Assembly (NCBI RefSeq): GCF_002753895.1
Contig: NZ_NJER01000003.1
Location: 496,001-560,000 of the forward strand
Source: Halobacteriovorax sp. JY17
GTDB taxonomy: Bacteria; Bdellovibrionota; Bacteriovoracia; Bacteriovoracales; Bacteriovoracaceae
Direction: 5' to 3'
DNA length: 64,000 bases
Under the pieces are notes generated by a model. It ran no database searches and was not told the origin of the DNA. It saw only the letters and a program-made list of their open reading frames with translations. Of the stretch, positions 1 through 64,000 are shown in pieces (position 1 is the first letter of the stretch; each line of letters opens with the position of its first letter). A program made the position numbers and the translations under genes.

Positions 1-1106
1 ACTTTTGGAATGATAGTGATCTTACAGAAAGCTTTTTAGAACTTCTTTCTTCTGATAAATCAGTTCTAAATGCATCAAAAGTTCTACAACCTATTTTAGA
101 GAATCAAGTTGTTTCATTCTTTTATTTAAATATTTCCAAGAACCCTCTTCTCGGAGAAGAGAGTTATATCTATAAGGCCATCCCCGAAAAAGGAGATAAT
201 GACCAATGTCTATATCTCGGGGAAGCAAACCAGCTAGTTAGACTTGAACCCCCATGTGAAACATTTCCAACTCTTCCAATTGTTGGCGTTAATAAGCATC
301 AAAATCTTATCTTTCTAGATGGAGATAAGAGGTACGTTATTACTGAAGGATTAAAGCCACTAGTTTTTAAAGAAAAAGAGATTCATATCCTTCCAAATTG
401 CGAAAAAGGATTTGAAAAAATTGAAGAGATTAAGAGTAATGTAATAAATGCCTTAGAGATTATTGAGAAAAACTCACCTGCACTATTTTCTACTTTCTCT
501 AACTTCACACATACAATTATTCCAATTGATGAGCCTTCAATCGTTAGTTATTCTCAACAACAGCTACCTGGTTTCTCTTGTATCAATGTTTTTGAAAGAG
601 ACTTTGTAGACTTAATTGATGATCTTCTTCATGAAAATGGTCATCACTACTTAAACTCTATTTTAAACTCACAAGAGTTAATTAATGAAGATGATGACAA
701 AATCTATTTTTCTCCTTGGAGAAAGTCCTTAAGGCCAATTAGAGGTATCTACCATGGTGCTTTTACATTCTTTTGGGCACTTGAATTGTTTTCTACTCTA
801 TTTGAAAATGAAGTTTTAAATAAGAAATTTAATAGCTTTACTCAAGAGCAAGCAAATAAAGTAACACTAAGGTTTCTTGAAGAGTTTGAAATGCTTAAGT
901 TCTGCTTTGAAGACCTAGATGCTGCCTTTGACGCAGAAAAGGTAACAAGTGAGGGTAGAGCTCTAATAAAAATCATTGAAGAGTTAACATTGGCAAAAGC
1001 AGAGCTTTCAGTGAAAGCCCTTGATTTTCTTTCCCCGGAAAATATAAAGAAAATTGATGAATTAAAGACCCTTCTTGAAAAAGAAGGGAAACATTATAGA
1101 CTATAA
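1..1106 (+). CDS. HExxH-motif peptide beta-hydroxylase-like protein (C-terminal part; 5' end outside window)
   Basis: The frame is open from base 3 to the stop at 1106, giving 367 visible residues; the start lies left of the window. Visible residues 210-214 are HENGH (bases 630-644), an HExxH metal-binding motif. About 23 residues later comes SPWRKSLRPIRGIYHG, an arrangement known from the HExxH-motif family (TIGR04267 type) associated with ribosomal peptide modification and described as iron/2-oxoglutarate peptide beta-hydroxylases. The His of YHG is the likely third metal ligand (inference). A TTG at 786 lies inside the conserved part and is not the start. The gene ends 6 bases into the convergent YgfZ-like gene. 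Its peptide substrate and partner enzymes, if any, would be further left. The assignment rests on motifs only. Confidence 0.6.
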   Translation, partial: FWNDSDLTESFLELLSSDKSVLNASKVLQPILENQVVSFFYLNISKNPLLGEESYIYKAIPEKGDNDQCLYLGEANQLVRLEPPCETFPTLPIVGVNKHQNLIFLDGDKRYVITEGLKPLVFKEKEIHILPNCEKGFEKIEEIKSNVINALEIIEKNSPALFSTFSNFTHTIIPIDEPSIVSYSQQQLPGFSCINVFERDFVDLIDDLLHENGHHYLNSILNSQELINEDDDKIYFSPWRKSLRPIRGIYHGAFTFFWALELFSTLFENEVLNKKFNSFTQEQANKVTLRFLEEFEMLKFCFEDLDAAFDAEKVTSEGRALIKIIEELTLAKAELSVKALDFLSPENIKKIDELKTLLEKEGKHYRL

Positions 1107-2615
1107 TTTTATAAGCCGTGCCTGCATTTCATTTGCGGGCATTAGCTCACCCTTCGCACTGGCGACCTCAATTCCCTTAGTATAAACTTCTTTGGCCCTT
1201 TCTTTTTCACCTAGAACCTCAAGTGTTTTTCCAAGTAAGGAATAAGCAGTTGAATACTTCTCATCTACTGAAATAACTTTTAGTAGGTGCCTCTTTGCTG
1301 ATTCAAATTCCTTTCTATGAAAGTAAACATCAGCAATACCAAAGTTTGCAATTGTATCATCTTCATCAATCACTAGAACTTGTCTAAACATTGATTCTCT
1401 TTGAGAGATTTGCTCTTCCCTTTCTTTATCTTGCTGCTCTTTAAGTTTATTTTCTTTAGCTATTTTCCCATACTCTGCAAACGACTTAACTGTTGCAAGT
1501 CCCTTCTCTTCTTCTGCTTCTTCAATTTTCCCAAGCCTCATTAGGTAGAGGGACTTATTTGTATGGGCCATCACAGAGCTCTCATTAACAGAGAGTAATT
1601 GATCCATTAACTCGATTCCCTGCTCAAATTTCTCTTGTCTACCATAAATAACGCCTAAGGATTCATAGGCGTCTGAAAAGTCTGGTGTTAGTGCAATAAC
1701 TCTACGAAGAGCGCTTATTGCAAGATCTTCATTTCCACTTTGAAAGCTACTTACTGCAAATAAGTAGAGTTCGTGAGAGAACTCTTTGATGGTTAAGTTT
1801 TCTAAGTAATTCTGAAAGCAAAATTTAAAGCTCTCATTATCTTGAATAACTTCAAAGTTTTTATTTTCAATTCTAAACTCTCTAAAGAGTTTAATCATGG
1901 CAACATTACCAACCTTAGAAATAATCTCTCCACCCTTTCTGCCATTTATCGTAAAAGGAGAACTATTTAGTTTTGAAATATCTTCAGACACAAGTAAAGA
2001 AGGATAAAAACTTGCACCTCTTCCATTATGTACTTTGGCCACTGTTTCTTGACCAAGAAAACATCCTTTCTGAAAGGAGACAGCGAGATCAACTAATCTT
2101 GTATTATTAATTAAATCTCCCGCATGAACGTCAACTCCCCACGTCGGCCAACCTGTTTCAATTTTTAGCTTCAGCTCTTCTTCAGAGGAAAGTTCTTTAA
2201 GAAAGTTACTAAATTCTTTAAATGAAAGTTTTGCCGGAAGGCCAAAGAGAAATCCAGAATAGAAATGAGAACTATCATCTTCAAAAGAAAAGAAAATATC
2301 TCTTGAGTCTTTTGATAACTCCACCTCATCCATAATAATGTATTTATTAAGCTCTTCAATGGCGCTATCACTAACCTCGGAAGGAATTAAAAGAAATAGC
2401 TCATTTTCAGTTTTTATATTAATAAAGAAAAATTGAATTTTCCCGGTTCTATCAACTCTTGAATTTAAATTGAATGTATTAGTGTCCATTGACTGAATGT
2501 CGTTGGTTGTTTGTCCCTGAAAGAAGACCTCTCTGTCTTTTCCAGTGGCAATATATAAGTCCCAATTCGAAAGTTTTCCCTTTCGCCCATCTAGATATAA
2601 TTCAAATTTATTCAT
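1101..2615 (-). CDS. YgfZ/GcvT-like folate-binding protein fused to C-terminal TPR repeats
   Basis: A 504-residue two-part protein. The N-terminal part carries the YgfZ hallmarks: QGQTTND near residues 33-39 and KGCFLGQE at 183-190, including the conserved cysteine. YgfZ is a tetrahydrofolate-dependent factor that supports Fe-S enzyme maturation and repair. From about residue 282 to the end there are tetratricopeptide-like helical repeats (for example SDAYESLGVIYGRQEKFEQG and TAYSLLGKTLEVLGEKERAK), with a charged coiled-coil insert rich in K/E. The frame extends upstream to 2699, but that part lies inside the Fe-S carrier gene, so the ATG at 2615, 10 bases after that gene's stop, is the likely start. 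The pairing with an A-type Fe-S carrier supports a role in Fe-S biogenesis. Standard YgfZ is about 330 residues, so the TPR half is an added module. Confidence 0.8.
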   Translation of the reverse strand: MNKFELYLDGRKGKLSNWDLYIATGKDREVFFQGQTTNDIQSMDTNTFNLNSRVDRTGKIQFFFINIKTENELFLLIPSEVSDSAIEELNKYIIMDEVELSKDSRDIFFSFEDDSSHFYSGFLFGLPAKLSFKEFSNFLKELSSEEELKLKIETGWPTWGVDVHAGDLINNTRLVDLAVSFQKGCFLGQETVAKVHNGRGASFYPSLLVSEDISKLNSSPFTINGRKGGEIISKVGNVAMIKLFREFRIENKNFEVIQDNESFKFCFQNYLENLTIKEFSHELYLFAVSSFQSGNEDLAISALRRVIALTPDFSDAYESLGVIYGRQEKFEQGIELMDQLLSVNESSVMAHTNKSLYLMRLGKIEEAEEEKGLATVKSFAEYGKIAKENKLKEQQDKEREEQISQRESMFRQVLVIDEDDTIANFGIADVYFHRKEFESAKRHLLKVISVDEKYSTAYSLLGKTLEVLGEKERAKEVYTKGIEVASAKGELMPANEMQARLIKL

Positions 2616-2625
2616 CGGTTTTCCA

Positions 2626-2967
2626 TTAAACTGAGAAGGATTCTCCACAACCGCAAGTATTTTTGGCATTAGGATTAACGAAAACAAAGCCTTTTCCATT
2701 TAATCCATCTTTAAAATCTAAAATTACGCCTTTTAAATAAATTGAGGACTTAGGGTCAATGAAGACATTTACATCACCGAAGGCGCAAACATTATCGTTT
2801 TCTTTCTTATGATCAAAATCTATTTTGTAATTAAGCCCAGAACATCCACCACCAACGACACCAAGTCGTAGTCCATAATCTAAACCCTTGTTTTCACTTT
2901 CAAAAATTTGCTTTATATGCTCTAAAGCCTTATCAGTGATTCCTACTATTTGATTATTTTCACTCAT
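2626..2967 (-). CDS. A-type iron-sulfur cluster carrier (IscA/ErpA family)
   Basis: A 113-residue protein with the three conserved cysteines of A-type carriers: C42 in GGGCSGLNY and C105/C107 in the terminal CGCG motif. The family holds or transfers Fe-S clusters (or iron) to apo-proteins in the cytoplasm. Length and motif spacing are normal. It is the first gene of a minus-strand pair with the YgfZ-TPR gene 10 bases downstream. The sequence cannot decide between IscA, ErpA and SufA. No iscS, iscU or suf genes are in the window. Confidence 0.9.
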   Translation of the reverse strand: MSENNQIVGITDKALEHIKQIFESENKGLDYGLRLGVVGGGCSGLNYKIDFDHKKENDNVCAFGDVNVFIDPKSSIYLKGVILDFKDGLNGKGFVFVNPNAKNTCGCGESFSV

Positions 2968-2985
2968 ATTTATTCCATTGATATA

Positions 2986-3067
2986 TTGGACAAAATCTGT
3001 CGCTTTCTCTTACCTCTATCATACAACATTATATAGGCAAACGCCTTAATTTTCCCTATTTGTCCAA
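2986..3067. promoter_or_regulatory. Divergent intergenic region with a 9-bp inverted repeat TTGGACAAA / TTTGTCCAA
   Basis: The 138-base gap between the divergent Fe-S carrier and FHA genes holds TTGGACAAA at 2986-2994 and its exact reverse complement at 3059-3067. The arms are too far apart for an ordinary hairpin terminator and sit near the start of each gene, so they could be paired regulator sites. No regulator can be named. A TATAAT lies between them on the minus strand, but without a convincing -35. Confidence 0.3.
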
Positions 3068-3105
3068 AACACAAAGGTGATTTATCATAAATACTGGAGA
3101 TCATT

Positions 3106-3861
3106 ATGCCAGTACTATTAATTGTTAAAGAGAACGGTGAGGAAAGGAGCTTTAAGCTTACTTCTCAACCACTCGTGCTGGGAAGATCAAGTAAATGCCA
3201 CATTCAAATACAAGACCAGATGTGTTCTGGAAAACACTGCGCCTTTAAGCTAAATCAACAATTTAAAGTTCTAGTTAAAGATCTTGAATCAACTAATGGA
3301 ACCTACTTAAATGATTGTCAAATTATGGATTCGCATCTGATGCTGGACGACATTATTAAGATTGGTAATTGTGAGATCTATATCGAGCGTTCAGAACTTT
3401 CTCCAAGAGAAAAAGCAATTCTCACTAGAGATGAGCCTACTGCACAGATCAAGTTCATGGACCTTCCTTCTAATAATAAGGCTCTTAAGCCTTCACAAGT
3501 TGTAAGAGCCAAGCAAGCCTCACAGGCTCCTCGAATATCGCAAGCACCAAAGAAGCTCTTTCCAGAAAAACCTAGAGAAGTTGCTCCTACTCCAAAAGAA
3601 AATATTGAAGCTCCTGACAAGAAAGTTCAAAAATCTGGAACTGCAAGTGTATCTCTAAAGGAGAGAATTGCGGCAAAAGGCAAGAAGTTCAAAGACGCCC
3701 AATCTGCGGCGCAGTTAGAGTCACCCAATGAAAGACAAATTGATCTTGAAGAATCGAGTGGTGACACTCAATTTATAAAGATTGATAAACCCTCTTCAGC
3801 AAAAGGTAAGAAAGAAAAAACATCTTTCGCTTCAAAACTAAGGAAAGTATTTAAGAAGTAG
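3106..3861 (+). CDS. FHA-domain protein
   Basis: A 251-residue protein with an N-terminal forkhead-associated domain, about residues 5-95. The phosphothreonine-binding signature is complete: GRSS at 26-29, SGKH at 41-44 and NGT at 64-66. FHA domains bind phosphothreonine in partner proteins. The rest (100-251) is low-complexity, rich in P, K, A and E, and ends in a basic tail, which suggests a flexible scaffold rather than an enzyme. The ATG follows GGAG with 6-base spacing. No Ser/Thr kinase is adjacent. The last 11 bases overlap the convergent adenosyltransferase gene. Confidence 0.85.
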   Translation: MPVLLIVKENGEERSFKLTSQPLVLGRSSKCHIQIQDQMCSGKHCAFKLNQQFKVLVKDLESTNGTYLNDCQIMDSHLMLDDIIKIGNCEIYIERSELSPREKAILTRDEPTAQIKFMDLPSNNKALKPSQVVRAKQASQAPRISQAPKKLFPEKPREVAPTPKENIEAPDKKVQKSGTASVSLKERIAAKGKKFKDAQSAAQLESPNERQIDLEESSGDTQFIKIDKPSSAKGKKEKTSFASKLRKVFKK

Positions 3862-4447
3862 GCTTACCTGGTATCCACCAAACCTCGTTCGTTTTCATAA
3901 CCTTATTTCCAAACCTAGAAATAATAAATAGAAAGTCTGATAAGCGATTTATATACTTCAGTGTTTCTGCAGGAAGCTCTCCACCATGTTGAGCTTCATA
4001 AGATGTTGCATACCTCTCCGCTCGTCTACATACAGTTCTAACAATATGAAACTGAGAAGAGATTTTATGTCCCCCAGGAAGAACAAAGTACTTCAAAGGC
4101 TCTAGAAGAGAATCAATACGATCTATTTCTTTCTCTAGCGTTTCAACGTCTTTAACACTTATAGAAGGAAGAGAGTAATTTTCTCTCTTCTCTTTTTCGC
4201 AAGCAAATATTGAACCTATAACAAAGAGATCATATTGAATTCGTTTTAAATAAGGAACAAGAGCGAGAAGCTCGCTTTCTGCAAACTCTTCAATTAAAGT
4301 AATGCCCATTCCAAGATGAGAGTTTAATTCATCAATTTCTCCGTAAATATGAATACGAGAATCTCCCTTAGAAACTCTTGTTCCACCGACAAGCCCAGTT
4401 GTTCCCTTATCTCCCGAGCGAGTATAAACCTTAGACTTGTCACTCAT
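3851..4447 (-). CDS. PduO-type ATP:cob(I)alamin adenosyltransferase
   Basis: A 198-residue protein of the PduO/MMAB family, which transfers the adenosyl group of ATP to cob(I)alamin to make adenosylcobalamin. Hallmarks are the N-terminal TRSGDKGTTGLVGG ATP-binding loop, YGEIDELNSHLG, and the helix VRTVCRRAERYA. Its ATG shares one base with the stop of the mutase gene (TAATG), so translation is probably coupled. This places cofactor synthesis directly behind the enzyme that uses it. AAGGA lies 8 bases before the ATG. Confidence 0.95.
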   Translation of the reverse strand: MSDKSKVYTRSGDKGTTGLVGGTRVSKGDSRIHIYGEIDELNSHLGMGITLIEEFAESELLALVPYLKRIQYDLFVIGSIFACEKEKRENYSLPSISVKDVETLEKEIDRIDSLLEPLKYFVLPGGHKISSQFHIVRTVCRRAERYATSYEAQHGGELPAETLKYINRLSDFLFIISRFGNKVMKTNEVWWIPGKPTS

Positions 4448-7400
4448 TACATATTCCTTCTATATCTTCCGCCAATTTCATAGAGAATATTTGTAATTTC
4501 TCCAAGCGTACAATAATTAACTGTTTTTAGGAGTTCTTCAAAAATATTCCCTCCAGAAAGAGCAACGGCCTGTAACTTTTCAAGAGCCTCTTTAGAGTCA
4601 GAAGCGTTTCTCTCTTTAAAAGAATTCAATCTGGAGATCTGCTCATTTTTCTCTGCATCTGAACATCTAGAGATTTCAATTTCTTGATTCAGTTGTTCTT
4701 CAAAGTTATCAGCAATATATGTATTCACACCAATAATTGGAAGTTGGCCATTATCTTTCAAAGTTTCATAATGAAGTGACTCTTCTTGAATCTTTCCTCT
4801 TTGATACATACTTTCCATAGCGCCAAGAACTCCACCTTTATCTGAAATTCTTTCAAACTCAGCGAGAACAGCTTCTTCTACAATATCGCAAAGCTCTTCG
4901 TAGATATAAGAACCCTGCATCGGATTATCTGTCTTATTGAGTCCAAACTCTCTATTGATAATCATCTGTATCGCCATCGCTCTTCTTACAGACTCTTCAG
5001 TAGGCGTTGTAATCGCTTCATCATACGCATTTGTATGAAGAGAGTTACAATTATCACTAAGAGCTAAGAAGGCCTGTAGTGTTGTTCTAATATCGTTGAA
5101 GTCAATCTCTTGAGCATGAAGAGATCTTCCCGATGTTTGAATATGATATTTAAACATTTGTGATTTTGTGCTCGCACCGTACTTATCTCTCATTGCAACT
5201 GCCCAGATTTTTCTAGCGACACGTCCAATAACTGTGTACTCAGGATCTAGTCCATTTGAAAAGAAGAACGATAAGTTTCCAGAGAAGTCATCAATCTTCA
5301 TACCTCTTGATAAGTAGTACTCAACAAAAGTAAATCCATTTGAAAGAGTAAAAGCAAGTTGAGAAATTGGATTCGCCCCAGCTTCTGCGATATGGTATCC
5401 ACTTATTGAGACAGTATAGTAATTCTTAATCGCCGCCTTACAGAAGTATTCTTGAACATCTCCCATTAATCTTAGCGCAAATTCTAACGAGAAAATACAC
5501 GTATTCTGCGCCTGATCTTCTTTTAAAATATCTGCCTGAACGGTACCACGTACCTGTTGCATAACTTCAATTCTCTTTTGCTCATTCCAGAAGTCATCTC
5601 CTGAAAGAGCTTGCCTCATCGCTGTATTCATAAACATAGCGAGTATAATTGGTGCCGGCCCATTAATTGTCATTGATACAGAAGTCATTGGATCGATTAA
5701 CGAGAAACCTTTAAATAAGTCGCCCATATCGTCTAGTGTTGCAATTGAAACTCCCGCCTCTCCAATCTTTCCAAAAATATCTGGTCTCTTATCTGGGTCT
5801 TCACCGTAAAGAGTCACAGAATCAAAAGCCGTGGATAGTCTCTTTGCAGGGTCATTTTCAGACAAGTAATGAAAACGCTTATTCGTTCTAAGAGGTCCTC
5901 CCTCTCCGGCAAACATTCTCTTTGGATCTTCATCCGCTCTTTTAAAAGGAAAGATTCCCGCCGCATATGGAAAGAAACCTGGAAGATTAGCACGTTTAAT
6001 AAATCTATACTTTTCTGATATTGAATCTAATTTTGGAAATGCAACTTTAGAAATCATAGAACCTGAAAGAGATTCAAACTTTGTTGGAACTTTAATTTCT
6101 TTATTTCTAACGGTGTAGGAAAATTCCCCTGACCCATATTGAGAAATTGCACTCTCACAAACTTCTAGCTCTTTAAACACTTCAGGAGAAATACTCTCTC
6201 TAACTTCTGAAAGCTTCTCTTTGAGTTCTTGGTTCTCTGGCATTATTTCTGTAGCTTTTAATAGCGCTTCGTAGTCTTTAAGTTTTTCAAAGCTCTCTTT
6301 TGCATCATTATTATATGAGTTAACAGTTGAAGAAATATCCCTTAGATAAAGACTTCTCTCTGGTGCAATGATCTTTGTTTTATTCTTAGGCGCACGCTCA
6401 GTATGAATATCCTTGATCTTAGAAGTATCAAAACCAAATTGCGTAGCAATCTCACTAAAGAGAGCATTTACACCAGAATCATTAAATTGTGATGCCATCG
6501 TTCCAAAAATTGGTAGCTGATCATCCTCTGGGGCGCCCGGGTGCCCAGCAAATAATTGATGATTTCTTCTATACTGTTTTCTAATATCTCTAAGAGCGTC
6601 TTCCGATCTAGGCTTTTCAAACTTATTTAAGACAATCATATCTGCTTGTTCAAGCATTTCAATTTTTTCAAGCTGTGTTGCCGCCCCATACTCAGGCGTC
6701 ATCACGTAGATACACTTATCTGCAACTCTTGTAATCGCATCTGAAGCCTGCCCTATCCCTGAAGTTTCAACAATTATCAAGTCATACTTTTGAGACTTTA
6801 AGAAGTTTACAACTTTTTCAATCTGTGGAGAAAGTTCTGTCTTAGAATCTCTAGTGGCTAAAGATCTAATATAGAAATTATCGTAGCTTGAAGACCCAAG
6901 TCTAATTCTATCTCCTAAAAGAGCGCCCTGTGTTTTCTTCTTAGTTGGATCAACTGAAATAAGAGCTATATTACAATCACTATAATATCTATAAAACCTA
7001 AGAAGAGTTTCATCAATTAAAGACGATTTCCCTGCCCCACCAGTTCCTGTAATACCAAGGACAGGTGTTTCCTTTGCTTTAATTTCAAATGGTAAATCAA
7101 CGCCATCTTCTATTGAAGTAATTGCTTTAGAGATTTCTAAATTGCTTAGACTCTTATTCTCAAAGCTCTTAAAATCGACTCCATCGAGTGTAGAATAATC
7201 GGCCTTGGCAATCATATCTTTTATGATTCCTTCAAGACCTAACTTCATTCCATCTTCTGGAGAATAGATTTTTGTAATCCCTTTTGCGTGAAGCGCTTTA
7301 ATTTCAGATGGAGTTATCACACCGCCACCTCCACCAAAGATTTTTACGTCCTTAGCTCCTGCTTCATCTAATAACTCTCTTATGTAAGCGAAGTATTCAT

Positions 7401-7602
7401 TATGACCGCCCTGATAAGAACTAAGCGCAACTGCATTCGCATCTTCGTGCAAGCAAGCATCCACAACGTCCTTAGCAGATCTATTGTGACCTAAGTGAAT
7501 AACTTCAACTCCATTTGCCTGTAGCAAACGTCTCATGATGTTGATTGATACATCGTGACCATCAAAAAGACTGGCCGCCGTTACGAATCTTAAACGCTTC
7601 AT
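4447..7602 (-). CDS. icmF: Fused isobutyryl-CoA mutase IcmF (B12 domain + MeaI GTPase + mutase)
   Basis: A protein of about 1051 residues that interconverts isobutyryl-CoA and n-butyryl-CoA with adenosylcobalamin, with a built-in G-protein chaperone. Order: B12-binding domain with the base-off motif DGH at residues 14-16 and SSYQGGH; GTPase domain with P-loop GTGGAGKS near 186-193 and NKFE near 326; linker; TIM-barrel mutase from about 540. Two specificity positions can be read: Phe in AGIFPFKR (about 551) and Gln in DQAQNTCIF (about 699). Methylmalonyl-CoA mutases carry Tyr and Arg there, so isobutyryl-CoA is favoured. The ATG at 7602 follows GGAG by 9 bases and is preferred to the in-frame ATG at 7617. 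No cobalamin riboswitch was evident upstream. Confidence 0.93.
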   Translation of the reverse strand: MKRLRFVTAASLFDGHDVSINIMRRLLQANGVEVIHLGHNRSAKDVVDACLHEDANAVALSSYQGGHNEYFAYIRELLDEAGAKDVKIFGGGGGVITPSEIKALHAKGITKIYSPEDGMKLGLEGIIKDMIAKADYSTLDGVDFKSFENKSLSNLEISKAITSIEDGVDLPFEIKAKETPVLGITGTGGAGKSSLIDETLLRFYRYYSDCNIALISVDPTKKKTQGALLGDRIRLGSSSYDNFYIRSLATRDSKTELSPQIEKVVNFLKSQKYDLIIVETSGIGQASDAITRVADKCIYVMTPEYGAATQLEKIEMLEQADMIVLNKFEKPRSEDALRDIRKQYRRNHQLFAGHPGAPEDDQLPIFGTMASQFNDSGVNALFSEIATQFGFDTSKIKDIHTERAPKNKTKIIAPERSLYLRDISSTVNSYNNDAKESFEKLKDYEALLKATEIMPENQELKEKLSEVRESISPEVFKELEVCESAISQYGSGEFSYTVRNKEIKVPTKFESLSGSMISKVAFPKLDSISEKYRFIKRANLPGFFPYAAGIFPFKRADEDPKRMFAGEGGPLRTNKRFHYLSENDPAKRLSTAFDSVTLYGEDPDKRPDIFGKIGEAGVSIATLDDMGDLFKGFSLIDPMTSVSMTINGPAPIILAMFMNTAMRQALSGDDFWNEQKRIEVMQQVRGTVQADILKEDQAQNTCIFSLEFALRLMGDVQEYFCKAAIKNYYTVSISGYHIAEAGANPISQLAFTLSNGFTFVEYYLSRGMKIDDFSGNLSFFFSNGLDPEYTVIGRVARKIWAVAMRDKYGASTKSQMFKYHIQTSGRSLHAQEIDFNDIRTTLQAFLALSDNCNSLHTNAYDEAITTPTEESVRRAMAIQMIINREFGLNKTDNPMQGSYIYEELCDIVEEAVLAEFERISDKGGVLGAMESMYQRGKIQEESLHYETLKDNGQLPIIGVNTYIADNFEEQLNQEIEISRCSDAEKNEQISRLNSFKERNASDSKEALEKLQAVALSGGNIFEELLKTVNYCTLGEITNILYEIGGRYRRNM

Positions 7603-7759
7603 TAACGATTTCTCCATAAAATATATTTAACACTAGTGAATTTACACCAGAGGGAATATATCGTATAAACCAGAGGTTGCAAAATCTCTTTATACATATG
7701 CAAATTTAAGCTATTATGAAGCTTAAACTGATTAATATACGCGCAGAAAGGTTATTCAT

Positions 7760-8191
7760 ATGAGTGATGACAGAACAATAATTCTTGAAAATCCATTTCA
7801 CAATGCCAGGTTTAAACCTGTCCGAAAAGGGAAGAAGCCACCGAAATTACTAGCAATTGTTCACCAAAGTGGTTGTACTGGTTGTGAGGTTTGTATCGCT
7901 GGGTGTCCAGTTGACTCTATCGAGCTCGTTGCTGGCCCAAACCCGGATAATCCAGGATTTAACCAGACTGTTGAGATTGATCTCGCTCGTTGTATAGGTT
8001 GTCAAAATTGTTCACAGGACTGTCCTTGGGAAACCATCACAATGTATAACACTGATGATGCCTTCACAGCATGGGGTAATGAAACTCTTAAGTCAGAACT
8101 TTATGTAACAGAAGATGTCTTTGAAGAACTTAATGAAAAGCATGGTGTGAAGCCAGAAGAAGATTCAGCTGAGGTTGAAGAAACTGCTTAA
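7760..8191 (+). CDS. 2[4Fe-4S] ferredoxin-like dicluster protein
   Basis: A 143-residue acidic protein with two complete CxxCxxCxxxCP motifs: C39/C42/C45/C49 and C78/C81/C84/C88. These should bind two [4Fe-4S] clusters for electron transfer. An N-terminal segment of about 35 residues and an acidic C-terminal tail extend beyond a minimal ferredoxin. GAAAGG precedes the ATG. It is a single gene followed by a hairpin terminator. Its redox partner is not shown by context. Confidence 0.85.
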   Translation: MSDDRTIILENPFHNARFKPVRKGKKPPKLLAIVHQSGCTGCEVCIAGCPVDSIELVAGPNPDNPGFNQTVEIDLARCIGCQNCSQDCPWETITMYNTDDAFTAWGNETLKSELYVTEDVFEELNEKHGVKPEEDSAEVEETA

Positions 8192-8203
8192 GTATTATCG
8201 AAG

Positions 8204-8227
8204 GCCGCTCTTAAGAAGCGGCTTTTT
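8204..8227 (+). terminator. Rho-independent terminator of the dicluster ferredoxin gene
   Basis: GCCGCT (8204-8209) pairs with AGCGGC (8217-8222) around a 7-base loop, followed by five T. It starts 12 bases after the stop codon and overlaps the end of convergent lspA. Confidence 0.85.
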
Positions 8228-8708
8228 CATTTCTCTTTTTTTCTAAGAAAATAAAATCAATAATTAACATGCCTGCCGCAATACTAATTGCACTATCTGC
8301 AATATTAAAGGCAGCAAAGTGGCTTGTTCCGATATAGAAATCGAACATGTCCACAACATACTTTAAACTATAACGATCAATAAGATTTCCAACCGCTCCC
8401 GCGAAGATCAGGCTATACGTTGTACAAAGCCAAGCACTAGTGTGCCTAGTTCTCCAAATCAGCCATAATAACCAAAGACAAGCTATAGTTGGTAAAACCA
8501 AAAAGAAAGTTATTCTTATAAAGTCACCAGAACCCGCTCCCATACCAAAGGCCGCACCAGAGTTTTGAACATACACTAAATTAAATAGCCCAGGTATTAC
8601 TGGTAAGGACTCACCGAGAGTGAAGTTCTGCTGTATCGCACCTTTAGTGAATTGATCCAAGAGAATCACTCCTACAATAAGGAGTGACATTTTCCAAATT
8701 CTATCCAT
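8211..8708 (-). CDS. lspA: Lipoprotein signal peptidase (signal peptidase II)
   Basis: A 165-residue inner-membrane aspartyl protease that cleaves the signal peptide of diacylglyceryl-modified prolipoproteins. The two catalytic aspartates are visible: D111 in GNLIDRY and D138 in NIADSA. Four membrane segments fit the family, and NSGAAFGM near residue 50 is conserved. The window encodes many lipoproteins that would be substrates. It is the last gene of the operon with the sigma54 activator, starting 10 bases after that gene's stop; AGGA lies 8 bases before the ATG. Its distance from the usual ileS partner is unusual. Confidence 0.95.
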   Translation of the reverse strand: MDRIWKMSLLIVGVILLDQFTKGAIQQNFTLGESLPVIPGLFNLVYVQNSGAAFGMGAGSGDFIRITFFLVLPTIACLWLLWLIWRTRHTSAWLCTTYSLIFAGAVGNLIDRYSLKYVVDMFDFYIGTSHFAAFNIADSAISIAAGMLIIDFIFLEKKRNEKAAS

Positions 8709-8718
8709 TTATTTATTC

Positions 8719-10218
8719 CTAATAATATGACTTCGGATTAATTTCATACTTCTCTATTTTCCTAAGAAGTGTCTTCTTAGGAATATTTGCTTTTAGAGCA
8801 GTTTGATTAATCTTACCCTTATTCATCTTAAGAGCATGGATGATAAATTCCTTTTCAAAGAGATCTTTTGCTACTTGAAAGTCTAATTTAATCTCATTAT
8901 CTTCCGTAACTGTTGCAAAAGTAAATTGATATCTCCCAACTTCTGAGTCTTCGACAACATTATCAACAACAGAATCTTGGATACCTTTAAAGTCAATTTG
9001 AACACTAGACTCATCAGAGTTATCTTCTGGTCTATCTACAATATTTGCACTCTTCTTAACCGGTTCAGGTAGAGATGAAATATTTATTTGCTCAGATGAT
9101 TCAATTATAAAAGCATGTTCAATAACATTTCTAAGTTCCCTAATATTTCCCGGCCATGAGTAGTTTTTTAAAACTTCCTGTGCCTCTGGAACACATCCTT
9201 TCATTTCAAGATTGTGAATACCATTAAAATATTTAACGTAGTAATCAATTAGAAATGGAATATCTGACTTTCTTTCTCTAAGCGGTGGTAGATATACAGG
9301 AAGAACATTTAATCTATAGAATAAATCTTCTCTAAACGTTCCTTCCTTAATCATTTCTTCAAAAGGCTTATGTGAAGCTGCAATCACTCTTACATCACAC
9401 TTAATATCTCTATTTGAACCTACAGGAGTAAATGACTTCTCCTGAAGAACTCTCAATAATTTCACCTGCATCGTAGAAGAGATATCTCCAATCTCATCTA
9501 AAAAAATTGTTCCACCATCTGCGTATTGGAACTTACCTATCTTTCTCTCACTCGCCCCAGTAAAAGCACCCTTCTCATGACCGAAGAGCTCTGACTCAAT
9601 TAAGTTGTCTGGAATAGCTGCGAGGTTAATCGTTACAAAGCGGTCATCTTTAAGTGGACCGTTAAAGTGAATAGCTTTTGCTACAAGCTCTTTACCTGTA
9701 CCTGACTCACCTCTAATTAAAACTGGAGTATTAACTTGCGCTAACTTTGAAATAACTCCAAAGACTTTTTGCATAACATCTGATTCACCAACAAATTTAT
9801 CATCTCCTCTTCCAAGAGATAATGACGGTGCAGAAAATATAGATGTTTCAACTAAGCTTCTTGCTTTTAGTGCTCGTTTAATTAAAGCAACTAAGTTTTC
9901 AGAGGAGATTGGCTTTTCAAGATAATTATAAGCGCCTTCTTTAACCGCCTTAACGGCATCGCCAACATTTGAATAAGCAGTAAGAATTAAAACAATAATG
10001 GAAGGATCATACTTCTTAATTTCTGTTAGTGCTTCAATACCACTCATCTCTGGCATATTGACGTCCATAACAACGAGATCATACTTTTCTTTATAGACAC
10101 AACTTAAAGCCTGCTTACCATTGTCGGCAGTATCAACTTTAAAGTGATGAAACTCTAGAGCTTGTTTAACAGAGTCCTGTAAAACCTTATCATCATCTAC
10201 AACAAGTACCTTGTGCAT
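8719..10218 (-). CDS. NtrC-family sigma54-dependent response regulator
   Basis: A 499-residue bacterial enhancer-binding protein with three parts. The receiver domain has phospho-acceptor D52 (VVMDVNMPEMSG) and the conserved lysine in LEKP. The AAA+ domain has Walker A GESGTGKE (170-177), the sigma54-contact loop GAFTGA (217-222) and Walker B TIFLDEIGD. The C-terminal Fis-type helix-turn-helix is at about 455-495. The intact GAFTGA loop means it should activate sigma54 promoters when phosphorylated. The kinase gene lies 15 bases upstream in the same operon, so it is the likely partner. A candidate target is the sigma54 promoter at 26871-26887 (inference). Confidence 0.95.
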   Translation of the reverse strand: MHKVLVVDDDKVLQDSVKQALEFHHFKVDTADNGKQALSCVYKEKYDLVVMDVNMPEMSGIEALTEIKKYDPSIIVLILTAYSNVGDAVKAVKEGAYNYLEKPISSENLVALIKRALKARSLVETSIFSAPSLSLGRGDDKFVGESDVMQKVFGVISKLAQVNTPVLIRGESGTGKELVAKAIHFNGPLKDDRFVTINLAAIPDNLIESELFGHEKGAFTGASERKIGKFQYADGGTIFLDEIGDISSTMQVKLLRVLQEKSFTPVGSNRDIKCDVRVIAASHKPFEEMIKEGTFREDLFYRLNVLPVYLPPLRERKSDIPFLIDYYVKYFNGIHNLEMKGCVPEAQEVLKNYSWPGNIRELRNVIEHAFIIESSEQINISSLPEPVKKSANIVDRPEDNSDESSVQIDFKGIQDSVVDNVVEDSEVGRYQFTFATVTEDNEIKLDFQVAKDLFEKEFIIHALKMNKGKINQTALKANIPKKTLLRKIEKYEINPKSYY

Positions 10219-10233
10219 ATCTCTTCCTTTTGT

Positions 10234-12126
10234 TTACTTATTCTTTAATTTAATTTTAAACGTTGTCCCATTACCAACAACTGAGTTTGCTTCAATCGTT
10301 CCGCCATGTAACTCTACAAAGTATTTTACCAGATATAGTCCAAGACCGGTTCCTTTAATTGAGTGACTTGCATCATTTTTAACCCGATAAAACTTCTCAA
10401 ATATATATTCCAGATCTTCTAGAGGAATTCCTACTCCATTATCTGAAATTGTGATGTAAACCCATTGCTCATCATCCCACGTTTTTACGACAACCTCAGA
10501 ACCCTCTCCGGAATACTTTATTGCATTTTCAACCAAATTTGCAAAAACTCTCTTCATAAGGTTTATATCAAATTCAATTGGATAAAGTGGAGCTAATTCT
10601 TGAACAACTGTTACATCTTTAAGGGATGCTTCATATTGCAAACTCTCAACAGTATTCTCTACAATAGAGTTTATATCTTTCGATTGCATATTCAACGATA
10701 TATTTCTTGATTCAACCTTTGTTAAATCTAAAATTGAAGAGATGAATTTATTTAACTCTTTTGTTGCATCAATTATTGACTGAAGCCCACTTGAAAGTTC
10801 AACATTTCCTGTATTCTTATGCTTCATCACATCGGCCATGCCAGCAATTTTAGCAACTGGCGTTTTCAAGTCATGACTCATTAAAGAAATGAAGTTTTGC
10901 TTTAAGTTTTCAACCTTCTTTAAGAGTTTTGTCTCTTCTTGTATAGCATATCTTCTTTGGTATTCTCCAATTGCTCGAAAAGGAACCCAAATGTAGTAGA
11001 CAACAAATACTGTTAGAACAATATGTGTTATATAGAGCCAAAGCCCCAGCATTGAGAAGAGCAAGTACGCCAAGAGAATAACTCCGAACATAAGAGCAAG
11101 AGTCATGGCGAGACCTGTCGTCGGCCTCATTCTTGAAATGATTATTGAAAGAAATAGTGCAATTAAAATGGCCAAAACATTTGAAACATCTCTAGGTATT
11201 TGAAGAATTGTTTTATTTTGAACAAACGCCTGAATGATTTCTGCATGAATAGCGAGTTTTGAAGAAATATATTCTTCTCTATTAAAAGGTGTCAAAATCG
11301 TATCATTCGTATTTGAGATGTAGCTAGGACCAACGAGAACAGTTTTATTTTCAAAGAAACCTTTCGGAAAGTTTCCAACGAGAACTCTATGAAAAGGTAT
11401 TTTCTTTATTTTTCCTTTTGTAGAAACTGGATTCGTGAAGTATCTAAAAAGCGCAAAAGTAGCATCTGCTTCTTGGAGATAGTAAGCTCCTTGAATCGAA
11501 GTTGCATCAAGCCTTTCCATTCCCAGCTTCTCTCTACTTGTATTTGCCATCCATAAATGAAAAGACTCTTCCCCTGATATATTTATGAGCGCTCTACGAG
11601 AAATATCATCTTTTGCAAATGTTGCATTATCCTTATTTAGAACGGCCAGAGAGTAACCTAGCTCTCGAAGATCTCTTGGAGGTAAGTGCTCATCCCAATT
11701 ATCCATATTAGTTCCAAAGCGAAAGACACCTCCTGCTTTGGTATAGTTCTTAGTAAGAAGTTTGAATTTATCTAAAGCCTGCTTTTCTCTTGAGGAATCA
11801 GGCTCTAGTAATCCCACTAAGTAGCCTACCGCTCCAGGATTATCACTTAGTAGTCTTTCAATTAAAATTTCATGTGAAGCATAAGTATAGGGAAAGCTCT
11901 CTCCAAGAAATTGATCACTCTCTTCATCCATAGTAATAAGAACCACTTCATCTTTGAATGAGATACCCGCATCATACTTAATTCTTAAGTCATAGAAAAT
12001 TGATTCAAGTGAAGCAAATGAGTACTGGAAGAGTACCACTATAAAGATAACAGTGAAGACTAACGGATAGAGTCTTGATGTATCTATTTTCTTTAAATAG
12101 CTTAAAATTATCTTTAATTGTTTCAA
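10234..12126 (-). CDS. CHASE2-domain membrane sensor histidine kinase
   Basis: A 630-residue sensor. A membrane segment at about 20-40 is followed by a large extracytoplasmic CHASE2-type domain (about 45-310), three membrane segments (about 315-382), a short coiled linker, the HisKA dimerisation domain with phospho-acceptor H418 (SLMSHDLKTPV) and a HATPase domain with DNGVGI and GTGLGLYLVK. This is the normal CHASE2 kinase layout; the ligand is unknown. The first codon is TTG and no clear ribosome-binding site precedes it, so the start is less certain than the rest. The downstream NtrC-type regulator is the expected phospho-partner. Confidence 0.9.
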   Translation of the reverse strand: MKQLKIILSYLKKIDTSRLYPLVFTVIFIVVLFQYSFASLESIFYDLRIKYDAGISFKDEVVLITMDEESDQFLGESFPYTYASHEILIERLLSDNPGAVGYLVGLLEPDSSREKQALDKFKLLTKNYTKAGGVFRFGTNMDNWDEHLPPRDLRELGYSLAVLNKDNATFAKDDISRRALINISGEESFHLWMANTSREKLGMERLDATSIQGAYYLQEADATFALFRYFTNPVSTKGKIKKIPFHRVLVGNFPKGFFENKTVLVGPSYISNTNDTILTPFNREEYISSKLAIHAEIIQAFVQNKTILQIPRDVSNVLAILIALFLSIIISRMRPTTGLAMTLALMFGVILLAYLLFSMLGLWLYITHIVLTVFVVYYIWVPFRAIGEYQRRYAIQEETKLLKKVENLKQNFISLMSHDLKTPVAKIAGMADVMKHKNTGNVELSSGLQSIIDATKELNKFISSILDLTKVESRNISLNMQSKDINSIVENTVESLQYEASLKDVTVVQELAPLYPIEFDINLMKRVFANLVENAIKYSGEGSEVVVKTWDDEQWVYITISDNGVGIPLEDLEYIFEKFYRVKNDASHSIKGTGLGLYLVKYFVELHGGTIEANSVVGNGTTFKIKLKNK

Positions 12127-12150
12127 ATAATGACCAAAGTTACCAATTTA

Positions 12151-12984
12151 TTAAACTGAATGTTTTTCTCTTAGATAATATGATAACTTCTCTTTTCCTT
12201 CTTGGTGAGTGAGGGAAATTGTTTCAGTACAAATTTGAAATAGGTACGACCTTTTTTCTACAGTATTACCGTTAATCTTAAATAAGCTCGCTTCAAGCTC
12301 ATGTTTAAAATCAAATCTCAAGAGAAAGTCTGCTATAAGCTTTTCTTCTATCTCTTTCGAATTCAGAACATAATTCTTAAGTAGAATAAATGGCATCAGT
12401 AAATACTTAATAAGTGCAGAGAGTGCCTCTAATCTATACTTCTCTAAAATATTTGAGAAAATTAGTGGACTTAAAATTATTGTAAACAAGACTAAGTAGA
12501 TGGATATCTTTCTTGCGACCTTTCTCTTTATTTTAAAACACGCCAAACTCAGTAGGGCCTCTAACTCTTTGTCACTTAAACTAGTCAACGTTTCTGGATT
12601 AACAATTATGACAGGATTTGAAAAAGCATTATCTATAATATGCCAACCACGAACTCTTCTTGATGTATAAAGGTTCACCCTTGATATAGAAAATTTAAGT
12701 CGAATATTAGAAAGCATATAAGAAATTCTATTTTGATTTACAACTAACTTCGCTCTCATATAGCCCAATAAAAGACGATCACCAAAAATAAAGGCCAGAA
12801 GAATCCATAGACTTAATATGGAGGACGCATAGATTTCACCAAAACTTGGAAGTAAGATGAATCCTATCGCACTTGTAACGGAATAGAAGAATAATAGAAA
12901 ACCAAATAAAAACAACATATTACATATCAAACAAAGAAGGTTGATCCTTACTTTATTACACCTTTTATATGAAATTATAGACAA
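12151..12984 (-). CDS. Degenerate M48 (HtpX-like) membrane pseudoprotease
   Basis: A 277-residue membrane protein. Two membrane segments lie at about 15-45 and 52-75 and two more at about 160-205. Residues 119-151 follow the M48 pattern: NAF, an NPVIIVNPETLTSLSDKELEALL stretch, then SLACFK exactly where AHELGH should stand. Both zinc-binding histidines and the catalytic Glu are replaced (L147, A148, K151), and the third-ligand region keeps only IAD (217-219). It is therefore probably an inactive M48 relative used for binding or regulation. The start is TTG with no clear ribosome-binding site. It is the first gene of the operon with the CHASE2 kinase. The homology is recognised by eye. Confidence 0.6.
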   Translation of the reverse strand: MSIISYKRCNKVRINLLCLICNMLFLFGFLLFFYSVTSAIGFILLPSFGEIYASSILSLWILLAFIFGDRLLLGYMRAKLVVNQNRISYMLSNIRLKFSISRVNLYTSRRVRGWHIIDNAFSNPVIIVNPETLTSLSDKELEALLSLACFKIKRKVARKISIYLVLFTIILSPLIFSNILEKYRLEALSALIKYLLMPFILLKNYVLNSKEIEEKLIADFLLRFDFKHELEASLFKINGNTVEKRSYLFQICTETISLTHQEGKEKLSYYLREKHSV

Positions 12985-13152
12985 GAATTTGTAATAGGGA
13001 TATAACTCAACTCGTCATAACCAAAAGGAAACCCCGACCGATGATAACACACTGTTATTAAAGAGGTTTTCTCGGCGCGTCTACTACCCGACGCAATATT
13101 GTGATATGACACTTTTTAGTAAAAATATTTAATAAACGTACACGGGAGATAT

Positions 13153-13989
13153 ATGCAAGCAAATAAGCTATTGTTCGGTACTGCGGGTGTTCCAAATAGT
13201 ACACAGAAGAAGAATAACCCAATCGAAGGCGTAAAACAAATCCATGCTCTTGGTTTAGACTGCATGCAATTAGAGTTTGCTCACGGTGTAAGAATGAAGG
13301 AAGAAGTTTCTTCAGCTCTTAGAAAAGTTTCTTATGAACTAGGTGTTCCTCTAACTTCTCACGGACCTTACTACATCAACCTCAACGCTAGAGAACAAGA
13401 TAAAATTGACTCTTCTGTTGAAAGAATTATTCAGACAGCGAAAATCTCTGATCTTTGTGGTGCGGAGTCTATGACTTTTCACGCCGCCTTCTACATGAAG
13501 GATTCTCCGTTTGATGTATTCGACCTTGTTGAAAAAAGTATGAACGTTATTGAAGAAAGACTAAGTAGACTTGATATTGAAATTGAACTTCGTCCAGAAT
13601 TAACAGGAAAGACGAGTCAATTTGGATCGCTTGATGAGCTTATTACTTTAACTAAGAATGTTTCTTCATGTGCTCCATGTATGGACTTTTCTCACCTTTA
13701 TGCAAGAACTGGAAAGTATAATACTGAAGAAGAATTCAAAGAAGTTCTAACAAGAATTAAAGACGAGATTGGTGAATCCTCTCTTTCAAATATGCATATT
13801 CATATTTCAGGAATCAGCTCTAACTCAAAGGGTGACTTAAAGCACCTTAACCTTGCAAAGTCTAAATTCAACTGGCAAGCGTTACTTAAGAGTTTAAAAG
13901 ATTTTAATTGTGGTGGTTATGTTATCTGTAACAGCCCTAATCTTGAAGATGATGCTCTACTGATGAAAGAATTTTATAATACATTATAA
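13153..13989 (+). CDS. Endonuclease IV-like TIM-barrel protein
   Basis: A 278-residue AP-endonuclease-family-2 type barrel. Most metal positions of endonuclease IV can be matched: H70 (SHGPYYINL), H110 (FHAAF), E149, D178 and H181 (MDFSHLYA), H215 (MHIH) and H231. The site matching E261 of E. coli Nfo is N260 (ICNSP), and the Asp preceding H231 is not conserved. It may be an AP endonuclease of the archaeal-like branch or a sugar isomerase-type relative. GGGAG precedes the ATG. It is a single gene closed by a strong terminator. Confidence 0.75.
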   Translation: MQANKLLFGTAGVPNSTQKKNNPIEGVKQIHALGLDCMQLEFAHGVRMKEEVSSALRKVSYELGVPLTSHGPYYINLNAREQDKIDSSVERIIQTAKISDLCGAESMTFHAAFYMKDSPFDVFDLVEKSMNVIEERLSRLDIEIELRPELTGKTSQFGSLDELITLTKNVSSCAPCMDFSHLYARTGKYNTEEEFKEVLTRIKDEIGESSLSNMHIHISGISSNSKGDLKHLNLAKSKFNWQALLKSLKDFNCGGYVICNSPNLEDDALLMKEFYNTL

Positions 13990-13996
13990 GAAATAA

Positions 13997-14021
13997 GGCC
14001 CTCGCAAGAGGGCTTTTTTTT
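13997..14021 (+). terminator. Rho-independent terminator after the endonuclease IV-like gene
   Basis: GCCCTC, GCAA loop, GAGGGC (13998-14013), then eight T. The T tract runs into the stop codon of the convergent gene. Confidence 0.92.
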
Positions 14022-14526
14022 AAGCTGCTTGCTCTCTCGATTCACAATATTTTCTAAGCCAGTTCAATATCTCTTCACTTTCTTTTGGTAGAAAAATTAA
14101 ATAGCTTTCTCCGTGTCCACAAAAGCAGATTGCCTGATAGTCATAATCAATATCAGATTTGAAAATTTCATCCATTAGAAATTCTTCATTGAAGCTCTCA
14201 AATATTTTATACTGAGGATTATTCATCTCTGAGAAGAGACTTGAAAATTGCCCCCAATTTCTAGGACATGTATAACTCTCTCCCTTTAACTCAAAGTGAA
14301 AGGAAGAAGTGCCTTCAAAGTAATCCATACAGCCAAAGCTAACATTAGAGCGAAGTAGCTTATCCTCTAAAAAGTGATCACTTGAATTGCTCTCAATATT
14401 TGAAATAAATTTTGATTCAAAATAAGCTGAAAGGTTTGTGCTATTTTCTTCTGTCTCATCAACTCCCAAATATGTCTCAGACACAAGTGTAGATAGCAGA
14501 GAATCTTCTTTTAAGTTCGATTTCAT
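14020..14526 (-). CDS. Hypothetical protein, acidic, 168 aa
   Basis: No family was recognised. The product is soluble and acidic, with a serine/glutamate-rich first half and a more ordered second half (YQAICFCGHGESYLIFLP). No signal peptide or membrane segment is visible. Several cysteines (residue 78, the CFCGHG motif) and aromatic residues suggest a folded domain of about 100 residues. It lies downstream of the small lipoprotein gene on the same strand, separated by 73 bases that hold a hairpin. Confidence 0.6.
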   Translation of the reverse strand: MKSNLKEDSLLSTLVSETYLGVDETEENSTNLSAYFESKFISNIESNSSDHFLEDKLLRSNVSFGCMDYFEGTSSFHFELKGESYTCPRNWGQFSSLFSEMNNPQYKIFESFNEEFLMDEIFKSDIDYDYQAICFCGHGESYLIFLPKESEEILNWLRKYCESREQAA

Positions 14527-14568
14527 AGCTATCTTGTCGGGTATTTTGGAGAAGAACTTTAGTGATTT

Positions 14569-14592
14569 GCTCAGGATTCAATGATCCCGAGC
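14569..14592 (-). repeat. Inverted repeat (9-bp stem) in the leader of the 168-aa gene
   Basis: GCTCAGGAT (14569-14577) and ATCCCGAGC (14584-14592) pair with one G:U and a 6-base loop. There is no T run on either side, so it is not a standard terminator. It could attenuate or separate the two minus-strand genes. Confidence 0.35.
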
Positions 14593-14599
14593 ACTTATG

Positions 14600-15043
14600 C
14601 TATTTTGACTCTATATCTAATGCATTTTCTGCGTCTATATAAGTTTTAACATTAGTTACATTTTCTATTTTCCAAGCATTTTCAATTTTGATCATTTCAG
14701 CAATTTTCTTATTATCTACTCTATAGTCTTTAGTACTTTCACCATATTGATCATAGCTTATTAGATAAGTAATAAAGCACTTTGCTTCTGAACAATTGGC
14801 GTGGACAATTTTAAATATTTTCTTCTTATATTTAGATAAATCAGAGAATTTTTCAAATTCCTCTTCCTCCATCGACAGTATAGAATCCTTCATTTGACCA
14901 CTCAAATAATCACCCATCTCATTGCGATCAAGGGAACCACTGAATCTCTCTTTGACAAAGTTGCTCAACGTTTCTTCAGCACCTTTTTCTTTAAAACAAC
15001 CTGAAAGCAATAGAGCTGCGACAATAAATAAAAGCTTACGCAT
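14600..15043 (-). CDS. Small lipoprotein of unknown function
   Basis: A 147-residue protein with a lipoprotein signal peptide: MRKLLFIVAALLLSGC, lipobox LSGC, Cys at residue 16. The mature part is charged and holds no recognised domain; it has one further cysteine pair region (ANCSEAKCF), possibly a disulfide. AAGAGG precedes the ATG and overlaps the end of the upstream PilZ-like gene's region, 11 bases away, so the two are probably co-transcribed. Confidence 0.7.
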   Translation of the reverse strand: MRKLLFIVAALLLSGCFKEKGAEETLSNFVKERFSGSLDRNEMGDYLSGQMKDSILSMEEEEFEKFSDLSKYKKKIFKIVHANCSEAKCFITYLISYDQYGESTKDYRVDNKKIAEMIKIENAWKIENVTNVKTYIDAENALDIESK

Positions 15044-15054
15044 TTTTTAACCTC

Positions 15055-15768
15055 TTAAACATTAATTGGATATATTCCTCTGTCGCTAATTATATCATAG
15101 AAATCAATCCAATTAAGACTAGTAGAATTTTGCTCATTTAATACATAAAGACCAAAGCCATCTTTAGACTGAGTCCCCACCTTCGCTTTAAACTCAAAAG
15201 AAATGGCCTGATAAGACATGGTCACTAAAAGTAGATCATTTACATTTAATTCAAAATCGTTGGTTGAAAGAAAGAAGCTTTCTCTTGACCAATTCTGAAT
15301 AATTCCCCTAACTTCTTTTCCACTTCCATCTGTCAGAATCGTACAGACCTTTTGAAGACCGGAATTTCTTAAATTTCGACTATCAAAATTAGGATTATAA
15401 ACAGACTCTTCAAGCTCTAACTTCCAGATCATAATAAAGAAGAAAGATGCAAAGGTATAAAAGAGGAAATAGAAGAGTATTGTTTTATCAAACGACTCAA
15501 AAAATTGATAAAAACAGATAAGACTTATCAACATTGAGGTGAAAATAATTTGAAAATACGATATTTTTTTAACAAAGAATATTGAAACACAATTTATAAA
15601 TAATAAAGAAACAAGAAGTATATAGTCTAATCCCAAGTCATATAGCCTATCAACATTTAGAGCTGAGTGACCAGTCTTTAGCGAGAAAACAACGTGAAGG
15701 AAAATGAAAGAAAAGACCTGAAAAAGGATTAAGTTAAAAACATTTGATGTTCGCTTTAAGATTCTCAT
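15055..15768 (-). CDS. Four-helix membrane protein with C-terminal degenerate PilZ-like domain
   Basis: A 237-residue protein. Four membrane segments occupy about residues 10-115. The soluble C-terminus (about 130-237) has the spacing of a PilZ domain: a basic RNLRNS start, a strand, then NWSRESFFLS in place of the usual (D/N)xSxxG motif, and a GFGLYVL strand. The last Gly of the c-di-GMP motif is Ser and the RxxxR is imperfect, so nucleotide binding is uncertain. It heads a pair with the small lipoprotein 11 bases downstream. Confidence 0.55.
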   Translation of the reverse strand: MRILKRTSNVFNLILFQVFSFIFLHVVFSLKTGHSALNVDRLYDLGLDYILLVSLLFINCVSIFFVKKISYFQIIFTSMLISLICFYQFFESFDKTILFYFLFYTFASFFFIMIWKLELEESVYNPNFDSRNLRNSGLQKVCTILTDGSGKEVRGIIQNWSRESFFLSTNDFELNVNDLLLVTMSYQAISFEFKAKVGTQSKDGFGLYVLNEQNSTSLNWIDFYDIISDRGIYPINV

Positions 15769-15817
15769 TCGCTACCCGGTAATATTTGCTAATTACTTAA
15801 ATCCTTAGTTTCAAGGC

Positions 15818-15823
15818 TATAAT
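15818..15823 (+). promoter_or_regulatory. -10 hexamer TATAAT close to the ferredoxin start
   Basis: A perfect TATAAT ends 7 bases before the ATG at 15831, so transcription would start at or one base before the ATG. No good -35 lies at 16-18 bases. The only AAGG is 14 bases from the ATG, too far to act as a normal ribosome-binding site. Confidence 0.45.
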
Positions 15824-15830
15824 AAATCTC

Positions 15831-16022
15831 ATGAAACCTGAACTTGAAATAAATAATAGGTGCATTTCCTGTGATAATTGTAGGCTGATATGTCCGGAAA
15901 AGGCCATTATAAAGTTTAAGGATACATATGCTATCGATACATGGTCCTGTACTCTCTGCTCCATTTGCATTGAGGTTTGTCCTGTAGATTGCATTAAAAT
16001 TGTTGATAAAGTTAATGACTAA
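15831..16022 (+). CDS. Small 2[4Fe-4S] bacterial-type ferredoxin
   Basis: A 63-residue protein containing two CxxCxxCxxxCP motifs, C11/C14/C17/C21 and C40/C43/C46/C50, and little else. This is the classic clostridial-type dicluster ferredoxin, a low-potential electron carrier. It overlaps the 3' end of convergent murU by 4 bases. No dedicated redox enzyme is adjacent; the ETF/acyl-CoA dehydrogenase genes are 5 kb away. Confidence 0.9.
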   Translation: MKPELEINNRCISCDNCRLICPEKAIIKFKDTYAIDTWSCTLCSICIEVCPVDCIKIVDKVND

Positions 16023-16927
16023 ACTTTTGAGACTTCTCCGTCATAGATTACTGCTATAGAATTACCAGTATCCTTATTCACTCCCCTTATAATAATATTG
16101 CCTGTTCCATTGTCCATACTCTCATTATTTAAGTTTATGCTGAACTCACTCCCCTTAGAGTTATAGCAATTTAAATCTTGAATTTTTTCTTGCTCAAAAG
16201 ATTTATTTTTTATGATAAAGCTTTTAAAAAGAGTTTCTTTATTCAATAAAGCCTTTCTCATCGAGTTAATATAACGCTCAGTTGTTCCAAAGTCCCAGTA
16301 CTCAAATTCATTGGGTTTGAAAACAGCAACCTCTTTCTTTCTAAAGTCTGCCACGCTTTCGAAGAATTTACTTTTTCCCTCACATGGAGCTAACTTTGAT
16401 AGATTGATTATACTTACTCCACTATACGTGTAATAAGAATCTGTAGGCGAGGGTCGCTCTATTGATTTTAACAACCCTTCTTCTACTACTAACTCATTAT
16501 ATTCGGATCCTGCTTTAACTTTTAATCCCATTAAGGTTGCTACAAAGCTTAGGCTCTTTTCTTTAAACTCTGCAAAGGCGTCTTTATTAACGAGAAGAAA
16601 CTGATCTCCATTTAAAATAAGAACTCTTCCTTTATAATTTAAAACTTTCGCAAGATTATGAATAGCACCGCCTATGTCCAGCAAGGATTCTTCATAGAGA
16701 ACTTCAATATTTAATTTCTTTTTAAGAATATAATTTTGAATTTTTTCTGCTTGAAAATGAGTATTTAGATAAATCTTTTTAACTCCACACTCTATCGCAT
16801 AGTCAACTTGAAGCTCTAATAGAGTCTTTTCAAAAACTGGCCAAAGAAGCTTTGGAAGAGCTTCTCCCACCGCCCCCATTCTTGTCCCAAGACCTGCTCC
16901 TAAAATATAGGCAATCTCAAGACTCAT
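16019..16927 (-). CDS. murU: MurU-like MurNAc-1-phosphate uridylyltransferase with C-terminal extension
   Basis: A 302-residue nucleotidyltransferase. The N-terminal 225 residues match the sugar-1-phosphate nucleotidyltransferase fold: GAGLGTRMG at 10-18 with LPKLLWPV after it, LLDIGGAIHN, and the metal-binding LNGDQF. In MurU this makes UDP-MurNAc from MurNAc-1-phosphate, bypassing de novo synthesis. About 75 extra residues at the end (from KSFIIKNKSF) have no recognised domain. It overlaps amgK by 11 bases, which strongly supports the MurU assignment over other NTP transferases. Confidence 0.85.
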   Translation of the reverse strand: MSLEIAYILGAGLGTRMGAVGEALPKLLWPVFEKTLLELQVDYAIECGVKKIYLNTHFQAEKIQNYILKKKLNIEVLYEESLLDIGGAIHNLAKVLNYKGRVLILNGDQFLLVNKDAFAEFKEKSLSFVATLMGLKVKAGSEYNELVVEEGLLKSIERPSPTDSYYTYSGVSIINLSKLAPCEGKSKFFESVADFRKKEVAVFKPNEFEYWDFGTTERYINSMRKALLNKETLFKSFIIKNKSFEQEKIQDLNCYNSKGSEFSINLNNESMDNGTGNIIIRGVNKDTGNSIAVIYDGEVSKV

Positions 16928-17933
16928 AGTACTTGCCCATAATCAAATTAAAGAGACCTCTGTACTCTGGATACTTCTTTAGTTTATTGCGAAGCTTTTC
17001 CATCGCAAATCCAATATACTTTAAATATCGACTATCACCTCTATCCTCATTAATGTAGGCAAAGCTTCCAATTGCCTTGAAGATTCGCTGAATAGTCATT
17101 AAGTCGTACAATCTTTCAAATTCTTCTCTACTTTGATTTAAATTACCTATATTTTCAATATAGTAGCTTTTTAATTTTTTAATATTCTTTGGGGAAAGCT
17201 GAAAGTAACAATCTTCTAACATTGAAACAAGATCGTATTGTGCAATTCCCTGTCTTGCATCTTGAAAGTCAATAACTACGGGCTCACCATTTTTCATCAT
17301 GATATTTCTAGAATGAAAATCTCGGTGACAAAGAACCATGTCTTCTTTAGACAACTCCTCAATAATTTGTCCAAATTGTTTTTCATAAAGCTCTTCTTCT
17401 TCGTTTGTTAACTCCACTTTCAAGAAAGATTTTAAGAAATGTTCTCTTGTGAAGTTCATCTCAAACATTAGCTTTTCATGATCAAATTTTAATTTTCCCC
17501 ATGAATAATCTTTATCTGCAGGAATACTATGGATTTTAATTAAAATATTTATAATTTTTTTGTATGTTTCATATATTTCATTTTCATCTTGAATCAAAGA
17601 GACATGTGAAAGCAATGTAATATTTCCGAGATCTTCCTGAAGAAAATAGCCTTTCTTTATATTATGATCGTGGATTTTAGGAACTCTTACCCCTTGCATT
17701 TCAAATACATTGTAGACATTTAAGAAATCACTATCATTATCTTCCTTTCTTGGCTCACTTAAACATGAAACATAGCTATTACTATCTGTTACGACTCTGT
17801 AGTAACGCCTTGTCGAAGCATCTCCCGTAAGGGCAACAATTTCTCTTGCTTCAACATCAAAATTTTCAATCCTTGTTCTTGTGTTCTCAAATAATTCTTC
17901 GATCAAAATTCTCTCACTATCCTCAGGTCTCAT
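16917..17933 (-). CDS. amgK: AmgK-like anomeric MurNAc/GlcNAc kinase
   Basis: A 338-residue aminoglycoside-phosphotransferase-fold kinase. Catalytic loop HRDFHSRN at 203-210 (D205) and metal-binding IDFQDA at 221-226 (D222) match AmgK, which phosphorylates MurNAc at the anomeric position. Together with MurU it recycles peptidoglycan sugar to UDP-MurNAc. It sits between the lipoprotein gene (4-base ATGA overlap) and murU (11-base overlap), so all three are probably translated from one message. In a predatory bacterium the sugars could come from prey wall (inference). Confidence 0.88.
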   Translation of the reverse strand: MRPEDSERILIEELFENTRTRIENFDVEAREIVALTGDASTRRYYRVVTDSNSYVSCLSEPRKEDNDSDFLNVYNVFEMQGVRVPKIHDHNIKKGYFLQEDLGNITLLSHVSLIQDENEIYETYKKIINILIKIHSIPADKDYSWGKLKFDHEKLMFEMNFTREHFLKSFLKVELTNEEEELYEKQFGQIIEELSKEDMVLCHRDFHSRNIMMKNGEPVVIDFQDARQGIAQYDLVSMLEDCYFQLSPKNIKKLKSYYIENIGNLNQSREEFERLYDLMTIQRIFKAIGSFAYINEDRGDSRYLKYIGFAMEKLRNKLKKYPEYRGLFNLIMGKYYES

Positions 17934-18700
17934 CTTACTTTCCTCTTAACGTCTCTTACGAAGTAATAATAGTCAGGAGAAGAGTTCGCCTGTCTTCCAG
18001 AAAACGTTTCCTTAACTTTTAATTCGGATATAAAGCTTTTAAAAAGAAACTCTTCTCTTGAGATTATTTGCGTATTTCCATACAGCAACGTAAAATCCAA
18101 TGTATTCTTATTCATTGTTTGCAACCATATAAGTAATGCATATGGGTCATGACCAGATCTCTTAAGTACATAATAGGTCCACTTATTAACTTCAGTTTTA
18201 ATTTCAACTGGAAGCCTTGTGTAGTTTAAAACTTCCTTTGTATTGATATACCCTTTAGGAATAAGGGTCTTTGCTGGAAAAAGATTTCTCTGACTAACCA
18301 CAATGCTCTTTGTAAAAGCCGCAATGAAAATTTCTTCATTCTTCATATAATTAATAATTAATGCACTTGAAAAAAAGAAGTTTGCTTTGGGTAGTGAAAA
18401 CAGGAAAGGTACTTCACTTTCTATTATATTAAAACTTGGAGTCAGTGGCTCTCTTAAGAAAAGCTTATTATTTGAAACTACTTTAAAGTAGAGAAGTTCA
18501 AGATACTTCCTACTTTTTGTACTTAACTTTACTCTTTTAACTCCGTCCGTATTTAGATAAGCACTTCCAATTGAGGCCAATTGATCAACATAATCTCTTT
18601 CAGGAGTTATAAATAATTTCTTATCAAATTCATATTCGTCTCTCTGAAAAAGAGAGCAAGAAGTTAAGAGAATAGATAATAGGAAAATAACTTTAGTCAT
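17930..18700 (-). CDS. Lipoprotein of unknown function, first gene of the amgK-murU operon
   Basis: A 256-residue protein with lipobox LTSC (Cys at residue 15) after a short hydrophobic signal. The mature region is mixed alpha/beta without a recognised domain and ends in a basic stretch. It contains KSRKYLELLYFKVVSNNKLF and DFTLLYGNTQIISREEF segments that look like strands of a surface-anchored domain. Its stop overlaps the amgK start by 4 bases. A role in capture or handling of wall sugars is suggested only by position. Confidence 0.7.
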   Translation of the reverse strand: MTKVIFLLSILLTSCSLFQRDEYEFDKKLFITPERDYVDQLASIGSAYLNTDGVKRVKLSTKSRKYLELLYFKVVSNNKLFLREPLTPSFNIIESEVPFLFSLPKANFFFSSALIINYMKNEEIFIAAFTKSIVVSQRNLFPAKTLIPKGYINTKEVLNYTRLPVEIKTEVNKWTYYVLKRSGHDPYALLIWLQTMNKNTLDFTLLYGNTQIISREEFLFKSFISELKVKETFSGRQANSSPDYYYFVRDVKRKVR

Positions 18701-18707
18701 TCTATAA

Positions 18708-18735
18708 ATTATACCAACGACTCTCTACAATACAA
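18708..18735 (-). promoter_or_regulatory. Promoter of the lipoprotein-amgK-murU operon (leaderless arrangement)
   Basis: On the minus strand TTGTAT is followed after 16 bases by TATAAT, which ends 7 bases before the ATG at 18700. Predicted transcription starts about one base before the ATG. No Shine-Dalgarno sequence is present. Confidence 0.6.
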
Positions 18736-18751
18736 GTCACAGAATTTAAAA

Positions 18752-18769
18752 GGCCCACTTATGTGGGCC
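18752..18769 (-). terminator. Hairpin terminator after the LysM lipoprotein gene
   Basis: GGCCCAC, TTAT loop, GTGGGCC forms a 7-bp stem. Read on the minus strand it is followed by TTTTAAATT, and it lies about 30 bases after the stop at 18798. Confidence 0.75.
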
Positions 18770-18797
18770 CATTAAACTTATTTAATTTTAACTTTGA

Positions 18798-19451
18798 TTA
18801 GATATCTTCTGAGGCAATGTCTCTATCCGGAAGATAGTGAAGAGTAAAACCTGCAAAAATAACATTTGGATCAATAATCATAACTTTATTGTTTTCCCAA
18901 ATTTCTTTCCATCTCTTATCTGTTCCGTATTTTTCACCAGAAATAGAACCTAGACTCTCACCAACTTTAATTAGATGTGGAAGTCCTTGTGGATTATAAC
19001 TAAAACCTGCAGAGTCATGATTAATAGTCATTCCTGTTGCAAGGTTACCTGCTGAAAGGTTTCCATTTAATGATGAGAGGTGGTGCCACTTTCTATAATC
19101 ACCGTAAAGCTTAAAAGCGATCCACATAAGAGTATCACCTTTTTCAACTGTGTACTGACCACCAACAATACTGATATCTGAAGTTTCAGCAGCAAGCATT
19201 GGCGATTCTTCGGCAAGTAATAAGGATGGCTCTGTCGATTCTGACATTGCAACCTCTTCAACGGCTCCAACGCTTCCATCGTCTAATAATAGATCTTCGT
19301 CTTCAGAATCAACTATAAAGTCAGCATCTTCGGCACTTACCTCTTGAGAGATATCTGCTGTCTTAGCTGCATTATCTTTCTTTCTCTTACTCGAACAACT
19401 TACTCCTAACGTTAATAGTGCTAGTAGTAAGAGTATTTTTGATAGTTTCAT
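18798..19451 (-). CDS. LysM-domain lipoprotein
   Basis: A 217-residue lipoprotein with a signal ending in LGVSC (lipidated Cys near residue 19). An acidic low-complexity linker follows to about residue 95. The first LysM repeat starts YTVEKGDTLMWIAFKLYGD; a second, GLPHLIKVGESLGSISGEKYG, leads to a C-terminal HYLPDRD. LysM binds peptidoglycan, so this is probably an outer-membrane lipoprotein that grips the wall. The ATG at 19451 is 6 bases from GGGGAG; the ATG at 19457 is too close to it. It is a single gene with its own terminator. Confidence 0.87.
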   Translation of the reverse strand: MKLSKILLLLALLTLGVSCSSKRKKDNAAKTADISQEVSAEDADFIVDSEDEDLLLDDGSVGAVEEVAMSESTEPSLLLAEESPMLAAETSDISIVGGQYTVEKGDTLMWIAFKLYGDYRKWHHLSSLNGNLSAGNLATGMTINHDSAGFSYNPQGLPHLIKVGESLGSISGEKYGTDKRWKEIWENNKVMIIDPNVIFAGFTLHYLPDRDIASEDI

Positions 19452-19509
19452 AAACATCTCCCCTTGATATCTAAAAGATTTTCTTAACTCTTTTGATACT
19501 TGTCGGATA

Positions 19510-19537
19510 ATTATATCAAGTAGTTAATTTTTTTTAA
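19510..19537 (-). promoter_or_regulatory. Putative promoter of the LysM lipoprotein gene
   Basis: TTAAAA, 16-base spacer, TATAAT on the minus strand. Predicted start is about 50 bases before the ATG. Confidence 0.4.
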
Positions 19538-19738
19538 GTTTTAATATTACTCTCACACAATCTTAAGATTACGGTACCTTAGAACCTATATTTTTAAATA
19601 AATATTGCATTTTTTGTGAAATCCCATGATTTATTGCCAGTTTTGCGACAAATCTTTGCTCATCTTTCATTTTTATCTAATAATAAAGAGAGTATTGCCC
19701 TATTTAATAAAGCTGACTTAAAAGGTATTATTTATCTA

Positions 19739-20725
19739 ATGAAGAGAAATCTATTTATTCTACTTACATTCTTCCTCATTTCTCAGAGTATATTTGCTCA
19801 ATCAGTTATTGAGGATTTCAGCCAAGACTCAGAAAGTAATCAACTAGCTTCAGAGCTAGTTACAGAGAAAATCACTAGTGTTTCTAACTCTAAGAGAACT
19901 TATATTATCACTAATGAAAATCAATCTTTTAATAAGGGAGATTTCATTACACTAGTCCTTGCAAATAAACTAGCAGCTCGCGCCATTGTTGCTAAAAGTG
20001 TTAACAATCTTGCAGGTATCAAAATTATTAAAATATATTCCCTCGACTTATTCAAAAGTTTTAGACCAGAGCTAGAAGTTCAAATAATAAGAGGTGACGA
20101 TAGTTTCTTTGGTGCAAAGAAAGAAACTGAAGAATCTAAAGAAGATGCAAACCTTCTTAAGGAAGAAGAAGATCTATACAACGGTACACTCTTAGAAGAT
20201 GACCTCTCTCTTGACGAGAAAACAAATCGAAAAATAAAAACAGATAATATTGTTTCTTTAAATGTAGGCCTTATCGAAGGACTGAATAACGATGGATCTA
20301 CCCAAAGATATACTCACTTAAATGGTATGTGGATGTATCAATTCGATGACAATATCTGGGCAGAAATTGGCTACGGTCAAAACCTCATTAATGACTATCC
20401 TACTCCTGGGCTAGACACAAAGATGACAAATCTCTTTGTTAGAGCAAAGTATACAATTAGCGCACCATTCTTCTCTTATGTGCAACCTTATCTTGGATTT
20501 CAAATGATTAATGCAAGTAGCCCTCAGGCCGGCGTAGATGATCCAAACGATAGTATCACACCAACTCAGCCTCAACTTGACAATGAAATTCAACTTGTAG
20601 AAGATTTAAAGAAGAGGCAAGTAATTTTTGGCGTCACTGTTTTAAAAAGACTTGTTCCCGGATGGTTTATTCGCGCAGACCTCGGTTCTGACATCATGAA
20701 TTTAGGATTCAGTCTTGAATTTTAA
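19739..20725 (+). CDS. Outer-membrane beta-barrel protein, unknown
   Basis: A 328-residue secreted protein. The frame is open from 19616, but MKRNLFILLTFFLISQSIFAQS at the ATG of 19739 is a clear signal peptide, so that start is preferred (AAAGG 13 bases upstream, rather far). Mature residues 23-115 form a soluble domain resembling a repeated small beta fold, followed by an acidic linker. From about residue 175 strands alternate as in a barrel (MWMYQFDDNIWAEIGYG and FFSYVQPYLGFQM), ending in a terminal Phe, the usual BAM signal. It is co-transcribed with the LptM-like gene and folK. Confidence 0.65.
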   Translation: MKRNLFILLTFFLISQSIFAQSVIEDFSQDSESNQLASELVTEKITSVSNSKRTYIITNENQSFNKGDFITLVLANKLAARAIVAKSVNNLAGIKIIKIYSLDLFKSFRPELEVQIIRGDDSFFGAKKETEESKEDANLLKEEEDLYNGTLLEDDLSLDEKTNRKIKTDNIVSLNVGLIEGLNNDGSTQRYTHLNGMWMYQFDDNIWAEIGYGQNLINDYPTPGLDTKMTNLFVRAKYTISAPFFSYVQPYLGFQMINASSPQAGVDDPNDSITPTQPQLDNEIQLVEDLKKRQVIFGVTVLKRLVPGWFIRADLGSDIMNLGFSLEF

Positions 20726-20900
20726 AACTATATTCTTTCTTATTTTTCTTTGTGCAAGCTGTGGAGTAAAAGGTCCTCCTAAAGCTCCTGCAGGAACAGC
20801 TGTTCCCTCTTTTTTAGACTCTCATTTAAGTAAGTACAAGACTAATGCTGAATCTGAAGATGAAAAGAAGAAGTCTGACACTAAAGAAAAAAAAGAGTAA
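20715..20900 (+). CDS. Small LptM(YifL)-like lipoprotein
   Basis: A 61-residue lipoprotein with a short signal ending in CASC, directly followed by GVKGPPKAP. The pattern CGxKGP at the mature N-terminus is characteristic of LptM/YifL, which assists LptD oxidative maturation at the outer membrane. The tail is short and highly charged. The start is TTG, 11 bases inside the previous gene, with AGGA 8 bases upstream. Homology rests on a very short motif. Confidence 0.55.
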   Translation: MNFKTIFFLIFLCASCGVKGPPKAPAGTAVPSFLDSHLSKYKTNAESEDEKKKSDTKEKKE

Positions 20901-20903
20901 AAC

Positions 20904-21371
20904 ATGCCTCTCATTATTGCTACTGGCTCAAATCTAGGCGACAGATTCAGTAATCTAAAAAAGGCCAAAGAAAAGCTCTCTAACTATTTTTCACTTATCG
21001 AGGAAAGTAGAGTCTACACTTCAGAGGCCGTCGATTACAAAAATCAACCAGACTTTTATAATCAGGTTCTCTCTTTTGAGACTCCGAAGATTGAAGCTAG
21101 CTCTCTAATGACTCAGCTCCTTGCAATAGAAGCTGAATTAGGAAGGACTAGAGAAATACACCTCGGACCTCGAATTATTGATATTGATATGCTCTTTTTT
21201 GATGACCACAAATCTGAAACAGAACACTTGACTCTTCCTCACCCAAAATTATTTGAGAGAAGCTTCGTTATTCTTCCACTAATGGAGCTCGAGTGCTTTA
21301 AAACTCTAAAAAAGAAGTATGAGTTTCATACCAACTTTGACAATAGTGCTACGGTTTTAAACTTTAGCTAA
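20904..21371 (+). CDS. folK: 2-amino-4-hydroxy-6-hydroxymethyldihydropteridine pyrophosphokinase
   Basis: A 155-residue HPPK that transfers pyrophosphate from ATP to 6-hydroxymethyl-7,8-dihydropterin in folate synthesis. Signature GRTREIHLGPRIIDIDMLFF is complete, with N-terminal ATGSNLGDR and C-terminal LPHPKLFERSFVILPLMEL. Length is normal. It starts 3 bases after the LptM-like gene. No other folate gene is adjacent. Confidence 0.95.
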   Translation: MPLIIATGSNLGDRFSNLKKAKEKLSNYFSLIEESRVYTSEAVDYKNQPDFYNQVLSFETPKIEASSLMTQLLAIEAELGRTREIHLGPRIIDIDMLFFDDHKSETEHLTLPHPKLFERSFVILPLMELECFKTLKKKYEFHTNFDNSATVLNFS

Positions 21372-21387
21372 ATTTAATCTTCCTCCA

Positions 21388-21416
21388 TTGACCCCACCTC
21401 TTTATACTTCTATAAT
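21388..21416 (+). promoter_or_regulatory. Sigma70-type promoter of the acyl-CoA dehydrogenase-etfBA operon
   Basis: TTGACC at 21388-21393, a 17-base spacer and TATAAT at 21411-21416 match the consensus at 11 of 12 positions. The predicted start near 21423 gives a leader of about 43 bases containing AAGGA before the ATG at 21466. Confidence 0.85.
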
Positions 21417-21465
21417 TTCTCTCGTACTCAATTTAAGTTAAATCTCCCACTGCAAGGATGCAATC

Positions 21466-22614
21466 ATGGTTAACTTTGAACTTTCAAGTGAACAGAAAGA
21501 AATTAAAGAGATGGCAATGAAATTTGCCAGAAACGAAATGATGCCTAAAGCTGGTGAGTACGATGAATCTGGCAAACTTCCAATGGATATTCTCAACAAA
21601 GCATGGGAACTAGGCCTTGTGAATACTTGTATTCCACCAGAATTTGGAGGAACAGGATTCACCACACTTGACTCAATGATTATAACTGAAGCACTTGCCT
21701 ATGGTTGCCTTGGAATGAATACAACCCTAATGGCCAACGATCTTGCTCTTCTTCCAATTGCTCTTGGTGGAAACGATGAGCAGAAAAAGAGATTTCTTAC
21801 TCCCTTTACAGAGTCCTATAAGCTCGCATCATTTTGCTTAACTGAACCAGGGAATGGATCAGACGCGGCAGGTTTAAAAACAACAATTAAAGAAGACGGT
21901 GATCACTATGTGATTAACGGACAGAAGATGTGGATTACAAACGCTGGGTTTGCAGATCTATTTGTCATTTATTGTACAACTGATCCGGAGCTTAAGCACA
22001 AGGGGATTTCTTGTATCGTTTTAGATGATAAAAATGCCGAAGGTTTAGAAATCGGAGCCAAAGAAAGAAAAATGGGTCACAAGAGTTCTGACACAAGAGC
22101 TGTTACATTTACCAACGTGCGCATCCCTAAAGAAAATTTAATTGGAAATCTTGGTGATGGCTGGAAGCTTGCGAAGATGACTCTAGATCATTCAAGACCA
22201 ATGGTCGCTGCTAGCGCGGTGGGTGGAGCGCAGTGTGCATTGGATCACGCTGTTAAATATGCTAAAGAAAGAATACAGTTTAATAAGCCAATAGCTGGCC
22301 ACCAAGCAATCCAAATGATGGTTGCGGATATGGCCATGAAAGTTGAGGCTTCAAGACTTCTAGTTCATAAAGCAGCATGGCTTTTAGATCAAGGAAAGTC
22401 TAATACAGAACTAGCTTCATATGCGAAAGCGTTTGCAGCTGATAAGTTCATGGAAGTGGCTACTGATGCCGTACAAATCTTCGGAGGATACGGATACAGT
22501 AACGAATACCCTGTAGAAAAGATCATGAGAGATGCCAAGCTTATACAAATATATGAAGGGACATCTCAGATACAAAGATTGGTAATTGCTAAAGAAATTT
22601 TTTCAAGGAGCTAA
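21466..22614 (+). CDS. Acyl-CoA dehydrogenase
   Basis: A 382-residue flavoenzyme that introduces the 2,3 double bond of acyl-CoA and passes electrons to ETF. FAD-contact motif CLTEPGNGSDAAG is near residue 126, and IYEGTSQIQR near 362-371 carries the catalytic-base Glu at about 364, the position used by short/medium-chain members. Length is typical. The two ETF genes follow immediately (4 bases), which shows its electron acceptor. Substrate chain length cannot be read; butyryl/short-chain activity is plausible given nearby IcmF chemistry. Confidence 0.95.
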   Translation: MVNFELSSEQKEIKEMAMKFARNEMMPKAGEYDESGKLPMDILNKAWELGLVNTCIPPEFGGTGFTTLDSMIITEALAYGCLGMNTTLMANDLALLPIALGGNDEQKKRFLTPFTESYKLASFCLTEPGNGSDAAGLKTTIKEDGDHYVINGQKMWITNAGFADLFVIYCTTDPELKHKGISCIVLDDKNAEGLEIGAKERKMGHKSSDTRAVTFTNVRIPKENLIGNLGDGWKLAKMTLDHSRPMVAASAVGGAQCALDHAVKYAKERIQFNKPIAGHQAIQMMVADMAMKVEASRLLVHKAAWLLDQGKSNTELASYAKAFAADKFMEVATDAVQIFGGYGYSNEYPVEKIMRDAKLIQIYEGTSQIQRLVIAKEIFSRS

Positions 22615-22617
22615 CAA

Positions 22618-23406
22618 ATGAATATCTTTGTTTGCATTAAACAAGTTCCGGACACGGAAACAAAGATTACACCTAACGGTGATGGTACTTACATCGAAAC
22701 TAGTTCGATCAAGTGGATTATGAACCCTTATGATGAGTTTGCTGTAGAGCAGGCCCTATTAACGAAGCAAGCCAACAGTGGTTCTACTGTGACTGTTGTT
22801 AGAGTTGGTGGTGTTAAAGACACTGAGGCCCTAAGAACTGCTTTAGCAATGGGTGCTGACGATGCAATCCTAGTAGAGTCTGATGACAATTTAGATTCTT
22901 TCATGACAGCAAAAGCCCTTAAAGGTGCTATTGAAAAATCAGGAAAGACTGCTGATGTTATCTTTACAGGTAAGCAAGCGATTGATGACGACTGTCTTCA
23001 AGTTCCTCAACTTTTAGCGGGAATGCTTAATATTCCTTCTGTTTCAGTTGTTGTTGGATGTGAAGAAGCTGGCGGAGCTTTTACTCTTAAAAGAGAAGTT
23101 GAAGGCGGAGCTTTAGAGGTTTATGAAGTTAAATCTCCTGCTTTAATTGCGTGTAATAAAGGATTAAACACTCCTAGATATGCTTCACTTCCAGGAATTA
23201 TGAAAGCGAAGAGAAAACCTCTTGCACAACACTCTCTTGCAGATGTTGGAGTAAGCGATGCTGACAGAAGAGTTAAGTACTCTAACTTCCAACTTCCTCC
23301 AGAGAAACCAGCTGGGAAGAAGTTTGAAGCAATGGACGAAGGTGTTCAAGCTTCAGTTGTAGCGGAAGTTGTAGGCCTTCTAAGAAACGAAGCGAAGGTA
23401 ATTTAA
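22618..23406 (+). CDS. etfB: Electron transfer flavoprotein beta subunit
   Basis: A 262-residue EtfB. N-terminus FVCIKQVPDTETKI, the INPYDEFAVEQAL region (here MNPYDEFAVEQAL), and the AMP-binding segment ending FTGKQAIDDDCLQVPQLLAGML are typical. With EtfA it carries electrons from acyl-CoA dehydrogenases to ETF-quinone oxidoreductase. It lies between the dehydrogenase gene and etfA with short gaps; AAGGAG precedes the ATG. Nothing suggests a bifurcating variant, but that is not excluded. Confidence 0.96.
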   Translation: MNIFVCIKQVPDTETKITPNGDGTYIETSSIKWIMNPYDEFAVEQALLTKQANSGSTVTVVRVGGVKDTEALRTALAMGADDAILVESDDNLDSFMTAKALKGAIEKSGKTADVIFTGKQAIDDDCLQVPQLLAGMLNIPSVSVVVGCEEAGGAFTLKREVEGGALEVYEVKSPALIACNKGLNTPRYASLPGIMKAKRKPLAQHSLADVGVSDADRRVKYSNFQLPPEKPAGKKFEAMDEGVQASVVAEVVGLLRNEAKVI

Positions 23407-23416
23407 GGAGTTAATT

Positions 23417-24373
23417 ATGGCAAAGGTATTAGTATTTACAGAAATTACATCTGATAATGTAAAGTCTGTTACATATGAAATTTTAGGAAAACTTGCTGGG
23501 AACGATGTAGATGTTGCAGCTGTTGGACAAGTTCCAGCGGGAGCAGTTACTGAACTAGCAAAGTATGGTGCAGCTAATGTTCACTCTCTAAAAGGTGATA
23601 ATCTTGATAAGTATTCTCCAGAAGGATACGCAAATGCACTTAAGGAGTTTATTGGAAACGGTGGATACGATTATGTATTTGCTGGATCTACTTCTCTAGC
23701 TAAAGACTTAATTCCAAGACTATCTGGAATGTTCGATGCTGGTATGGCCTCTGAAGTTACTAACTTCACAATGGATGGTGGAACGTTCGCAGGAACAAGA
23801 CCTCTTTTTGCTGGGAAATGTTTAGCAAAAGTTGAAATTGAAGGTCCAAAGCCTCACTTTATAACTGTTAGACCAAATGCTCTTGGTATGCCTACTTCTG
23901 AAAACGCTGCGGCAGGAAATGCTGCTGACGCCTCAGTTAACGCTGGAGAGATTAGAGCGGCTATTAAAGAAATTATTAAAGGTGCTTCAGAGAAGCTTGA
24001 CCTTACAGAGGCGAATATTATCGTTTCTGGTGGTAGAGCTATGAAAGAAGCTGCAAACTTTAAAATTCTTGACGAGCTAGCAGACGCGATTGGTGCAACT
24101 GTTGGTGCTTCAAGAGCTGCGGTAGATTCTGGATATGCCCCACACTCTATGCAGGTTGGACAAACAGGTAAAACTGTTGCTCCATCACTTTATATTGCTT
24201 GTGGTATCTCAGGAGCTATTCAGCATTTAGCAGGAATGAGAACATCAAAATGTATTGTTGCAATCAATACAGATCCTGATGCTCCAATCTTTACTAAAGC
24301 TGATTACGGAATCGTTGGAGACCTCTTCCAAATTGTTCCAATTCTTACTGAAGAATTCAAAAAAATTATGTAA
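23417..24373 (+). CDS. etfA: Electron transfer flavoprotein alpha subunit
   Basis: A 318-residue EtfA that binds FAD. The C-terminal signature is clear: GASRAAVDSGYAPHSMQVGQ, then GISGAIQHLAGM and INTDPDAPIFTKADYGIVGD. GGAG precedes the ATG. It is the last gene of the operon and is followed by a strong hairpin terminator. Confidence 0.97.
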   Translation: MAKVLVFTEITSDNVKSVTYEILGKLAGNDVDVAAVGQVPAGAVTELAKYGAANVHSLKGDNLDKYSPEGYANALKEFIGNGGYDYVFAGSTSLAKDLIPRLSGMFDAGMASEVTNFTMDGGTFAGTRPLFAGKCLAKVEIEGPKPHFITVRPNALGMPTSENAAAGNAADASVNAGEIRAAIKEIIKGASEKLDLTEANIIVSGGRAMKEAANFKILDELADAIGATVGASRAAVDSGYAPHSMQVGQTGKTVAPSLYIACGISGAIQHLAGMRTSKCIVAINTDPDAPIFTKADYGIVGDLFQIVPILTEEFKKIM

Positions 24374-24380
24374 TAAATTA

Positions 24381-24407
24381 AGCCACCGAAAGGTGGCTTT
24401 TTTTAGA
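24381..24407 (+). terminator. Rho-independent terminator of the etfBA operon
   Basis: AGCCACC, GAAA tetraloop, GGTGGCT, followed by a run of T ending at 24404. Confidence 0.93.
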
Positions 24408-24417
24408 CTTTTCCCTC

Positions 24418-24423
24418 TATAAT
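24418..24423 (+). promoter_or_regulatory. -10 hexamer TATAAT abutting the radical SAM start
   Basis: A perfect TATAAT ends 5 bases before the ATG at 24429, just behind the etfA terminator. No -35 at 17 bases and no Shine-Dalgarno sequence are seen, so the message would be leaderless. Confidence 0.45.
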
Positions 24424-24428
24424 TAAGA

Positions 24429-25616
24429 ATGAATTCAAAAAAAGTTTCGAAAGTATGTTCTGCCCCCTGGGTCGCTCTTGCAATTAATGCAAACAAGTCA
24501 TTTTCTCTATGTTGTAACACACTCTTAGATATTAACCTTGGAAATTGGAATGACTCCAGTATTCTAGAAGTTTTTAAAAGTAGTTCTTTATCTCGCTACA
24601 GGAAGAGCTTCTTGAGTGGTGTAAAGGAAAATGCCTGTAAGGGATGCTATGCTCTTGAAGAAAGCCATTTACTAAGCAAACGTGATGACTTTAATAAATA
24701 TTATAAGTTCGATCCCACTCAAAAAGTATTCTCCTATTCGGACATTAAGAGACTCGAGTTATTCTTAAGTAATAGGTGTAACTTTAACTGTAGAACTTGT
24801 GGTAGTTTTCTTAGCTCCTCTTGGAACAAGGATAGCTTAGAACTTAAAAGAGATGTATATAATCATTCTCCCCCAACGGAGAAGCAGATGGAAGAACTCT
24901 TTGAGGTAGCAAAGCATCTCCACTCTATTTATATAGCCGGAGGTGAGCCACTTATTTGCAAAGAAACCTACTTGCTACTTGACTCTCTTCTAAAGTTTAA
25001 TAACGAGTGCGAAGTAACAATAAATACAAACCTTTCAGCTCTACGTTTCCAAGAGTTTAATCTTTTAAATTATATTCCTTCACTTCCTTCATTAAGTCTC
25101 AACGTCTCTATTGATGGTATTTATGACAAGGGTGAGTATATAAGAAATGGACAAAACTTCAAAATATTTGAAGAGAATTTATCCTCTTTGGCAAAGACAG
25201 ATATTAAAATTTCATTTTTAATTACGATTAGTATTTTAAATGTCTTTGATGTCGCCGAAATTATTCATTATATTGTAGAGAAACAACCTGTCAGAAATTA
25301 TACTGTTGATATTAACTTTGTTCATGATCCTTCTCTCTACAATATTCAGATCCTACCCGATAATATTAAATCAATGATTCAAGCTAGCCTTTATTTAGAT
25401 GTGATGAATTTTAACAACTCTTCTAATTTAAAAAAATATTCCCAAAAACTCATTTCAATTTGCAGTTTTCTTAAGAATGATAATACCCAATCTAACATAG
25501 ATGAATTCTTTGAAGAAACTCGCAGGATTGATACCTTAAGAAGTCAGTCATTTCACAAAGTATTTCCAGAACTGGCTTCGACCCTATCCTATCCAAACGT
25601 AGAAAGGCCAGTGTAG
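24429..25616 (+). CDS. Twitch/SPASM-type radical SAM protein
   Basis: A 395-residue radical SAM enzyme. The [4Fe-4S]-SAM motif CNFNCRTC has Cys at 117, 121 and 124. Before it, C10 in CSAPW, CC at 28-29 and CxxC at 70-73 form the N-terminal auxiliary-cluster pattern of twitch-domain radical SAM proteins. GGEP near 182 is the SAM-binding strand. Such enzymes often modify peptides or cell-surface/sugar substrates, but no substrate is shown here. The ATG has no ribosome-binding site and follows a -10 hexamer by 5 bases. Its stop codon lies inside the terminator stem. It is a single gene. Confidence 0.88.
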   Translation: MNSKKVSKVCSAPWVALAINANKSFSLCCNTLLDINLGNWNDSSILEVFKSSSLSRYRKSFLSGVKENACKGCYALEESHLLSKRDDFNKYYKFDPTQKVFSYSDIKRLELFLSNRCNFNCRTCGSFLSSSWNKDSLELKRDVYNHSPPTEKQMEELFEVAKHLHSIYIAGGEPLICKETYLLLDSLLKFNNECEVTINTNLSALRFQEFNLLNYIPSLPSLSLNVSIDGIYDKGEYIRNGQNFKIFEENLSSLAKTDIKISFLITISILNVFDVAEIIHYIVEKQPVRNYTVDINFVHDPSLYNIQILPDNIKSMIQASLYLDVMNFNNSSNLKKYSQKLISICSFLKNDNTQSNIDEFFEETRRIDTLRSQSFHKVFPELASTLSYPNVERPV

Positions 25617-25640
25617 TTCGCTACACTGGCCTTTCTTATT
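25602..25640. terminator. Bidirectional terminator, perfect 15-bp stem with TTCG loop
   Basis: GAAAGGCCAGTGTAG (25602-25616) pairs exactly with 25621-25635 around TTCG. T-rich sequence follows on the + side and the A/T-rich flank serves the minus side. The TAG stop of the radical SAM gene is part of the stem. Confidence 0.9.
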
Positions 25641-25668
25641 TTATTAGGGGGGTATAGTTTCTTAATTC

Positions 25669-26838
25669 TTATTTCGAAGCTGGAGCTCTTTCTGTTTGAC
25701 CAAAAGAAAATCCTCTCTCTTCTGTGATTCTAGCAAATTCTTCTTGTGTTTCTGGCTCAACAATCTCTTGCTCTTCTTCGTAATTTTCTTCTTCATCAAC
25801 TTCGTAGATATTATTCCCTTGAGCTGATCTTGAAAACTCTGCATCTTTTTGTTCTTCTACAACTTCAATTTTATCAGAAGTTAAGTCTCTCATTTCTTCT
25901 TTAGCGTAAGCAGCCTCTTCTTCAATTCTATTTAATTCATCCATTTTTTCAGAAGTAACGAAGTTTAACATTGCACCTTGAAGAGGACCTGTTGCAAATC
26001 TGATTCTAAATCCATCTTTACCATTGTTTGTAATAATTCCTGTTACTTCACCGCTATTTGTCTCAGCAGAAAATTGTCCACCTGCTTTGATTTCTGGAGA
26101 ATTTATAAAACTTAGTGGTTGCTCATAATTCTTCCCCATTCCAACAACAACACTAAACTCTTCAATTCTTCCTGTGCTTACAACGATATTTCCTGTTAAA
26201 AGATTTTCACCTCTTAGTACATTTGGATCTTTAGTTGGGTGAAGTGCTCTTTCAAGAACTAAGTCCTGAACTCTTTCAATTACAACTCCTGTTGTATTTT
26301 CTTGAACAACTTCTTTTACTTCTTCGATATTTGCAGCAACTTCAACTTGCTTAACTTCAACTTTCTTAATTGCTTCAATAATTTCGTAACCTTTTCCAAA
26401 TTGTCTAAATAGAGCTATTGTTCTTCCGCTCTCATCTAAGTATGAAACTCTTAGAACCATTGGCTCTTCTTCACCAACTTTAACAAGTGAAGTTCCAACT
26501 AATTCAAAATTCATTTCTACTTTATTTTCAGCTTCATTTGCATTGAAAACAACTTCGTTATTCTCATCTTGAATTCTTCTTATTTCCCACTCACCATTAA
26601 TGATTGTTGAGTTTAACTTATTTAAAGGTAAGTACTGAACTGCTGGTCTAGCTGCTGATTCTGAAGCGACATGTCTCACAACTTTCTGATCATCTAATCT
26701 CTTTACAACTTGAACCTTACTCTCGTTCATAAACTCATTAGAATTAAAATTGGCATCTCTAACCGCTTTAACTCCGATAAGAACTGAACTAGCAGTTAAG
26801 AATCCTGTTAATGTTTTAAGAGTCAGTAGTGACTTCAT
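25669..26838 (-). CDS. Exported protein of unknown function behind a sigma54 promoter
   Basis: A 389-residue protein. The ATG at 26838 has GGGAG 7 bases upstream and begins a hydrophobic signal/anchor (about residues 5-25); the open frame upstream is non-coding. Residues 50-150 and 190-290 look like two beta-rich domains (NGEWEIRRIQDE and LTGNIVVSTGRIEEFSVVVG), joined by a helical K/E/V segment. The last 100 residues are strongly acidic and coiled-coil-like, ending APASK. No family was recognised. It is alone between a bidirectional terminator and the sigma54 promoter, so it is a dedicated regulon member rather than an operon passenger. Confidence 0.75.
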   Translation of the reverse strand: MKSLLTLKTLTGFLTASSVLIGVKAVRDANFNSNEFMNESKVQVVKRLDDQKVVRHVASESAARPAVQYLPLNKLNSTIINGEWEIRRIQDENNEVVFNANEAENKVEMNFELVGTSLVKVGEEEPMVLRVSYLDESGRTIALFRQFGKGYEIIEAIKKVEVKQVEVAANIEEVKEVVQENTTGVVIERVQDLVLERALHPTKDPNVLRGENLLTGNIVVSTGRIEEFSVVVGMGKNYEQPLSFINSPEIKAGGQFSAETNSGEVTGIITNNGKDGFRIRFATGPLQGAMLNFVTSEKMDELNRIEEEAAYAKEEMRDLTSDKIEVVEEQKDAEFSRSAQGNNIYEVDEEENYEEEQEIVEPETQEEFARITEERGFSFGQTERAPASK

Positions 26839-26870
26839 GGTTATCTCCCTTTCAGACTTACTTATATATA

Positions 26871-26887
26871 AGCAAGTACCATGCCAA
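26871..26887 (-). promoter_or_regulatory. Sigma54 (-24/-12) promoter
   Basis: On the minus strand TTGGCATGGTACTTGCT fits the sigma54 consensus YTGGCACGRNNNTTGCW at all defined positions but one. GG (26885-26884) and GC (26873-26872) are separated by the required 10 bases. Predicted start is near 26860, about 22 bases before the ATG at 26838. Confidence 0.85.
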
Positions 26888-26988
26888 GCGTCATAGGCCA
26901 AAGAAAGACACAAATCTGTATTTAGATATCTCTAAACTACTGTTTTTATGTGTTTTGATTAAGGAATAAGTATATTGGTGAGGATTGA

Positions 26989-27007
26989 CCGTCTAAAGAA
27001 TAGACGG
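26989..27007. promoter_or_regulatory. Palindrome CCGTCTA-N5-TAGACGG, candidate upstream activator site
   Basis: The perfect 7-bp dyad lies about 100-120 bases upstream of the sigma54 GG, the usual place for an enhancer-binding protein site. It could be a weak terminator for the 63-aa gene 38 bases away, but no T run follows on the minus strand. Confidence 0.5.
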
Positions 27008-27044
27008 CCTGTATAAAATATATATAGTAAATTGAAGCCTTGAG

Positions 27045-27236
27045 CTACTCTGCCTGAAACTTAGTTCCTTCGTAATCACTGTGACTTACTCTGAATCTTT
27101 TTAATGCAATTACTACAAGGTCATCAATCTTATAACCTGTATTTTCGGCCATTCTTGCAAACGCCTCCACTATTTCTTTCTCCACATTAACAGTTAATTC
27201 TTTTAATTCGCCTTGATTGTGTTCTTGCGTTTTCAA
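27045..27236 (-). CDS. Small ribbon-helix-helix-like protein
   Basis: A 63-residue protein. ELTVNVEKEIVEAFARMAEN followed by TGYKIDDLVVIALKRF has the strand-helix-helix layout of Arc/MetJ/CopG-type DNA-binding proteins. The start is TTG with GGAG 8 bases upstream. It is the last of three minus-strand genes (mrp, DUF4388-like, this one) with gaps of 9 and 25 bases. No toxin gene is next to it, so an antitoxin role is not supported; it may be a small regulator. Confidence 0.6.
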   Translation of the reverse strand: MKTQEHNQGELKELTVNVEKEIVEAFARMAENTGYKIDDLVVIALKRFRVSHSDYEGTKFQAE

Positions 27237-27261
27237 ACGAGTTCTCCGGTTATATTAATTC

Positions 27262-27795
27262 TTATTTATCAATTACTTTTATTGCCTTCTTCTTCCTAAG
27301 AGAAACAAGCGCCGCTGTAACCTCAAAGTCATAAAGGTCACAATTATTATAAATATCTGCCACTAATGAGTATTCCGTCAAGACGTTCATTAGTTTAAAT
27401 TCAGAAGCACTAACATCAGCACCTATTGAGACAAAGTCCCCATTGAGAATAAGCTTCAGATCTAAAGGCGGCTTCAAGGCCTTAGATTCACGGTGCTTTA
27501 TATATAAGCTTTGAGAATTATTCTTAAAATCCTCAAAGCTTAAACTAAAATTCCTATGCTCTTCTGGAACAAGCTCAGGCTCAACAATGAATTTAAGAGG
27601 CGTGTGATCCATATCATCGAATAGCGCCAAATAAAGAGCCTTCTCACCCTTAAGACCACTATACTTACAATCAACTATTAATCCGTCTGCAATCAGAACT
27701 ATCCCCAAGTACTGACCACTAGTGCGATTTAAAATATTTAATCGACCAGTAAATCCAAAAGTTGTTTGTTCTTCAATAGTTCCAAGAAGTGACAA
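27262..27795 (-). CDS. DUF4388 (PatA N-terminal-like) domain protein
   Basis: A 177-residue protein. The start LLGTIEEQTTFGFTGRLNIL, then LGIVLIADGLIVDCKYSGLKGEKALY, matches the DUF4388/PatA-N pattern found in regulators of delta-proteobacteria-like bacteria, where it is thought to mediate protein interactions. The rest has no recognised domain. The start is TTG behind GGGGA. It sits 9 bases after mrp and 25 before the RHH-like gene. Confidence 0.65.
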   Translation of the reverse strand: MSLLGTIEEQTTFGFTGRLNILNRTSGQYLGIVLIADGLIVDCKYSGLKGEKALYLALFDDMDHTPLKFIVEPELVPEEHRNFSLSFEDFKNNSQSLYIKHRESKALKPPLDLKLILNGDFVSIGADVSASEFKLMNVLTEYSLVADIYNNCDLYDFEVTAALVSLRKKKAIKVIDK

Positions 27796-27804
27796 GATGA
27801 TCCC

Positions 27805-28953
27805 CTACTTTCCTAATATTTTAGAAAAGAATCCTTTTTTACCAGTACCATTCATCTTTGCATTTACCTTAGATGCTAAGTCCATATAAGACTTCCAGAC
27901 AGGGCGCCCTTCATGCTCTGGTGACGACATATAAGGAACTCCTGTATCTGAACCAATTCGTAAAGCTATTTCCATAGGTATTTCACCCAAGAATTCTGCA
28001 CTTAATTCCTTACAGGCCTTTTTCACTCCGCCCTCACCAAAGAGGAAATACTTCTTTTCTAGATTATCATCTGGAACAAAGTAGCTCATATTTTCAATCA
28101 TCCCAAGAATTGGAATATTTACTTTTTCAAACATCTTCATTCCCTTTCTCGTATCTAAAAGGGCCACCTCTTGTGGTGTTGAGATTACAACTGCCGCATC
28201 AACTTCAGTCGCCTGAACCATACTTAACTGCATATCCCCTGTTCCTGGAGGAAGATCAATAATCAAATAATCTAATTCACCCCAATCAACATCAAAGAGA
28301 AATTGATTTAAAACTCCTCCAAGCATTGGTCCACGCCAGATAACAGCATCATCCTCTTGAATGAATAAACCAAATGAAATAAATTTTAATCCAAAAGACT
28401 CGATTGGTAAGATCTTCTTATCTTCATTAGCCTCTGGTTTTGCATCTCTTTTTCCAAGCAACATTGGCATTGAAGGACCATAAATGTCCGCGTCTAAAAT
28501 TCCAACCTTAAAACCTTGATTCTTTAAAGACATTGCAAGATTGACTGAAACAGTCGACTTACCAACGCCTCCTTTACAAGAAGAAACTGCGAGAACATTT
28601 TTAACATTTGGAACGCGCTTCTTATTTGCGCCTACTGGTCCATGACCTGCTTTAATGGCCGCTTGTTCTTTCTTTGGTTCAGCCGGTTTTGCAGATCCTG
28701 CAAATACATCCTTCGAATCCTTAGACACTGTCATTATTGTTATATTATCTTCTTCGAAATCGGCCTTTAGAAGCCCATAGATCGAATCTTCAATAACTCT
28801 CTTTTGAGCAGGAGTGATTCCTTCACGGTCGTATTTTATTAGAACACTTTCTCCAGTAACTTTAACTTCTGTTATTCTCTCTTCTGCGCCAAGTGTCATT
28901 CCCGTTGCAGGGTTAGCTATTGTACAAATTAAATTCTTAATCTTATCACTCAT
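27805..28953 (-). CDS. mrp: Mrp/ApbC-type P-loop ATPase, Fe-S carrier family, without the CxxC motif
   Basis: A 382-residue Mrp/NBP35-family protein. An N-terminal MIP18-like domain (1-75) is joined by a linker to the deviant-Walker ATPase domain with SCKGGVGKST at 125-134. The ENMSYF segment is at 288-292, after which most members have CPxC for Fe-S binding; here PDDNLEKKYFLFG stands instead, with no cysteine. Bacteroidetes-type Mrp proteins lack it in the same way, so this is a known subtype, and Fe-S carriage by this site is doubtful. AGAGGT precedes the ATG. First gene of a three-gene operon. Confidence 0.92.
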   Translation of the reverse strand: MSDKIKNLICTIANPATGMTLGAEERITEVKVTGESVLIKYDREGITPAQKRVIEDSIYGLLKADFEEDNITIMTVSKDSKDVFAGSAKPAEPKKEQAAIKAGHGPVGANKKRVPNVKNVLAVSSCKGGVGKSTVSVNLAMSLKNQGFKVGILDADIYGPSMPMLLGKRDAKPEANEDKKILPIESFGLKFISFGLFIQEDDAVIWRGPMLGGVLNQFLFDVDWGELDYLIIDLPPGTGDMQLSMVQATEVDAAVVISTPQEVALLDTRKGMKMFEKVNIPILGMIENMSYFVPDDNLEKKYFLFGEGGVKKACKELSAEFLGEIPMEIALRIGSDTGVPYMSSPEHEGRPVWKSYMDLASKVNAKMNGTGKKGFFSKILGK

Positions 28954-29121
28954 AAATTACCTCTTTATTTATTCTCTATTTATATCTCGAAATAACTTAT
29001 TCGTTAAGAACAATGATTAAACCTGACCGAAAAGGTCGCATAAATTTATTGGTAGCACTAGATACCATTCTCTTATATCATAAGGGATACTAAGCTCAAT
29101 CTGTTGAAAGGAATCGACCGA

Positions 29122-29694
29122 ATGTCTGAACCATATAAGCGAAGTATAATTTTAATCAATCCAAGATTTCAGATTAAGTTCAGTATCTTGGTATGTGTAT
29201 TTCTATTTATTTCAAGCGTATTCTATCCACTAACAATTTATGACCTAGTCACAAAGCTCGTTGAGCAGGCAAATGCTACATCTCCTGATATGGCGGCAAA
29301 AATGGGTACCTATAAAAATAACCTAGTTTTTGTACTTGCACTCTTTCAACTAGGCTTTACTGCTGTAACTTTCATAGCTTGCCTCCTCTTTAGTCACAAG
29401 ATTGCAGGTCCAATTTATAAAGCACAGAAATATCTTTCCGCTATCAGAGATAGGGAAGGAAATGGTAAACTATACTTCAGGCAAGGGGATTACTTCCAGG
29501 AGCTGGCAGATGACTTCAATGAAACTTTTGAGGTTATTCAAGAAGACTATAAGAAAGATATGGTCTACCTAAGTGAAGTTTCTTCATATATTAATAATCT
29601 TACGATGGTGGTTCCAGAAGATAAGAAGGTCGTTTTAGATGAAATTAAATCAAAGCTAAACGAAATTCAAGATAGGTATCACACAATTTATTAA
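29122..29694 (+). CDS. Two-helix membrane protein with HAMP-like domain
   Basis: A 190-residue protein. Two membrane segments (about 20-40 and 68-90) flank a small periplasmic loop. KIAGPIYKAQKYLSAI, followed by the FRQGDYFQELADDFNE pattern, is a HAMP-type linker, after which the sequence is coiled-coil. There is no kinase, cyclase or methyl-accepting domain, so it is a stand-alone HAMP protein of the type common in Bdellovibrio-like genomes. The ATG at 29122 has AAAGGA 9 bases upstream and is preferred to the TTG at 29104. The slt gene follows after 28 bases. Confidence 0.7.
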   Translation: MSEPYKRSIILINPRFQIKFSILVCVFLFISSVFYPLTIYDLVTKLVEQANATSPDMAAKMGTYKNNLVFVLALFQLGFTAVTFIACLLFSHKIAGPIYKAQKYLSAIRDREGNGKLYFRQGDYFQELADDFNETFEVIQEDYKKDMVYLSEVSSYINNLTMVVPEDKKVVLDEIKSKLNEIQDRYHTIY

Positions 29695-29722
29695 AACTTA
29701 CAAAAATGACAGGAGGTCATCT

Positions 29723-31783
29723 TTGTTAAAACTAGCAACGATTGCTTCATTCACTTTGCTCTCACTCAGCAGCTACGCTGTTAGCAAACAACCTCAAACT
29801 TTTTCTATAAAAACGTCTAAGAATGATGAGAAGTTCGCAAGATCATTTCATCAATTCTATAAGAATGTTAAAAGAAAGAATCTGGACTATACCGCAATAT
29901 CTCTAATGAGTAAGAGGCTTAAATATACTGAAGCCTTCAAAGAATATACTCCCCTAGTAGAAACCCTCTTAAAGTTCAAGAAAGCTCGTCTTAGCGGAGA
30001 GGAATTTAATAATGTCTGCAAACCAAAGAACTTTGATACTAAGAATTTACCAGACCTTGTTAAAAGATCATATGTTCAACTAGATCAATTTTGTCGCTGG
30101 AAATTTTTAAAGAATGTTTCTACTGGTAAGAAAAATAAAACAATCTCTTTTAAGAATTTAGAGTATTTTAAATATGCTCTACCTTATTATCTAAAAGGAA
30201 AGAGTAAGCATGAGTTTATCACTTATCTCTCTCAGATTGATAAAAGCTCTAACTTACACATTCTTATTTCAGATCTTATGACTGAACAATACCTAGAAAA
30301 ACAGTTTAAACCAAACTCCGATCATTTAAAGTTCATTAGAATCAATAATGCTCTTACAAACTATGTTCAGTCGGCCGGACTCACGGATAGCTCAGAAAGA
30401 AATTATTTCACAAAAGCATTCTACGAAATTAGGTCCAACTTAAAAAGCCATTTAGAAAAAGATGAATTTGACCTTGCTTTCCAAGCTGGGCATCAACTTA
30501 TCAGCTTCTACGACTCTAATAAACAATATATAAGCTCAGATAAAGCTTGGTTGAACATACTCACAAGTGGAAAGAACTTTCTCTATAAACAAGAACCTGA
30601 AAAAGCTCGCTACTTCTTTGAGTACGCTCTTACCATCGCAACTAACGACCAGCTTGACGAAGCTCTTTTTCAATTGCTCTGGACTGATATTCTAGTCGGA
30701 AAATATAAGAAAGCCGTTGCAACAATTGAAAAGTTTCAATTGATAAAGAACTACTCAAAGTACAATTCAAAAGTAAAGTTCTGGATTGCCTATACTCTTT
30801 ATAAAAATGGTGAAAATGAATTATCTAAGCATCTTTTTACTAAGCTAACGGAATCATCTCCCTTAAATTTTTATGCAATCATTTCATACAAGAAACTCTT
30901 AGATATTTTTGACGTAGAAGATAAAGCAAAACTTCTTGGAAAATATACCGAAGAAATTAAGCCAAATGTTCCAAAGAACAAGGCATACTCTAAGAACTTT
31001 ATTTCTTCTTTAAAAAGATTATCTCTATGGCTAGAACTCAACCTTGACGCATTTTCAAATAATGAAATATCAGAAATAATCTCAAGAGACTCGAGCTACG
31101 TTTTCCAAGATGAGAAAGTTGCCAAGAAAGTTGAGAATAAAGAACTTCGAAAGTATCTCATTGAAAAACTTGTTAATCTTTTTACGAAAGAGAAGAAATA
31201 CCTTCACTCCTTCAAGCTTGTTCATAACTCTCTAGAGAATGAAGTATTTGAACTAGATGCGTTTACTTTAAAGAATCTATTTCCATTTCAATACCTTCAA
31301 AAGATTAAAAATATCGACAAGACTATTGACCCTCTAGTTGTCATCTCTCTTATTAGACAAGAGTCTGCTTTCAACCCACAGGCAAGGTCTCATGTTGGGG
31401 CAAGAGGTTTAATGCAACTCATGCCTGCCACAGCGAGGCAGTACAAGAGAAATGTTCGTACCGCACATCTAAAAAGGCCAGACGTTAATATTAAAATTGG
31501 AATCACTTACTTAAAGAAGCTTCTTAAAAAGTATGATGGAAACCTGATCTACACACTTTCAGCATATAATGCGGGAGAAAGTAGAGTAAAGAGATGGAAG
31601 AAAAATATTTTTGTAAATAACGATCCAATGGTTACGATCGAATCCATTCCATTTAGAGAAACGAGAAAGTATGTGAAGTTAATTTATAGGAATATATTCT
31701 TTTACAATCTACTTTCAAATAAGACTGTCCTCGAGAAATCTCTCGAAGACAGCTTTATTGTTGGTGTAAATACTAAACGTTAA
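29723..31783 (+). CDS. Soluble lytic transglycosylase (Slt-type)
   Basis: A 686-residue periplasmic murein-cleaving enzyme. The signal peptide is MLKLATIASFTLLSLSSYAV. A long alpha-helical superhelix region (about 25-530) leads to the SLT catalytic domain with IRQESAFNPQARS, where E547 is the catalytic acid, GLMQLMPATA, and AYNAGESRV. It cleaves glycan strands to 1,6-anhydro-MurNAc ends. The start is TTG, fixed by a perfect AGGAGGT 5 bases upstream. It could supply sugars to the AmgK-MurU pathway. The last 11 bases overlap convergent ychF. Confidence 0.93.
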   Translation: MLKLATIASFTLLSLSSYAVSKQPQTFSIKTSKNDEKFARSFHQFYKNVKRKNLDYTAISLMSKRLKYTEAFKEYTPLVETLLKFKKARLSGEEFNNVCKPKNFDTKNLPDLVKRSYVQLDQFCRWKFLKNVSTGKKNKTISFKNLEYFKYALPYYLKGKSKHEFITYLSQIDKSSNLHILISDLMTEQYLEKQFKPNSDHLKFIRINNALTNYVQSAGLTDSSERNYFTKAFYEIRSNLKSHLEKDEFDLAFQAGHQLISFYDSNKQYISSDKAWLNILTSGKNFLYKQEPEKARYFFEYALTIATNDQLDEALFQLLWTDILVGKYKKAVATIEKFQLIKNYSKYNSKVKFWIAYTLYKNGENELSKHLFTKLTESSPLNFYAIISYKKLLDIFDVEDKAKLLGKYTEEIKPNVPKNKAYSKNFISSLKRLSLWLELNLDAFSNNEISEIISRDSSYVFQDEKVAKKVENKELRKYLIEKLVNLFTKEKKYLHSFKLVHNSLENEVFELDAFTLKNLFPFQYLQKIKNIDKTIDPLVVISLIRQESAFNPQARSHVGARGLMQLMPATARQYKRNVRTAHLKRPDVNIKIGITYLKKLLKKYDGNLIYTLSAYNAGESRVKRWKKNIFVNNDPMVTIESIPFRETRKYVKLIYRNIFFYNLLSNKTVLEKSLEDSFIVGVNTKR

Positions 31784-32882
31784 ATCTAAAGTGAATAACA
31801 TCTCCGTCTTTGACGAGATATTCTTTACCTTCAATTCTAAATTTACCTGCCTCTTTGACCTTTTGTTCTGTTCCCAGTTCAAAAAGGTCATCGCAGTGGT
31901 AAATTTCTGCTTTGATAAATCCTCTCTCAAAGTCAGTATGAATGACACCTGCTGCCTGAGGAGCTTTGTCCCCGGCCTTAAAAGTCCATGCGCGAACTTC
32001 TTTTTCACCTGCAGTAAAATAAGTCCTAAGACCTAACATTTCATAAGCTGTTTTAGTTAAAGTTTGTAGACCAGATTGCTCAAGCCCTGCAGCTTCTAAG
32101 AACTCTTTCTTTTCTTCTTCTGTTTCCAGTGAAGCAATTTCAGATTCTAATTTTCCACAGATAACACTGACTTCAGCATTTTCTTTTTCGGCTAGAGCTC
32201 TAACGCTCTTTATATAATCGTTATCACCATTCACACAATCTTCGTCAACATTGCAAAGATATAAGACCTTCTTCATTGTGATTAAGTTAAGGTCTGCAAC
32301 AAGCCCTCTCTCTTCATCAGTTAACTCTAAAGCTCTTGCAGCAAAACCTTCTGTAAGATGAGCTTCAAGTTTTTCAAGAATTGGCTGCTGAGCTTTTGCT
32401 AAACTTGATATGTCTTTATTATGATTCTTTATAAGCTTTGGAAGGTTTCCAATTTTTTTAGTAACAACTTCTGCATCAGCAAGAGCAAGTTCAATATTAA
32501 TAGTTTCAATATCATCAACAGGATCTACCCGTCCGTGAACGTGTACAACATCACCATCATCAAAACATCTAACAACATGAATAATTGCATTCACTTGCCT
32601 AATATGTCCAAGAAATTGGTTCCCCAGCCCTTCACCCTTACTTGCACCTTTTACAAGACCTGCAATATCTACAAACTCAACAATAGTTGGAATAGTCTTA
32701 CTTGGCTTAATTAGAGAAGTAATTTGCGCAAGTCTTGAATCCGTTACGCTAACGATTCCCACATTTGGCTCAATTGTACAGAATGGGTAATTTGCCGCTT
32801 CCGCCGGAGCTGAAGTCAGTGCTTGAAAGATTGTTGATTTCCCAACGTTTGGAAGTCCTACGATTCCGCAATTTAATGCCAT
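31773..32882 (-). CDS. ychF: Redox-regulated ATPase YchF (Obg-related)
   Basis: A 369-residue YchF/OLA1-type P-loop protein. GLPNVGKSTIFQAL (G1) is followed by NYPFCTIEPNVGIV and DIAGLVKGASKGEGLGNQFL (G3). The G4-equivalent is the family's divergent LCNVDE, which explains ATP use. The C-terminal TGS domain is present. It binds ribosomes. It follows pth by 12 bases, the common pth-ychF neighbourhood. AGAGGAT precedes the ATG. Confidence 0.96.
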   Translation of the reverse strand: MALNCGIVGLPNVGKSTIFQALTSAPAEAANYPFCTIEPNVGIVSVTDSRLAQITSLIKPSKTIPTIVEFVDIAGLVKGASKGEGLGNQFLGHIRQVNAIIHVVRCFDDGDVVHVHGRVDPVDDIETINIELALADAEVVTKKIGNLPKLIKNHNKDISSLAKAQQPILEKLEAHLTEGFAARALELTDEERGLVADLNLITMKKVLYLCNVDEDCVNGDNDYIKSVRALAEKENAEVSVICGKLESEIASLETEEEKKEFLEAAGLEQSGLQTLTKTAYEMLGLRTYFTAGEKEVRAWTFKAGDKAPQAAGVIHTDFERGFIKAEIYHCDDLFELGTEQKVKEAGKFRIEGKEYLVKDGDVIHFRFNV

Positions 32883-32894
32883 ACTTATATCCTC

Positions 32895-33467
32895 TTAAAT
32901 TATTTTCTTCTTACTATATGTTCTAGCTGCACTTTGAAAACCTTTTTCAATAAAAGCTTCTACCGCTTTTGCTGCACCTTTTAAATAACTTTCTAAAAAC
33001 TCTGCATCTTCCCCGTGGTAGCCCGAAAGCACCCAGTTGCTCACTGACCCGTGAACTGGCCTGCCAATCCCAACTCTCAACCTCTTGAAATTTTGTTTTC
33101 CAAGACACTGAGCAATAGATTTTAGTCCATTGTGTCCCGCTAGACCTCCACCGTCCTTATAAGCAATCGTTCCAAAGTTTAAATCGAGTTCGTCATGAAC
33201 GACAAGAATATCTTCAACTGGAATTTTAAAAAAGTTGGCCAAGGGAGCAACAGACTCCCCACTTAGATTCATATAGGTCAAGGGTTTTAAGAAGATAACC
33301 TTCTCGCCCTCAACCTCGAGAGTCGCCATCTCTCCTTTGTACTTATCTTGCCACCTTAGATCTGAGACAAAGGATAAGTTATCAAATGTTTCCCACGCAA
33401 TATTGTGGCGAGTATTTCTATACTCAAGACCTGGATTTCCAAGGCCTACTATTAATTTTGTCATCAT
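32895..33467 (-). CDS. pth: Peptidyl-tRNA hydrolase
   Basis: A 190-residue enzyme that releases peptides from stalled peptidyl-tRNA. IVGLGNPGLEYRNTRHNIAWE carries the catalytic His, and VVHDELDLNFG the conserved Asp. GGGLAGHNGLKSI is typical. It lies between prs and ychF with gaps of 9 and 12 bases. Confidence 0.97.
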   Translation of the reverse strand: MMTKLIVGLGNPGLEYRNTRHNIAWETFDNLSFVSDLRWQDKYKGEMATLEVEGEKVIFLKPLTYMNLSGESVAPLANFFKIPVEDILVVHDELDLNFGTIAYKDGGGLAGHNGLKSIAQCLGKQNFKRLRVGIGRPVHGSVSNWVLSGYHGEDAEFLESYLKGAAKAVEAFIEKGFQSAARTYSKKKII

Positions 33468-33476
33468 ATCACCCGA

Positions 33477-34421
33477 TTAAATAAACAGAGAGCTCACAGA
33501 ATCGTTATTAAAAGTTCTGTGAATGGCCTTTGCTAGAATTTCAGCCGTATCTAATACATGAATTTTATCTATGGACTCAGCCTCTGGACTCAGAGGAATT
33601 GTATCCGTCACTATAATTTTATCAAGTTCATCTGCCCCAGCGATTCTATCTAGCGCAGGCCCAGAAAAAACGGGATGGGTAGCGCAAGCATAAACCTTCG
33701 TGGCACCATTATCCTTCAGGGCCCTGCAAGCTTCAATTAAAGTCCCTGCGGTATCAACCATATCATCAATAATAATACATTCTTTGCCTTCTATATTACC
33801 GACAATATTCATGGCCTTTGCCACATTCTTTCCTGTCCTTCTCTTATCTATCATTGCAATATCAGCTTTTAATTTCTTTGCGTAATGACGGACTCTTTCA
33901 ACCCCGCCCGCATCTGGAGAAACAAAGATACTATTGCTATTAAAAATTTCAGCTCTTATATATTCTAGAAGAACTGGGGAAGCGTAAATATTATCAAAAG
34001 GTATATTGAAGAAACCTTGAATCTGACTCGCGTGTAGATCCATTGTAATTACTCTTGTAGCTCCTGCCGCCGTTAAAATATCCGCTATCAACTTTGCAGA
34101 AATAGGAGTTCTTGGAGAGGCCTTACGATCTTGTCTAGAATATCCATAGTGTGGAATTACCGCTGTGATAGAGGCTGCCGACGCTCGCTTTAGTGCATCG
34201 ATCATTATAAGCAATTCCATTACATGGTCATTAACAGGCGTACTGGTGGACTGTATAACAAAAACGTCCGCACCGCGGACATTCTTTTCTATTTCACAAT
34301 ATATTTCGCCATTGGCGAATCTTACAAGCTGTGGGTCTACTAATGAAACATCGAGAAATTGGGAGATACGAGAAGCAAGCTTCGGGTTAGAAGATCCGGA
34401 AACAAGTACGATCCGCTTCAT
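33477..34421 (-). CDS. prs: Ribose-phosphate pyrophosphokinase (PRPP synthetase)
   Basis: A 314-residue enzyme making PRPP from ribose-5-phosphate and ATP. It shows PHYGYSRQDRK, DLHASQIQGFF, VSPDAGGVERVRHYA and the PRPP loop IIDDMVDTAGTL. The frame is open up to 34475, but that part is tRNA sequence; the ATG at 34421 has GGGAG 5 bases upstream and gives the usual length. The tRNA-Gln 3' end is only 22 bases upstream, so both likely come from one transcript. Confidence 0.97.
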   Translation of the reverse strand: MKRIVLVSGSSNPKLASRISQFLDVSLVDPQLVRFANGEIYCEIEKNVRGADVFVIQSTSTPVNDHVMELLIMIDALKRASAASITAVIPHYGYSRQDRKASPRTPISAKLIADILTAAGATRVITMDLHASQIQGFFNIPFDNIYASPVLLEYIRAEIFNSNSIFVSPDAGGVERVRHYAKKLKADIAMIDKRRTGKNVAKAMNIVGNIEGKECIIIDDMVDTAGTLIEACRALKDNGATKVYACATHPVFSGPALDRIAGADELDKIIVTDTIPLSPEAESIDKIHVLDTAEILAKAIHRTFNNDSVSSLFI

Positions 34422-34443
34422 ATAAACTCCCATCAAAAAAAGA

Positions 34444-34518
34444 TGGCTGGGCTGGAAGGGTTCGAACCTTCGCATGGCAGAATCAAAATCTGCTGACTTA
34501 CCACTTGTCGACAGCCCA
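34444..34518 (-). tRNA. tRNA-Gln (anticodon TTG)
   Basis: 75 bases including an encoded CCA. The acceptor stem TGGGCTG pairs with CAGCCCA, discriminator G; D arm GAC/GTC; anticodon stem GCAGA/TCTGC with loop TTTTGAT giving anticodon TTG (reads CAA); T arm GAAGG TTCGAAC CCTTC. All arms pair. Confidence 0.96.
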
Positions 34519-34540
34519 ACATATTTTAGAATTATACAAG

Positions 34541-34569
34541 AATATACTCACTTACGGTTTATTTGACAA
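34541..34569 (-). promoter_or_regulatory. Promoter of tRNA-Gln / prs-pth-ychF
   Basis: TTGTCA, 17-base spacer, TATATT on the minus strand (10 of 12 consensus positions). Predicted start near 34534, 16 bases before the tRNA. It overlaps the extreme end of the PBP gene region. Confidence 0.65.
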
Positions 34570-34573
34570 GCCC

Positions 34574-36496
34574 CTATCTAATCAAATGTCCACTTTTTTC
34601 GCAGGTTAACTCGCCTAATCGTCTTCCTCTAGTCAATAAAAAATCCTGAAAGATTTTAAATGAAGTCGTACTTCCATAGAGTCTTAATCCATCACCACTT
34701 CTATTTGAGTCAATACCTGTCCAAATAACTCCAAGGTTCCAACCATCATAAAAGACGAACCAATTATCGTACCCATTATTTGACGTCCCAGTCTTTCCAA
34801 AGAATTTCAATTCTTCTAAATTCTTAGAAACGATTCTTTTAATAGTTGTCTTCGTTGGATCACTCAAAACATAGAGAATTGTATCTTCCCAGGCCTTATT
34901 TCCCTTGGAAACCTCTTCACACTCTTTCTTTAAAACTTTCTTATAAACTTCAAATAACTCATAAGTTGATAGTTCAATTGATCCAAGCAACTGGCTTGGA
35001 TATTCTGCAAGAGGGGTTTGCATTCCAGGAATATACTTTGTTGCAAGTTTCTCCACTTCATCGAATCCGTAGTGATCAGCAAGACGAACAAGAGGCCTAT
35101 TAAGAGATTCCTGAAGAGATCTAGAGATTGTGACATATTCATCTGTGACTTTATGGGATTCCCTCGGTGACCAATCTCCCGACTTTAATTTAAGAGTAAT
35201 TTCTTTTGACTCAATTTCATCACTCCACTTCAATCCTAAATAGGTCATCAATGAATAATAAACAGGCTTTAAAGCACTCCCAACCGAGTTTCTCTCTGAA
35301 CTTATTGCTTTTATTTTATCTCTTTCCCATTTTGAATAATAAGAGAAGAAATTATTATTCTTCAAATTACCCATCACTACTTTAACTGCAATATCTTCTT
35401 TCTTATATTTCTCACGCAGGGACTCTAAGATTGAAATAGAAGACTTCACTAAAATATACTGCTCATAAGAGCTAATTCCACTTTCTTCATTAACTCTAGA
35501 AATATAAATAAGGGGTTTATATCTATCACTAAGGGCCCTCTTTTTTAGTTCTCCAATCCATTGATCCCAGTCTCCATCAGTCCACAAACTATCTGCACGA
35601 CTCGAAAATAAACTCATCTCCACTAATTTATTGAAAACAACTTTTGATCTAAGCTTCAACCTATCTAATTGTGTGAGAGGATTGTAGTAGTACGGCCCCT
35701 TTAAAAGGCCAATTAAAATTGCTGCCTCAAAAGGATCGATCTCATTTGGTTTCTTTCCGAAGTAAAACAAAGAAGCTGAATAAATTCCCTTTATTCTTAT
35801 ACCGTTAAAACTTCCCCAAAAAACTTCGTTGAAATAGGAAGTGAGTATTTCTTCCTTTGAAAATTTTGTTTCTATATAAATCGCCACAACCATTTCTTTA
35901 ATTTTTCTTTTAAATGATTTTTCGTTGCTATAGAACAAATTCTTAACGAGTTGTTGAGTTAGAGTTGATCCCCCTTGAGCAAGACGTAATTCTACAATGT
36001 CTGTAGCTAGCGCTCTAAAAATTGATTTTAAATCAATCCCAAAGTGATTTAAAAATCTAGAATCCTCTATCCCTATTAATCCTTTCCAAAAAACAGAAGG
36101 CATTTCTCCAAATGGAACCCTTCTTTGATAACAAGAGGATTTTTCACACTCATTCAAGGCCACTTCAGGGAGCTCTATTTCATCTTTAGTTAGATAGCCA
36201 CTCTTGTACGTTTCAATTTGATTTCTACCAGTAAGCAATTGGGTATACTCATCAAAACTGAGTTCGCTATTTGTAAAAAGCCAATAGTCATATAAATCTG
36301 ACTTATTTACATAAACATCGCTATCTATTTTAGATTTAGAAACCCCTAAAGAAATACTTTTATCTAAACGCTTTAGCCGCTCTACTGGTACATCGCCAAT
36401 TGTTTGAACGACAAAAATTGACGCAACGATCGTTGTGATTGCCGAGATCGTTAAGATTATTAAAACTATTGTTTTTATATGACGCGATATTACCAA
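34574..36496 (-). CDS. Bifunctional class A penicillin-binding protein (PBP1-type)
   Basis: A 640-residue inner-membrane peptidoglycan synthase. A membrane anchor at about 7-30 is followed by the GT51 glycosyltransferase domain with E144 in GIEDSRFLNHFGID and QGGSTLTQQLVKNLF (174-188). The transpeptidase domain shows all three motifs: SALK (407-410), SLN (464-466) and KTG (568-570). It polymerises and cross-links glycan. It is somewhat short for the class, with no large C-terminal extension. The start is TTG with no strong ribosome-binding site, so the first residues are uncertain. Confidence 0.93.
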   Translation of the reverse strand: MVISRHIKTIVLIILTISAITTIVASIFVVQTIGDVPVERLKRLDKSISLGVSKSKIDSDVYVNKSDLYDYWLFTNSELSFDEYTQLLTGRNQIETYKSGYLTKDEIELPEVALNECEKSSCYQRRVPFGEMPSVFWKGLIGIEDSRFLNHFGIDLKSIFRALATDIVELRLAQGGSTLTQQLVKNLFYSNEKSFKRKIKEMVVAIYIETKFSKEEILTSYFNEVFWGSFNGIRIKGIYSASLFYFGKKPNEIDPFEAAILIGLLKGPYYYNPLTQLDRLKLRSKVVFNKLVEMSLFSSRADSLWTDGDWDQWIGELKKRALSDRYKPLIYISRVNEESGISSYEQYILVKSSISILESLREKYKKEDIAVKVVMGNLKNNNFFSYYSKWERDKIKAISSERNSVGSALKPVYYSLMTYLGLKWSDEIESKEITLKLKSGDWSPRESHKVTDEYVTISRSLQESLNRPLVRLADHYGFDEVEKLATKYIPGMQTPLAEYPSQLLGSIELSTYELFEVYKKVLKKECEEVSKGNKAWEDTILYVLSDPTKTTIKRIVSKNLEELKFFGKTGTSNNGYDNWFVFYDGWNLGVIWTGIDSNRSGDGLRLYGSTTSFKIFQDFLLTRGRRLGELTCEKSGHLIR

Positions 36497-36513
36497 AGTA
36501 TTTCTCTACATTT

Positions 36514-36543
36514 TTGACTTCATTTCTTCTTTTCATATATTAT
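36514..36543 (+). promoter_or_regulatory. Promoter of the porin-like gene
   Basis: TTGACT at 36514-36519, 18-base spacer, TATTAT at 36538-36543. Predicted start about 40 bases before the GTG at 36590. Confidence 0.65.
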
Positions 36544-36589
36544 CATGAGACGTTCAGATACTTAAATTCATTTATTAAGGGAGTAACTA

Positions 36590-38065
36590 GTGTTACGTAA
36601 GAAATTTGTCTATTTATCAAAAGTCGCAACTCTTGCAGCTTTAACTATAAGTACGGCCCAAGCACTTCCAATTGATTGGCACGGTGTTTTTGGTGTTGAT
36701 ACAACACTTATTAACAACTACAGAAGAGTTAAAAATACTACTGACAATAAGCCGATGGCCACTAATGTAGGTTCTCAGGAAATTGGACTTGGTACAGGAA
36801 ATGAGAAAGCTTCATTTCAAAGTTATGTCTTTAGATTAAACCCACATATTATTGTAAACGATTCAGCTAGCTTTAAAGCTGAGCTTACTTCTGGGTACGG
36901 AAGAGGTGGAAGACTTGGAGATGACAGAACTACAGATGCAACAAATGATAATTTTGGAAACGCTCTTTATATTCAAAACAAATCATCTAGCTCTGAAAGC
37001 CTAGTAATAAACCAAGCCTATATGGAACTCTACTCTGATACTGCGACTTATGTAATTGGTCGTCATACAACAGACTGGGGGCTAGGAGCTGTTTATAATT
37101 CTGGAAAAGGAACTTGGGACAGACATGCTTTCTCTAGAGATGGTGTAACTGCAAAAATTAAAATCGGGAACTTTTTAGTTGAACCTTATTGGGCAAAAAT
37201 TGACTCCTCTGGATCTCTTTCAAGAAATACAAAAGCTAACGAGATTGGTGCCGGCCTTCTCTATGACAACGTCGATAGAGATATAGCTTTTGGTCTTCTC
37301 TATGCTAAGAAAAACAATAAAGCTGGAAACACGAGAGCCGATACAAATACAACTGGTGCCCCTGCTGCTTACTCTCTAGGAGAGACAAACGTTAAAGTTA
37401 CAGATATCTACTTCAAAAAGATATTTGGTAACTTCAAACTCGAAGTAGAAGTTCCAATCGTAAGCGGAGAAGTTGGGAAAGTTTACAACACAACTTCGAC
37501 TAAAATGAATTCTAAATCTTTTATTTTTGAAACTGAGTACAAAGTTAATGACTCATGGACTATCGCTTTTGACTTTGGTTCTATCAGTGGTCACTCAGGA
37601 TCGACATCAAGCTATGAAGCAATGTACTTAAACCCTAATTACCAAGTTGCTAATCTACTTTTTAGATACAACCTTCAGGCAATTGGGAATACATCATACA
37701 ATCTTTACGACTCTTATATGACAAATGCTACTTACGCAAAAATTGCTGGTGAATATAAGTCCGACAAGTGGTCGTGGGTTGCTGCAATGATTTGGGCCAA
37801 GGCCAATGAAACTGCAAAACTTGGACAAAGCTCTTATAACCACACAAATAATAAGACATTTACTGCTGCTGATACGCAGGCTGATGACCTTGGAATGGAA
37901 ATTGACTTAAACTTTGATTACCACTGGAATAACGCTGTTAAAGTTGGCGGATCTCTAGGTTACCTATTTGCTGGGGACTACTTTTCATTTACTAACGATC
38001 CAACAAATAAGAACACTGCTGATAACTCATTTGCGCTTCAGTTAAATTCATCAGTAGAATTTTAG
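36590..38065 (+). CDS. Porin-like outer-membrane beta-barrel protein
   Basis: A 491-residue protein with a signal peptide ending at AQA (residue 25). Throughout, alternating strands with aromatic girdles and Gly/Ser/Asn loops are seen (IDWHGVFGVDTTL, YVIGRHTTDWGLGAVYNSG), and the C-terminus LQLNSSVEF ends in Phe, the BAM recognition signal. RHTTDWGLGAVYN resembles plug-contacting segments of alginate/carbohydrate porins, but the substrate is unknown. The start is GTG behind AAGGGAG. It has its own promoter and terminator, suggesting high expression. Confidence 0.78.
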   Translation: MLRKKFVYLSKVATLAALTISTAQALPIDWHGVFGVDTTLINNYRRVKNTTDNKPMATNVGSQEIGLGTGNEKASFQSYVFRLNPHIIVNDSASFKAELTSGYGRGGRLGDDRTTDATNDNFGNALYIQNKSSSSESLVINQAYMELYSDTATYVIGRHTTDWGLGAVYNSGKGTWDRHAFSRDGVTAKIKIGNFLVEPYWAKIDSSGSLSRNTKANEIGAGLLYDNVDRDIAFGLLYAKKNNKAGNTRADTNTTGAPAAYSLGETNVKVTDIYFKKIFGNFKLEVEVPIVSGEVGKVYNTTSTKMNSKSFIFETEYKVNDSWTIAFDFGSISGHSGSTSSYEAMYLNPNYQVANLLFRYNLQAIGNTSYNLYDSYMTNATYAKIAGEYKSDKWSWVAAMIWAKANETAKLGQSSYNHTNNKTFTAADTQADDLGMEIDLNFDYHWNNAVKVGGSLGYLFAGDYFSFTNDPTNKNTADNSFALQLNSSVEF

Positions 38066-38086
38066 ATTACATTAAATTCTTTATAT

Positions 38087-38114
38087 AAAAAAAGCTCCTT
38101 ACGGAGCTTTTTTT
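38087..38114. terminator. Bidirectional terminator between two convergent genes
   Basis: AAAGCTCC, TTAC loop, GGAGCTTT (38091-38110), with A-rich sequence before and seven T after. Confidence 0.92.
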
Positions 38115-40068
38115 ATCTTGGCTGCATTAAAGGCATCGCAAACTGTGGCGTTCCCATCGAATACATAGAGGATTGTCCTCCTCCTGACATCATAGAGTTT
38201 CCACCTAGAATACTAAAGCTATCGTAAGGCGAAGCTGCTGACTGTAAAGAAGCAACCTCTCGATCATTTTGTTCTGCTTGTCTTCTCTGAGCAGCATCAT
38301 AGTAAGACTGATAGTAAGAGTACTTTTGATTATACCCCTGAACATCTGCTTGAAGGCCTTTCATTTTACTTTCAAACATCTTCGTTCTCATACTTTGAGA
38401 ATTTTGCCAGTACTGACATCTGATTGGATTCTTCATTCCACCAAACATACTACTCGCACAGTATTCTTGATACTTCTTATACTCATTTTGTTGAAACTGA
38501 GAATATTGAGTTTGCATATTCTTCTGTGCATTTGTGTAAAGCTGTTGAGTTAAGTACATTGGAGTCTCTTTTCCTCTCGCTGCTTGCGAAACAAAACTCC
38601 AGTCTCTCTTATCTTCTTTACTATACTTTTTAATTCTCTTTGCAATCTTATTCTCTGCATCTTCCATATCTTGCTGTCCATCACAATCAAGGCATACTTT
38701 TGAAAGCTCGCTTGAGTTTGCATAGGCAGAAAGAAGGTCTTTACCAGTGGAGTGAAGATTGTGGACTTTCATCGTCTCAACCCCATCAGTCATGTCAATT
38801 TCAGATAACCCAGATAGAGCCTCTGTTACTCTTTCAATTCTACTCTCTAAAACATCTCTCTTTTTTACGCTTGCTTCAGAGTCTGATTCTTCTAACTCTT
38901 CATAGCTTGCTAGAGATCTCGCAAGAACCTCTTTTGCTGGCGTTGCAATTTCGCTATTATACTGTCTAGAGAGAGCTTGTATTTCTCTCGCAATAGCTTT
39001 CGCTTTTCTCTTATGTGTCTTATTTGAAGGATCGTTATATTTTTCAATTTGACTTAACTTATCTTCAATTTGATTAACGATCTTTTCACTCTTTTCTTTA
39101 ATGTCTTTTGAAAGTAGTCTCGCGTAAACGTCTTGAATTTTTAACTGTAACTCTGAACTATTTCCCGTATCTTTTGTTATTAATCTCTCGATTGCGTAGA
39201 TATCGCCTTCTTTTGCAGACTGACATGCTGCTCTTGCAAGGTCCCACTGCTTATCGTATTCAGACTTAAAAACAAATTTTGAACTTTCAGATGATTCTTT
39301 ATCAATTCCATAGTCTTGTACTTTAGTACATGCCCAAGAACCTTCCGTATCATCAATTGTTTTATCATCGTAAGTTTTATAATTATTATTTTCGAATACA
39401 GGACTTGCAAAAAGTATTTTCGAACTTCTCTTAGAATCCATATCGTCTTGCATTTTTAAGAATGATTTTGAATAATCAAATTTTTCGCTATTGCGATCCA
39501 TCTCATATCCTGAGCCTTTTTTTACAACATACTCATTCTTAACTAAGCAACGACTAACTTTTTCATCCATTGTCATTTTACTAATTAAGGCAGAAACATC
39601 GCCCTTTTTCTCATCTTCAGTTAAGAAAAGGTCATTCTCTGAAAATTCTTTTAGATTTATAAATTGAATGATGTGATTATTATCTCCATCAAGAATTCTA
39701 TTAACTTTTAATGTCGCACATTTTGAAGCGAATTTCTTCAGCTCTAATTTAAACTCTTTATTAGAATGGGCATCAATTATTGGAAGCTCACCACCATTTA
39801 GGTACTTCAACTCATCCATTGAAATAATCCCATTCTCCTGAACTTTCTCCCTACACTTAGCAACAGGTATTTTACTTGCCCCCACAGTATCTGCACTAAC
39901 ATTTCCACTAGAAGGTGAACTCGAGTCTGTAGATGATGATCCCGAGTTATTTCCCGATTGTTCAGAACCAACAACATTAATATTGGATAACGAGAAACCT
40001 CCGGCCAATACACTTGGAGAGACTGTACCAATCGTTAGAAGTATTAAAAGATTTTTGTTAAAGTTCAT
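38113..40068 (-). CDS. Large secreted helical protein, unknown
   Basis: A 651-residue protein with a signal peptide ending near LAGG (residue 23) and a Ser/Gly/Asn low-complexity linker (35-60). The central part is charged and mostly alpha-helical, with coiled-coil stretches (about 330-440) and a CLDCDG motif. The last 130 residues are rich in Q, Y, S and M (YSQFQQNEYKKYQEYC, SMMSGGGQSSMYSMG). No family was recognised. AGGA precedes the ATG. It does not share a transcript with the convergent porin. Surface or periplasmic location is inferred. Confidence 0.7.
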   Translation of the reverse strand: MNFNKNLLILLTIGTVSPSVLAGGFSLSNINVVGSEQSGNNSGSSSTDSSSPSSGNVSADTVGASKIPVAKCREKVQENGIISMDELKYLNGGELPIIDAHSNKEFKLELKKFASKCATLKVNRILDGDNNHIIQFINLKEFSENDLFLTEDEKKGDVSALISKMTMDEKVSRCLVKNEYVVKKGSGYEMDRNSEKFDYSKSFLKMQDDMDSKRSSKILFASPVFENNNYKTYDDKTIDDTEGSWACTKVQDYGIDKESSESSKFVFKSEYDKQWDLARAACQSAKEGDIYAIERLITKDTGNSSELQLKIQDVYARLLSKDIKEKSEKIVNQIEDKLSQIEKYNDPSNKTHKRKAKAIAREIQALSRQYNSEIATPAKEVLARSLASYEELEESDSEASVKKRDVLESRIERVTEALSGLSEIDMTDGVETMKVHNLHSTGKDLLSAYANSSELSKVCLDCDGQQDMEDAENKIAKRIKKYSKEDKRDWSFVSQAARGKETPMYLTQQLYTNAQKNMQTQYSQFQQNEYKKYQEYCASSMFGGMKNPIRCQYWQNSQSMRTKMFESKMKGLQADVQGYNQKYSYYQSYYDAAQRRQAEQNDREVASLQSAASPYDSFSILGGNSMMSGGGQSSMYSMGTPQFAMPLMQPR

Positions 40069-40153
40069 AGTTTATTCCTATTACCATTACGATAAAAAAT
40101 TCTATCTCATTATGAGTATCGGAATCTTAGAAATAAACTTGAATAAAAGGCTT

Positions 40154-40188
40154 AAAGGTGTCTTAAAACAGATAGTTAGACACCTTTA
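40154..40188 (-). terminator. Probable terminator after the 339-aa secreted protein gene
   Basis: AAAGGTGTCT (40154-40163) pairs exactly with AGACACCTTT (40179-40188) around a 15-base loop, 7 bases from the stop at 40195. The following minus-strand sequence is only moderately T-rich. Confidence 0.55.
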
Positions 40189-40194
40189 TTGATA

Positions 40195-41214
40195 TTAATA
40201 AATTAAGATTGGACGCTTAACCAAAATCTTCTGCCCCTTATCGTTAGCCACAGGCTCTATGTTTTCCCCCACAGGCTTTGGATTCTTGGCCAAATTCTCT
40301 TCTTCAATCTTCTTATAGCTTAGAGCTCTTTTAGAGAGGTCGTCCCCCGTATTATTAATTACATTTAACCCTAAGAATCTCACATGATAATTTATTCCAC
40401 CTTGATCCTTTATAAGGATATGTTTTGGCAGTTCATGTCTTCCGTTAAAGAGAATATAATCTGAGAAGAAAGACTCTACTTCATCAGTTCCTCTAATTAC
40501 CTTCATTCTTACCAGTCGATGCTCTTCATTTGTAAATCTAGCGGTTACACCATTTAGGTCCAAATTTAGAAAGAAGCTTCTTCCATCTTTTATAAGCCTC
40601 AATGATTGATTTTCAGAATACATACTTGATGATCTGATCTCTTGAATTTTCTTCTTCTCTTCCTCGTCTTCACTTTCGAGAGGAGACTTTAGCTCTTCCG
40701 TTGTTTCTTCACTTTCTTTAACTGCGGTTAAATATTTTTTATACTTATTAAAGAGTTCCACCTTATCTTTATTGAGTGATTCTTTATTACTTATAAAGTT
40801 TTGTGAATATCTTTTTAAGATACTTGAAATGGCTTCAGATTTATTAAGTCCGTACATTGTTAAAAGAGAATAAAAGAGAGATCTTTCAATAAGCTCATCA
40901 TTTTTAACTTTTGGTAAAAAGTTATTTAGAAAGAGTGTACTTACAACATCATTATTACTCATTTTTCCTTCACTATACTCAACTTGAAGAAATTTAATTC
41001 TATCCTCAGGCTCAATGCTAAAAATGAACTTATAGTATGATGGTTTAAAATATTCTTCTTCAGTTGCATCTCTCTCTATCATCGCCTTTAGAACAACAAG
41101 GTTTCCATCGATATCTTGGCTATTAGGATTTCGAAATAAACCCTCAATACTAGGTGCCGCTGCAAGTGTATTAAAAGTAAGAATAAATAAAGCAATTAGT
41201 GAAAATATTTTCAT
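40195..41214 (-). CDS. Exported protein of unknown function downstream of galU
   Basis: A 339-residue protein with signal peptide MKIFSLIALFILTFNTLAAA. The mature part has a helical first half, an acidic K/E-rich linker (about 170-195), and a beta-rich end (SFFLNLDLNGVTARFTNEEHRLVRM) with a C-terminal ILVKRPILIY. No domain was recognised. Its ATG overlaps the galU stop by 4 bases (ATGA), so the two are translationally coupled, which suggests a link to envelope sugar metabolism. Confidence 0.68.
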   Translation of the reverse strand: MKIFSLIALFILTFNTLAAAPSIEGLFRNPNSQDIDGNLVVLKAMIERDATEEEYFKPSYYKFIFSIEPEDRIKFLQVEYSEGKMSNNDVVSTLFLNNFLPKVKNDELIERSLFYSLLTMYGLNKSEAISSILKRYSQNFISNKESLNKDKVELFNKYKKYLTAVKESEETTEELKSPLESEDEEEKKKIQEIRSSSMYSENQSLRLIKDGRSFFLNLDLNGVTARFTNEEHRLVRMKVIRGTDEVESFFSDYILFNGRHELPKHILIKDQGGINYHVRFLGLNVINNTGDDLSKRALSYKKIEEENLAKNPKPVGENIEPVANDKGQKILVKRPILIY

Positions 41215-42101
41215 CTTTTTATCCCATATGTTTTAATTTTTTCTCTAATAATATTAAGCATTAACTCTTTCGTTGATTCATCTCTAAGTGCAAATTCAAC
41301 TGTAGCATTTAAGAATCCTTCAATATTTCCTGTATCGAAACGATCTCCATCAAATTTGTGTGCATAGACTTCGTCTCTACTGGCCAACATATTGATAGCA
41401 TCAGTTAGTTGATACTCACCACCGACTCCTCTCGGTATCTCATTTAGGCATTCAAAAATATTTCCAGAAAGAATATATCTTCCAGGCGTCGCTAAGTTTG
41501 TAGGAGCCTCACTAGGTTTTGGTTTCTCAATCATTGCTTTCATAAGAAGTGTTAGCCTCTTATCATCGATAAATTCACCATCAACAATTCCATAGCGGTA
41601 AGTTTCGGCGTTAGGAACTTCCATTACACCAATAACAGACTTACCATTATTCTTCTTTGATACTTCTATTAACTGTTTTGTAGCTGGTCGCTCACCCCTA
41701 ACGATATCATCTCCCAAAATTACAGAGAATGTCTCATTTCCTATGATTGGGGAAGCGCAATTTATGGCATGTCCTAAGCCTAACTGCTCTTTTTGTCTCA
41801 CTGTTATAATTTCGATCATTGAACTTACGTTTTGAATGAGCTCCAATTCTTTTATCTTACCATTTTGCTCAAGAAAGTTTTCAAGTTCTAGATTTCTATC
41901 AAAGTAATTCTCAATAGACCCTTTTCCCGATGAAGTCACAAAGATTAATTGCTCAATACCCGACTCAACTGCTTCCATAACTGAATAGTGAACCATAGGA
42001 ATATTTATAATCGGTAGCATTTCTTTGGGAGTTTGTTTCGTGGCCGGAAGAAACCTTGTTCCTTTACCCGCAACGGGGATGACGGCCTTCCTAATATTCA
42101 T
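41211..42101 (-). CDS. galU: UTP-glucose-1-phosphate uridylyltransferase
   Basis: A 296-residue enzyme making UDP-glucose. The nucleotidyltransferase motif AVIPVAGKGTRFLPATKQTPKEMLP is intact near the N-terminus, with VILGDDIVRG, GRYILSGNIF and GGEYQLTDAI further on. Length is typical. AAGGATAG precedes the ATG. Products feed glycans and LPS; the coupled downstream gene is an exported unknown. Confidence 0.95.
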   Translation of the reverse strand: MNIRKAVIPVAGKGTRFLPATKQTPKEMLPIINIPMVHYSVMEAVESGIEQLIFVTSSGKGSIENYFDRNLELENFLEQNGKIKELELIQNVSSMIEIITVRQKEQLGLGHAINCASPIIGNETFSVILGDDIVRGERPATKQLIEVSKKNNGKSVIGVMEVPNAETYRYGIVDGEFIDDKRLTLLMKAMIEKPKPSEAPTNLATPGRYILSGNIFECLNEIPRGVGGEYQLTDAINMLASRDEVYAHKFDGDRFDTGNIEGFLNATVEFALRDESTKELMLNIIREKIKTYGIKR

Positions 42102-42137
42102 TATACTATCCTTAGTAAACTTTAATTTGGAAAATTT

Positions 42138-43025
42138 ATGAAACTTAGATTATCACATTTATCACTATTGTCCATCTGTCTTGCCTTTACGCTATGTGCT
42201 CAAGGTCGAATTATGGAGTATGAAACGACTAGGCTAAAGTCGACTGCTGGTGCCGGAGCAGGCTCTCTTTTAGTCGAAGAATCTATTTTCTTAAATCCCG
42301 CTGCAATATCATTTTTTAATACAAGTACTTTCTATTTTCAAAAAGTCAGCACAGAACAAACTCCAGATAATGGAGTAATGTCTGAAGCCGATGCGATTAG
42401 TTTTATTGCCTCTGACACAAAAGGATCTTTAAAAGGAGCTGTCGCTTATACAAAGCAAAAAAAGGGAGCTGAAAGTAGAAAAACAATGGCAGGTTCAATG
42501 GCCTCACCATTGGGAAAAACATCTTCTTTTGGTGTTAGTTACCAACATATCACTGAGAATACTGTTGATGAGTTTCATCAAACTCATGAAGAGAGCTATA
42601 AGAAGTTCACTCTTGGTGTCACTAGAATTCTTACTCCTGACTTCACAATGGGTGTTGTTGCCATTGATCCTCTAAGAGAAAGACCTCAAGATTCCAAGGC
42701 CATTATTGGATTTCAATATGTTTTCAAAGATATTATTTCTGTCATGTTTGATGGTGGAGCTGATTGGAAAAATAACCTTTCTTCAACACTTGTCTGGAAA
42801 ACTGCTGCTCAAATCAAATTCCTAGATAACTTCTACCTTAGATTTGGTACTTACAGAGACAAAGCCCTTAAAGAACGTGGCTCTGGTGCTGGAATAAGCT
42901 GGGTACAACCGAAGCTTACAATTGAAGCAGCTTTAAAGAACTCTAAGTTAGAAGAAGATGACAATCTAAGACAAGAAGGAGAGAAAGTACAAGAGACTTC
43001 TCTTTCAATGTCATATAGGTTCTAA
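42138..43025 (+). CDS. Outer-membrane protein (FadL/OMP-like barrel), unknown
   Basis: A 295-residue protein with a signal peptide ending near CAQG. The mature start YETTRLKSTAGAGAGSLLVEESIFLNPAA resembles the NPA-containing N-terminus of FadL/UPF0164-type barrels, and alternating strands follow to a terminal SMSYRF. A charged insertion (about 272-287) precedes the last strand. It is the first gene of a long + strand run, 4 bases before the CFI-box gene. Transport role not determined. Confidence 0.65.
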   Translation: MKLRLSHLSLLSICLAFTLCAQGRIMEYETTRLKSTAGAGAGSLLVEESIFLNPAAISFFNTSTFYFQKVSTEQTPDNGVMSEADAISFIASDTKGSLKGAVAYTKQKKGAESRKTMAGSMASPLGKTSSFGVSYQHITENTVDEFHQTHEESYKKFTLGVTRILTPDFTMGVVAIDPLRERPQDSKAIIGFQYVFKDIISVMFDGGADWKNNLSSTLVWKTAAQIKFLDNFYLRFGTYRDKALKERGSGAGISWVQPKLTIEAALKNSKLEEDDNLRQEGEKVQETSLSMSYRF

Positions 43026-43029
43026 ACAA

Positions 43030-43734
43030 ATGAGCCAAGATAAGAAAGCTTCCGATGAGGAAAAGCAGCGCCCCGAGAGAGTTGTTAATGCTTACAGAGA
43101 CCGTTTAAAAGCCCTCAAGCAGGCTAGACAATATTACTCCAATGGAGAAATACCCAAGGCTGTTGAAAGGTACTCAACCTACTTAAATAATCTCGCTTCA
43201 TACTTTGGAGTTACAGAAGACAAGTTGACTCCAGCATTCTTTGATGCTGAAAAAGAAATTTCAGAGCTTCTACTCATTAGTCAAGCCTATTGGGATCTCT
43301 CTAAAGCCTACGACAGAAGTCCTAATCTACACAGAGAATCGATTCGCTGTCTTGAGCAATTTGTTAAGTTTACCAATGGGTTTAAATATCAACACATTAA
43401 CGCTCAAATGCTTCGAAAGTTTATAAAGAGAAAGCAGGCCCATAACCTCAAATCTTTTCAAAATGCCTATACAAAAATTCAGGTTGAATCAAAAGGATGC
43501 TTTATTGCAACCTATAGCTTTGGAGAAAATCATAGTGTCACAAATGATCTTAGGCTCTTTAAACAGAGAATTCTTCCATATAAAATTGGGCTTAAATTTA
43601 TTGAAATTTATTACTTAAGTTCACCTAAGCTCGTAAATTACTTTGAAAAAGCTGGAACTCTTGGACAAGTAATTAATAAGATGGTTCTTCGTCCTAGCTT
43701 ATTTGTTTTTTCTAAATTGGTGAAAAAGTTCTAG
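43030..43734 (+). CDS. CFI-box protein with N-terminal TPR-like helices
   Basis: A 234-residue protein. The first 150 residues are helical with a TPR-like pair (QARQYYSNGEIPKAVERYST). From residue 157, GCFIATYSFG, then LRLFKQRILPYKIGLKFIEI and YYLSSPKLV match the CFI-box C-terminal region seen as CFIATAAYGS...LRxFRD...YYxxSP in many proteobacterial proteins, whose function is undetermined. There is no signal peptide. It ends exactly where the LptF/G-like gene begins (TAGATG), suggesting coupled expression with LPS export. Confidence 0.6.
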   Translation: MSQDKKASDEEKQRPERVVNAYRDRLKALKQARQYYSNGEIPKAVERYSTYLNNLASYFGVTEDKLTPAFFDAEKEISELLLISQAYWDLSKAYDRSPNLHRESIRCLEQFVKFTNGFKYQHINAQMLRKFIKRKQAHNLKSFQNAYTKIQVESKGCFIATYSFGENHSVTNDLRLFKQRILPYKIGLKFIEIYYLSSPKLVNYFEKAGTLGQVINKMVLRPSLFVFSKLVKKF

Positions 43735-44841
43735 ATGGGTATTATTAGAAAATTAATATTAAAAGAGTGGTTCAAGTTCTTCGCAGGCTCAGTCATCGCT
43801 CTATTTATGCTCGTTTCTGTTGCAAATTTAATCTCAGGCTTCCTAAGAGGAAATGTTACAGCAACAGAAGTTCTCATTAATCACTTTATCGAAATCCCTG
43901 GCTACCTTAACAAAATATTTCCAGTGTCCTGCCTAATGGCAAGTTTATTTAGTATTAATAAATTAAAAACAAGAAGTGAGCTCACTGCAATTTTTGCATC
44001 TGGATACTCCCGTAAGAACTATATTATTGATCTTATTTTCGCATCACTTGTTGTTACAATTATTCAGTTCTTAATGAGTTCATACATCTCTCCATTTTTT
44101 AAATCACAAAGAGAGAATCTCATAACCGAATCTACTCATAAGTTTAGCAATCTTAAAAGCCAAGGACTTAGATCTTCTACCATAGGTAGTGGAAAGATGT
44201 GGTACAAATCTGACGACTACTTCATTGCCTTTACAAATTATAATCAAGTAAAGAAAGAGTTGTATAATGTCACTCTTTATAAACTCTCTATTGATAACTA
44301 CCTCGAAGAAATACTTGCAATGGAAAAAGTATTCTGGGAAAAAGGGATATGGGTAGGAAAAGAAGTTATTACACTTGATCATTTAAACGAGAAATCATTT
44401 CCAAAGGCTGACTCCAACCGAGAAACAATTGTTAGTCTTTCAGAAACCCCTGACGATCTTCGACAAATTGAAGCCGACATTACTATTTTAGATATTGTAA
44501 AGCTTTGGAAGTATATCAAACAACTAAAGAGCAGTGGTATCAATATAGATGAGTATATGGTTCTCTTTTATGATAAATTTTCAAACTCAATCATCTGTAT
44601 CATCTTTGCGATCCTTGCATCTGTCTCTATTTTTAATCCAAATAGAAGAAGTAGTTCATTTGGTAAAAATATTGCAGCCGTTTTCTTTTTTACTATTCTC
44701 TACTGGCTTGTTTATTCATACCTAATTGAACTAGGTAATAATTCTAAACTGATACCATTTGCTGCGACATTTTCAGTCCCTGCAACCTTTACTATAATTC
44801 TAATTATTATTTTTTCCAGAAATAGGAAACTTGCAAAATGA
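43735..44841 (+). CDS. LptF/LptG-family permease (YjgP/YjgQ)
   Basis: A 368-residue inner-membrane component of the LPS export ABC complex. N-terminal helices contain SGFLRGNVT and the coupling region TRSELTAIFASGYSRK, as in LptF/G. A periplasmic jellyroll-like part (about 130-260) and three C-terminal helices follow. The canonical complex needs both LptF and LptG; only one is here and no LptB is adjacent. The next gene, an ArnT-like transferase, overlaps by 4 bases, linking it to lipid A or LPS processing. Confidence 0.85.
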   Translation: MGIIRKLILKEWFKFFAGSVIALFMLVSVANLISGFLRGNVTATEVLINHFIEIPGYLNKIFPVSCLMASLFSINKLKTRSELTAIFASGYSRKNYIIDLIFASLVVTIIQFLMSSYISPFFKSQRENLITESTHKFSNLKSQGLRSSTIGSGKMWYKSDDYFIAFTNYNQVKKELYNVTLYKLSIDNYLEEILAMEKVFWEKGIWVGKEVITLDHLNEKSFPKADSNRETIVSLSETPDDLRQIEADITILDIVKLWKYIKQLKSSGINIDEYMVLFYDKFSNSIICIIFAILASVSIFNPNRRSSSFGKNIAAVFFFTILYWLVYSYLIELGNNSKLIPFAATFSVPATFTIILIIIFSRNRKLAK

Positions 44842-46463
44842 CCTCAATAAGCTCAATCAAAAAGCTTTCAATTTTTTCAATTTTCTTAGTTTTTGCTCTC
44901 TACATTTGGGACATTGGAAATCTCGATGCCATAAGACAGGGAACGGAAGGCTTCTACTTACAAATTGCGAAGGAAATGTTTGAGAACAGCTCAATCCTCA
45001 CACCTCTTTATAATGGAGAAAATCATTGGTCTAAACCCCCTCTCCAATTCTGGATGGCCAACATATTCTACTTCTTTGGTGGCGGTCCAAGTATTTTTCT
45101 TTCTCGATTTGTTATTGTTATTTTTTCTCTATCCACTATTATTATTTCTTCAAAGATTGTGTCTAGAGTTCTATCTAAGCCCTTTCTTTTAATATTTGTC
45201 TATATTAGTGCGACTCTTGGAATGTTTAAATATTCCCGAATCTTCATGATGGAAATGCCTCTCACTATGCTTACAACTATTGGAGCGCTCTACTTCTATC
45301 AATATCTAGAAAATAAGAAAAATGCACTTCATTATGCAGCACTTTTTCTAGGTCTATCGGTGCTAGTCAAAGGTCCCGTCTCCTTAGTAATGGCCGGAGG
45401 TGGTATTGGATTATTTCTTCTTATTGAATGGTATATGTTTGGTTTTAATTCAACGGACTTAAAAAAAGCCTTAAAGTGCTTAACTTACTCTCTGGCGATT
45501 GCCTCGATTTGGTTTATTATATGTACAATTAAATATGGACATGAATTTATCGATTACTTCTTTCTCAGAGAAAATCTAGGAAAGTTTGCCTCTAAATCTT
45601 ATCCTATTAGGCATGTCTTTCAAGGACTACTTATTTTTTCTCTTCCATGGAGCCTCTACCTACCGACAAGCCTCGCACAAGTTAAAGATCACTGGGTAAA
45701 AGTTAAGAATGATAAATTTCTTATGTTCTCTAACTGCTGCTTCTTCGTTTTTTTTACTCTTTGGTTAATTCCTTCGCAGAGATCTCATCACTATGCTATG
45801 CCTTCTCTAGTATTCTTTCTTATATCAAATTTTATTTTACTAAATAATTACTCATTAAATGAAAAACGTCAGAAGATGATGAACTTAGCAAATGTCACAA
45901 TTGCTGGACTAATGACATTAACCGCTCTTTTATTTGGAACACTTCTAATTTTTAAAGATGTTCACAATTCAACTTCTTTAACAATTAAGGTCATCACTAC
46001 AATATGCCTTCTTCTTCTTGGATCATTTTTATTTGTAAAAAGTAAGAAGCAAATTTCTAAATACTTTATTGCGCTCTTTATTATTGGAAACCTTTGGAAT
46101 ATTTTTATTCCATCATTCATACTTCCTTATCTTCCAAAGAAAGTCATAACACTTATAGGTAGTAGGGAAATAAGCGCCGCTGTGAGAAAACCTTACTTCA
46201 TCGAAGAAGCCCTTGAGAGGAAAGTTCACTGGATTGGGGGAAGTAAGATCAGACAGTATATTCTGGAAAATAACCATCTCTATATAACTCACCAAGTCAC
46301 TTACGATAGATACCAACTAAATAACTTAACAAATGTCGTAACTAGCTGGAAAATCTGGCGACGTGGAGTTAAGCTCAAAGATGGCATTGAAGCTCTTAGC
46401 TCTAAAAATATCGACCAGCTAAAAGATACTGTATACCTCTTAGAAAACAAGCCCTTGAAGTAG
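44838..46463 (+). CDS. ArnT/PMT-family membrane glycosyltransferase
   Basis: A 541-residue integral membrane protein with about 11-12 helices. The N-terminal loop WDIGNLDAIRQGTEGFYLQIAKEM, followed by HWSKPPLQFWMAN, is the ArnT/PMT catalytic-loop pattern (acidic residue and KPPL motif). Such enzymes use undecaprenyl-linked sugars to modify lipid A or other envelope targets. The substrate is not deducible. It is coupled to the LptF/G-like gene by an ATGA overlap. Confidence 0.82.
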   Translation: MTSISSIKKLSIFSIFLVFALYIWDIGNLDAIRQGTEGFYLQIAKEMFENSSILTPLYNGENHWSKPPLQFWMANIFYFFGGGPSIFLSRFVIVIFSLSTIIISSKIVSRVLSKPFLLIFVYISATLGMFKYSRIFMMEMPLTMLTTIGALYFYQYLENKKNALHYAALFLGLSVLVKGPVSLVMAGGGIGLFLLIEWYMFGFNSTDLKKALKCLTYSLAIASIWFIICTIKYGHEFIDYFFLRENLGKFASKSYPIRHVFQGLLIFSLPWSLYLPTSLAQVKDHWVKVKNDKFLMFSNCCFFVFFTLWLIPSQRSHHYAMPSLVFFLISNFILLNNYSLNEKRQKMMNLANVTIAGLMTLTALLFGTLLIFKDVHNSTSLTIKVITTICLLLLGSFLFVKSKKQISKYFIALFIIGNLWNIFIPSFILPYLPKKVITLIGSREISAAVRKPYFIEEALERKVHWIGGSKIRQYILENNHLYITHQVTYDRYQLNNLTNVVTSWKIWRRGVKLKDGIEALSSKNIDQLKDTVYLLENKPLK

Positions 46464-46490
46464 ACTTACGCGCAGCCTCCATGCTATAAG
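46461..46490 (+). promoter_or_regulatory. Putative promoter before def
   Basis: TAGACT, 18-base spacer, TATAAG ending 5 bases before the ATG at 46496. An AAGGG also lies 3 bases before the ATG, so this site may be a ribosome-binding site rather than a leaderless promoter. Confidence 0.35.
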
Positions 46491-46495
46491 GGCTC

Positions 46496-47089
46496 ATGGA
46501 AAATTCAAACTTTTTAGAAGATTATAAACTTGAAGGAGAACTTCTTCAAATATTCACCTACCCTGCACCTGTCCTAAAGAAAGTTGCAGAACCCGTCGCT
46601 GAATTCAATGATGAGCTACGTGCACTTTGTAAGGATATGCTATTTACAATGTATCACGCTCCGGGAATTGGTCTCGCTGCTCCACAGATTGGAAAGAGCA
46701 TTCGACTCTTCGTCATGGATATTGATTTCGATAGAGAAGAAGTAACTAGGGCCGACGGAAGTACCGATCACACTCTTTCTAACTTCAATCCATTAATATT
46801 TATAAATCCAATAATTAGCAACAGGCACGGTGAAGTACTCTACGAAGAAGGCTGCCTAAGCGTTCCAGGAATTTATGAAGAAGTTAAAAGGGCCGAGACA
46901 ATTACCGTCGAGTACCAAGATATGTGGGGAGAGAAGCATTCAATAGATGCCGACGAACTTCTCTCAATTTGTATTCAGCATGAGAACGATCACCTTGAAG
47001 GTATCGTCTTCCTTGAAAGACTGAGTATGTTAAAGCAAAACTTCCTAAAGAAGAAATTCCTTAAGCAGAAAAAGAAGAAAGGAAACTAG
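46496..47089 (+). CDS. def: Peptide deformylase
   Basis: A 197-residue metalloenzyme removing formyl from nascent N-terminal Met. Motifs: GIGLAAPQIG (58-66), EGCLSVPG with metal ligand C120, and QHENDHLEG with H162, E163 and H166. An N-terminal extension of about 15 residues and a short insert (about 80-97) are present; the tail is very basic. The fmt start directly follows its stop, the normal def-fmt partnership. Confidence 0.97.
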   Translation: MENSNFLEDYKLEGELLQIFTYPAPVLKKVAEPVAEFNDELRALCKDMLFTMYHAPGIGLAAPQIGKSIRLFVMDIDFDREEVTRADGSTDHTLSNFNPLIFINPIISNRHGEVLYEEGCLSVPGIYEEVKRAETITVEYQDMWGEKHSIDADELLSICIQHENDHLEGIVFLERLSMLKQNFLKKKFLKQKKKKGN

Positions 47090-48031
47090 ATGAAGAAGTT
47101 GAATGTAATCTTTTGTGGAACTCCTGACTTTTCTGTTCCCGCTCTTGAAATGCTATTCAATCATCCTCATATCAATCTTGCCCATGTCATTACAATGCCA
47201 GATAGGCCAGCAGGAAGAGGACAAAAACTTCAATCTCCACCGGTGGCAATTTTTGCAAAAGAAAATAGAATTCCACTTATCCAAACTGAGAATATAAATA
47301 AAGAAGAAGCATTTTTAAAAAAAGTAAGTACTGAAAAAATAGACGCTATTGTCGTTCTTGCTTTTGCACAATTTCTTGGATCTAAAGTTCTAGAACTTCC
47401 AAAACTTGGTTGCTTCAATATTCACACATCTCTTCTTCCAAAGTACAGAGGTGCCGCACCGATTCAATACGCTCTACTAAATGGAGATAAGGAAAGTGGA
47501 GTAAGTATTCAAAGAATGGTTAAACAGATGGACGCTGGAGACTTAGTTCATTCTTATCCGATGCCAATTGATCATAATGAAACAGGTGGACAACTATATA
47601 CCCGCCTAAAGTTTCAAGCGGCCCTTAGTTTAAACACACTAGTATATGAACTCATTGACGGCTCTGTAACTTTTAAGGAACAAGAACACTCTCTCGCAAC
47701 TTTTGCACCAACTCTAAAAAAAGAAGACGGCTATCTCGACTTTACAAATAAAAGTTGTGAAGAAATTCACAATCAAGTTAGAGCGCTCATTCCATGGCCA
47801 GGAACCTGGTGTAGCCTCAATGGGAAGAGACTCAAAGTTTTTTCCGTTGAAAAATCTCTCAAAACTACCAACACTGGCAATTGCGATACAAGTGATGGCA
47901 ATCTACTTATTGGCTGTAAAGACGGAACACTTAGACTTACAGATGTTCAAATTGAAGGCAAGAAGAGATGCACAGACTCTTCTCTAATAAATGGAATGCA
48001 AAACTCTACAAATGAATTCAAAATAAACTAG
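47090..48031 (+). CDS. fmt: Methionyl-tRNA formyltransferase
   Basis: A 313-residue enzyme formylating initiator Met-tRNA. It shows FCGTPDFSVPALEML, MPDRPAGRGQK, the catalytic region CFNIHTSLLPKYRGAAPIQ and GVSIQRMVKQMDAGD. A C-terminal OB-like domain follows (FSVEKSL onward). AAGGA is 7 bases before the ATG, inside the end of def. Confidence 0.97.
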   Translation: MKKLNVIFCGTPDFSVPALEMLFNHPHINLAHVITMPDRPAGRGQKLQSPPVAIFAKENRIPLIQTENINKEEAFLKKVSTEKIDAIVVLAFAQFLGSKVLELPKLGCFNIHTSLLPKYRGAAPIQYALLNGDKESGVSIQRMVKQMDAGDLVHSYPMPIDHNETGGQLYTRLKFQAALSLNTLVYELIDGSVTFKEQEHSLATFAPTLKKEDGYLDFTNKSCEEIHNQVRALIPWPGTWCSLNGKRLKVFSVEKSLKTTNTGNCDTSDGNLLIGCKDGTLRLTDVQIEGKKRCTDSSLINGMQNSTNEFKIN

Positions 48032-48040
48032 AGAGAAATT

Positions 48041-48688
48041 ATGATTATTTCACCAAGTCTTTTAGCCTGTGATTTTTTAAATATTGAATCTGAACTTTTA
48101 GCATTCAAAGATTTCAAGGACACTTGGTTTCACTTAGATATTATGGACTCACACTTTGTTCCCAACTTAACGTTTGGTCATCCTATCGTGAAATTGATTT
48201 CTAAAAAAACCGAAATTCCACTCGATGCCCACTTTATGGTAACCAACCCTGAATTCTATATCGACACTTTTAAAGATTATAATATACATAACTTCACCTT
48301 CCATATTGAGGCGACAGATAATGCTCTCGAACTGGTAAGAAAAGCTAAGAAACTCTACCCTAGCGTTGGTCTATCGATAAAGCCCAAAACTCCTTTAAAT
48401 TCTATTACTGAAGAGTTGCTAGCTGAAATTGATCTTATACTAATCATGTCGGTTGAACCTGGTTTTGGTGGACAATCATTCATTGAAGAAAGTTACAAGA
48501 GAGTCGAACACTTTAATAAATTAAAAGAAAAATTCCCTCAACTCATGATTCAAGTCGACGGTGGAGTGACTAACAATAATGCAGCAAACTTAAAGAAGTC
48601 TGGTGCAAATAATCTCGTTGCAGGCTCATATATATTTAAAGATGGCCCAAGCACGTACAAAGAAAAACTAGAAAGCTTAAGGAGATAG
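48041..48688 (+). CDS. rpe: Ribulose-phosphate 3-epimerase
   Basis: A 215-residue TIM-barrel enzyme of the pentose phosphate pathway. FHLDIMDSHFVPNLTFG, DAHFMV, LIMSVEPGFGGQSF and QVDGGVTNNN contain the metal-binding His/Asp residues. It lies 9 bases after fmt and 1 base before hutH, so it is in the same operon. Confidence 0.96.
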   Translation: MIISPSLLACDFLNIESELLAFKDFKDTWFHLDIMDSHFVPNLTFGHPIVKLISKKTEIPLDAHFMVTNPEFYIDTFKDYNIHNFTFHIEATDNALELVRKAKKLYPSVGLSIKPKTPLNSITEELLAEIDLILIMSVEPGFGGQSFIEESYKRVEHFNKLKEKFPQLMIQVDGGVTNNNAANLKKSGANNLVAGSYIFKDGPSTYKEKLESLRR

Positions 48689-48689
48689 A

Positions 48690-50237
48690 ATGTCTAACGT
48701 TGAAAAAATAATCTTTAATGGCAAATCATTAACAATAGAACAAGTTCATCATATTGCTTTTTCAAAGCCTGGGAAAGTTGAAGTTAGTATTTGCGAAAAA
48801 GCTCTCGAAAGAATGAAAGAATCTCGCGCCTACGTTCACAGCATTGTTGAAAAAGGTGAACCTGTTTATGGTATAAATACTGGCTTTGGCGCTCTTTCAA
48901 GCATGCATATAAAGAAAGAAGAACTGGCCACCCTACAATTAAACTTAATTCGCTCTCACTGTACTGGTACAGGTCGACCTTTTAGTCGAGAGATTACTCG
49001 AGCAATTATGATCCTTAGGGCAAATTGTCTAATTTCTGGCTACTCAGGAATTCAACCTGAAATTGTTCAACTTATTTTAGACTTTTTAAACTTCGATATT
49101 AATCCAATTGTGCCAGAGAAGGGATCTGTTGGAGCCTCTGGAGATCTCGCTCCTTTATCACACATCGCTCTTGCCTTAATAGGAGAGGGAGAGGTGATAT
49201 TTGACGGGAAGCACTCTAATTCAAATTTTGCGATCGACCAAATAGGAAGAAAGCCTGCAGTCCTTGGTCCAAAAGACGGCCTAGCTCTTATTAATGGAAC
49301 AGCTGTTATGGCAGCCATTGGAGCCTGCGCAGTAGTCGAAGCTACAAATATAATGAAGATTGCAGATATAAGTGCCGCTCTCACATTGGACGGAGTGAAA
49401 GGAACAAGTAAAGCTTACTACGAGGGCATCACAAGACTTAAGCCACACCCTGGGCAAATTGATGCCTGTGAAAATCTTAACAACTTACTTAAGGATTCAG
49501 AAATTAAAGATTCTCACGATGACTGTGGGAAAGTACAAGACCCATATTCTCTACGCTGTGTTCCTCAAGTTCACGGAGCCTGTAGACAAACACTAACTCA
49601 TGCAAGAGATGTTATTTCAATTGAACTTAACTCAGTAACCGATAATCCTCTTATTTTTCTTGAAGAGGACTCTGTTGTTAGTGGAGGAAATTTTCACGGG
49701 GAAGCACTTGCTCTAGTTATGGATTACTTAGCGATGGGTGTTGCAGAAATTTGTAATATTTGTGAGAGAAGAATTGAGAAAATGATGAATCCAAGTTTTT
49801 CTGATCTTCCAGCCTTCTTAACTAAGAACTCTGGCCTAAATTCAGGACTCATGATTGCTCACGTTACTGCAGCGGCATTGACATCAGAAAATAAGTACCT
49901 ATGCCATCCAGCTTCTGTTGATAGTGTTCCAACATCAACAGATAAGGAAGACCACGTATCAATGGGTGTAACTTCAGGAAGAAAGTTATTAGAAGTTATT
50001 GATAACGCAAAAACAGTTCTTGGAATTGAACTTCTTTGTAATACGCAAGCATTAGACTTTCAAAGACCTTTAAAATCATCAAAGGCACTTGAAGCCGTGC
50101 ATACACTCATCAGACAGCACGTTCCACCAATTGAAGACGACAGAGTATTTTACAAAGATATGGAAAATATAAAGAAGCTAATTTCATCTAATGAAATTGT
50201 TCTGGCAGCAACAGAACATATTGAAAAATTAAATTAG
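48690..50237 (+). CDS. hutH: Histidine ammonia-lyase
   Basis: A 515-residue MIO-dependent lyase turning histidine into urocanate and ammonia. The MIO-forming Ala149-Ser150-Gly151 is in GSVGASGDLAPLSH. YGINTGFG (60-67) and SH at 89-90 in the substrate loop favour His or Tyr over Phe; the neighbouring hutI gene decides for histidine. AGGAG precedes the ATG. No urocanase gene (hutU) is in the window. Confidence 0.95.
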   Translation: MSNVEKIIFNGKSLTIEQVHHIAFSKPGKVEVSICEKALERMKESRAYVHSIVEKGEPVYGINTGFGALSSMHIKKEELATLQLNLIRSHCTGTGRPFSREITRAIMILRANCLISGYSGIQPEIVQLILDFLNFDINPIVPEKGSVGASGDLAPLSHIALALIGEGEVIFDGKHSNSNFAIDQIGRKPAVLGPKDGLALINGTAVMAAIGACAVVEATNIMKIADISAALTLDGVKGTSKAYYEGITRLKPHPGQIDACENLNNLLKDSEIKDSHDDCGKVQDPYSLRCVPQVHGACRQTLTHARDVISIELNSVTDNPLIFLEEDSVVSGGNFHGEALALVMDYLAMGVAEICNICERRIEKMMNPSFSDLPAFLTKNSGLNSGLMIAHVTAAALTSENKYLCHPASVDSVPTSTDKEDHVSMGVTSGRKLLEVIDNAKTVLGIELLCNTQALDFQRPLKSSKALEAVHTLIRQHVPPIEDDRVFYKDMENIKKLISSNEIVLAATEHIEKLN

Positions 50238-50248
50238 GATTATCTTGT

Positions 50249-51463
50249 ATGAGCTTAAAGGCATTTAGAAATTTTTCTCAAATTGTAACCCTTGCCAAGA
50301 GTTTTGAAAAAGACGGAAGACATCTTCAACCAGAAGACCTCTCTATTATTGAGCAGGCTTCAATTGTTTTCGACAGTGACGAAATTGTTTGGGTCGGAAG
50401 AGATGAAGACCTGCTAAATGAATATCAGTCTGTTCCGTCAGAAGATTTTCACGGCAAAACTTTACTTCCAGAACTTGTTGATTCGCACACACACCTTGTT
50501 TTTGGTGGCGATAGATCATCAGAATATTCTATGCGACTAAACGGTGCTGACTACCAAGATATTGCAAATGCAGGTGGCGGTATACTTTCCACCATGAAAG
50601 CAACAAACCTTGCAACCCATGACGAATTATTTGAATCTGCAGTAAAGAGAATTGAAAGAATCTATAGCTATGGTGTTGGTACAATAGAAATTAAAAGTGG
50701 GTACGGCCTCAACTATGAGAAAGAAAAAGAGTGCTCTCTCCTTATTTCTAAACTTAAGGATCACTTCAAAGGCCAAGTGCAAATTAGTAACACCTTTATG
50801 GCCGCTCACGCAGTTCCTAAAAAATATGAGAGCTCAAACGAATATATAAATAAAGAAGTTATTCCTCTCCTAAAAGAGCTTTCAGAGTTTGGAATTATTG
50901 ATGCCGTCGATATTTTCCACGAGGAAGGATACTTTGATGAAGTTGATACTCAACAGTTATTTGATGTTGCCTCATTTTTAAATATTCCAGTTAAGAGTCA
51001 CGCAGATGAATTCAAGGATAACAAGGGTGCAATACTAGCAGCAAAGAATCATGCCTTAAGTACTGATCACTTACTCTGCACAGGCGATGATGGCATTAAA
51101 GCACTTGCAGGATCTAATACCGTAGCAACACTACTTCCTGGTACTGGATTTTTTCTAGGGAAACCTCAGGCCAATGCTCGTGCCTTTTTTGACGCTGGCG
51201 TAAAAGTTGCTATTGCTTCAGATTACAATCCTGGCTCATGTCATTGTGACAATGTTTTACTAGTTGCCTCCCTCGCTGCTCCTACCTATAAGATGAATAT
51301 TGCTGAACTCTGGTCTGCTATTACACTCAATGCAGCTCATGCACTAAACCTCAAAAAACAAGGAGCTCTTGTTCCTGGACTAGCGCCTAGATTTACAATT
51401 TTTGATACGGATAATTTAGATAAAATTACTTATCACTGGGGTGTTAACCTTTGCATTCGTTAA
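50249..51463 (+). CDS. hutI: Imidazolonepropionase
   Basis: A 404-residue amidohydrolase opening the imidazolone ring, the third step of histidine degradation. Motifs: PELVDSHTHLVFGGDR (metal-binding HxH), GGGILSTMKATN, IEIKSGYGL, VKSHADEF and IASDYNPGSCH. AGGA precedes the ATG, 11 bases after hutH. It overlaps the Kazal lipoprotein gene by 13 bases. Confidence 0.95.
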   Translation: MSLKAFRNFSQIVTLAKSFEKDGRHLQPEDLSIIEQASIVFDSDEIVWVGRDEDLLNEYQSVPSEDFHGKTLLPELVDSHTHLVFGGDRSSEYSMRLNGADYQDIANAGGGILSTMKATNLATHDELFESAVKRIERIYSYGVGTIEIKSGYGLNYEKEKECSLLISKLKDHFKGQVQISNTFMAAHAVPKKYESSNEYINKEVIPLLKELSEFGIIDAVDIFHEEGYFDEVDTQQLFDVASFLNIPVKSHADEFKDNKGAILAAKNHALSTDHLLCTGDDGIKALAGSNTVATLLPGTGFFLGKPQANARAFFDAGVKVAIASDYNPGSCHCDNVLLVASLAAPTYKMNIAELWSAITLNAAHALNLKKQGALVPGLAPRFTIFDTDNLDKITYHWGVNLCIR

Positions 51464-51792
51464 TAAGAATCATATTCATTCTTCTCCTTCTTACCTCTTG
51501 CAACGATAAGCCCCAAGAATGCGCTTGTACCTTTGAATACAAACCTGTTTGTGCTGATGGGAAGCAGTTTGACAATAAATGCCTCGCAAAATGTAATGGG
51601 GCCATAAATTTTTCAGAAAGTAGATGTGACTGTAATTCCGCATCAGGAGAGGTTTGCGCAAGACCACCGATGCCCCCCTGTCCAGAAGGAATGATGTGTA
51701 CACAAGTAATGCCTCCACCAAAGCTCTACTCCAGCGAGTGTGAGGCTTTAAAGGAGAAGGCAGAAATTTTAAAAAAAGAAATGTGTAATTAG
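51451..51792 (+). CDS. Kazal-type protease-inhibitor-like lipoprotein
   Basis: A 113-residue lipoprotein. The signal LIRIIFILLLLTSC places the lipidated Cys at residue 17. Next comes a Kazal-like domain: CACTFEYKPVCADGKQFDNK with the C-x-A-x-C ending, six cysteines in the expected order. A second Cys/Pro-rich half (CARPPMPPCPEGMMCTQ) may form further disulfides. Kazal domains inhibit serine proteases. The start is TTG, 13 bases inside hutI, with no better candidate because the signal begins at once. It is the last gene of the run and overlaps the convergent TlpA-like gene by 4 bases. Confidence 0.75.
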   Translation: MHSLIRIIFILLLLTSCNDKPQECACTFEYKPVCADGKQFDNKCLAKCNGAINFSESRCDCNSASGEVCARPPMPPCPEGMMCTQVMPPPKLYSSECEALKEKAEILKKEMCN

Positions 51793-52343
51793 TTCTTTAA
51801 AAGTTTATCAAACTTTTCATATACTTCTTCAGAGCTAAAATCTTTTGCCCCATTTGAAACTTGAATAACTTTTCCCTTGTGAAAAATTATAGAAACAGGA
51901 ATCGCAGAAACCATAAACTTCTCTAGGATAGATCCATCTGTATCTGCAATATTTTGAAAATTTAACTTATACTTTTTGACGATTTTCTTAATATTTGTCA
52001 TTTGATCTTCATCATCTTGATTAACTCCAAGAACCATGACTTTTGAATCATCATACTTCTCTTTCATTTTTACAATTGAAGGAAATTCAATAAGACACGG
52101 CTTACACCAAGTTGCCCAAAAATTAATGACAACAATAGGAGCTTTTATCTCTTTAAGCTTTATTTTTTTGTTTTCCGTAGTTTTCAACTCAAGTGAATTA
52201 TAAAGTGACTCATAATGAGTAAATACTTTCTTTTCAACTTTTGTAGCATCGGCCTTTAAGTCGAATAAATTAAATACACCCTGACCTACCCCTAAAACTG
52301 TTAGGAAAGCGAGAGCTATATAAATTGGAAAATATTTCTTCAT
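51789..52343 (-). CDS. TlpA/ResA-like membrane-anchored thioredoxin-fold protein
   Basis: A 184-residue protein with an N-terminal membrane anchor (5-25) and a thioredoxin domain. The redox motif WATWCKPC has C80 and C83, followed by LIEFPSI and the cis-Pro region SAIPVSIIF. Members reduce disulfides in the periplasm, for example in cytochrome c maturation. No cytochrome genes are next to it. It is transcribed alone. Confidence 0.87.
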   Translation of the reverse strand: MKKYFPIYIALAFLTVLGVGQGVFNLFDLKADATKVEKKVFTHYESLYNSLELKTTENKKIKLKEIKAPIVVINFWATWCKPCLIEFPSIVKMKEKYDDSKVMVLGVNQDDEDQMTNIKKIVKKYKLNFQNIADTDGSILEKFMVSAIPVSIIFHKGKVIQVSNGAKDFSSEEVYEKFDKLLKN

Positions 52344-52371
52344 TGAGACCCCTGCCTCTTTAGATTAGCAT
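52343..52371 (+). promoter_or_regulatory. Putative promoter of the pilin-like gene (leaderless arrangement)
   Basis: TTGAGA, 17-base spacer, TAGCAT ending 8 bases before the ATG at 52380. No Shine-Dalgarno sequence precedes the ATG. Confidence 0.4.
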
Positions 52372-52379
52372 TTATTATA

Positions 52380-52643
52380 ATGGAAAAATCTGATTTATTT
52401 AACCAAGAATTCAATTCCCATCAACAAGAATTACTGCAATATCTTGACGCAAATATGCCCCCAGCAAAGCTTTTAGTCAACAATAAGGGTCAGGCATTTA
52501 TAGAATTTCTATTCATATTACTCGCCATGATTATGATCTCTTTTGGCATGCTAAAGGGCTTAAATAGTTCAATTTCTGAGCGCTGGCTTGGTACTGTTAA
52601 GGCCATTGCAAAGCCCACCCCCACTGACATACAATTAAGATAA
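52380..52643 (+). CDS. Small pilin/TadE-like protein with type III signal motif
   Basis: An 87-residue protein. NNKG|QAFIEFLFILLAMIMI has the prepilin-peptidase pattern: Gly at -1 (G37), a hydrophobic stretch and Glu at +5 (E42). The remaining mature domain is only about 50 residues, like Flp pilins or TadE-type pseudopilins. The leader is unusually long (37 residues). No other pilus gene is in the window. Followed by glpK after 25 bases. Confidence 0.55.
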   Translation: MEKSDLFNQEFNSHQQELLQYLDANMPPAKLLVNNKGQAFIEFLFILLAMIMISFGMLKGLNSSISERWLGTVKAIAKPTPTDIQLR

Positions 52644-52668
52644 ATTTCATTTAATTATAGAGGTTACG

Positions 52669-54153
52669 ATGAATTACATACTCTCAATAGATCAGGGAAC
52701 TACTGGAACTACTGCCGTACTTATAGATGCTCAATCAATGAGCTTTGTTGATAAGGTAAATAAAGAGTTTCAACAAATTTTTCCTAAACCTTCATGGGTT
52801 GAACATAATTTAAATGATATCTGGGAATCCATTGAATCTACAATTAAAGAAGTTTTAAAGAAGAACAACATAGAGCCTGATCAAATATCTTCAATTGGAA
52901 TCACAAACCAGAGAGAGACGACCTGTGCTTTTAATAAAAAAGGTACTCCTCTCGCGAACGCCATTGTCTGGCAAGACAGGAGAACTAGTGATTTCTGTCA
53001 CTCTTTAAGAGACAAAGAAGAATTTGTTAAAACAAAAACAGGCCTAAAAATTGATTCCTACTTTTCTGGAACCAAAATGAACTGGCTCTTAAATAATAAC
53101 GATAAAGTTGAACAAGCTCATCGAAGCGATAATTTACTATTTGGAACAATCGATACATTTATTCTCTATAAGTTAAGTGGCTCTCTCGCCCACAAGACAG
53201 AAGCATCAAATGCTTCAAGAACACTACTTATGGACTTGAAGACAAGTGATTGGTGTGCAGAACTTTTAGACTTATTTAAAGTTCCAAGAAATACACTCCC
53301 TGAAATTTGTGATTCATTCTGTGAGTTTGGAAAAACAAAGGGACTATCCTTTCTTCCAGACGGAATTCCAATCACCGGTATTCTAGGAGACCAGCAAAGT
53401 GCCCTCTTTGGACAGGCCGGCTTATCAGATGGAGACTTGAAATGTACATATGGTACTGGTGCTTTCATGCTTTTAAATACTGGGACAGAAATTAGAGAAT
53501 CAAAGCATGGCCTCTTAACAACTGTAGCCTATAAAGAAAATGGAACTACCTACTATGCTCTAGAAGGCAGTACTTACATTTGCGGTGCTGCAGTTCAGTG
53601 GCTTAGAGACAACATGGGGATTGTCGAGAATAGTTCGGATATTGAAGAGCTCGCAAGGAAAGTTAAGAATCTAGATGAAATGGAGCACGTAATGTTCCTT
53701 CCATTTTTTACAGGGATTGGATCTCCCCACTGGTCCTCTGATGCCAAGGCTGCAATCCTAGGACTTACTAGAGATACAGGAAAAGAGCATATCGCAAGAG
53801 CATGCTTAGATGGCATGGCCCTTTCGATTAATGATTTATTACAGGCAATGGCACTAGATATTGGGAGTGAGATTGAAACTCTTAAAGTTGACGGTGGAGC
53901 TGTTGTTAATGAGTTACTTATGAATATCCAATCTACAATTTCAAATGTTGAAATTATTAGACCACGTGTAATAGAAACTACTGCCTATGGTGCTGCACTA
54001 GCCTCGGCCATAGGAGCTGGTCTTATAGGAAAAGAAAAAATTCCCGAGCTCTGGAAAAAAGATATCTCCTTTAATGGTAATAAAAACGAATTATCTCATT
54101 ATGAAATGAAGAAGGAAAAGTGGACCAAGTATATAGACTCTCTATTCTTATAG
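52669..54153 (+). CDS. glpK: Glycerol kinase
   Basis: A 494-residue FGGY-family kinase making glycerol-3-phosphate. SIDQGTTGTTAVLID at the start, WVEHNLNDIW, GITNQRETT, GILGDQQSALFGQ and LKVDGGAVVNELLM are the family motifs. AGAGGT precedes the ATG. There is no glpF or glpD beside it. Its end overlaps convergent radA by 6 bases. Confidence 0.96.
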   Translation: MNYILSIDQGTTGTTAVLIDAQSMSFVDKVNKEFQQIFPKPSWVEHNLNDIWESIESTIKEVLKKNNIEPDQISSIGITNQRETTCAFNKKGTPLANAIVWQDRRTSDFCHSLRDKEEFVKTKTGLKIDSYFSGTKMNWLLNNNDKVEQAHRSDNLLFGTIDTFILYKLSGSLAHKTEASNASRTLLMDLKTSDWCAELLDLFKVPRNTLPEICDSFCEFGKTKGLSFLPDGIPITGILGDQQSALFGQAGLSDGDLKCTYGTGAFMLLNTGTEIRESKHGLLTTVAYKENGTTYYALEGSTYICGAAVQWLRDNMGIVENSSDIEELARKVKNLDEMEHVMFLPFFTGIGSPHWSSDAKAAILGLTRDTGKEHIARACLDGMALSINDLLQAMALDIGSEIETLKVDGGAVVNELLMNIQSTISNVEIIRPRVIETTAYGAALASAIGAGLIGKEKIPELWKKDISFNGNKNELSHYEMKKEKWTKYIDSLFL

Positions 54154-55512
54154 AGAGACTATTTTTTCTAACTCATTAATCCTCTTTAATCCAATAAGCT
54201 GAAGCTTTGTTCTTCTTTGATATTCAAGAGATATTTTCTTTGATGTAATAACTTTCTTGTAGTTCAGTTGCTCCATTTCTTTAATTCTCTTTTCAATATG
54301 AGAAACACTTCTAACTTCTCCATTCAATCCCACTTCTCCCAAAAAAATAACGCCTTCTTCAATTTTCTTATTTCTATAAGAGCTAAGAAGGGATGCTATT
54401 ATACTCAAGTCTGTATCTTGTGTTTTAACTTTAAATCCACCGACAATATTTAAGTAAATATCATTATATCCCATGGGTATTCCCAAGTACTTTTCAATAA
54501 TCGCCACAATCATTGCCAATCTATTTACATCAATTCCTTGAGTTGTTCTCCTTCCGTTGCCGTACTTATTTTCAACAACAAGCGCCTGTACCTCAATAAA
54601 GAGAGGCCTTGTTCCTTCATTAATACAACTTAGGCTTCTACCAAAAGTTTCAGAACAATCAGACTCTAAAAAATACTGTGATGGATTTTTAACTTCTTTT
54701 AATCCATCTTCTTTCATTTCAAAGATACCTACTTCATTAGTGTTTCCAAATCTATTCTTAATCGATCTTAATATTCTATAGTTTCCTAACTGATCTCCTT
54801 CAAAGTAAATAACACAATCAACCATATGCTCTAAAATCTTTGGCCCTGCAATTGTTCCCTCTTTTGTAATATGTCCCACAACAAAGCATGTAGTAGAACT
54901 TCCCTTCACATGATTCATTAATTCGTAAGTGACTTCACGGATTTGTGAAACTGAACCTGGAGAGGATGGCACATCCGATGAAACTGTTGTTTGAATTGAG
55001 TCTAGAACAATCACAGAAGGCTTAAGCTTCTTTATTTGACCAAGAATTTTCTGCCAATTTGTCTCATTATAAATAAAGTACTTTGATCCTTTAAGGCCTA
55101 AACGATTTGATCTCTGCGCTATTTGATGAATAGACTCTTCCCCTGAAATATAAAGAATTGACTCGTCATTATATCTTTCAGAAAGTTTTGCTAGCACTTC
55201 TGTCAAAAGAGTAGACTTACCAATTCCCGGCTCTCCTCCAACGAGAGTTAAGCTACCAATCACAATCCCGCCGCCCAGAACCCTATCAAACTCAGATATT
55301 CCAGTAACCTTTCTCTCATAGCTAGAAACTTCAACTTCTCCAACTCTCTTAGGGCTATTTTCGATATCCTCCCTAATAGCAACCTTTCTCCCTAAGACTT
55401 CCTCCTCCTCAAAAGAGTTCCATTCCGAGCAGTTTGCACACCTTCCCGCCCACTTTAAGGCCCGTAAACCACAGTTTTTACATACATAAGCTATTGAAAG
55501 CTTCTTACTCAT
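54148..55512 (-). CDS. radA: DNA repair protein RadA
   Basis: A 454-residue branch-migration ATPase. The N-terminal C4 zinc motif has CKNCG and CANC; then Walker A GGEPGIGKST, the RadA-specific KNRFGNTNE, and a Lon-like C-terminal domain (VGLNGEVRSVSHIEKRIKEM). The ATG at 55512 has AAGGA 7 bases upstream and is preferred to the GTG at 55527. A single gene. Confidence 0.97.
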   Translation of the reverse strand: MSKKLSIAYVCKNCGLRALKWAGRCANCSEWNSFEEEEVLGRKVAIREDIENSPKRVGEVEVSSYERKVTGISEFDRVLGGGIVIGSLTLVGGEPGIGKSTLLTEVLAKLSERYNDESILYISGEESIHQIAQRSNRLGLKGSKYFIYNETNWQKILGQIKKLKPSVIVLDSIQTTVSSDVPSSPGSVSQIREVTYELMNHVKGSSTTCFVVGHITKEGTIAGPKILEHMVDCVIYFEGDQLGNYRILRSIKNRFGNTNEVGIFEMKEDGLKEVKNPSQYFLESDCSETFGRSLSCINEGTRPLFIEVQALVVENKYGNGRRTTQGIDVNRLAMIVAIIEKYLGIPMGYNDIYLNIVGGFKVKTQDTDLSIIASLLSSYRNKKIEEGVIFLGEVGLNGEVRSVSHIEKRIKEMEQLNYKKVITSKKISLEYQRRTKLQLIGLKRINELEKIVSL

Positions 55513-55624
55513 AGGTAATTCCTTCACGAATCTCTAATTCATTTTGCCATACGCATCAACAACTTATATGTAATGAATATATTAAGTTTAACTGCAAGAG
55601 TAATTGCTAGATTAAAGGTGAAAT

Positions 55625-57061
55625 ATGAAATTCTTATTTATTATTCTACTTACATTCTTATCTCTAACCTCTAATGCTGATACCAAGTTCTATTCAAAAT
55701 TTTCTCCAAATCAAGGGGACGAAGCCTTTGAAATTATTTATGAAAAGGTGAAGAGCTCTAAAAACTTCGTCTACGCAACGATCTATTCTTGGTCAGACAA
55801 GGGAATAACAGATTCATTTAAAGAAGCACTTGAAAAGGGTGTCGAAGTTAAAATCGTTCTCCACCCAAGCCTGGCTAAAAAAGCAAGTATTCAAAAAATT
55901 GCAAAAGAGCTTGAAGAACTTGGCGCTGATTTGAAAATTGCCAAAATGAATATGCATGAGAAATTTGTTCTAATTGACGATAACTTTGTTGTTAACTCAT
56001 CAGCCAATATGTCAGGCGGCGCAAAAACAAAGTATAGTGAAAACTTTATTTACCATAGCAATGAAAGTATTGAAGGAAAGGCCCTTCTAGTTCAATTTAA
56101 AAAAGAATTTATAATTCTATGGAATTCAGCAAAAGATATTTTTACAAAAGGAGAAACCATTGCAGAAAAACTTCCTCTTGAGACTCTGCAAAACCTCCCT
56201 GAATCTTCAGACGTAACACTTTATTCTAGTTCTATGAATTTTAAAGTCACTGAAAATAAAGTCACTTCCAGTGCCTATAAGCAAGGGAAGTACTACACTC
56301 TTAGCCGAAATGGTGGTGTTAAAAACCAAACATGGCTAGTAAGAGATGCTATCCTTAAGAACATTAAAGCTGCCAAGATGAATATTTACTTATCACTTAA
56401 TCACTTTAACATTAGAGATATTTCAGATGCTTTAATAGATGCCGTAAAAAGAGGTGTTGAAGTAAAGTTGGCCGTGGATAATCAGGAATTTAAAACAAGA
56501 ATAAATAACAAAGAAATGACTCCACAATTCGTAAGTGATTGGAAGAAAATTGAAGGTAATTCAAAAAAGACGGCTCCTGTAAGAGTTAAGTATTACTCTC
56601 ACTTACCATCCCCTAGATACTGGCTTTTAAATCATCATAAGTTTATTCTAATTGATTATGATCAAGAAAATCTTGATGGAACAACTCTTATCTCTGGCTC
56701 ATATAATTTAAGTAAAACTGCTGAACACAATCAATTCGATAATATGGTTGTATATAAGACAATTAGAAATGAAAGAATTTTTAAAAGTTTTATGAAAGAG
56801 TTCAACTCTCTTTGGTCTTGGAACAGAGACAGTAAAGATCTTCCAAAAGAAGAATTCATTAATCAATTCACTGATCTTAAAGATGACACTTCTGTTTCTC
56901 TTCACATGAAAGAAGCTATCTCTCTCAATTGGGATGAAGTCTTAAAACTAAGAAGAAAGGTTTCTAGCTTTGCTAAAGGGATTTTTAAAGGACTCTATAG
57001 TCATAAAGACTGTCTCTACTATGACATTAAGAAACAAGCTTTCTGGGGATGCCCAAGATAA
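55625..57061 (+). CDS. Secreted phospholipase D-like protein (two HKD motifs)
   Basis: A 478-residue exported protein with signal peptide ending near SNA (residue 18). The first PLD motif is MHEKFVLIDD (H111, K113, D118) with SSAN after it; the second is NHHKFILIDYD (H337, K339, D344) followed by GSYNLS. Two complete HKD motifs form one active site in PLD enzymes, acting on phospholipids or nucleic acids. A C-terminal region of about 70 residues has no known domain. AAAGGTG precedes the ATG. For a predator, an enzyme acting on prey lipids or DNA is plausible but not shown. Confidence 0.88.
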   Translation: MKFLFIILLTFLSLTSNADTKFYSKFSPNQGDEAFEIIYEKVKSSKNFVYATIYSWSDKGITDSFKEALEKGVEVKIVLHPSLAKKASIQKIAKELEELGADLKIAKMNMHEKFVLIDDNFVVNSSANMSGGAKTKYSENFIYHSNESIEGKALLVQFKKEFIILWNSAKDIFTKGETIAEKLPLETLQNLPESSDVTLYSSSMNFKVTENKVTSSAYKQGKYYTLSRNGGVKNQTWLVRDAILKNIKAAKMNIYLSLNHFNIRDISDALIDAVKRGVEVKLAVDNQEFKTRINNKEMTPQFVSDWKKIEGNSKKTAPVRVKYYSHLPSPRYWLLNHHKFILIDYDQENLDGTTLISGSYNLSKTAEHNQFDNMVVYKTIRNERIFKSFMKEFNSLWSWNRDSKDLPKEEFINQFTDLKDDTSVSLHMKEAISLNWDEVLKLRRKVSSFAKGIFKGLYSHKDCLYYDIKKQAFWGCPR

Positions 57062-57067
57062 TTCACA

Positions 57068-58951
57068 CTAAGAGCTAGTCAATTTGATTAGCTCTTCTTC
57101 AGTTAGAATTTCAATTCCAAGACTCTGTGCCTTCTTTAACTTACTCGAACCACTCGTTTGATCATTTGTAACAAGTATATCAGTATTCTTTGTTACAGAA
57201 CTTACAACAATTCCGCTCGCATCACGAATTTTTCCTTCTATGACAGATCTCTTTTCAGAAAGTGATCCCGTAATACAGATTTTCTTATCCGTTAGAGCCG
57301 TTTCATTTTTTACAACTTCTTCAAATGAAAATCCAACCTGTTCTAATTCATTAATTAATTCAAACTTAGCACTTAAAGATTCAAAGAAATCAACAGAGGA
57401 CTTTTCAGCGAAACCATCAATTACCCTTAATTTTTCAGGGCTCAATTCTTTTATTTTTTCAAGACTATCATAACCAGCAAAGACAACCTTCTCACACTTA
57501 TTATAAGCTCCACCGCTAATCCCAAGTGCTGAGAGGAAAGTAATAAGATCCACCGATTTACTTTTTTCAATCGCAGCGATTAACTTTGTTGCCAACTTTT
57601 CTTTAACTTTATCTAAAGTCAGAAGATCATCCATTTTTATTTTATAAAGATCTGAAATTTTTAAAACTAATCTAGCCTTTATAAGCTCATCTAACCTCTT
57701 AGAGCTTAGATCATCGATTCCTATCTTTTGAATATAGTTTAGAATGCTCTCTTTAATTATTGCTGGGCACTTCTTATTCACACAAACTAAACGTATATCT
57801 ATTATTCTTACTTCTTCACCACATGAAGGGCAGTTTTCAGGAAAAGAGAATTCATTTCCAGAGTCATCTACAAGCTCTAAAAATTTTGGTATCACCTCGC
57901 CAGACCTAACAATTTTAATTCTATCTCCGGATTTTAAATTAAATTGTTTTACTAAACCGAAGTTATGAAGAGTTACTCTCGAAATATTTGCCCCACTCAA
58001 CTCAACTGGCTCAACATTTGCCACCGGAGTTAAGATTCCGTTTCTCGAAACGCCCCAAATGATCTCTCTTATATTTGTGTCCTTAGCTTCGCCTTGAAAC
58101 TTAAATGCCATTTTATAACGAGGATGATGAGCTGTTTCACCAAGTTCTCGGTGCCATCTCTGATCATTGAAACTAAAAACAATTCCATCGATTAGAAATT
58201 CTCCCTCCGCCATAAACTCCTTTGCTTCTTCTATCGTTTTCTCAATAGATTTCTTATTCTTATGCAGAGTGTATTCTAAAGTATCAAAACCTTCTTTCTG
58301 TAGAAATTTAACTTTCTCTACTTCCGTTTCAATGCTTTCTTTTCCTAAAAGTTCAAATGCCTTAAATGTTAACTTTCCTGAGAGCTGTAAGTAATCTTTT
58401 CTAGATATTAATCCCGCAACAATATTTCTTTGAGAGGTAGGTTTTTCTAACCCAAGAGAAACCATTTCATCAGAGAGTTCAAAGAAACTCCTTTCTTCAC
58501 AATATATCTCCCCACGAACTTCTATATTTGCTTTCTCAGAGATCATCTTTGGTATTGATTTTATCTCTAGTGCTTTTGCCGTAATATTCTCACCAAAACT
58601 ACCATCTCCTCTTGTCTTTGCCATAACAAGCTCCCCCTCTTCATAAATAAGAGAGCAACTCATTCCGTCAATTTTATACATGGAGATTATTTCACGAGAA
58701 TCCATCCAAGATTCAAGCTCATCAATTTTATACGTTTTAGCAAGGCTAAGCATTTTCTGTTCATGCTTAACTTTATTATCTGATCGTTGTTTTATCCCTA
58801 CAGTTTTGAGTATTGCACTCTCAGGACTCAACAATCGAAGCTCTTCTTCTAACTCATCAAATTCAAGGTCTGTTATTTCAGCCCGACCAAGATAATAGAG
58901 CTCCTTATGGTGCTCTATTAACTCTTCTAATTCTCTAATATTTTTTTTCAT
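57068..58951 (-). CDS. ligA: NAD-dependent DNA ligase
   Basis: A 627-residue LigA. The N-terminal Ia region includes HHKELYYLGRAEITDLEFDEL; the adenylation site is KIDG with K93; RGDG is downstream; OB domain; the four-Cys zinc finger CPSCG...CVNKKCP; helix-hairpin-helix repeats; C-terminal BRCT (KKICITGSL...). It is slightly shorter than the usual 670 residues. It starts 5 bases after the barrel gene's stop on the same strand. Confidence 0.96.
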   Translation of the reverse strand: MKKNIRELEELIEHHKELYYLGRAEITDLEFDELEEELRLLSPESAILKTVGIKQRSDNKVKHEQKMLSLAKTYKIDELESWMDSREIISMYKIDGMSCSLIYEEGELVMAKTRGDGSFGENITAKALEIKSIPKMISEKANIEVRGEIYCEERSFFELSDEMVSLGLEKPTSQRNIVAGLISRKDYLQLSGKLTFKAFELLGKESIETEVEKVKFLQKEGFDTLEYTLHKNKKSIEKTIEEAKEFMAEGEFLIDGIVFSFNDQRWHRELGETAHHPRYKMAFKFQGEAKDTNIREIIWGVSRNGILTPVANVEPVELSGANISRVTLHNFGLVKQFNLKSGDRIKIVRSGEVIPKFLELVDDSGNEFSFPENCPSCGEEVRIIDIRLVCVNKKCPAIIKESILNYIQKIGIDDLSSKRLDELIKARLVLKISDLYKIKMDDLLTLDKVKEKLATKLIAAIEKSKSVDLITFLSALGISGGAYNKCEKVVFAGYDSLEKIKELSPEKLRVIDGFAEKSSVDFFESLSAKFELINELEQVGFSFEEVVKNETALTDKKICITGSLSEKRSVIEGKIRDASGIVVSSVTKNTDILVTNDQTSGSSKLKKAQSLGIEILTEEELIKLTSS

Positions 58952-58956
58952 TTTAT

Positions 58957-60435
58957 CTAAAAGTTAAACCTAACTCCACCCTTAAAAGCTGTGTCCTTAA
59001 GAGACATTGATTGCCCACCAGTGAATTTTGCTTTATTGCTATTAAACTCTAACCCACCTTCTATTTCCATATTTGGACTATAGTTGTGGCTTCCGCCAAT
59101 TTCAATATTATAATTACTACTAGAATCATCTTTACCATAAAGGAAAACATCTTCTGAATAGCTTGAAGTCAGCATGAATTCTAACCTAATATGTGCTCTG
59201 AATTTCTTCATAAGAGGTATACTTCCCTTCCCTCCAAGAATCACACCACTAAATGAGACTTCTCCAATTTTATTTGCCGAGAGATCATCATGGCCGTAAG
59301 TATACTTAGCATAACCAACATAGGCATCAACTTGAGGGCCAAAAAAGAAACCAAGAGGAAGATATCTATATCCAAATTTTAATTTAAACTTACTATTTGT
59401 AGTTGAGTTAGAATCAACTGAAAGATTTCCACTCTTCTTTTTCTGTGACCCAAAGTTTGAACCTAACTCAAAGCTACCCCAATAATTTCGAGTGGCCCAA
59501 AGTTCCGCTTCAATATTAACTCCCATTAACAAACCACTTAAAGAGTTTGTTACTGCCCCTGTAGTGCTTGAGACTTTGCTTGAATTAAGAACACCAAATA
59601 TTCCTATGGTTCCAAGCTTACCAAATGAGAAGTCATCTTTTCCGCCTGCTTGCTCATAAGGGATTTTTAGAAGATCTGCTTTTTGTGCATTCGCATCTTT
59701 CTTTAGAATAACCCAATCATCAATTTCAACTCTTTTTCTCGATTCATACTTATCTATTTTTCCTTGGGCCTGCGTTGGAGAAACATAGAAGATTCTTCCG
59801 TTTGAAAGTTTCTCAGTTTCCCAATCAACAATTTCTTTAAAGAGAGGATGTCTCTTCTTTTTAATAGGCCTAATAATCTCTACAGAATCATTGATAAAGA
59901 CCCCATAACTCTTTCCAAAATCAACTGTAAATTGATTTCCAAGTATTCCAAGTATTCTTCCATCATAAGGAATATTTTTTTCATATTGATCGAGCCAATT
60001 CTTTACTGTCTGTCCAATAACTACTGGATCATTATTCGATAACCTTAACTTCTCTTTGAAGTAAACATCTTTTCCGTTGTCTCCAATGATATTCATCTCT
60101 ACTTCTACGCCATTATCTTCACTAATAAGTTCAATTCTAATTAAACTTCCCGCTTTTGTTTTTTCGGCAACAACCTTTAGAACATCCTCATTGTGAAGAT
60201 GCTCATCAAGATTTCTCTTATAGTTTCCTAAGATATTTATAATTTCTGAGTTTGACCTATAGTAGCACCATTCTGATGTCTTAAGATATCTCTCAACCTC
60301 TTCATAAACTTTAAAACCAAGCGCTCCACCGATAGAGTCCTTAACAGGAAGAAGCATGCATTTTCTCATCGACTGAGATGCGTTCACACTCATAGAGGCG
60401 AATGCGATAAAAAGTATTAGAATTATTTTATTCAT
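58957..60435 (-). CDS. Outer-membrane barrel with N-terminal periplasmic domain, unknown
   Basis: A 492-residue protein with a signal peptide ending near VNA. Residues 20-135 resemble a FlgT-like or GNA1162-like periplasmic domain (LLPVKDSIGGALGFKVYEEV...). A beta-rich middle part follows (about 150-260, repeated ILGNQFTVDFGKSYGVF and RIFYVSPTQAQGKI). From about 275 there are barrel strands to the end GGVRFNF. No family was firmly recognised. Its ATG overlaps the HTH gene's stop by 4 bases, so the two genes are coupled. Confidence 0.68.
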   Translation of the reverse strand: MNKIILILFIAFASMSVNASQSMRKCMLLPVKDSIGGALGFKVYEEVERYLKTSEWCYYRSNSEIINILGNYKRNLDEHLHNEDVLKVVAEKTKAGSLIRIELISEDNGVEVEMNIIGDNGKDVYFKEKLRLSNNDPVVIGQTVKNWLDQYEKNIPYDGRILGILGNQFTVDFGKSYGVFINDSVEIIRPIKKKRHPLFKEIVDWETEKLSNGRIFYVSPTQAQGKIDKYESRKRVEIDDWVILKKDANAQKADLLKIPYEQAGGKDDFSFGKLGTIGIFGVLNSSKVSSTTGAVTNSLSGLLMGVNIEAELWATRNYWGSFELGSNFGSQKKKSGNLSVDSNSTTNSKFKLKFGYRYLPLGFFFGPQVDAYVGYAKYTYGHDDLSANKIGEVSFSGVILGGKGSIPLMKKFRAHIRLEFMLTSSYSEDVFLYGKDDSSSNYNIEIGGSHNYSPNMEIEGGLEFNSNKAKFTGGQSMSLKDTAFKGGVRFNF

Positions 60436-60767
60436 AGTCCTACCGGGATTTCTGGAAGTTGATTAGTATTAGACTGGCCTTCATAAAGGTCCACGAGCAT
60501 TTTCAATTCATCATTTTCTAGCTGCAAGCTTTTCAATTGAAGTTGTAATTCTTGAATTTCTAATTTCGACTTTAGGAGTTCCCCTTCTGTACCATTTCTA
60601 TTTTCATACTTATTATAATTTTCTTCACTCATGAAGATAAGAAATTTACCATTCTCTTTCTTAAATCTAACTCTTTCAGATTTAATATATCTTCTAACAG
60701 TAGAAACTGAGATATTTCTGAGCTGTGAATATTCTGAAATGGATAGCCATAATCCTTCAATTTGCAT
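60432..60767 (-). CDS. Small HTH (excisionase/MerR-like) protein with coiled coil
   Basis: A 111-residue protein. SISEYSQLRNISVSTVRRYI is a winged-helix HTH of the excisionase/MerR type, followed by KSERVRFKKENGKFLIF as the wing. From about residue 60, heptad-like K/E/L repeats form a coiled coil, consistent with dimerisation. The ATG at 60767 has GGAG 5 bases upstream and is preferred to the GTG at 60773. It is coupled by ATGA overlap to an outer-membrane barrel gene, an uncommon pairing. Confidence 0.7.
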   Translation of the reverse strand: MQIEGLWLSISEYSQLRNISVSTVRRYIKSERVRFKKENGKFLIFMSEENYNKYENRNGTEGELLKSKLEIQELQLQLKSLQLENDELKMLVDLYEGQSNTNQLPEIPVGL

Positions 60768-60880
60768 AATCACTCCATGATTTATGTATTTGTAATCATT
60801 TTATTCAATTTATGATGAATAATCAAAAATAAGTGGTACTTGAGTAAAAGAGTTCTCTTTTTTTTAATTCAATACGAGTC

Positions 60881-60886
60881 TATAAT
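60881..60886 (+). promoter_or_regulatory. -10 hexamer TATAAT close to the patatin start
   Basis: A perfect TATAAT ends 6 bases before the ATG at 60893. Only a T tract stands where the -35 should be and no Shine-Dalgarno sequence is present, so a leaderless message is likely. Confidence 0.45.
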
Positions 60887-60892
60887 CTATCC

Positions 60893-62062
60893 ATGCAAAG
60901 AGTAGATATATCAAATTTCAAGAATAAGAAAACCGCCCTCGTTATGTCAGGTGGAGTAGTTAAAGCTGCAGCTTGGCATCTTGGTGTAGCACTTGCCCTT
61001 GAAGAATTAGGGTTTACCCTGAAAAATAACAATTCTCACGAGAGCGAACTTGAAATATCAACCTATGTAGGTTCAAGTGCCGGCTCTCTAATAGGACTCT
61101 ACTTTGCCCAAGGCTTTAGGCCAATGGATATAATTGAGGCCACAATTAATAAGAATAATAGTAAGATTAGAGCAATTAACTATAAGGATATGCTAAGCCT
61201 TAAAAAGCCTCATGGTACACCCACTAGTTATTATGACCCTCTAGAAGGTTTCCCTGGTCTTTTAAAACGACTTTTAAAGCCACTTCTCTCTGTTCCAGGG
61301 ATATTCAGTACACAGGGATTGCACGATTATCTTATAGAAAACGTTATTACAGAAAAAACCTTTGAAGAACTCAAGGCCGATCTATTTGTTGTGGCCACTC
61401 AACTCGATCACACAAGAAAAGTTATCTTTAGTAAGTATAATTACCCAAATCCAACGCATGATAATACTGCAAATTACTATACCGGGATTCCTTTAGCTGA
61501 AAGTGTAACCGCCTCAATGAGTGTTCCACCATTCTATAGTCCGTATCCAATTAAAAACCCTCATACAGGTCAAACAGACTATTATATTGATGGAGAAATT
61601 AGAGAAACCCTTTCAACTCACGTAGCCTTTGATCATAATTGCGATTTCATTATCTCTTCTTGGACACACACTCCCTACCATTTTCACGATGAAATAGGAT
61701 CCCTTGTTAATTATGGTCTTCCGGCCATTTGTACTCAGGCCATATACCTAATGATTCAAAAGAAGATTGTGGCCAATAGGGCCAGAAGAGAGCTTTCTGC
61801 AGACATCATTAATACAGTGAATGATTATCTGAAGGCCAATAAATTCGATATAAAACACAGAAATCAATTAACCTCAATACTTGAGCGTAAATTGTCTTAT
61901 AAACCAAATGTTCACATGATTGATATTTTCCCTAAACATGAAGATTATCAACTCTTTTTTAGAAATTCATTTTCTTTAAGCCCTGACAAAACTTCTGAAA
62001 TGGTTTCTGCAGGGTATAAGCGAACAATAAATATTTTCAAACGGCACGAATGGGAAAGTTAA
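60893..62062 (+). CDS. Patatin-like phospholipase
   Basis: A 389-residue Ser-Asp dyad lipase. SGGVVKAAAW (19-28) is the oxyanion-hole glycine-rich loop; GSSAG (60-64) holds nucleophile S62; YIDGEIRE contains the dyad Asp D233. Patatin proteins hydrolyse acyl chains from phospholipids. No signal peptide or transmembrane helix is visible, so it is cytoplasmic or secreted by an unknown route. It overlaps the MltD-like gene by 13 bases. Confidence 0.9.
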   Translation: MQRVDISNFKNKKTALVMSGGVVKAAAWHLGVALALEELGFTLKNNNSHESELEISTYVGSSAGSLIGLYFAQGFRPMDIIEATINKNNSKIRAINYKDMLSLKKPHGTPTSYYDPLEGFPGLLKRLLKPLLSVPGIFSTQGLHDYLIENVITEKTFEELKADLFVVATQLDHTRKVIFSKYNYPNPTHDNTANYYTGIPLAESVTASMSVPPFYSPYPIKNPHTGQTDYYIDGEIRETLSTHVAFDHNCDFIISSWTHTPYHFHDEIGSLVNYGLPAICTQAIYLMIQKKIVANRARRELSADIINTVNDYLKANKFDIKHRNQLTSILERKLSYKPNVHMIDIFPKHEDYQLFFRNSFSLSPDKTSEMVSAGYKRTINIFKRHEWES

Positions 62063-63411
62063 TTCTATTATTTTTATTATCTATTAAATCTTTTGCTTTA
62101 GTACCAGAGAACTTTTTCCAAGATGATTTAACAATCATTGAAAGTATTGTTTTAAAGAAGAAAGTTGAATACTTTGATCTTGGTCCTCTATATAAAGGTG
62201 ATCAATTTCACTTCTATGCAAGAGATCCCGAGAATAGAATTTCTAATGAGTTCCCAATACCTAAGTATTTTTATAATAAGGTTCATTTTTGGTTTAATAT
62301 CTACACCCTCTATGACTCTAACTACTCCGTTCTTCACGACAAACAAAATATGAGTGTTATCTATGATGTTATAGACTATACCTCTCTAGCTGAATCAGGC
62401 CTTAATCACCATACGAAATTTGCTCTTCAGTCTAAGCTTACGCTTAACAAGGTTACTGAATTAAAGAAAGTATTTAAAAACCTTGGAGACAATAAAAACC
62501 TTGGACTAAAAGAGCAGAATATACTTAAGGTATTGAAGAATTCAAGAATTCAAATTCCAAAAGGTGTGACGAAGAGAAAACTCTTCTTCAAAAAGCTTGC
62601 TAATAATCTGAGAGCACAAACAGGACAAAAGGATAATATTCAAAGAGGATTATCTAATATACAGCCCTTTGAAAGCTCTATGGATAAATACTTTGAAAAA
62701 TTTAAACTTCCAAAGGAGCTAAAAGCAATTCCTTTTCTAGAATCCTCCTTTAACACAAAAGCAAGATCGAAAGTAGACGCTACTGGAACGTGGCAATTTA
62801 TGAAGTATACGGGTAGTCACTTTATGCCAATTAACAGATACGTTGACGGCAGAATGAATCCGCTTCTTTCCACAATTAGTGCTCTACATCTGTTGAAGCA
62901 AAATAAAATGATTTTAAAATCTTGGGACCTTGCTGTTACCGCTTACAACTCTGGACCTAAACACTATATCAAGGCAAAGAGGCAGTTAAAAAAGAAAGAC
63001 GCCGATCTAGAATATATACTAACAAATTATAAGCATGCTCATATTGGCTTTGCTTCAAAGAATTTTTACTCTGAGTTTCTTGCTCTCGTTTACTCACTAG
63101 CTTACCGAGAAAATTTCTTTGAAAAGCCAAAAGGCGATCCCCATGAAAGAGTAAAGGTCTTTATTACGAAGTGTACTCAATCGCCTGCTTGGTACTTTAA
63201 AAATGTCGAAAAGATTGATCCTGAAACAAAGTTAATCAATCTACACTTCAGAAAGAGACGCTTAGGTACCAAACTTCGAAAGGGTCAAATCATCTTCGCC
63301 GACGTTGACTTAAATAGTAAGAAGTATTACGAACTACCTGATAAGTATATTACGAAGAAGTATCCTAAGAACTGGCATCAACTCGTTTCACGAATGAAAT
63401 GTGGAAAATAA
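62050..63411 (+). CDS. MltD-type lytic murein transglycosylase
   Basis: A 453-residue exported protein with signal MGKLILLFLLSIKSFA. The SLT domain starts near 205: IPFLESSFNTKARSK with catalytic E231, GTWQFMKYTG, AYNSGPKHY. This matches the MltD-type subgroup (E-S-x-F and GxWQFM motifs). It cleaves glycan strands in the periplasm. The C-terminal 100 residues lack LysM; IINFADVD-like strands may be a divergent wall-binding part. It follows patatin with a 13-base overlap. Confidence 0.9.
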   Translation: MGKLILLFLLSIKSFALVPENFFQDDLTIIESIVLKKKVEYFDLGPLYKGDQFHFYARDPENRISNEFPIPKYFYNKVHFWFNIYTLYDSNYSVLHDKQNMSVIYDVIDYTSLAESGLNHHTKFALQSKLTLNKVTELKKVFKNLGDNKNLGLKEQNILKVLKNSRIQIPKGVTKRKLFFKKLANNLRAQTGQKDNIQRGLSNIQPFESSMDKYFEKFKLPKELKAIPFLESSFNTKARSKVDATGTWQFMKYTGSHFMPINRYVDGRMNPLLSTISALHLLKQNKMILKSWDLAVTAYNSGPKHYIKAKRQLKKKDADLEYILTNYKHAHIGFASKNFYSEFLALVYSLAYRENFFEKPKGDPHERVKVFITKCTQSPAWYFKNVEKIDPETKLINLHFRKRRLGTKLRKGQIIFADVDLNSKKYYELPDKYITKKYPKNWHQLVSRMKCGK

Positions 63412-63412
63412 T

Positions 63413-64000
63413 CTATAGTTGCTCAACAATAATTGTATTTGATGAGCAAAATGTTTGAATATAATCTCTAGATTGGTCTGAGTATTCAACTTCGATATTC
63501 ATTGTTCCCGTTGTATCCCCAACCATAAACACTTTCTTTGCAAAATCACTTGCATCCGTATTGAACATTCCATCTTTATCTAAATAGAGTTTTTCAATCC
63601 CAATTGGTCCTTTATAACTCTCGCTTGCAACCTTCATATCTACGATATTCTTACTAAAGTTCACCTGGATTAAACATTTATTATCCAGGTCTCCAATCTT
63701 TAGTGTATCCATTACATAATTTAAATACTCTCTACTTGGCACATGTAATGATTTATTATCCATAAACCCTACGTAGATACTTTCACCCAAATGTTTTAAT
63801 TCCACATACTTTCTCATTCCCAGAGGAAGAACAGGTCGTTCAATTTCGTATAAATTTAAGCCGATAGATTTAGAACCAATACCTGTATTGAAGTATCTAA
63901 TATCATCTCCATCAATATTTAACTCAAGATCATTCTTTCCAAGAAGTTTTGTTTCGAATAACTCAATCTTCTCTTTCTTGGATTGAATATATGTATTTGA
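63413..64000 (-). CDS. Unknown protein, C-terminal part (5' end beyond window)
   Basis: The frame is open to the right edge, so the methionine at 63817 is probably internal. 195 residues are visible. They form beta-rich modules: ELNIDGDDIRYFNTGIG, then IERPVLPLGMRKYVELKHLG and SIYVGFMDNKSLHVPSREY, with a C-terminal CSSNTIIVEQL. This looks like immunoglobulin-like or other all-beta extracellular domains. No family was recognised. It is convergent with the transglycosylase gene, one base apart. Confidence 0.6.
   Translation of the reverse strand, partial: SNTYIQSKKEKIELFETKLLGKNDLELNIDGDDIRYFNTGIGSKSIGLNLYEIERPVLPLGMRKYVELKHLGESIYVGFMDNKSLHVPSREYLNYVMDTLKIGDLDNKCLIQVNFSKNIVDMKVASESYKGPIGIEKLYLDKDGMFNTDASDFAKKVFMVGDTTGTMNIEVEYSDQSRDYIQTFCSSNTIIVEQL

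Follow-up and report, generated by a model that had tools for sequence, protein, structure and literature searches.

The closest described relatives of the protein analyzed here are the HtpX-type membrane proteases (PF01435), which we take to be M48B. The likeness extends to the fold, the hydrophobic helices flanking the catalytic helix, the sequence profile, the position in the tree and the Pro and Lys landmarks, but our protein has no HExxH or conserved third-ligand Glu, is invisible to Pfam and is encoded in a kinase operon. Broken HtpX-type proteins of other families share the same ancestral gene and have lost the catalytic residues to varying degrees; in contrast to ours, they mostly lie beside MoxR/vWA genes and/or DegQ and not beside a kinase. 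BlaR1 and MecR1 are membrane gluzincins (M56) used in signaling and provide the best structural match. BlaR1 is an active protease that senses through a penicillin-binding domain; neither that domain nor a catalytic site was seen in our protein. Membrane protease scaffolds that are used without cutting are also found in iRhoms, Derlins and non-proteolytic YqgP (for YqgP, PMC7231995), although these have the rhomboid serine-protease fold, which is unrelated to M48. A paper on piroplasmid parasites puts the share of MEROPS families with inactive homologs at about 70%, and no HtpX-derived pseudoprotease is described in its available part (PMC9965338). A search of full-text literature, which includes few subscription journals, gave no description of an HtpX-derived pseudoprotease or of a BepA-like dead lipoprotein among the matches listed. 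It also gave nothing on CHASE2 with Bacteriovorax or on "inactive homolog" with HtpX and, in the parts of the sources available, nothing relevant on HtpX with Bdellovibrio. The matches listed on two-component systems of Bacteriovorax and on Halobacteriovorax transcriptomes were of no use either.

The window is a stretch of 64,000 nucleotides from Halobacteriovorax sp. JY17, and its relevant features are seen in Table 1. The gene of interest uses a TTG start, which was also found, together with near-identical sequence just upstream, in two congeners (loci L070 and L071).

Table 1. Predicted features of the window and of the HtpX-derived protein
Feature	Position	Strand	Details
HtpX-derived pseudoprotease	12151..12984	minus	277 aa, TTG start
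Pseudoprotease, TM1-2	residues 8-44 and 49-75		helices; AlphaFold2 model and hydropathy
Pseudoprotease, dead gluzincin domain	residues ~76-158		
Pseudoprotease, TM3-4	residues ~156-207		hydrophobic helices, followed by C-terminal helices
SLACFK	12532..12549	minus	residues 146-151; position of AHELGH in HtpX
CHASE2 sensor histidine kinase	10234..12126	minus	630 aa; CHASE2 1.1e-24, HisKA 2.4e-10, HATPase_c 3.1e-29 (Pfam)
NtrC-type sigma-54 response regulator	8719..10218	minus	499 aa; Sigma54_activat 8.2e-69, Response_reg 5.4e-32 (Pfam)
LspA, lipoprotein signal peptidase II	8211..8708	minus	165 aa; PF01252 6.3e-40, TIGR00077 above cut-off
AP_endonuc_2 TIM-barrel gene, divergent	13153..13989	plus	Pfam
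NTP transferase and APH-type kinase pair	16019-17933	minus	Pfam
BepA-like (M48C-type) lipoprotein, pseudo-M48	17930..18700	minus	256 aa

Descent from an HtpX-type protease

Neither Pfam nor NCBIfam detected M48 in the window protein, and PF01435 gave no M48 match in 23 members of its GTDB family up to E 10 (within HMMER filters). Matches to PH_13 (E 0.26) and AbgT (E 0.11) were taken as chance. When 11 intact HtpX-type proteins from the phylum were compared by profile with hhalign, the result was 99.3% (E 4e-20, 230 columns); eight Ste24-type proteins gave 94.5% (E 7.6e-8) and 12 E. coli-type HtpX proteins from the phylum 91.1% (E 1.1e-6), while six neighboring families used as controls gave 0.4-3.4%. 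The M48C-like set reached just 2.8% and, therefore, the likeness is to the membrane types of M48. Two landmarks of HtpX-type proteins are retained: P198 (56 of 60 rows), which aligns with a Pro 15 residues before the third ligand, and K236 (44 of 60), which aligns with the Lys of "ALrK".

An M48 fold had been proposed in the original prediction, and both hhalign and the structural model bore this out. The AlphaFold2 model (pLDDT 82.7, pTM 0.75) matched BlaR1, Ste24, ZMPSTE24 and the HtpX domain in the top 12 rows of Foldseek; the best E-value there was a modest 4.5e-3, so the case for HtpX descent rests mainly on the profile comparison. With VIA, rows 1-21 were all M48, M56 or minigluzincin structures (BlaR1, Ste24, ZMPSTE24, HtpX, minigluzincins, 3c37 and BepA), and unrelated chains appeared only from Z 4.7 down. 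BlaR1 scored highest (Z 10.1), about 2 Z above Ste24 (8.2) and HtpX (3cqb, 7.8 over 95 residues at 3.1 Å), where Z below about 8 can reflect a common arrangement by the tool's own warning and where the profile and tree sets contained no M56 sequences.

A tree was calculated from 57 sequences and 269 columns, leaving out the eight Ste24 rows and 46 of the 60 pseudoproteases. The 14 sampled pseudoproteases formed one clade (UFBoot 100) within the HtpX-type clade, which separated from E. coli-type HtpX with support of 97-100. Two placements outside the HtpX-type clade gave AU p-values of 0.050 and 0.048 and non-significant SH p-values of 0.09 and 0.146, in topology tests for which IQ-TREE warned of too few replicates and in a tree with long branches. 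Descent from the genome's own E. coli-type HtpX was rejected by comparing the two hhalign results (91.1%, 1.1e-6 vs. 99.3%, 4e-20); the tree agrees, with AU only at 0.050 and SH non-significant. From the profile, model and tree, we consider it very probable that the window protein is a dead descendant of HtpX.

Loss of the active site and constraint

The original prediction had placed SLACFK where AHELGH should stand, with both His and the Glu replaced. In the hhalign alignment to the 11 intact HtpX-type proteins, L147, A148 and K151 do fall on the His, Glu and His of HExxH. The stretch NAF, read there as an M48 landmark, turned out to be a coincidence, since residues 119-121 are six residues off and GWH (113-115) is what aligns with the M48 NAF. 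All zinc-binding and catalytic residues had been called lost there, and the third zinc ligand indeed lacks conservation as well. Its column corresponds by alignment to N208 or E213, with an uncertain register. Glu occurs at these two candidate columns, in the E-x-x-A-D helix, in only 6 of 60 and 11 of 60 proteins and so is not conserved in the family, yet the window protein has E213 at one of them.

HExxH was absent from all 60 proteins compared, namely the window protein and 59 relatives of its GTDB family. A Bacteriovoracaceae metagenome-assembled genome, UBA3083, was among the relatives found. Single letters survive (first His in two rows, Glu in four and second His in one), and never do two of the three occur in one row. 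This set excludes L069, dropped as a duplicate of L071 on the same contig, and L116, which had no match. Seven further family members also lack HExxH at the catalytic helix. More widely, the pseudoprotease profile matched 103 of 129 family genomes at E ≤ 0.001, at least one of which (G033) did so only via a Ste24-type M48 gene, and 38 of 48 genera, again with a Ste24-type gene instead in at least one. The original prediction had linked relatives that retain HExxH with a recent local loss. Such relatives exist in other families of the phylum, where 11 of 30 orthologs keep the motif, but not within the family (0 of 59); a recent local loss was therefore rejected, and the loss is ancient. A C-terminal motif, EF(L/F)PHE, is common to the pseudoproteases of L107, L108, L110 and L212; in L212, one of the seven further members, it gives rise to a chance HEIEH, far from the old active site.

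The reading frame has stayed open: it spans 233-310 aa in all relatives but one (58 of 59), and in that one, L111, it is cut by the end of the contig. Identity to the window protein in the alignment falls to 17-24% outside its genus. Where dS was finite, the printed pairs gave dN/dS of 0.052-0.095 for the pseudoprotease, including 0.073 and 0.095 for the window against two congeners, and 0.016-0.053 for the CHASE2 kinase, although these values are rough because dS was saturated in many pairs and above 1 in most of the others. The gene evolves faster than its neighbors, yet is clearly under purifying selection. The most conserved columns (P198, Y106, L73, D69, A78, K236 and P173) are mostly structural, and family members differ freely at those of the former catalytic helix. 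Judged from sequence comparison, the absence of the site in the orthologs together with purifying selection points to a pseudoprotease.

Gene order in the family and the orthologous loci elsewhere

A short-range order of pseudoprotease, CHASE2 kinase, NtrC-type regulator and LspA had also been described in the original prediction, and it holds in the window, with gaps of 24, 15 and 10 bp. The regulator's HTH_8 match (2.1e-4, 21.4 bits) is just below the cut-off of 22. Among the 59 relatives, the kinase is next to the pseudoprotease on the same strand in 57, with the regulator on that strand too; the two genes overlap or abut in 37 of these 57 and are within 25 bp in 55. In 50 of 59 relatives LspA was recognized on this strand as well, and some of the other nine loci are cut by contig ends. 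Of the 60 distinct loci, 29 have an Lgt-motif ORF, which PF01790 confirmed in one case (2.4e-36). The divergent TIM-barrel gene adjoins the pseudoprotease in 59 of 59. These data support a conserved linkage of the pseudoprotease to the CHASE2 kinase, the NtrC regulator and LspA.

The linkage has exceptions in both directions. Of the two relatives without a kinase link, L111 is truncated by the end of its contig, and L121 (genus g26) lacks both kinase and regulator and has the pseudoprotease gene immediately in front of LspA. Conversely, all four loci of genus g32 (L218-L221) keep kinase and regulator with a gap of 363-378 bp and no pseudoprotease gene. A shorter upstream gene of 155-215 aa, undetected by the profile, was found at L216, L217 and L222-L224, and L213 has a 306-aa upstream gene with just 15.6 bits to the profile. 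In total, 73 loci had both TIM barrel and kinase visible; 63 had a detected pseudoprotease, most of them by construction because the profile was built from the same 60 proteins, four (all g32) had none, and six had another gene, five of these being the shorter ones. Kinase divergence was higher where the pseudoprotease is missing, but regulator and TIM-barrel divergence was higher too, a pattern of relatedness and not of coupling. The CHASE2 kinases of L223 and L224, which have upstream genes of 155 and 215 aa, are the most diverged by far (363 and 276 bits; next lowest 668). In other families, the kinase/NtrC pair had no pseudoprotease gene upstream in 20 of 20 loci.

Outside the family, 39 loci had an HtpX-type match, of which 30 were sorted as orthologs, seven as E. 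coli-type HtpX and one (L309) as a further M48, with a fragment (L315) left out. HExxH is absent from 19 of the 30 orthologs, and the loss is graded: four of five proteins of family f6 have HQxxH, f26 has HExxR, f21 has HExxK, and f22 retains none of the three letters. The broken loci are L246-L249, L254, L255, L258, L261, L262, L264, L298-L300, L302, L303, L306-L308 and L311, most of them at the MoxR/DegQ locus. As many as 27 of the 30 orthologs adjoin at least one gene of this locus, which is made up of MoxR/DUF58/vWA genes, a gene for a 90-aa protein and DegQ; the exceptions are L251, which is located at the end of its contig, and L307 and L308, which have other neighbors. In the window's family, four DegQ loci were scanned and gave no match to an HtpX-type or 90-aa neighbor, and the long form of DegQ (490-aa frame) was found in only one (G047) of 10 family genomes.

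Two families bear on the origin of the pseudoprotease. All three genes found in f20 are intact, and each adjoins the divergent TIM-barrel gene that also neighbors the pseudoprotease in the window's family; a fourth f20 genome gave no match. Sisterhood with these genes was disfavored (AU p 0.032, SH p 0.094, 5000 replicates). In the tree, the pseudoprotease clade joined broken, long-branched proteins from f17 and f3 (94/89), a placement that may be long-branch attraction. In f17, the broken relative (L306) lies within the DegQ locus, and both f17 loci with the kinase have the order kinase-regulator-LspA-Lgt without a pseudoprotease upstream of the kinase. Therefore, the kinase operon may be older than the recruitment of the pseudoprotease.

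A second dead M48, the BepA-like lipoprotein, is encoded nearby. HExxH is absent from the window copy and from 43 of 43 homologs. Its hhalign result was 96.7% (E 4.5e-10) for the M48C-type set, compared with 0.5% for the HtpX set, 0.6% for the Ste24 set and at most 4.3% for six non-M48 controls. The model (pLDDT 90.0) matched BepA with Z 19.3 over 205 residues (Foldseek E 9e-6). Across the window protein and 26 relatives, E122, E217, Q194, N197 and K221 do not vary, and residue 132, the position of the HExxH Glu, is at least 90% Glu but Ser in the window. Wherever both genes were found (43 of 43 loci), the lipoprotein gene lies 4.9-6.6 kb from the HtpX-type pseudoprotease on the same strand; it was not found in the fetched stretch of 17 of the 60 loci. 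The adjacent pair of NTP transferase and APH-type kinase genes, perhaps for AmgK/MurU-like cell-wall sugar recycling, has homologs in the same neighborhood in several relatives.

Proposed role and alternatives

In our reading, the gene encodes a membrane protein that has the four-helix HtpX layout and descends from an HtpX-type membrane protease; the zinc-binding and catalytic residues were lost, with the fold kept, before the Bacteriovoracaceae-type relatives compared here diverged. The gene became the first, tightly spaced member of an operon for the CHASE2 kinase, the NtrC regulator and LspA, with Lgt in many relatives. The dead domain, predicted from hydropathy and charge counts to face the cytosol as in HtpX, could bind a membrane-protein client or the kinase without cutting, and this binding may adjust the kinase according to the condition of the inner membrane or of the lipoprotein pathway. 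The protein probably works as a partner rather than as an enzyme. That it acts mainly on or with the kinase is a tentative reading, suggested by gene order, to which we give slightly less than an even chance; operon position alone does not prove an interaction, and an obligate role with the kinase is weakened by the L121 locus, which has no kinase, and by g32, which has no pseudoprotease. The combined statement, an HtpX-derived pseudoprotease recruited to the kinase operon and acting with the kinase, likewise stops a little short of probable. An extended form, in which the BepA-derived lipoprotein outside the inner membrane and the HtpX-derived membrane protein would together report envelope or lipoprotein quality non-catalytically to the CHASE2 kinase and sigma-54 regulator in the operon with LspA (often Lgt), seems to us quite unlikely.

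Another possible explanation is that the protein is a substrate adaptor, which binds damaged or unassembled membrane proteins and either protects them or hands them over to FtsH or to the genome's own active HtpX/Ste24, so that the link to the kinase would only be co-regulation. Active-looking genes of the HtpX, Ste24 and M48C types are present in this genome, an M48 match above the Pfam cut-off occurs in 128 of 129 family genomes, and in other families the genes for broken HtpX-type proteins do not neighbor this kinase. A precedent is YqgP of B. subtilis, described in PMC7231995 as a pseudoprotease-like FtsH adaptor independent of its own activity. Tight spacing to a single kinase, as seen in 57 of 59 relatives, is not what a general adaptor would be expected to show, however, and we consider this explanation somewhat unlikely. 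The frequent presence of LspA on the same strand (50 of 59) and of an Lgt-motif ORF (29 of 60), as well as the L121 locus, where the gene is kept before LspA without kinase or regulator, would also fit a helper of lipoprotein maturation that assists LspA/Lgt, with the kinase sensing that pathway. Since f17 has the order kinase-regulator-LspA-Lgt without the gene upstream, with its broken relative at the DegQ locus, and LspA was unrecognized in nine of 59 loci (some at contig ends), such a helper is unlikely.

Two further explanations concern the protein itself. Fast divergence (17-24% identity outside the genus) and the shortened or absent gene in some genera could suggest a decaying, functionless relic carried by the operon, but this is very improbable given dN/dS of 0.052-0.095, open frames in 58 of 59 relatives and profile matches in 38 of 48 genera, at least one of them through a Ste24-type gene. 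Conversion into another kind of enzyme, one that needs no zinc, is harder still to believe; the domain has retained its fold, but the conserved columns are mostly structural and those of the catalytic helix vary freely.

The finding means that one gene can be traced across the phylum: it begins as an intact protease, passes through forms with HExxR/K and HQxxH and ends as a fully dead protein within the operon of a sensor kinase. With this series, how a bacterial pseudoprotease arose can be tested one step at a time. We know of no ligand for the CHASE2 sensor domain, and the pseudoprotease may supply a partner for it.
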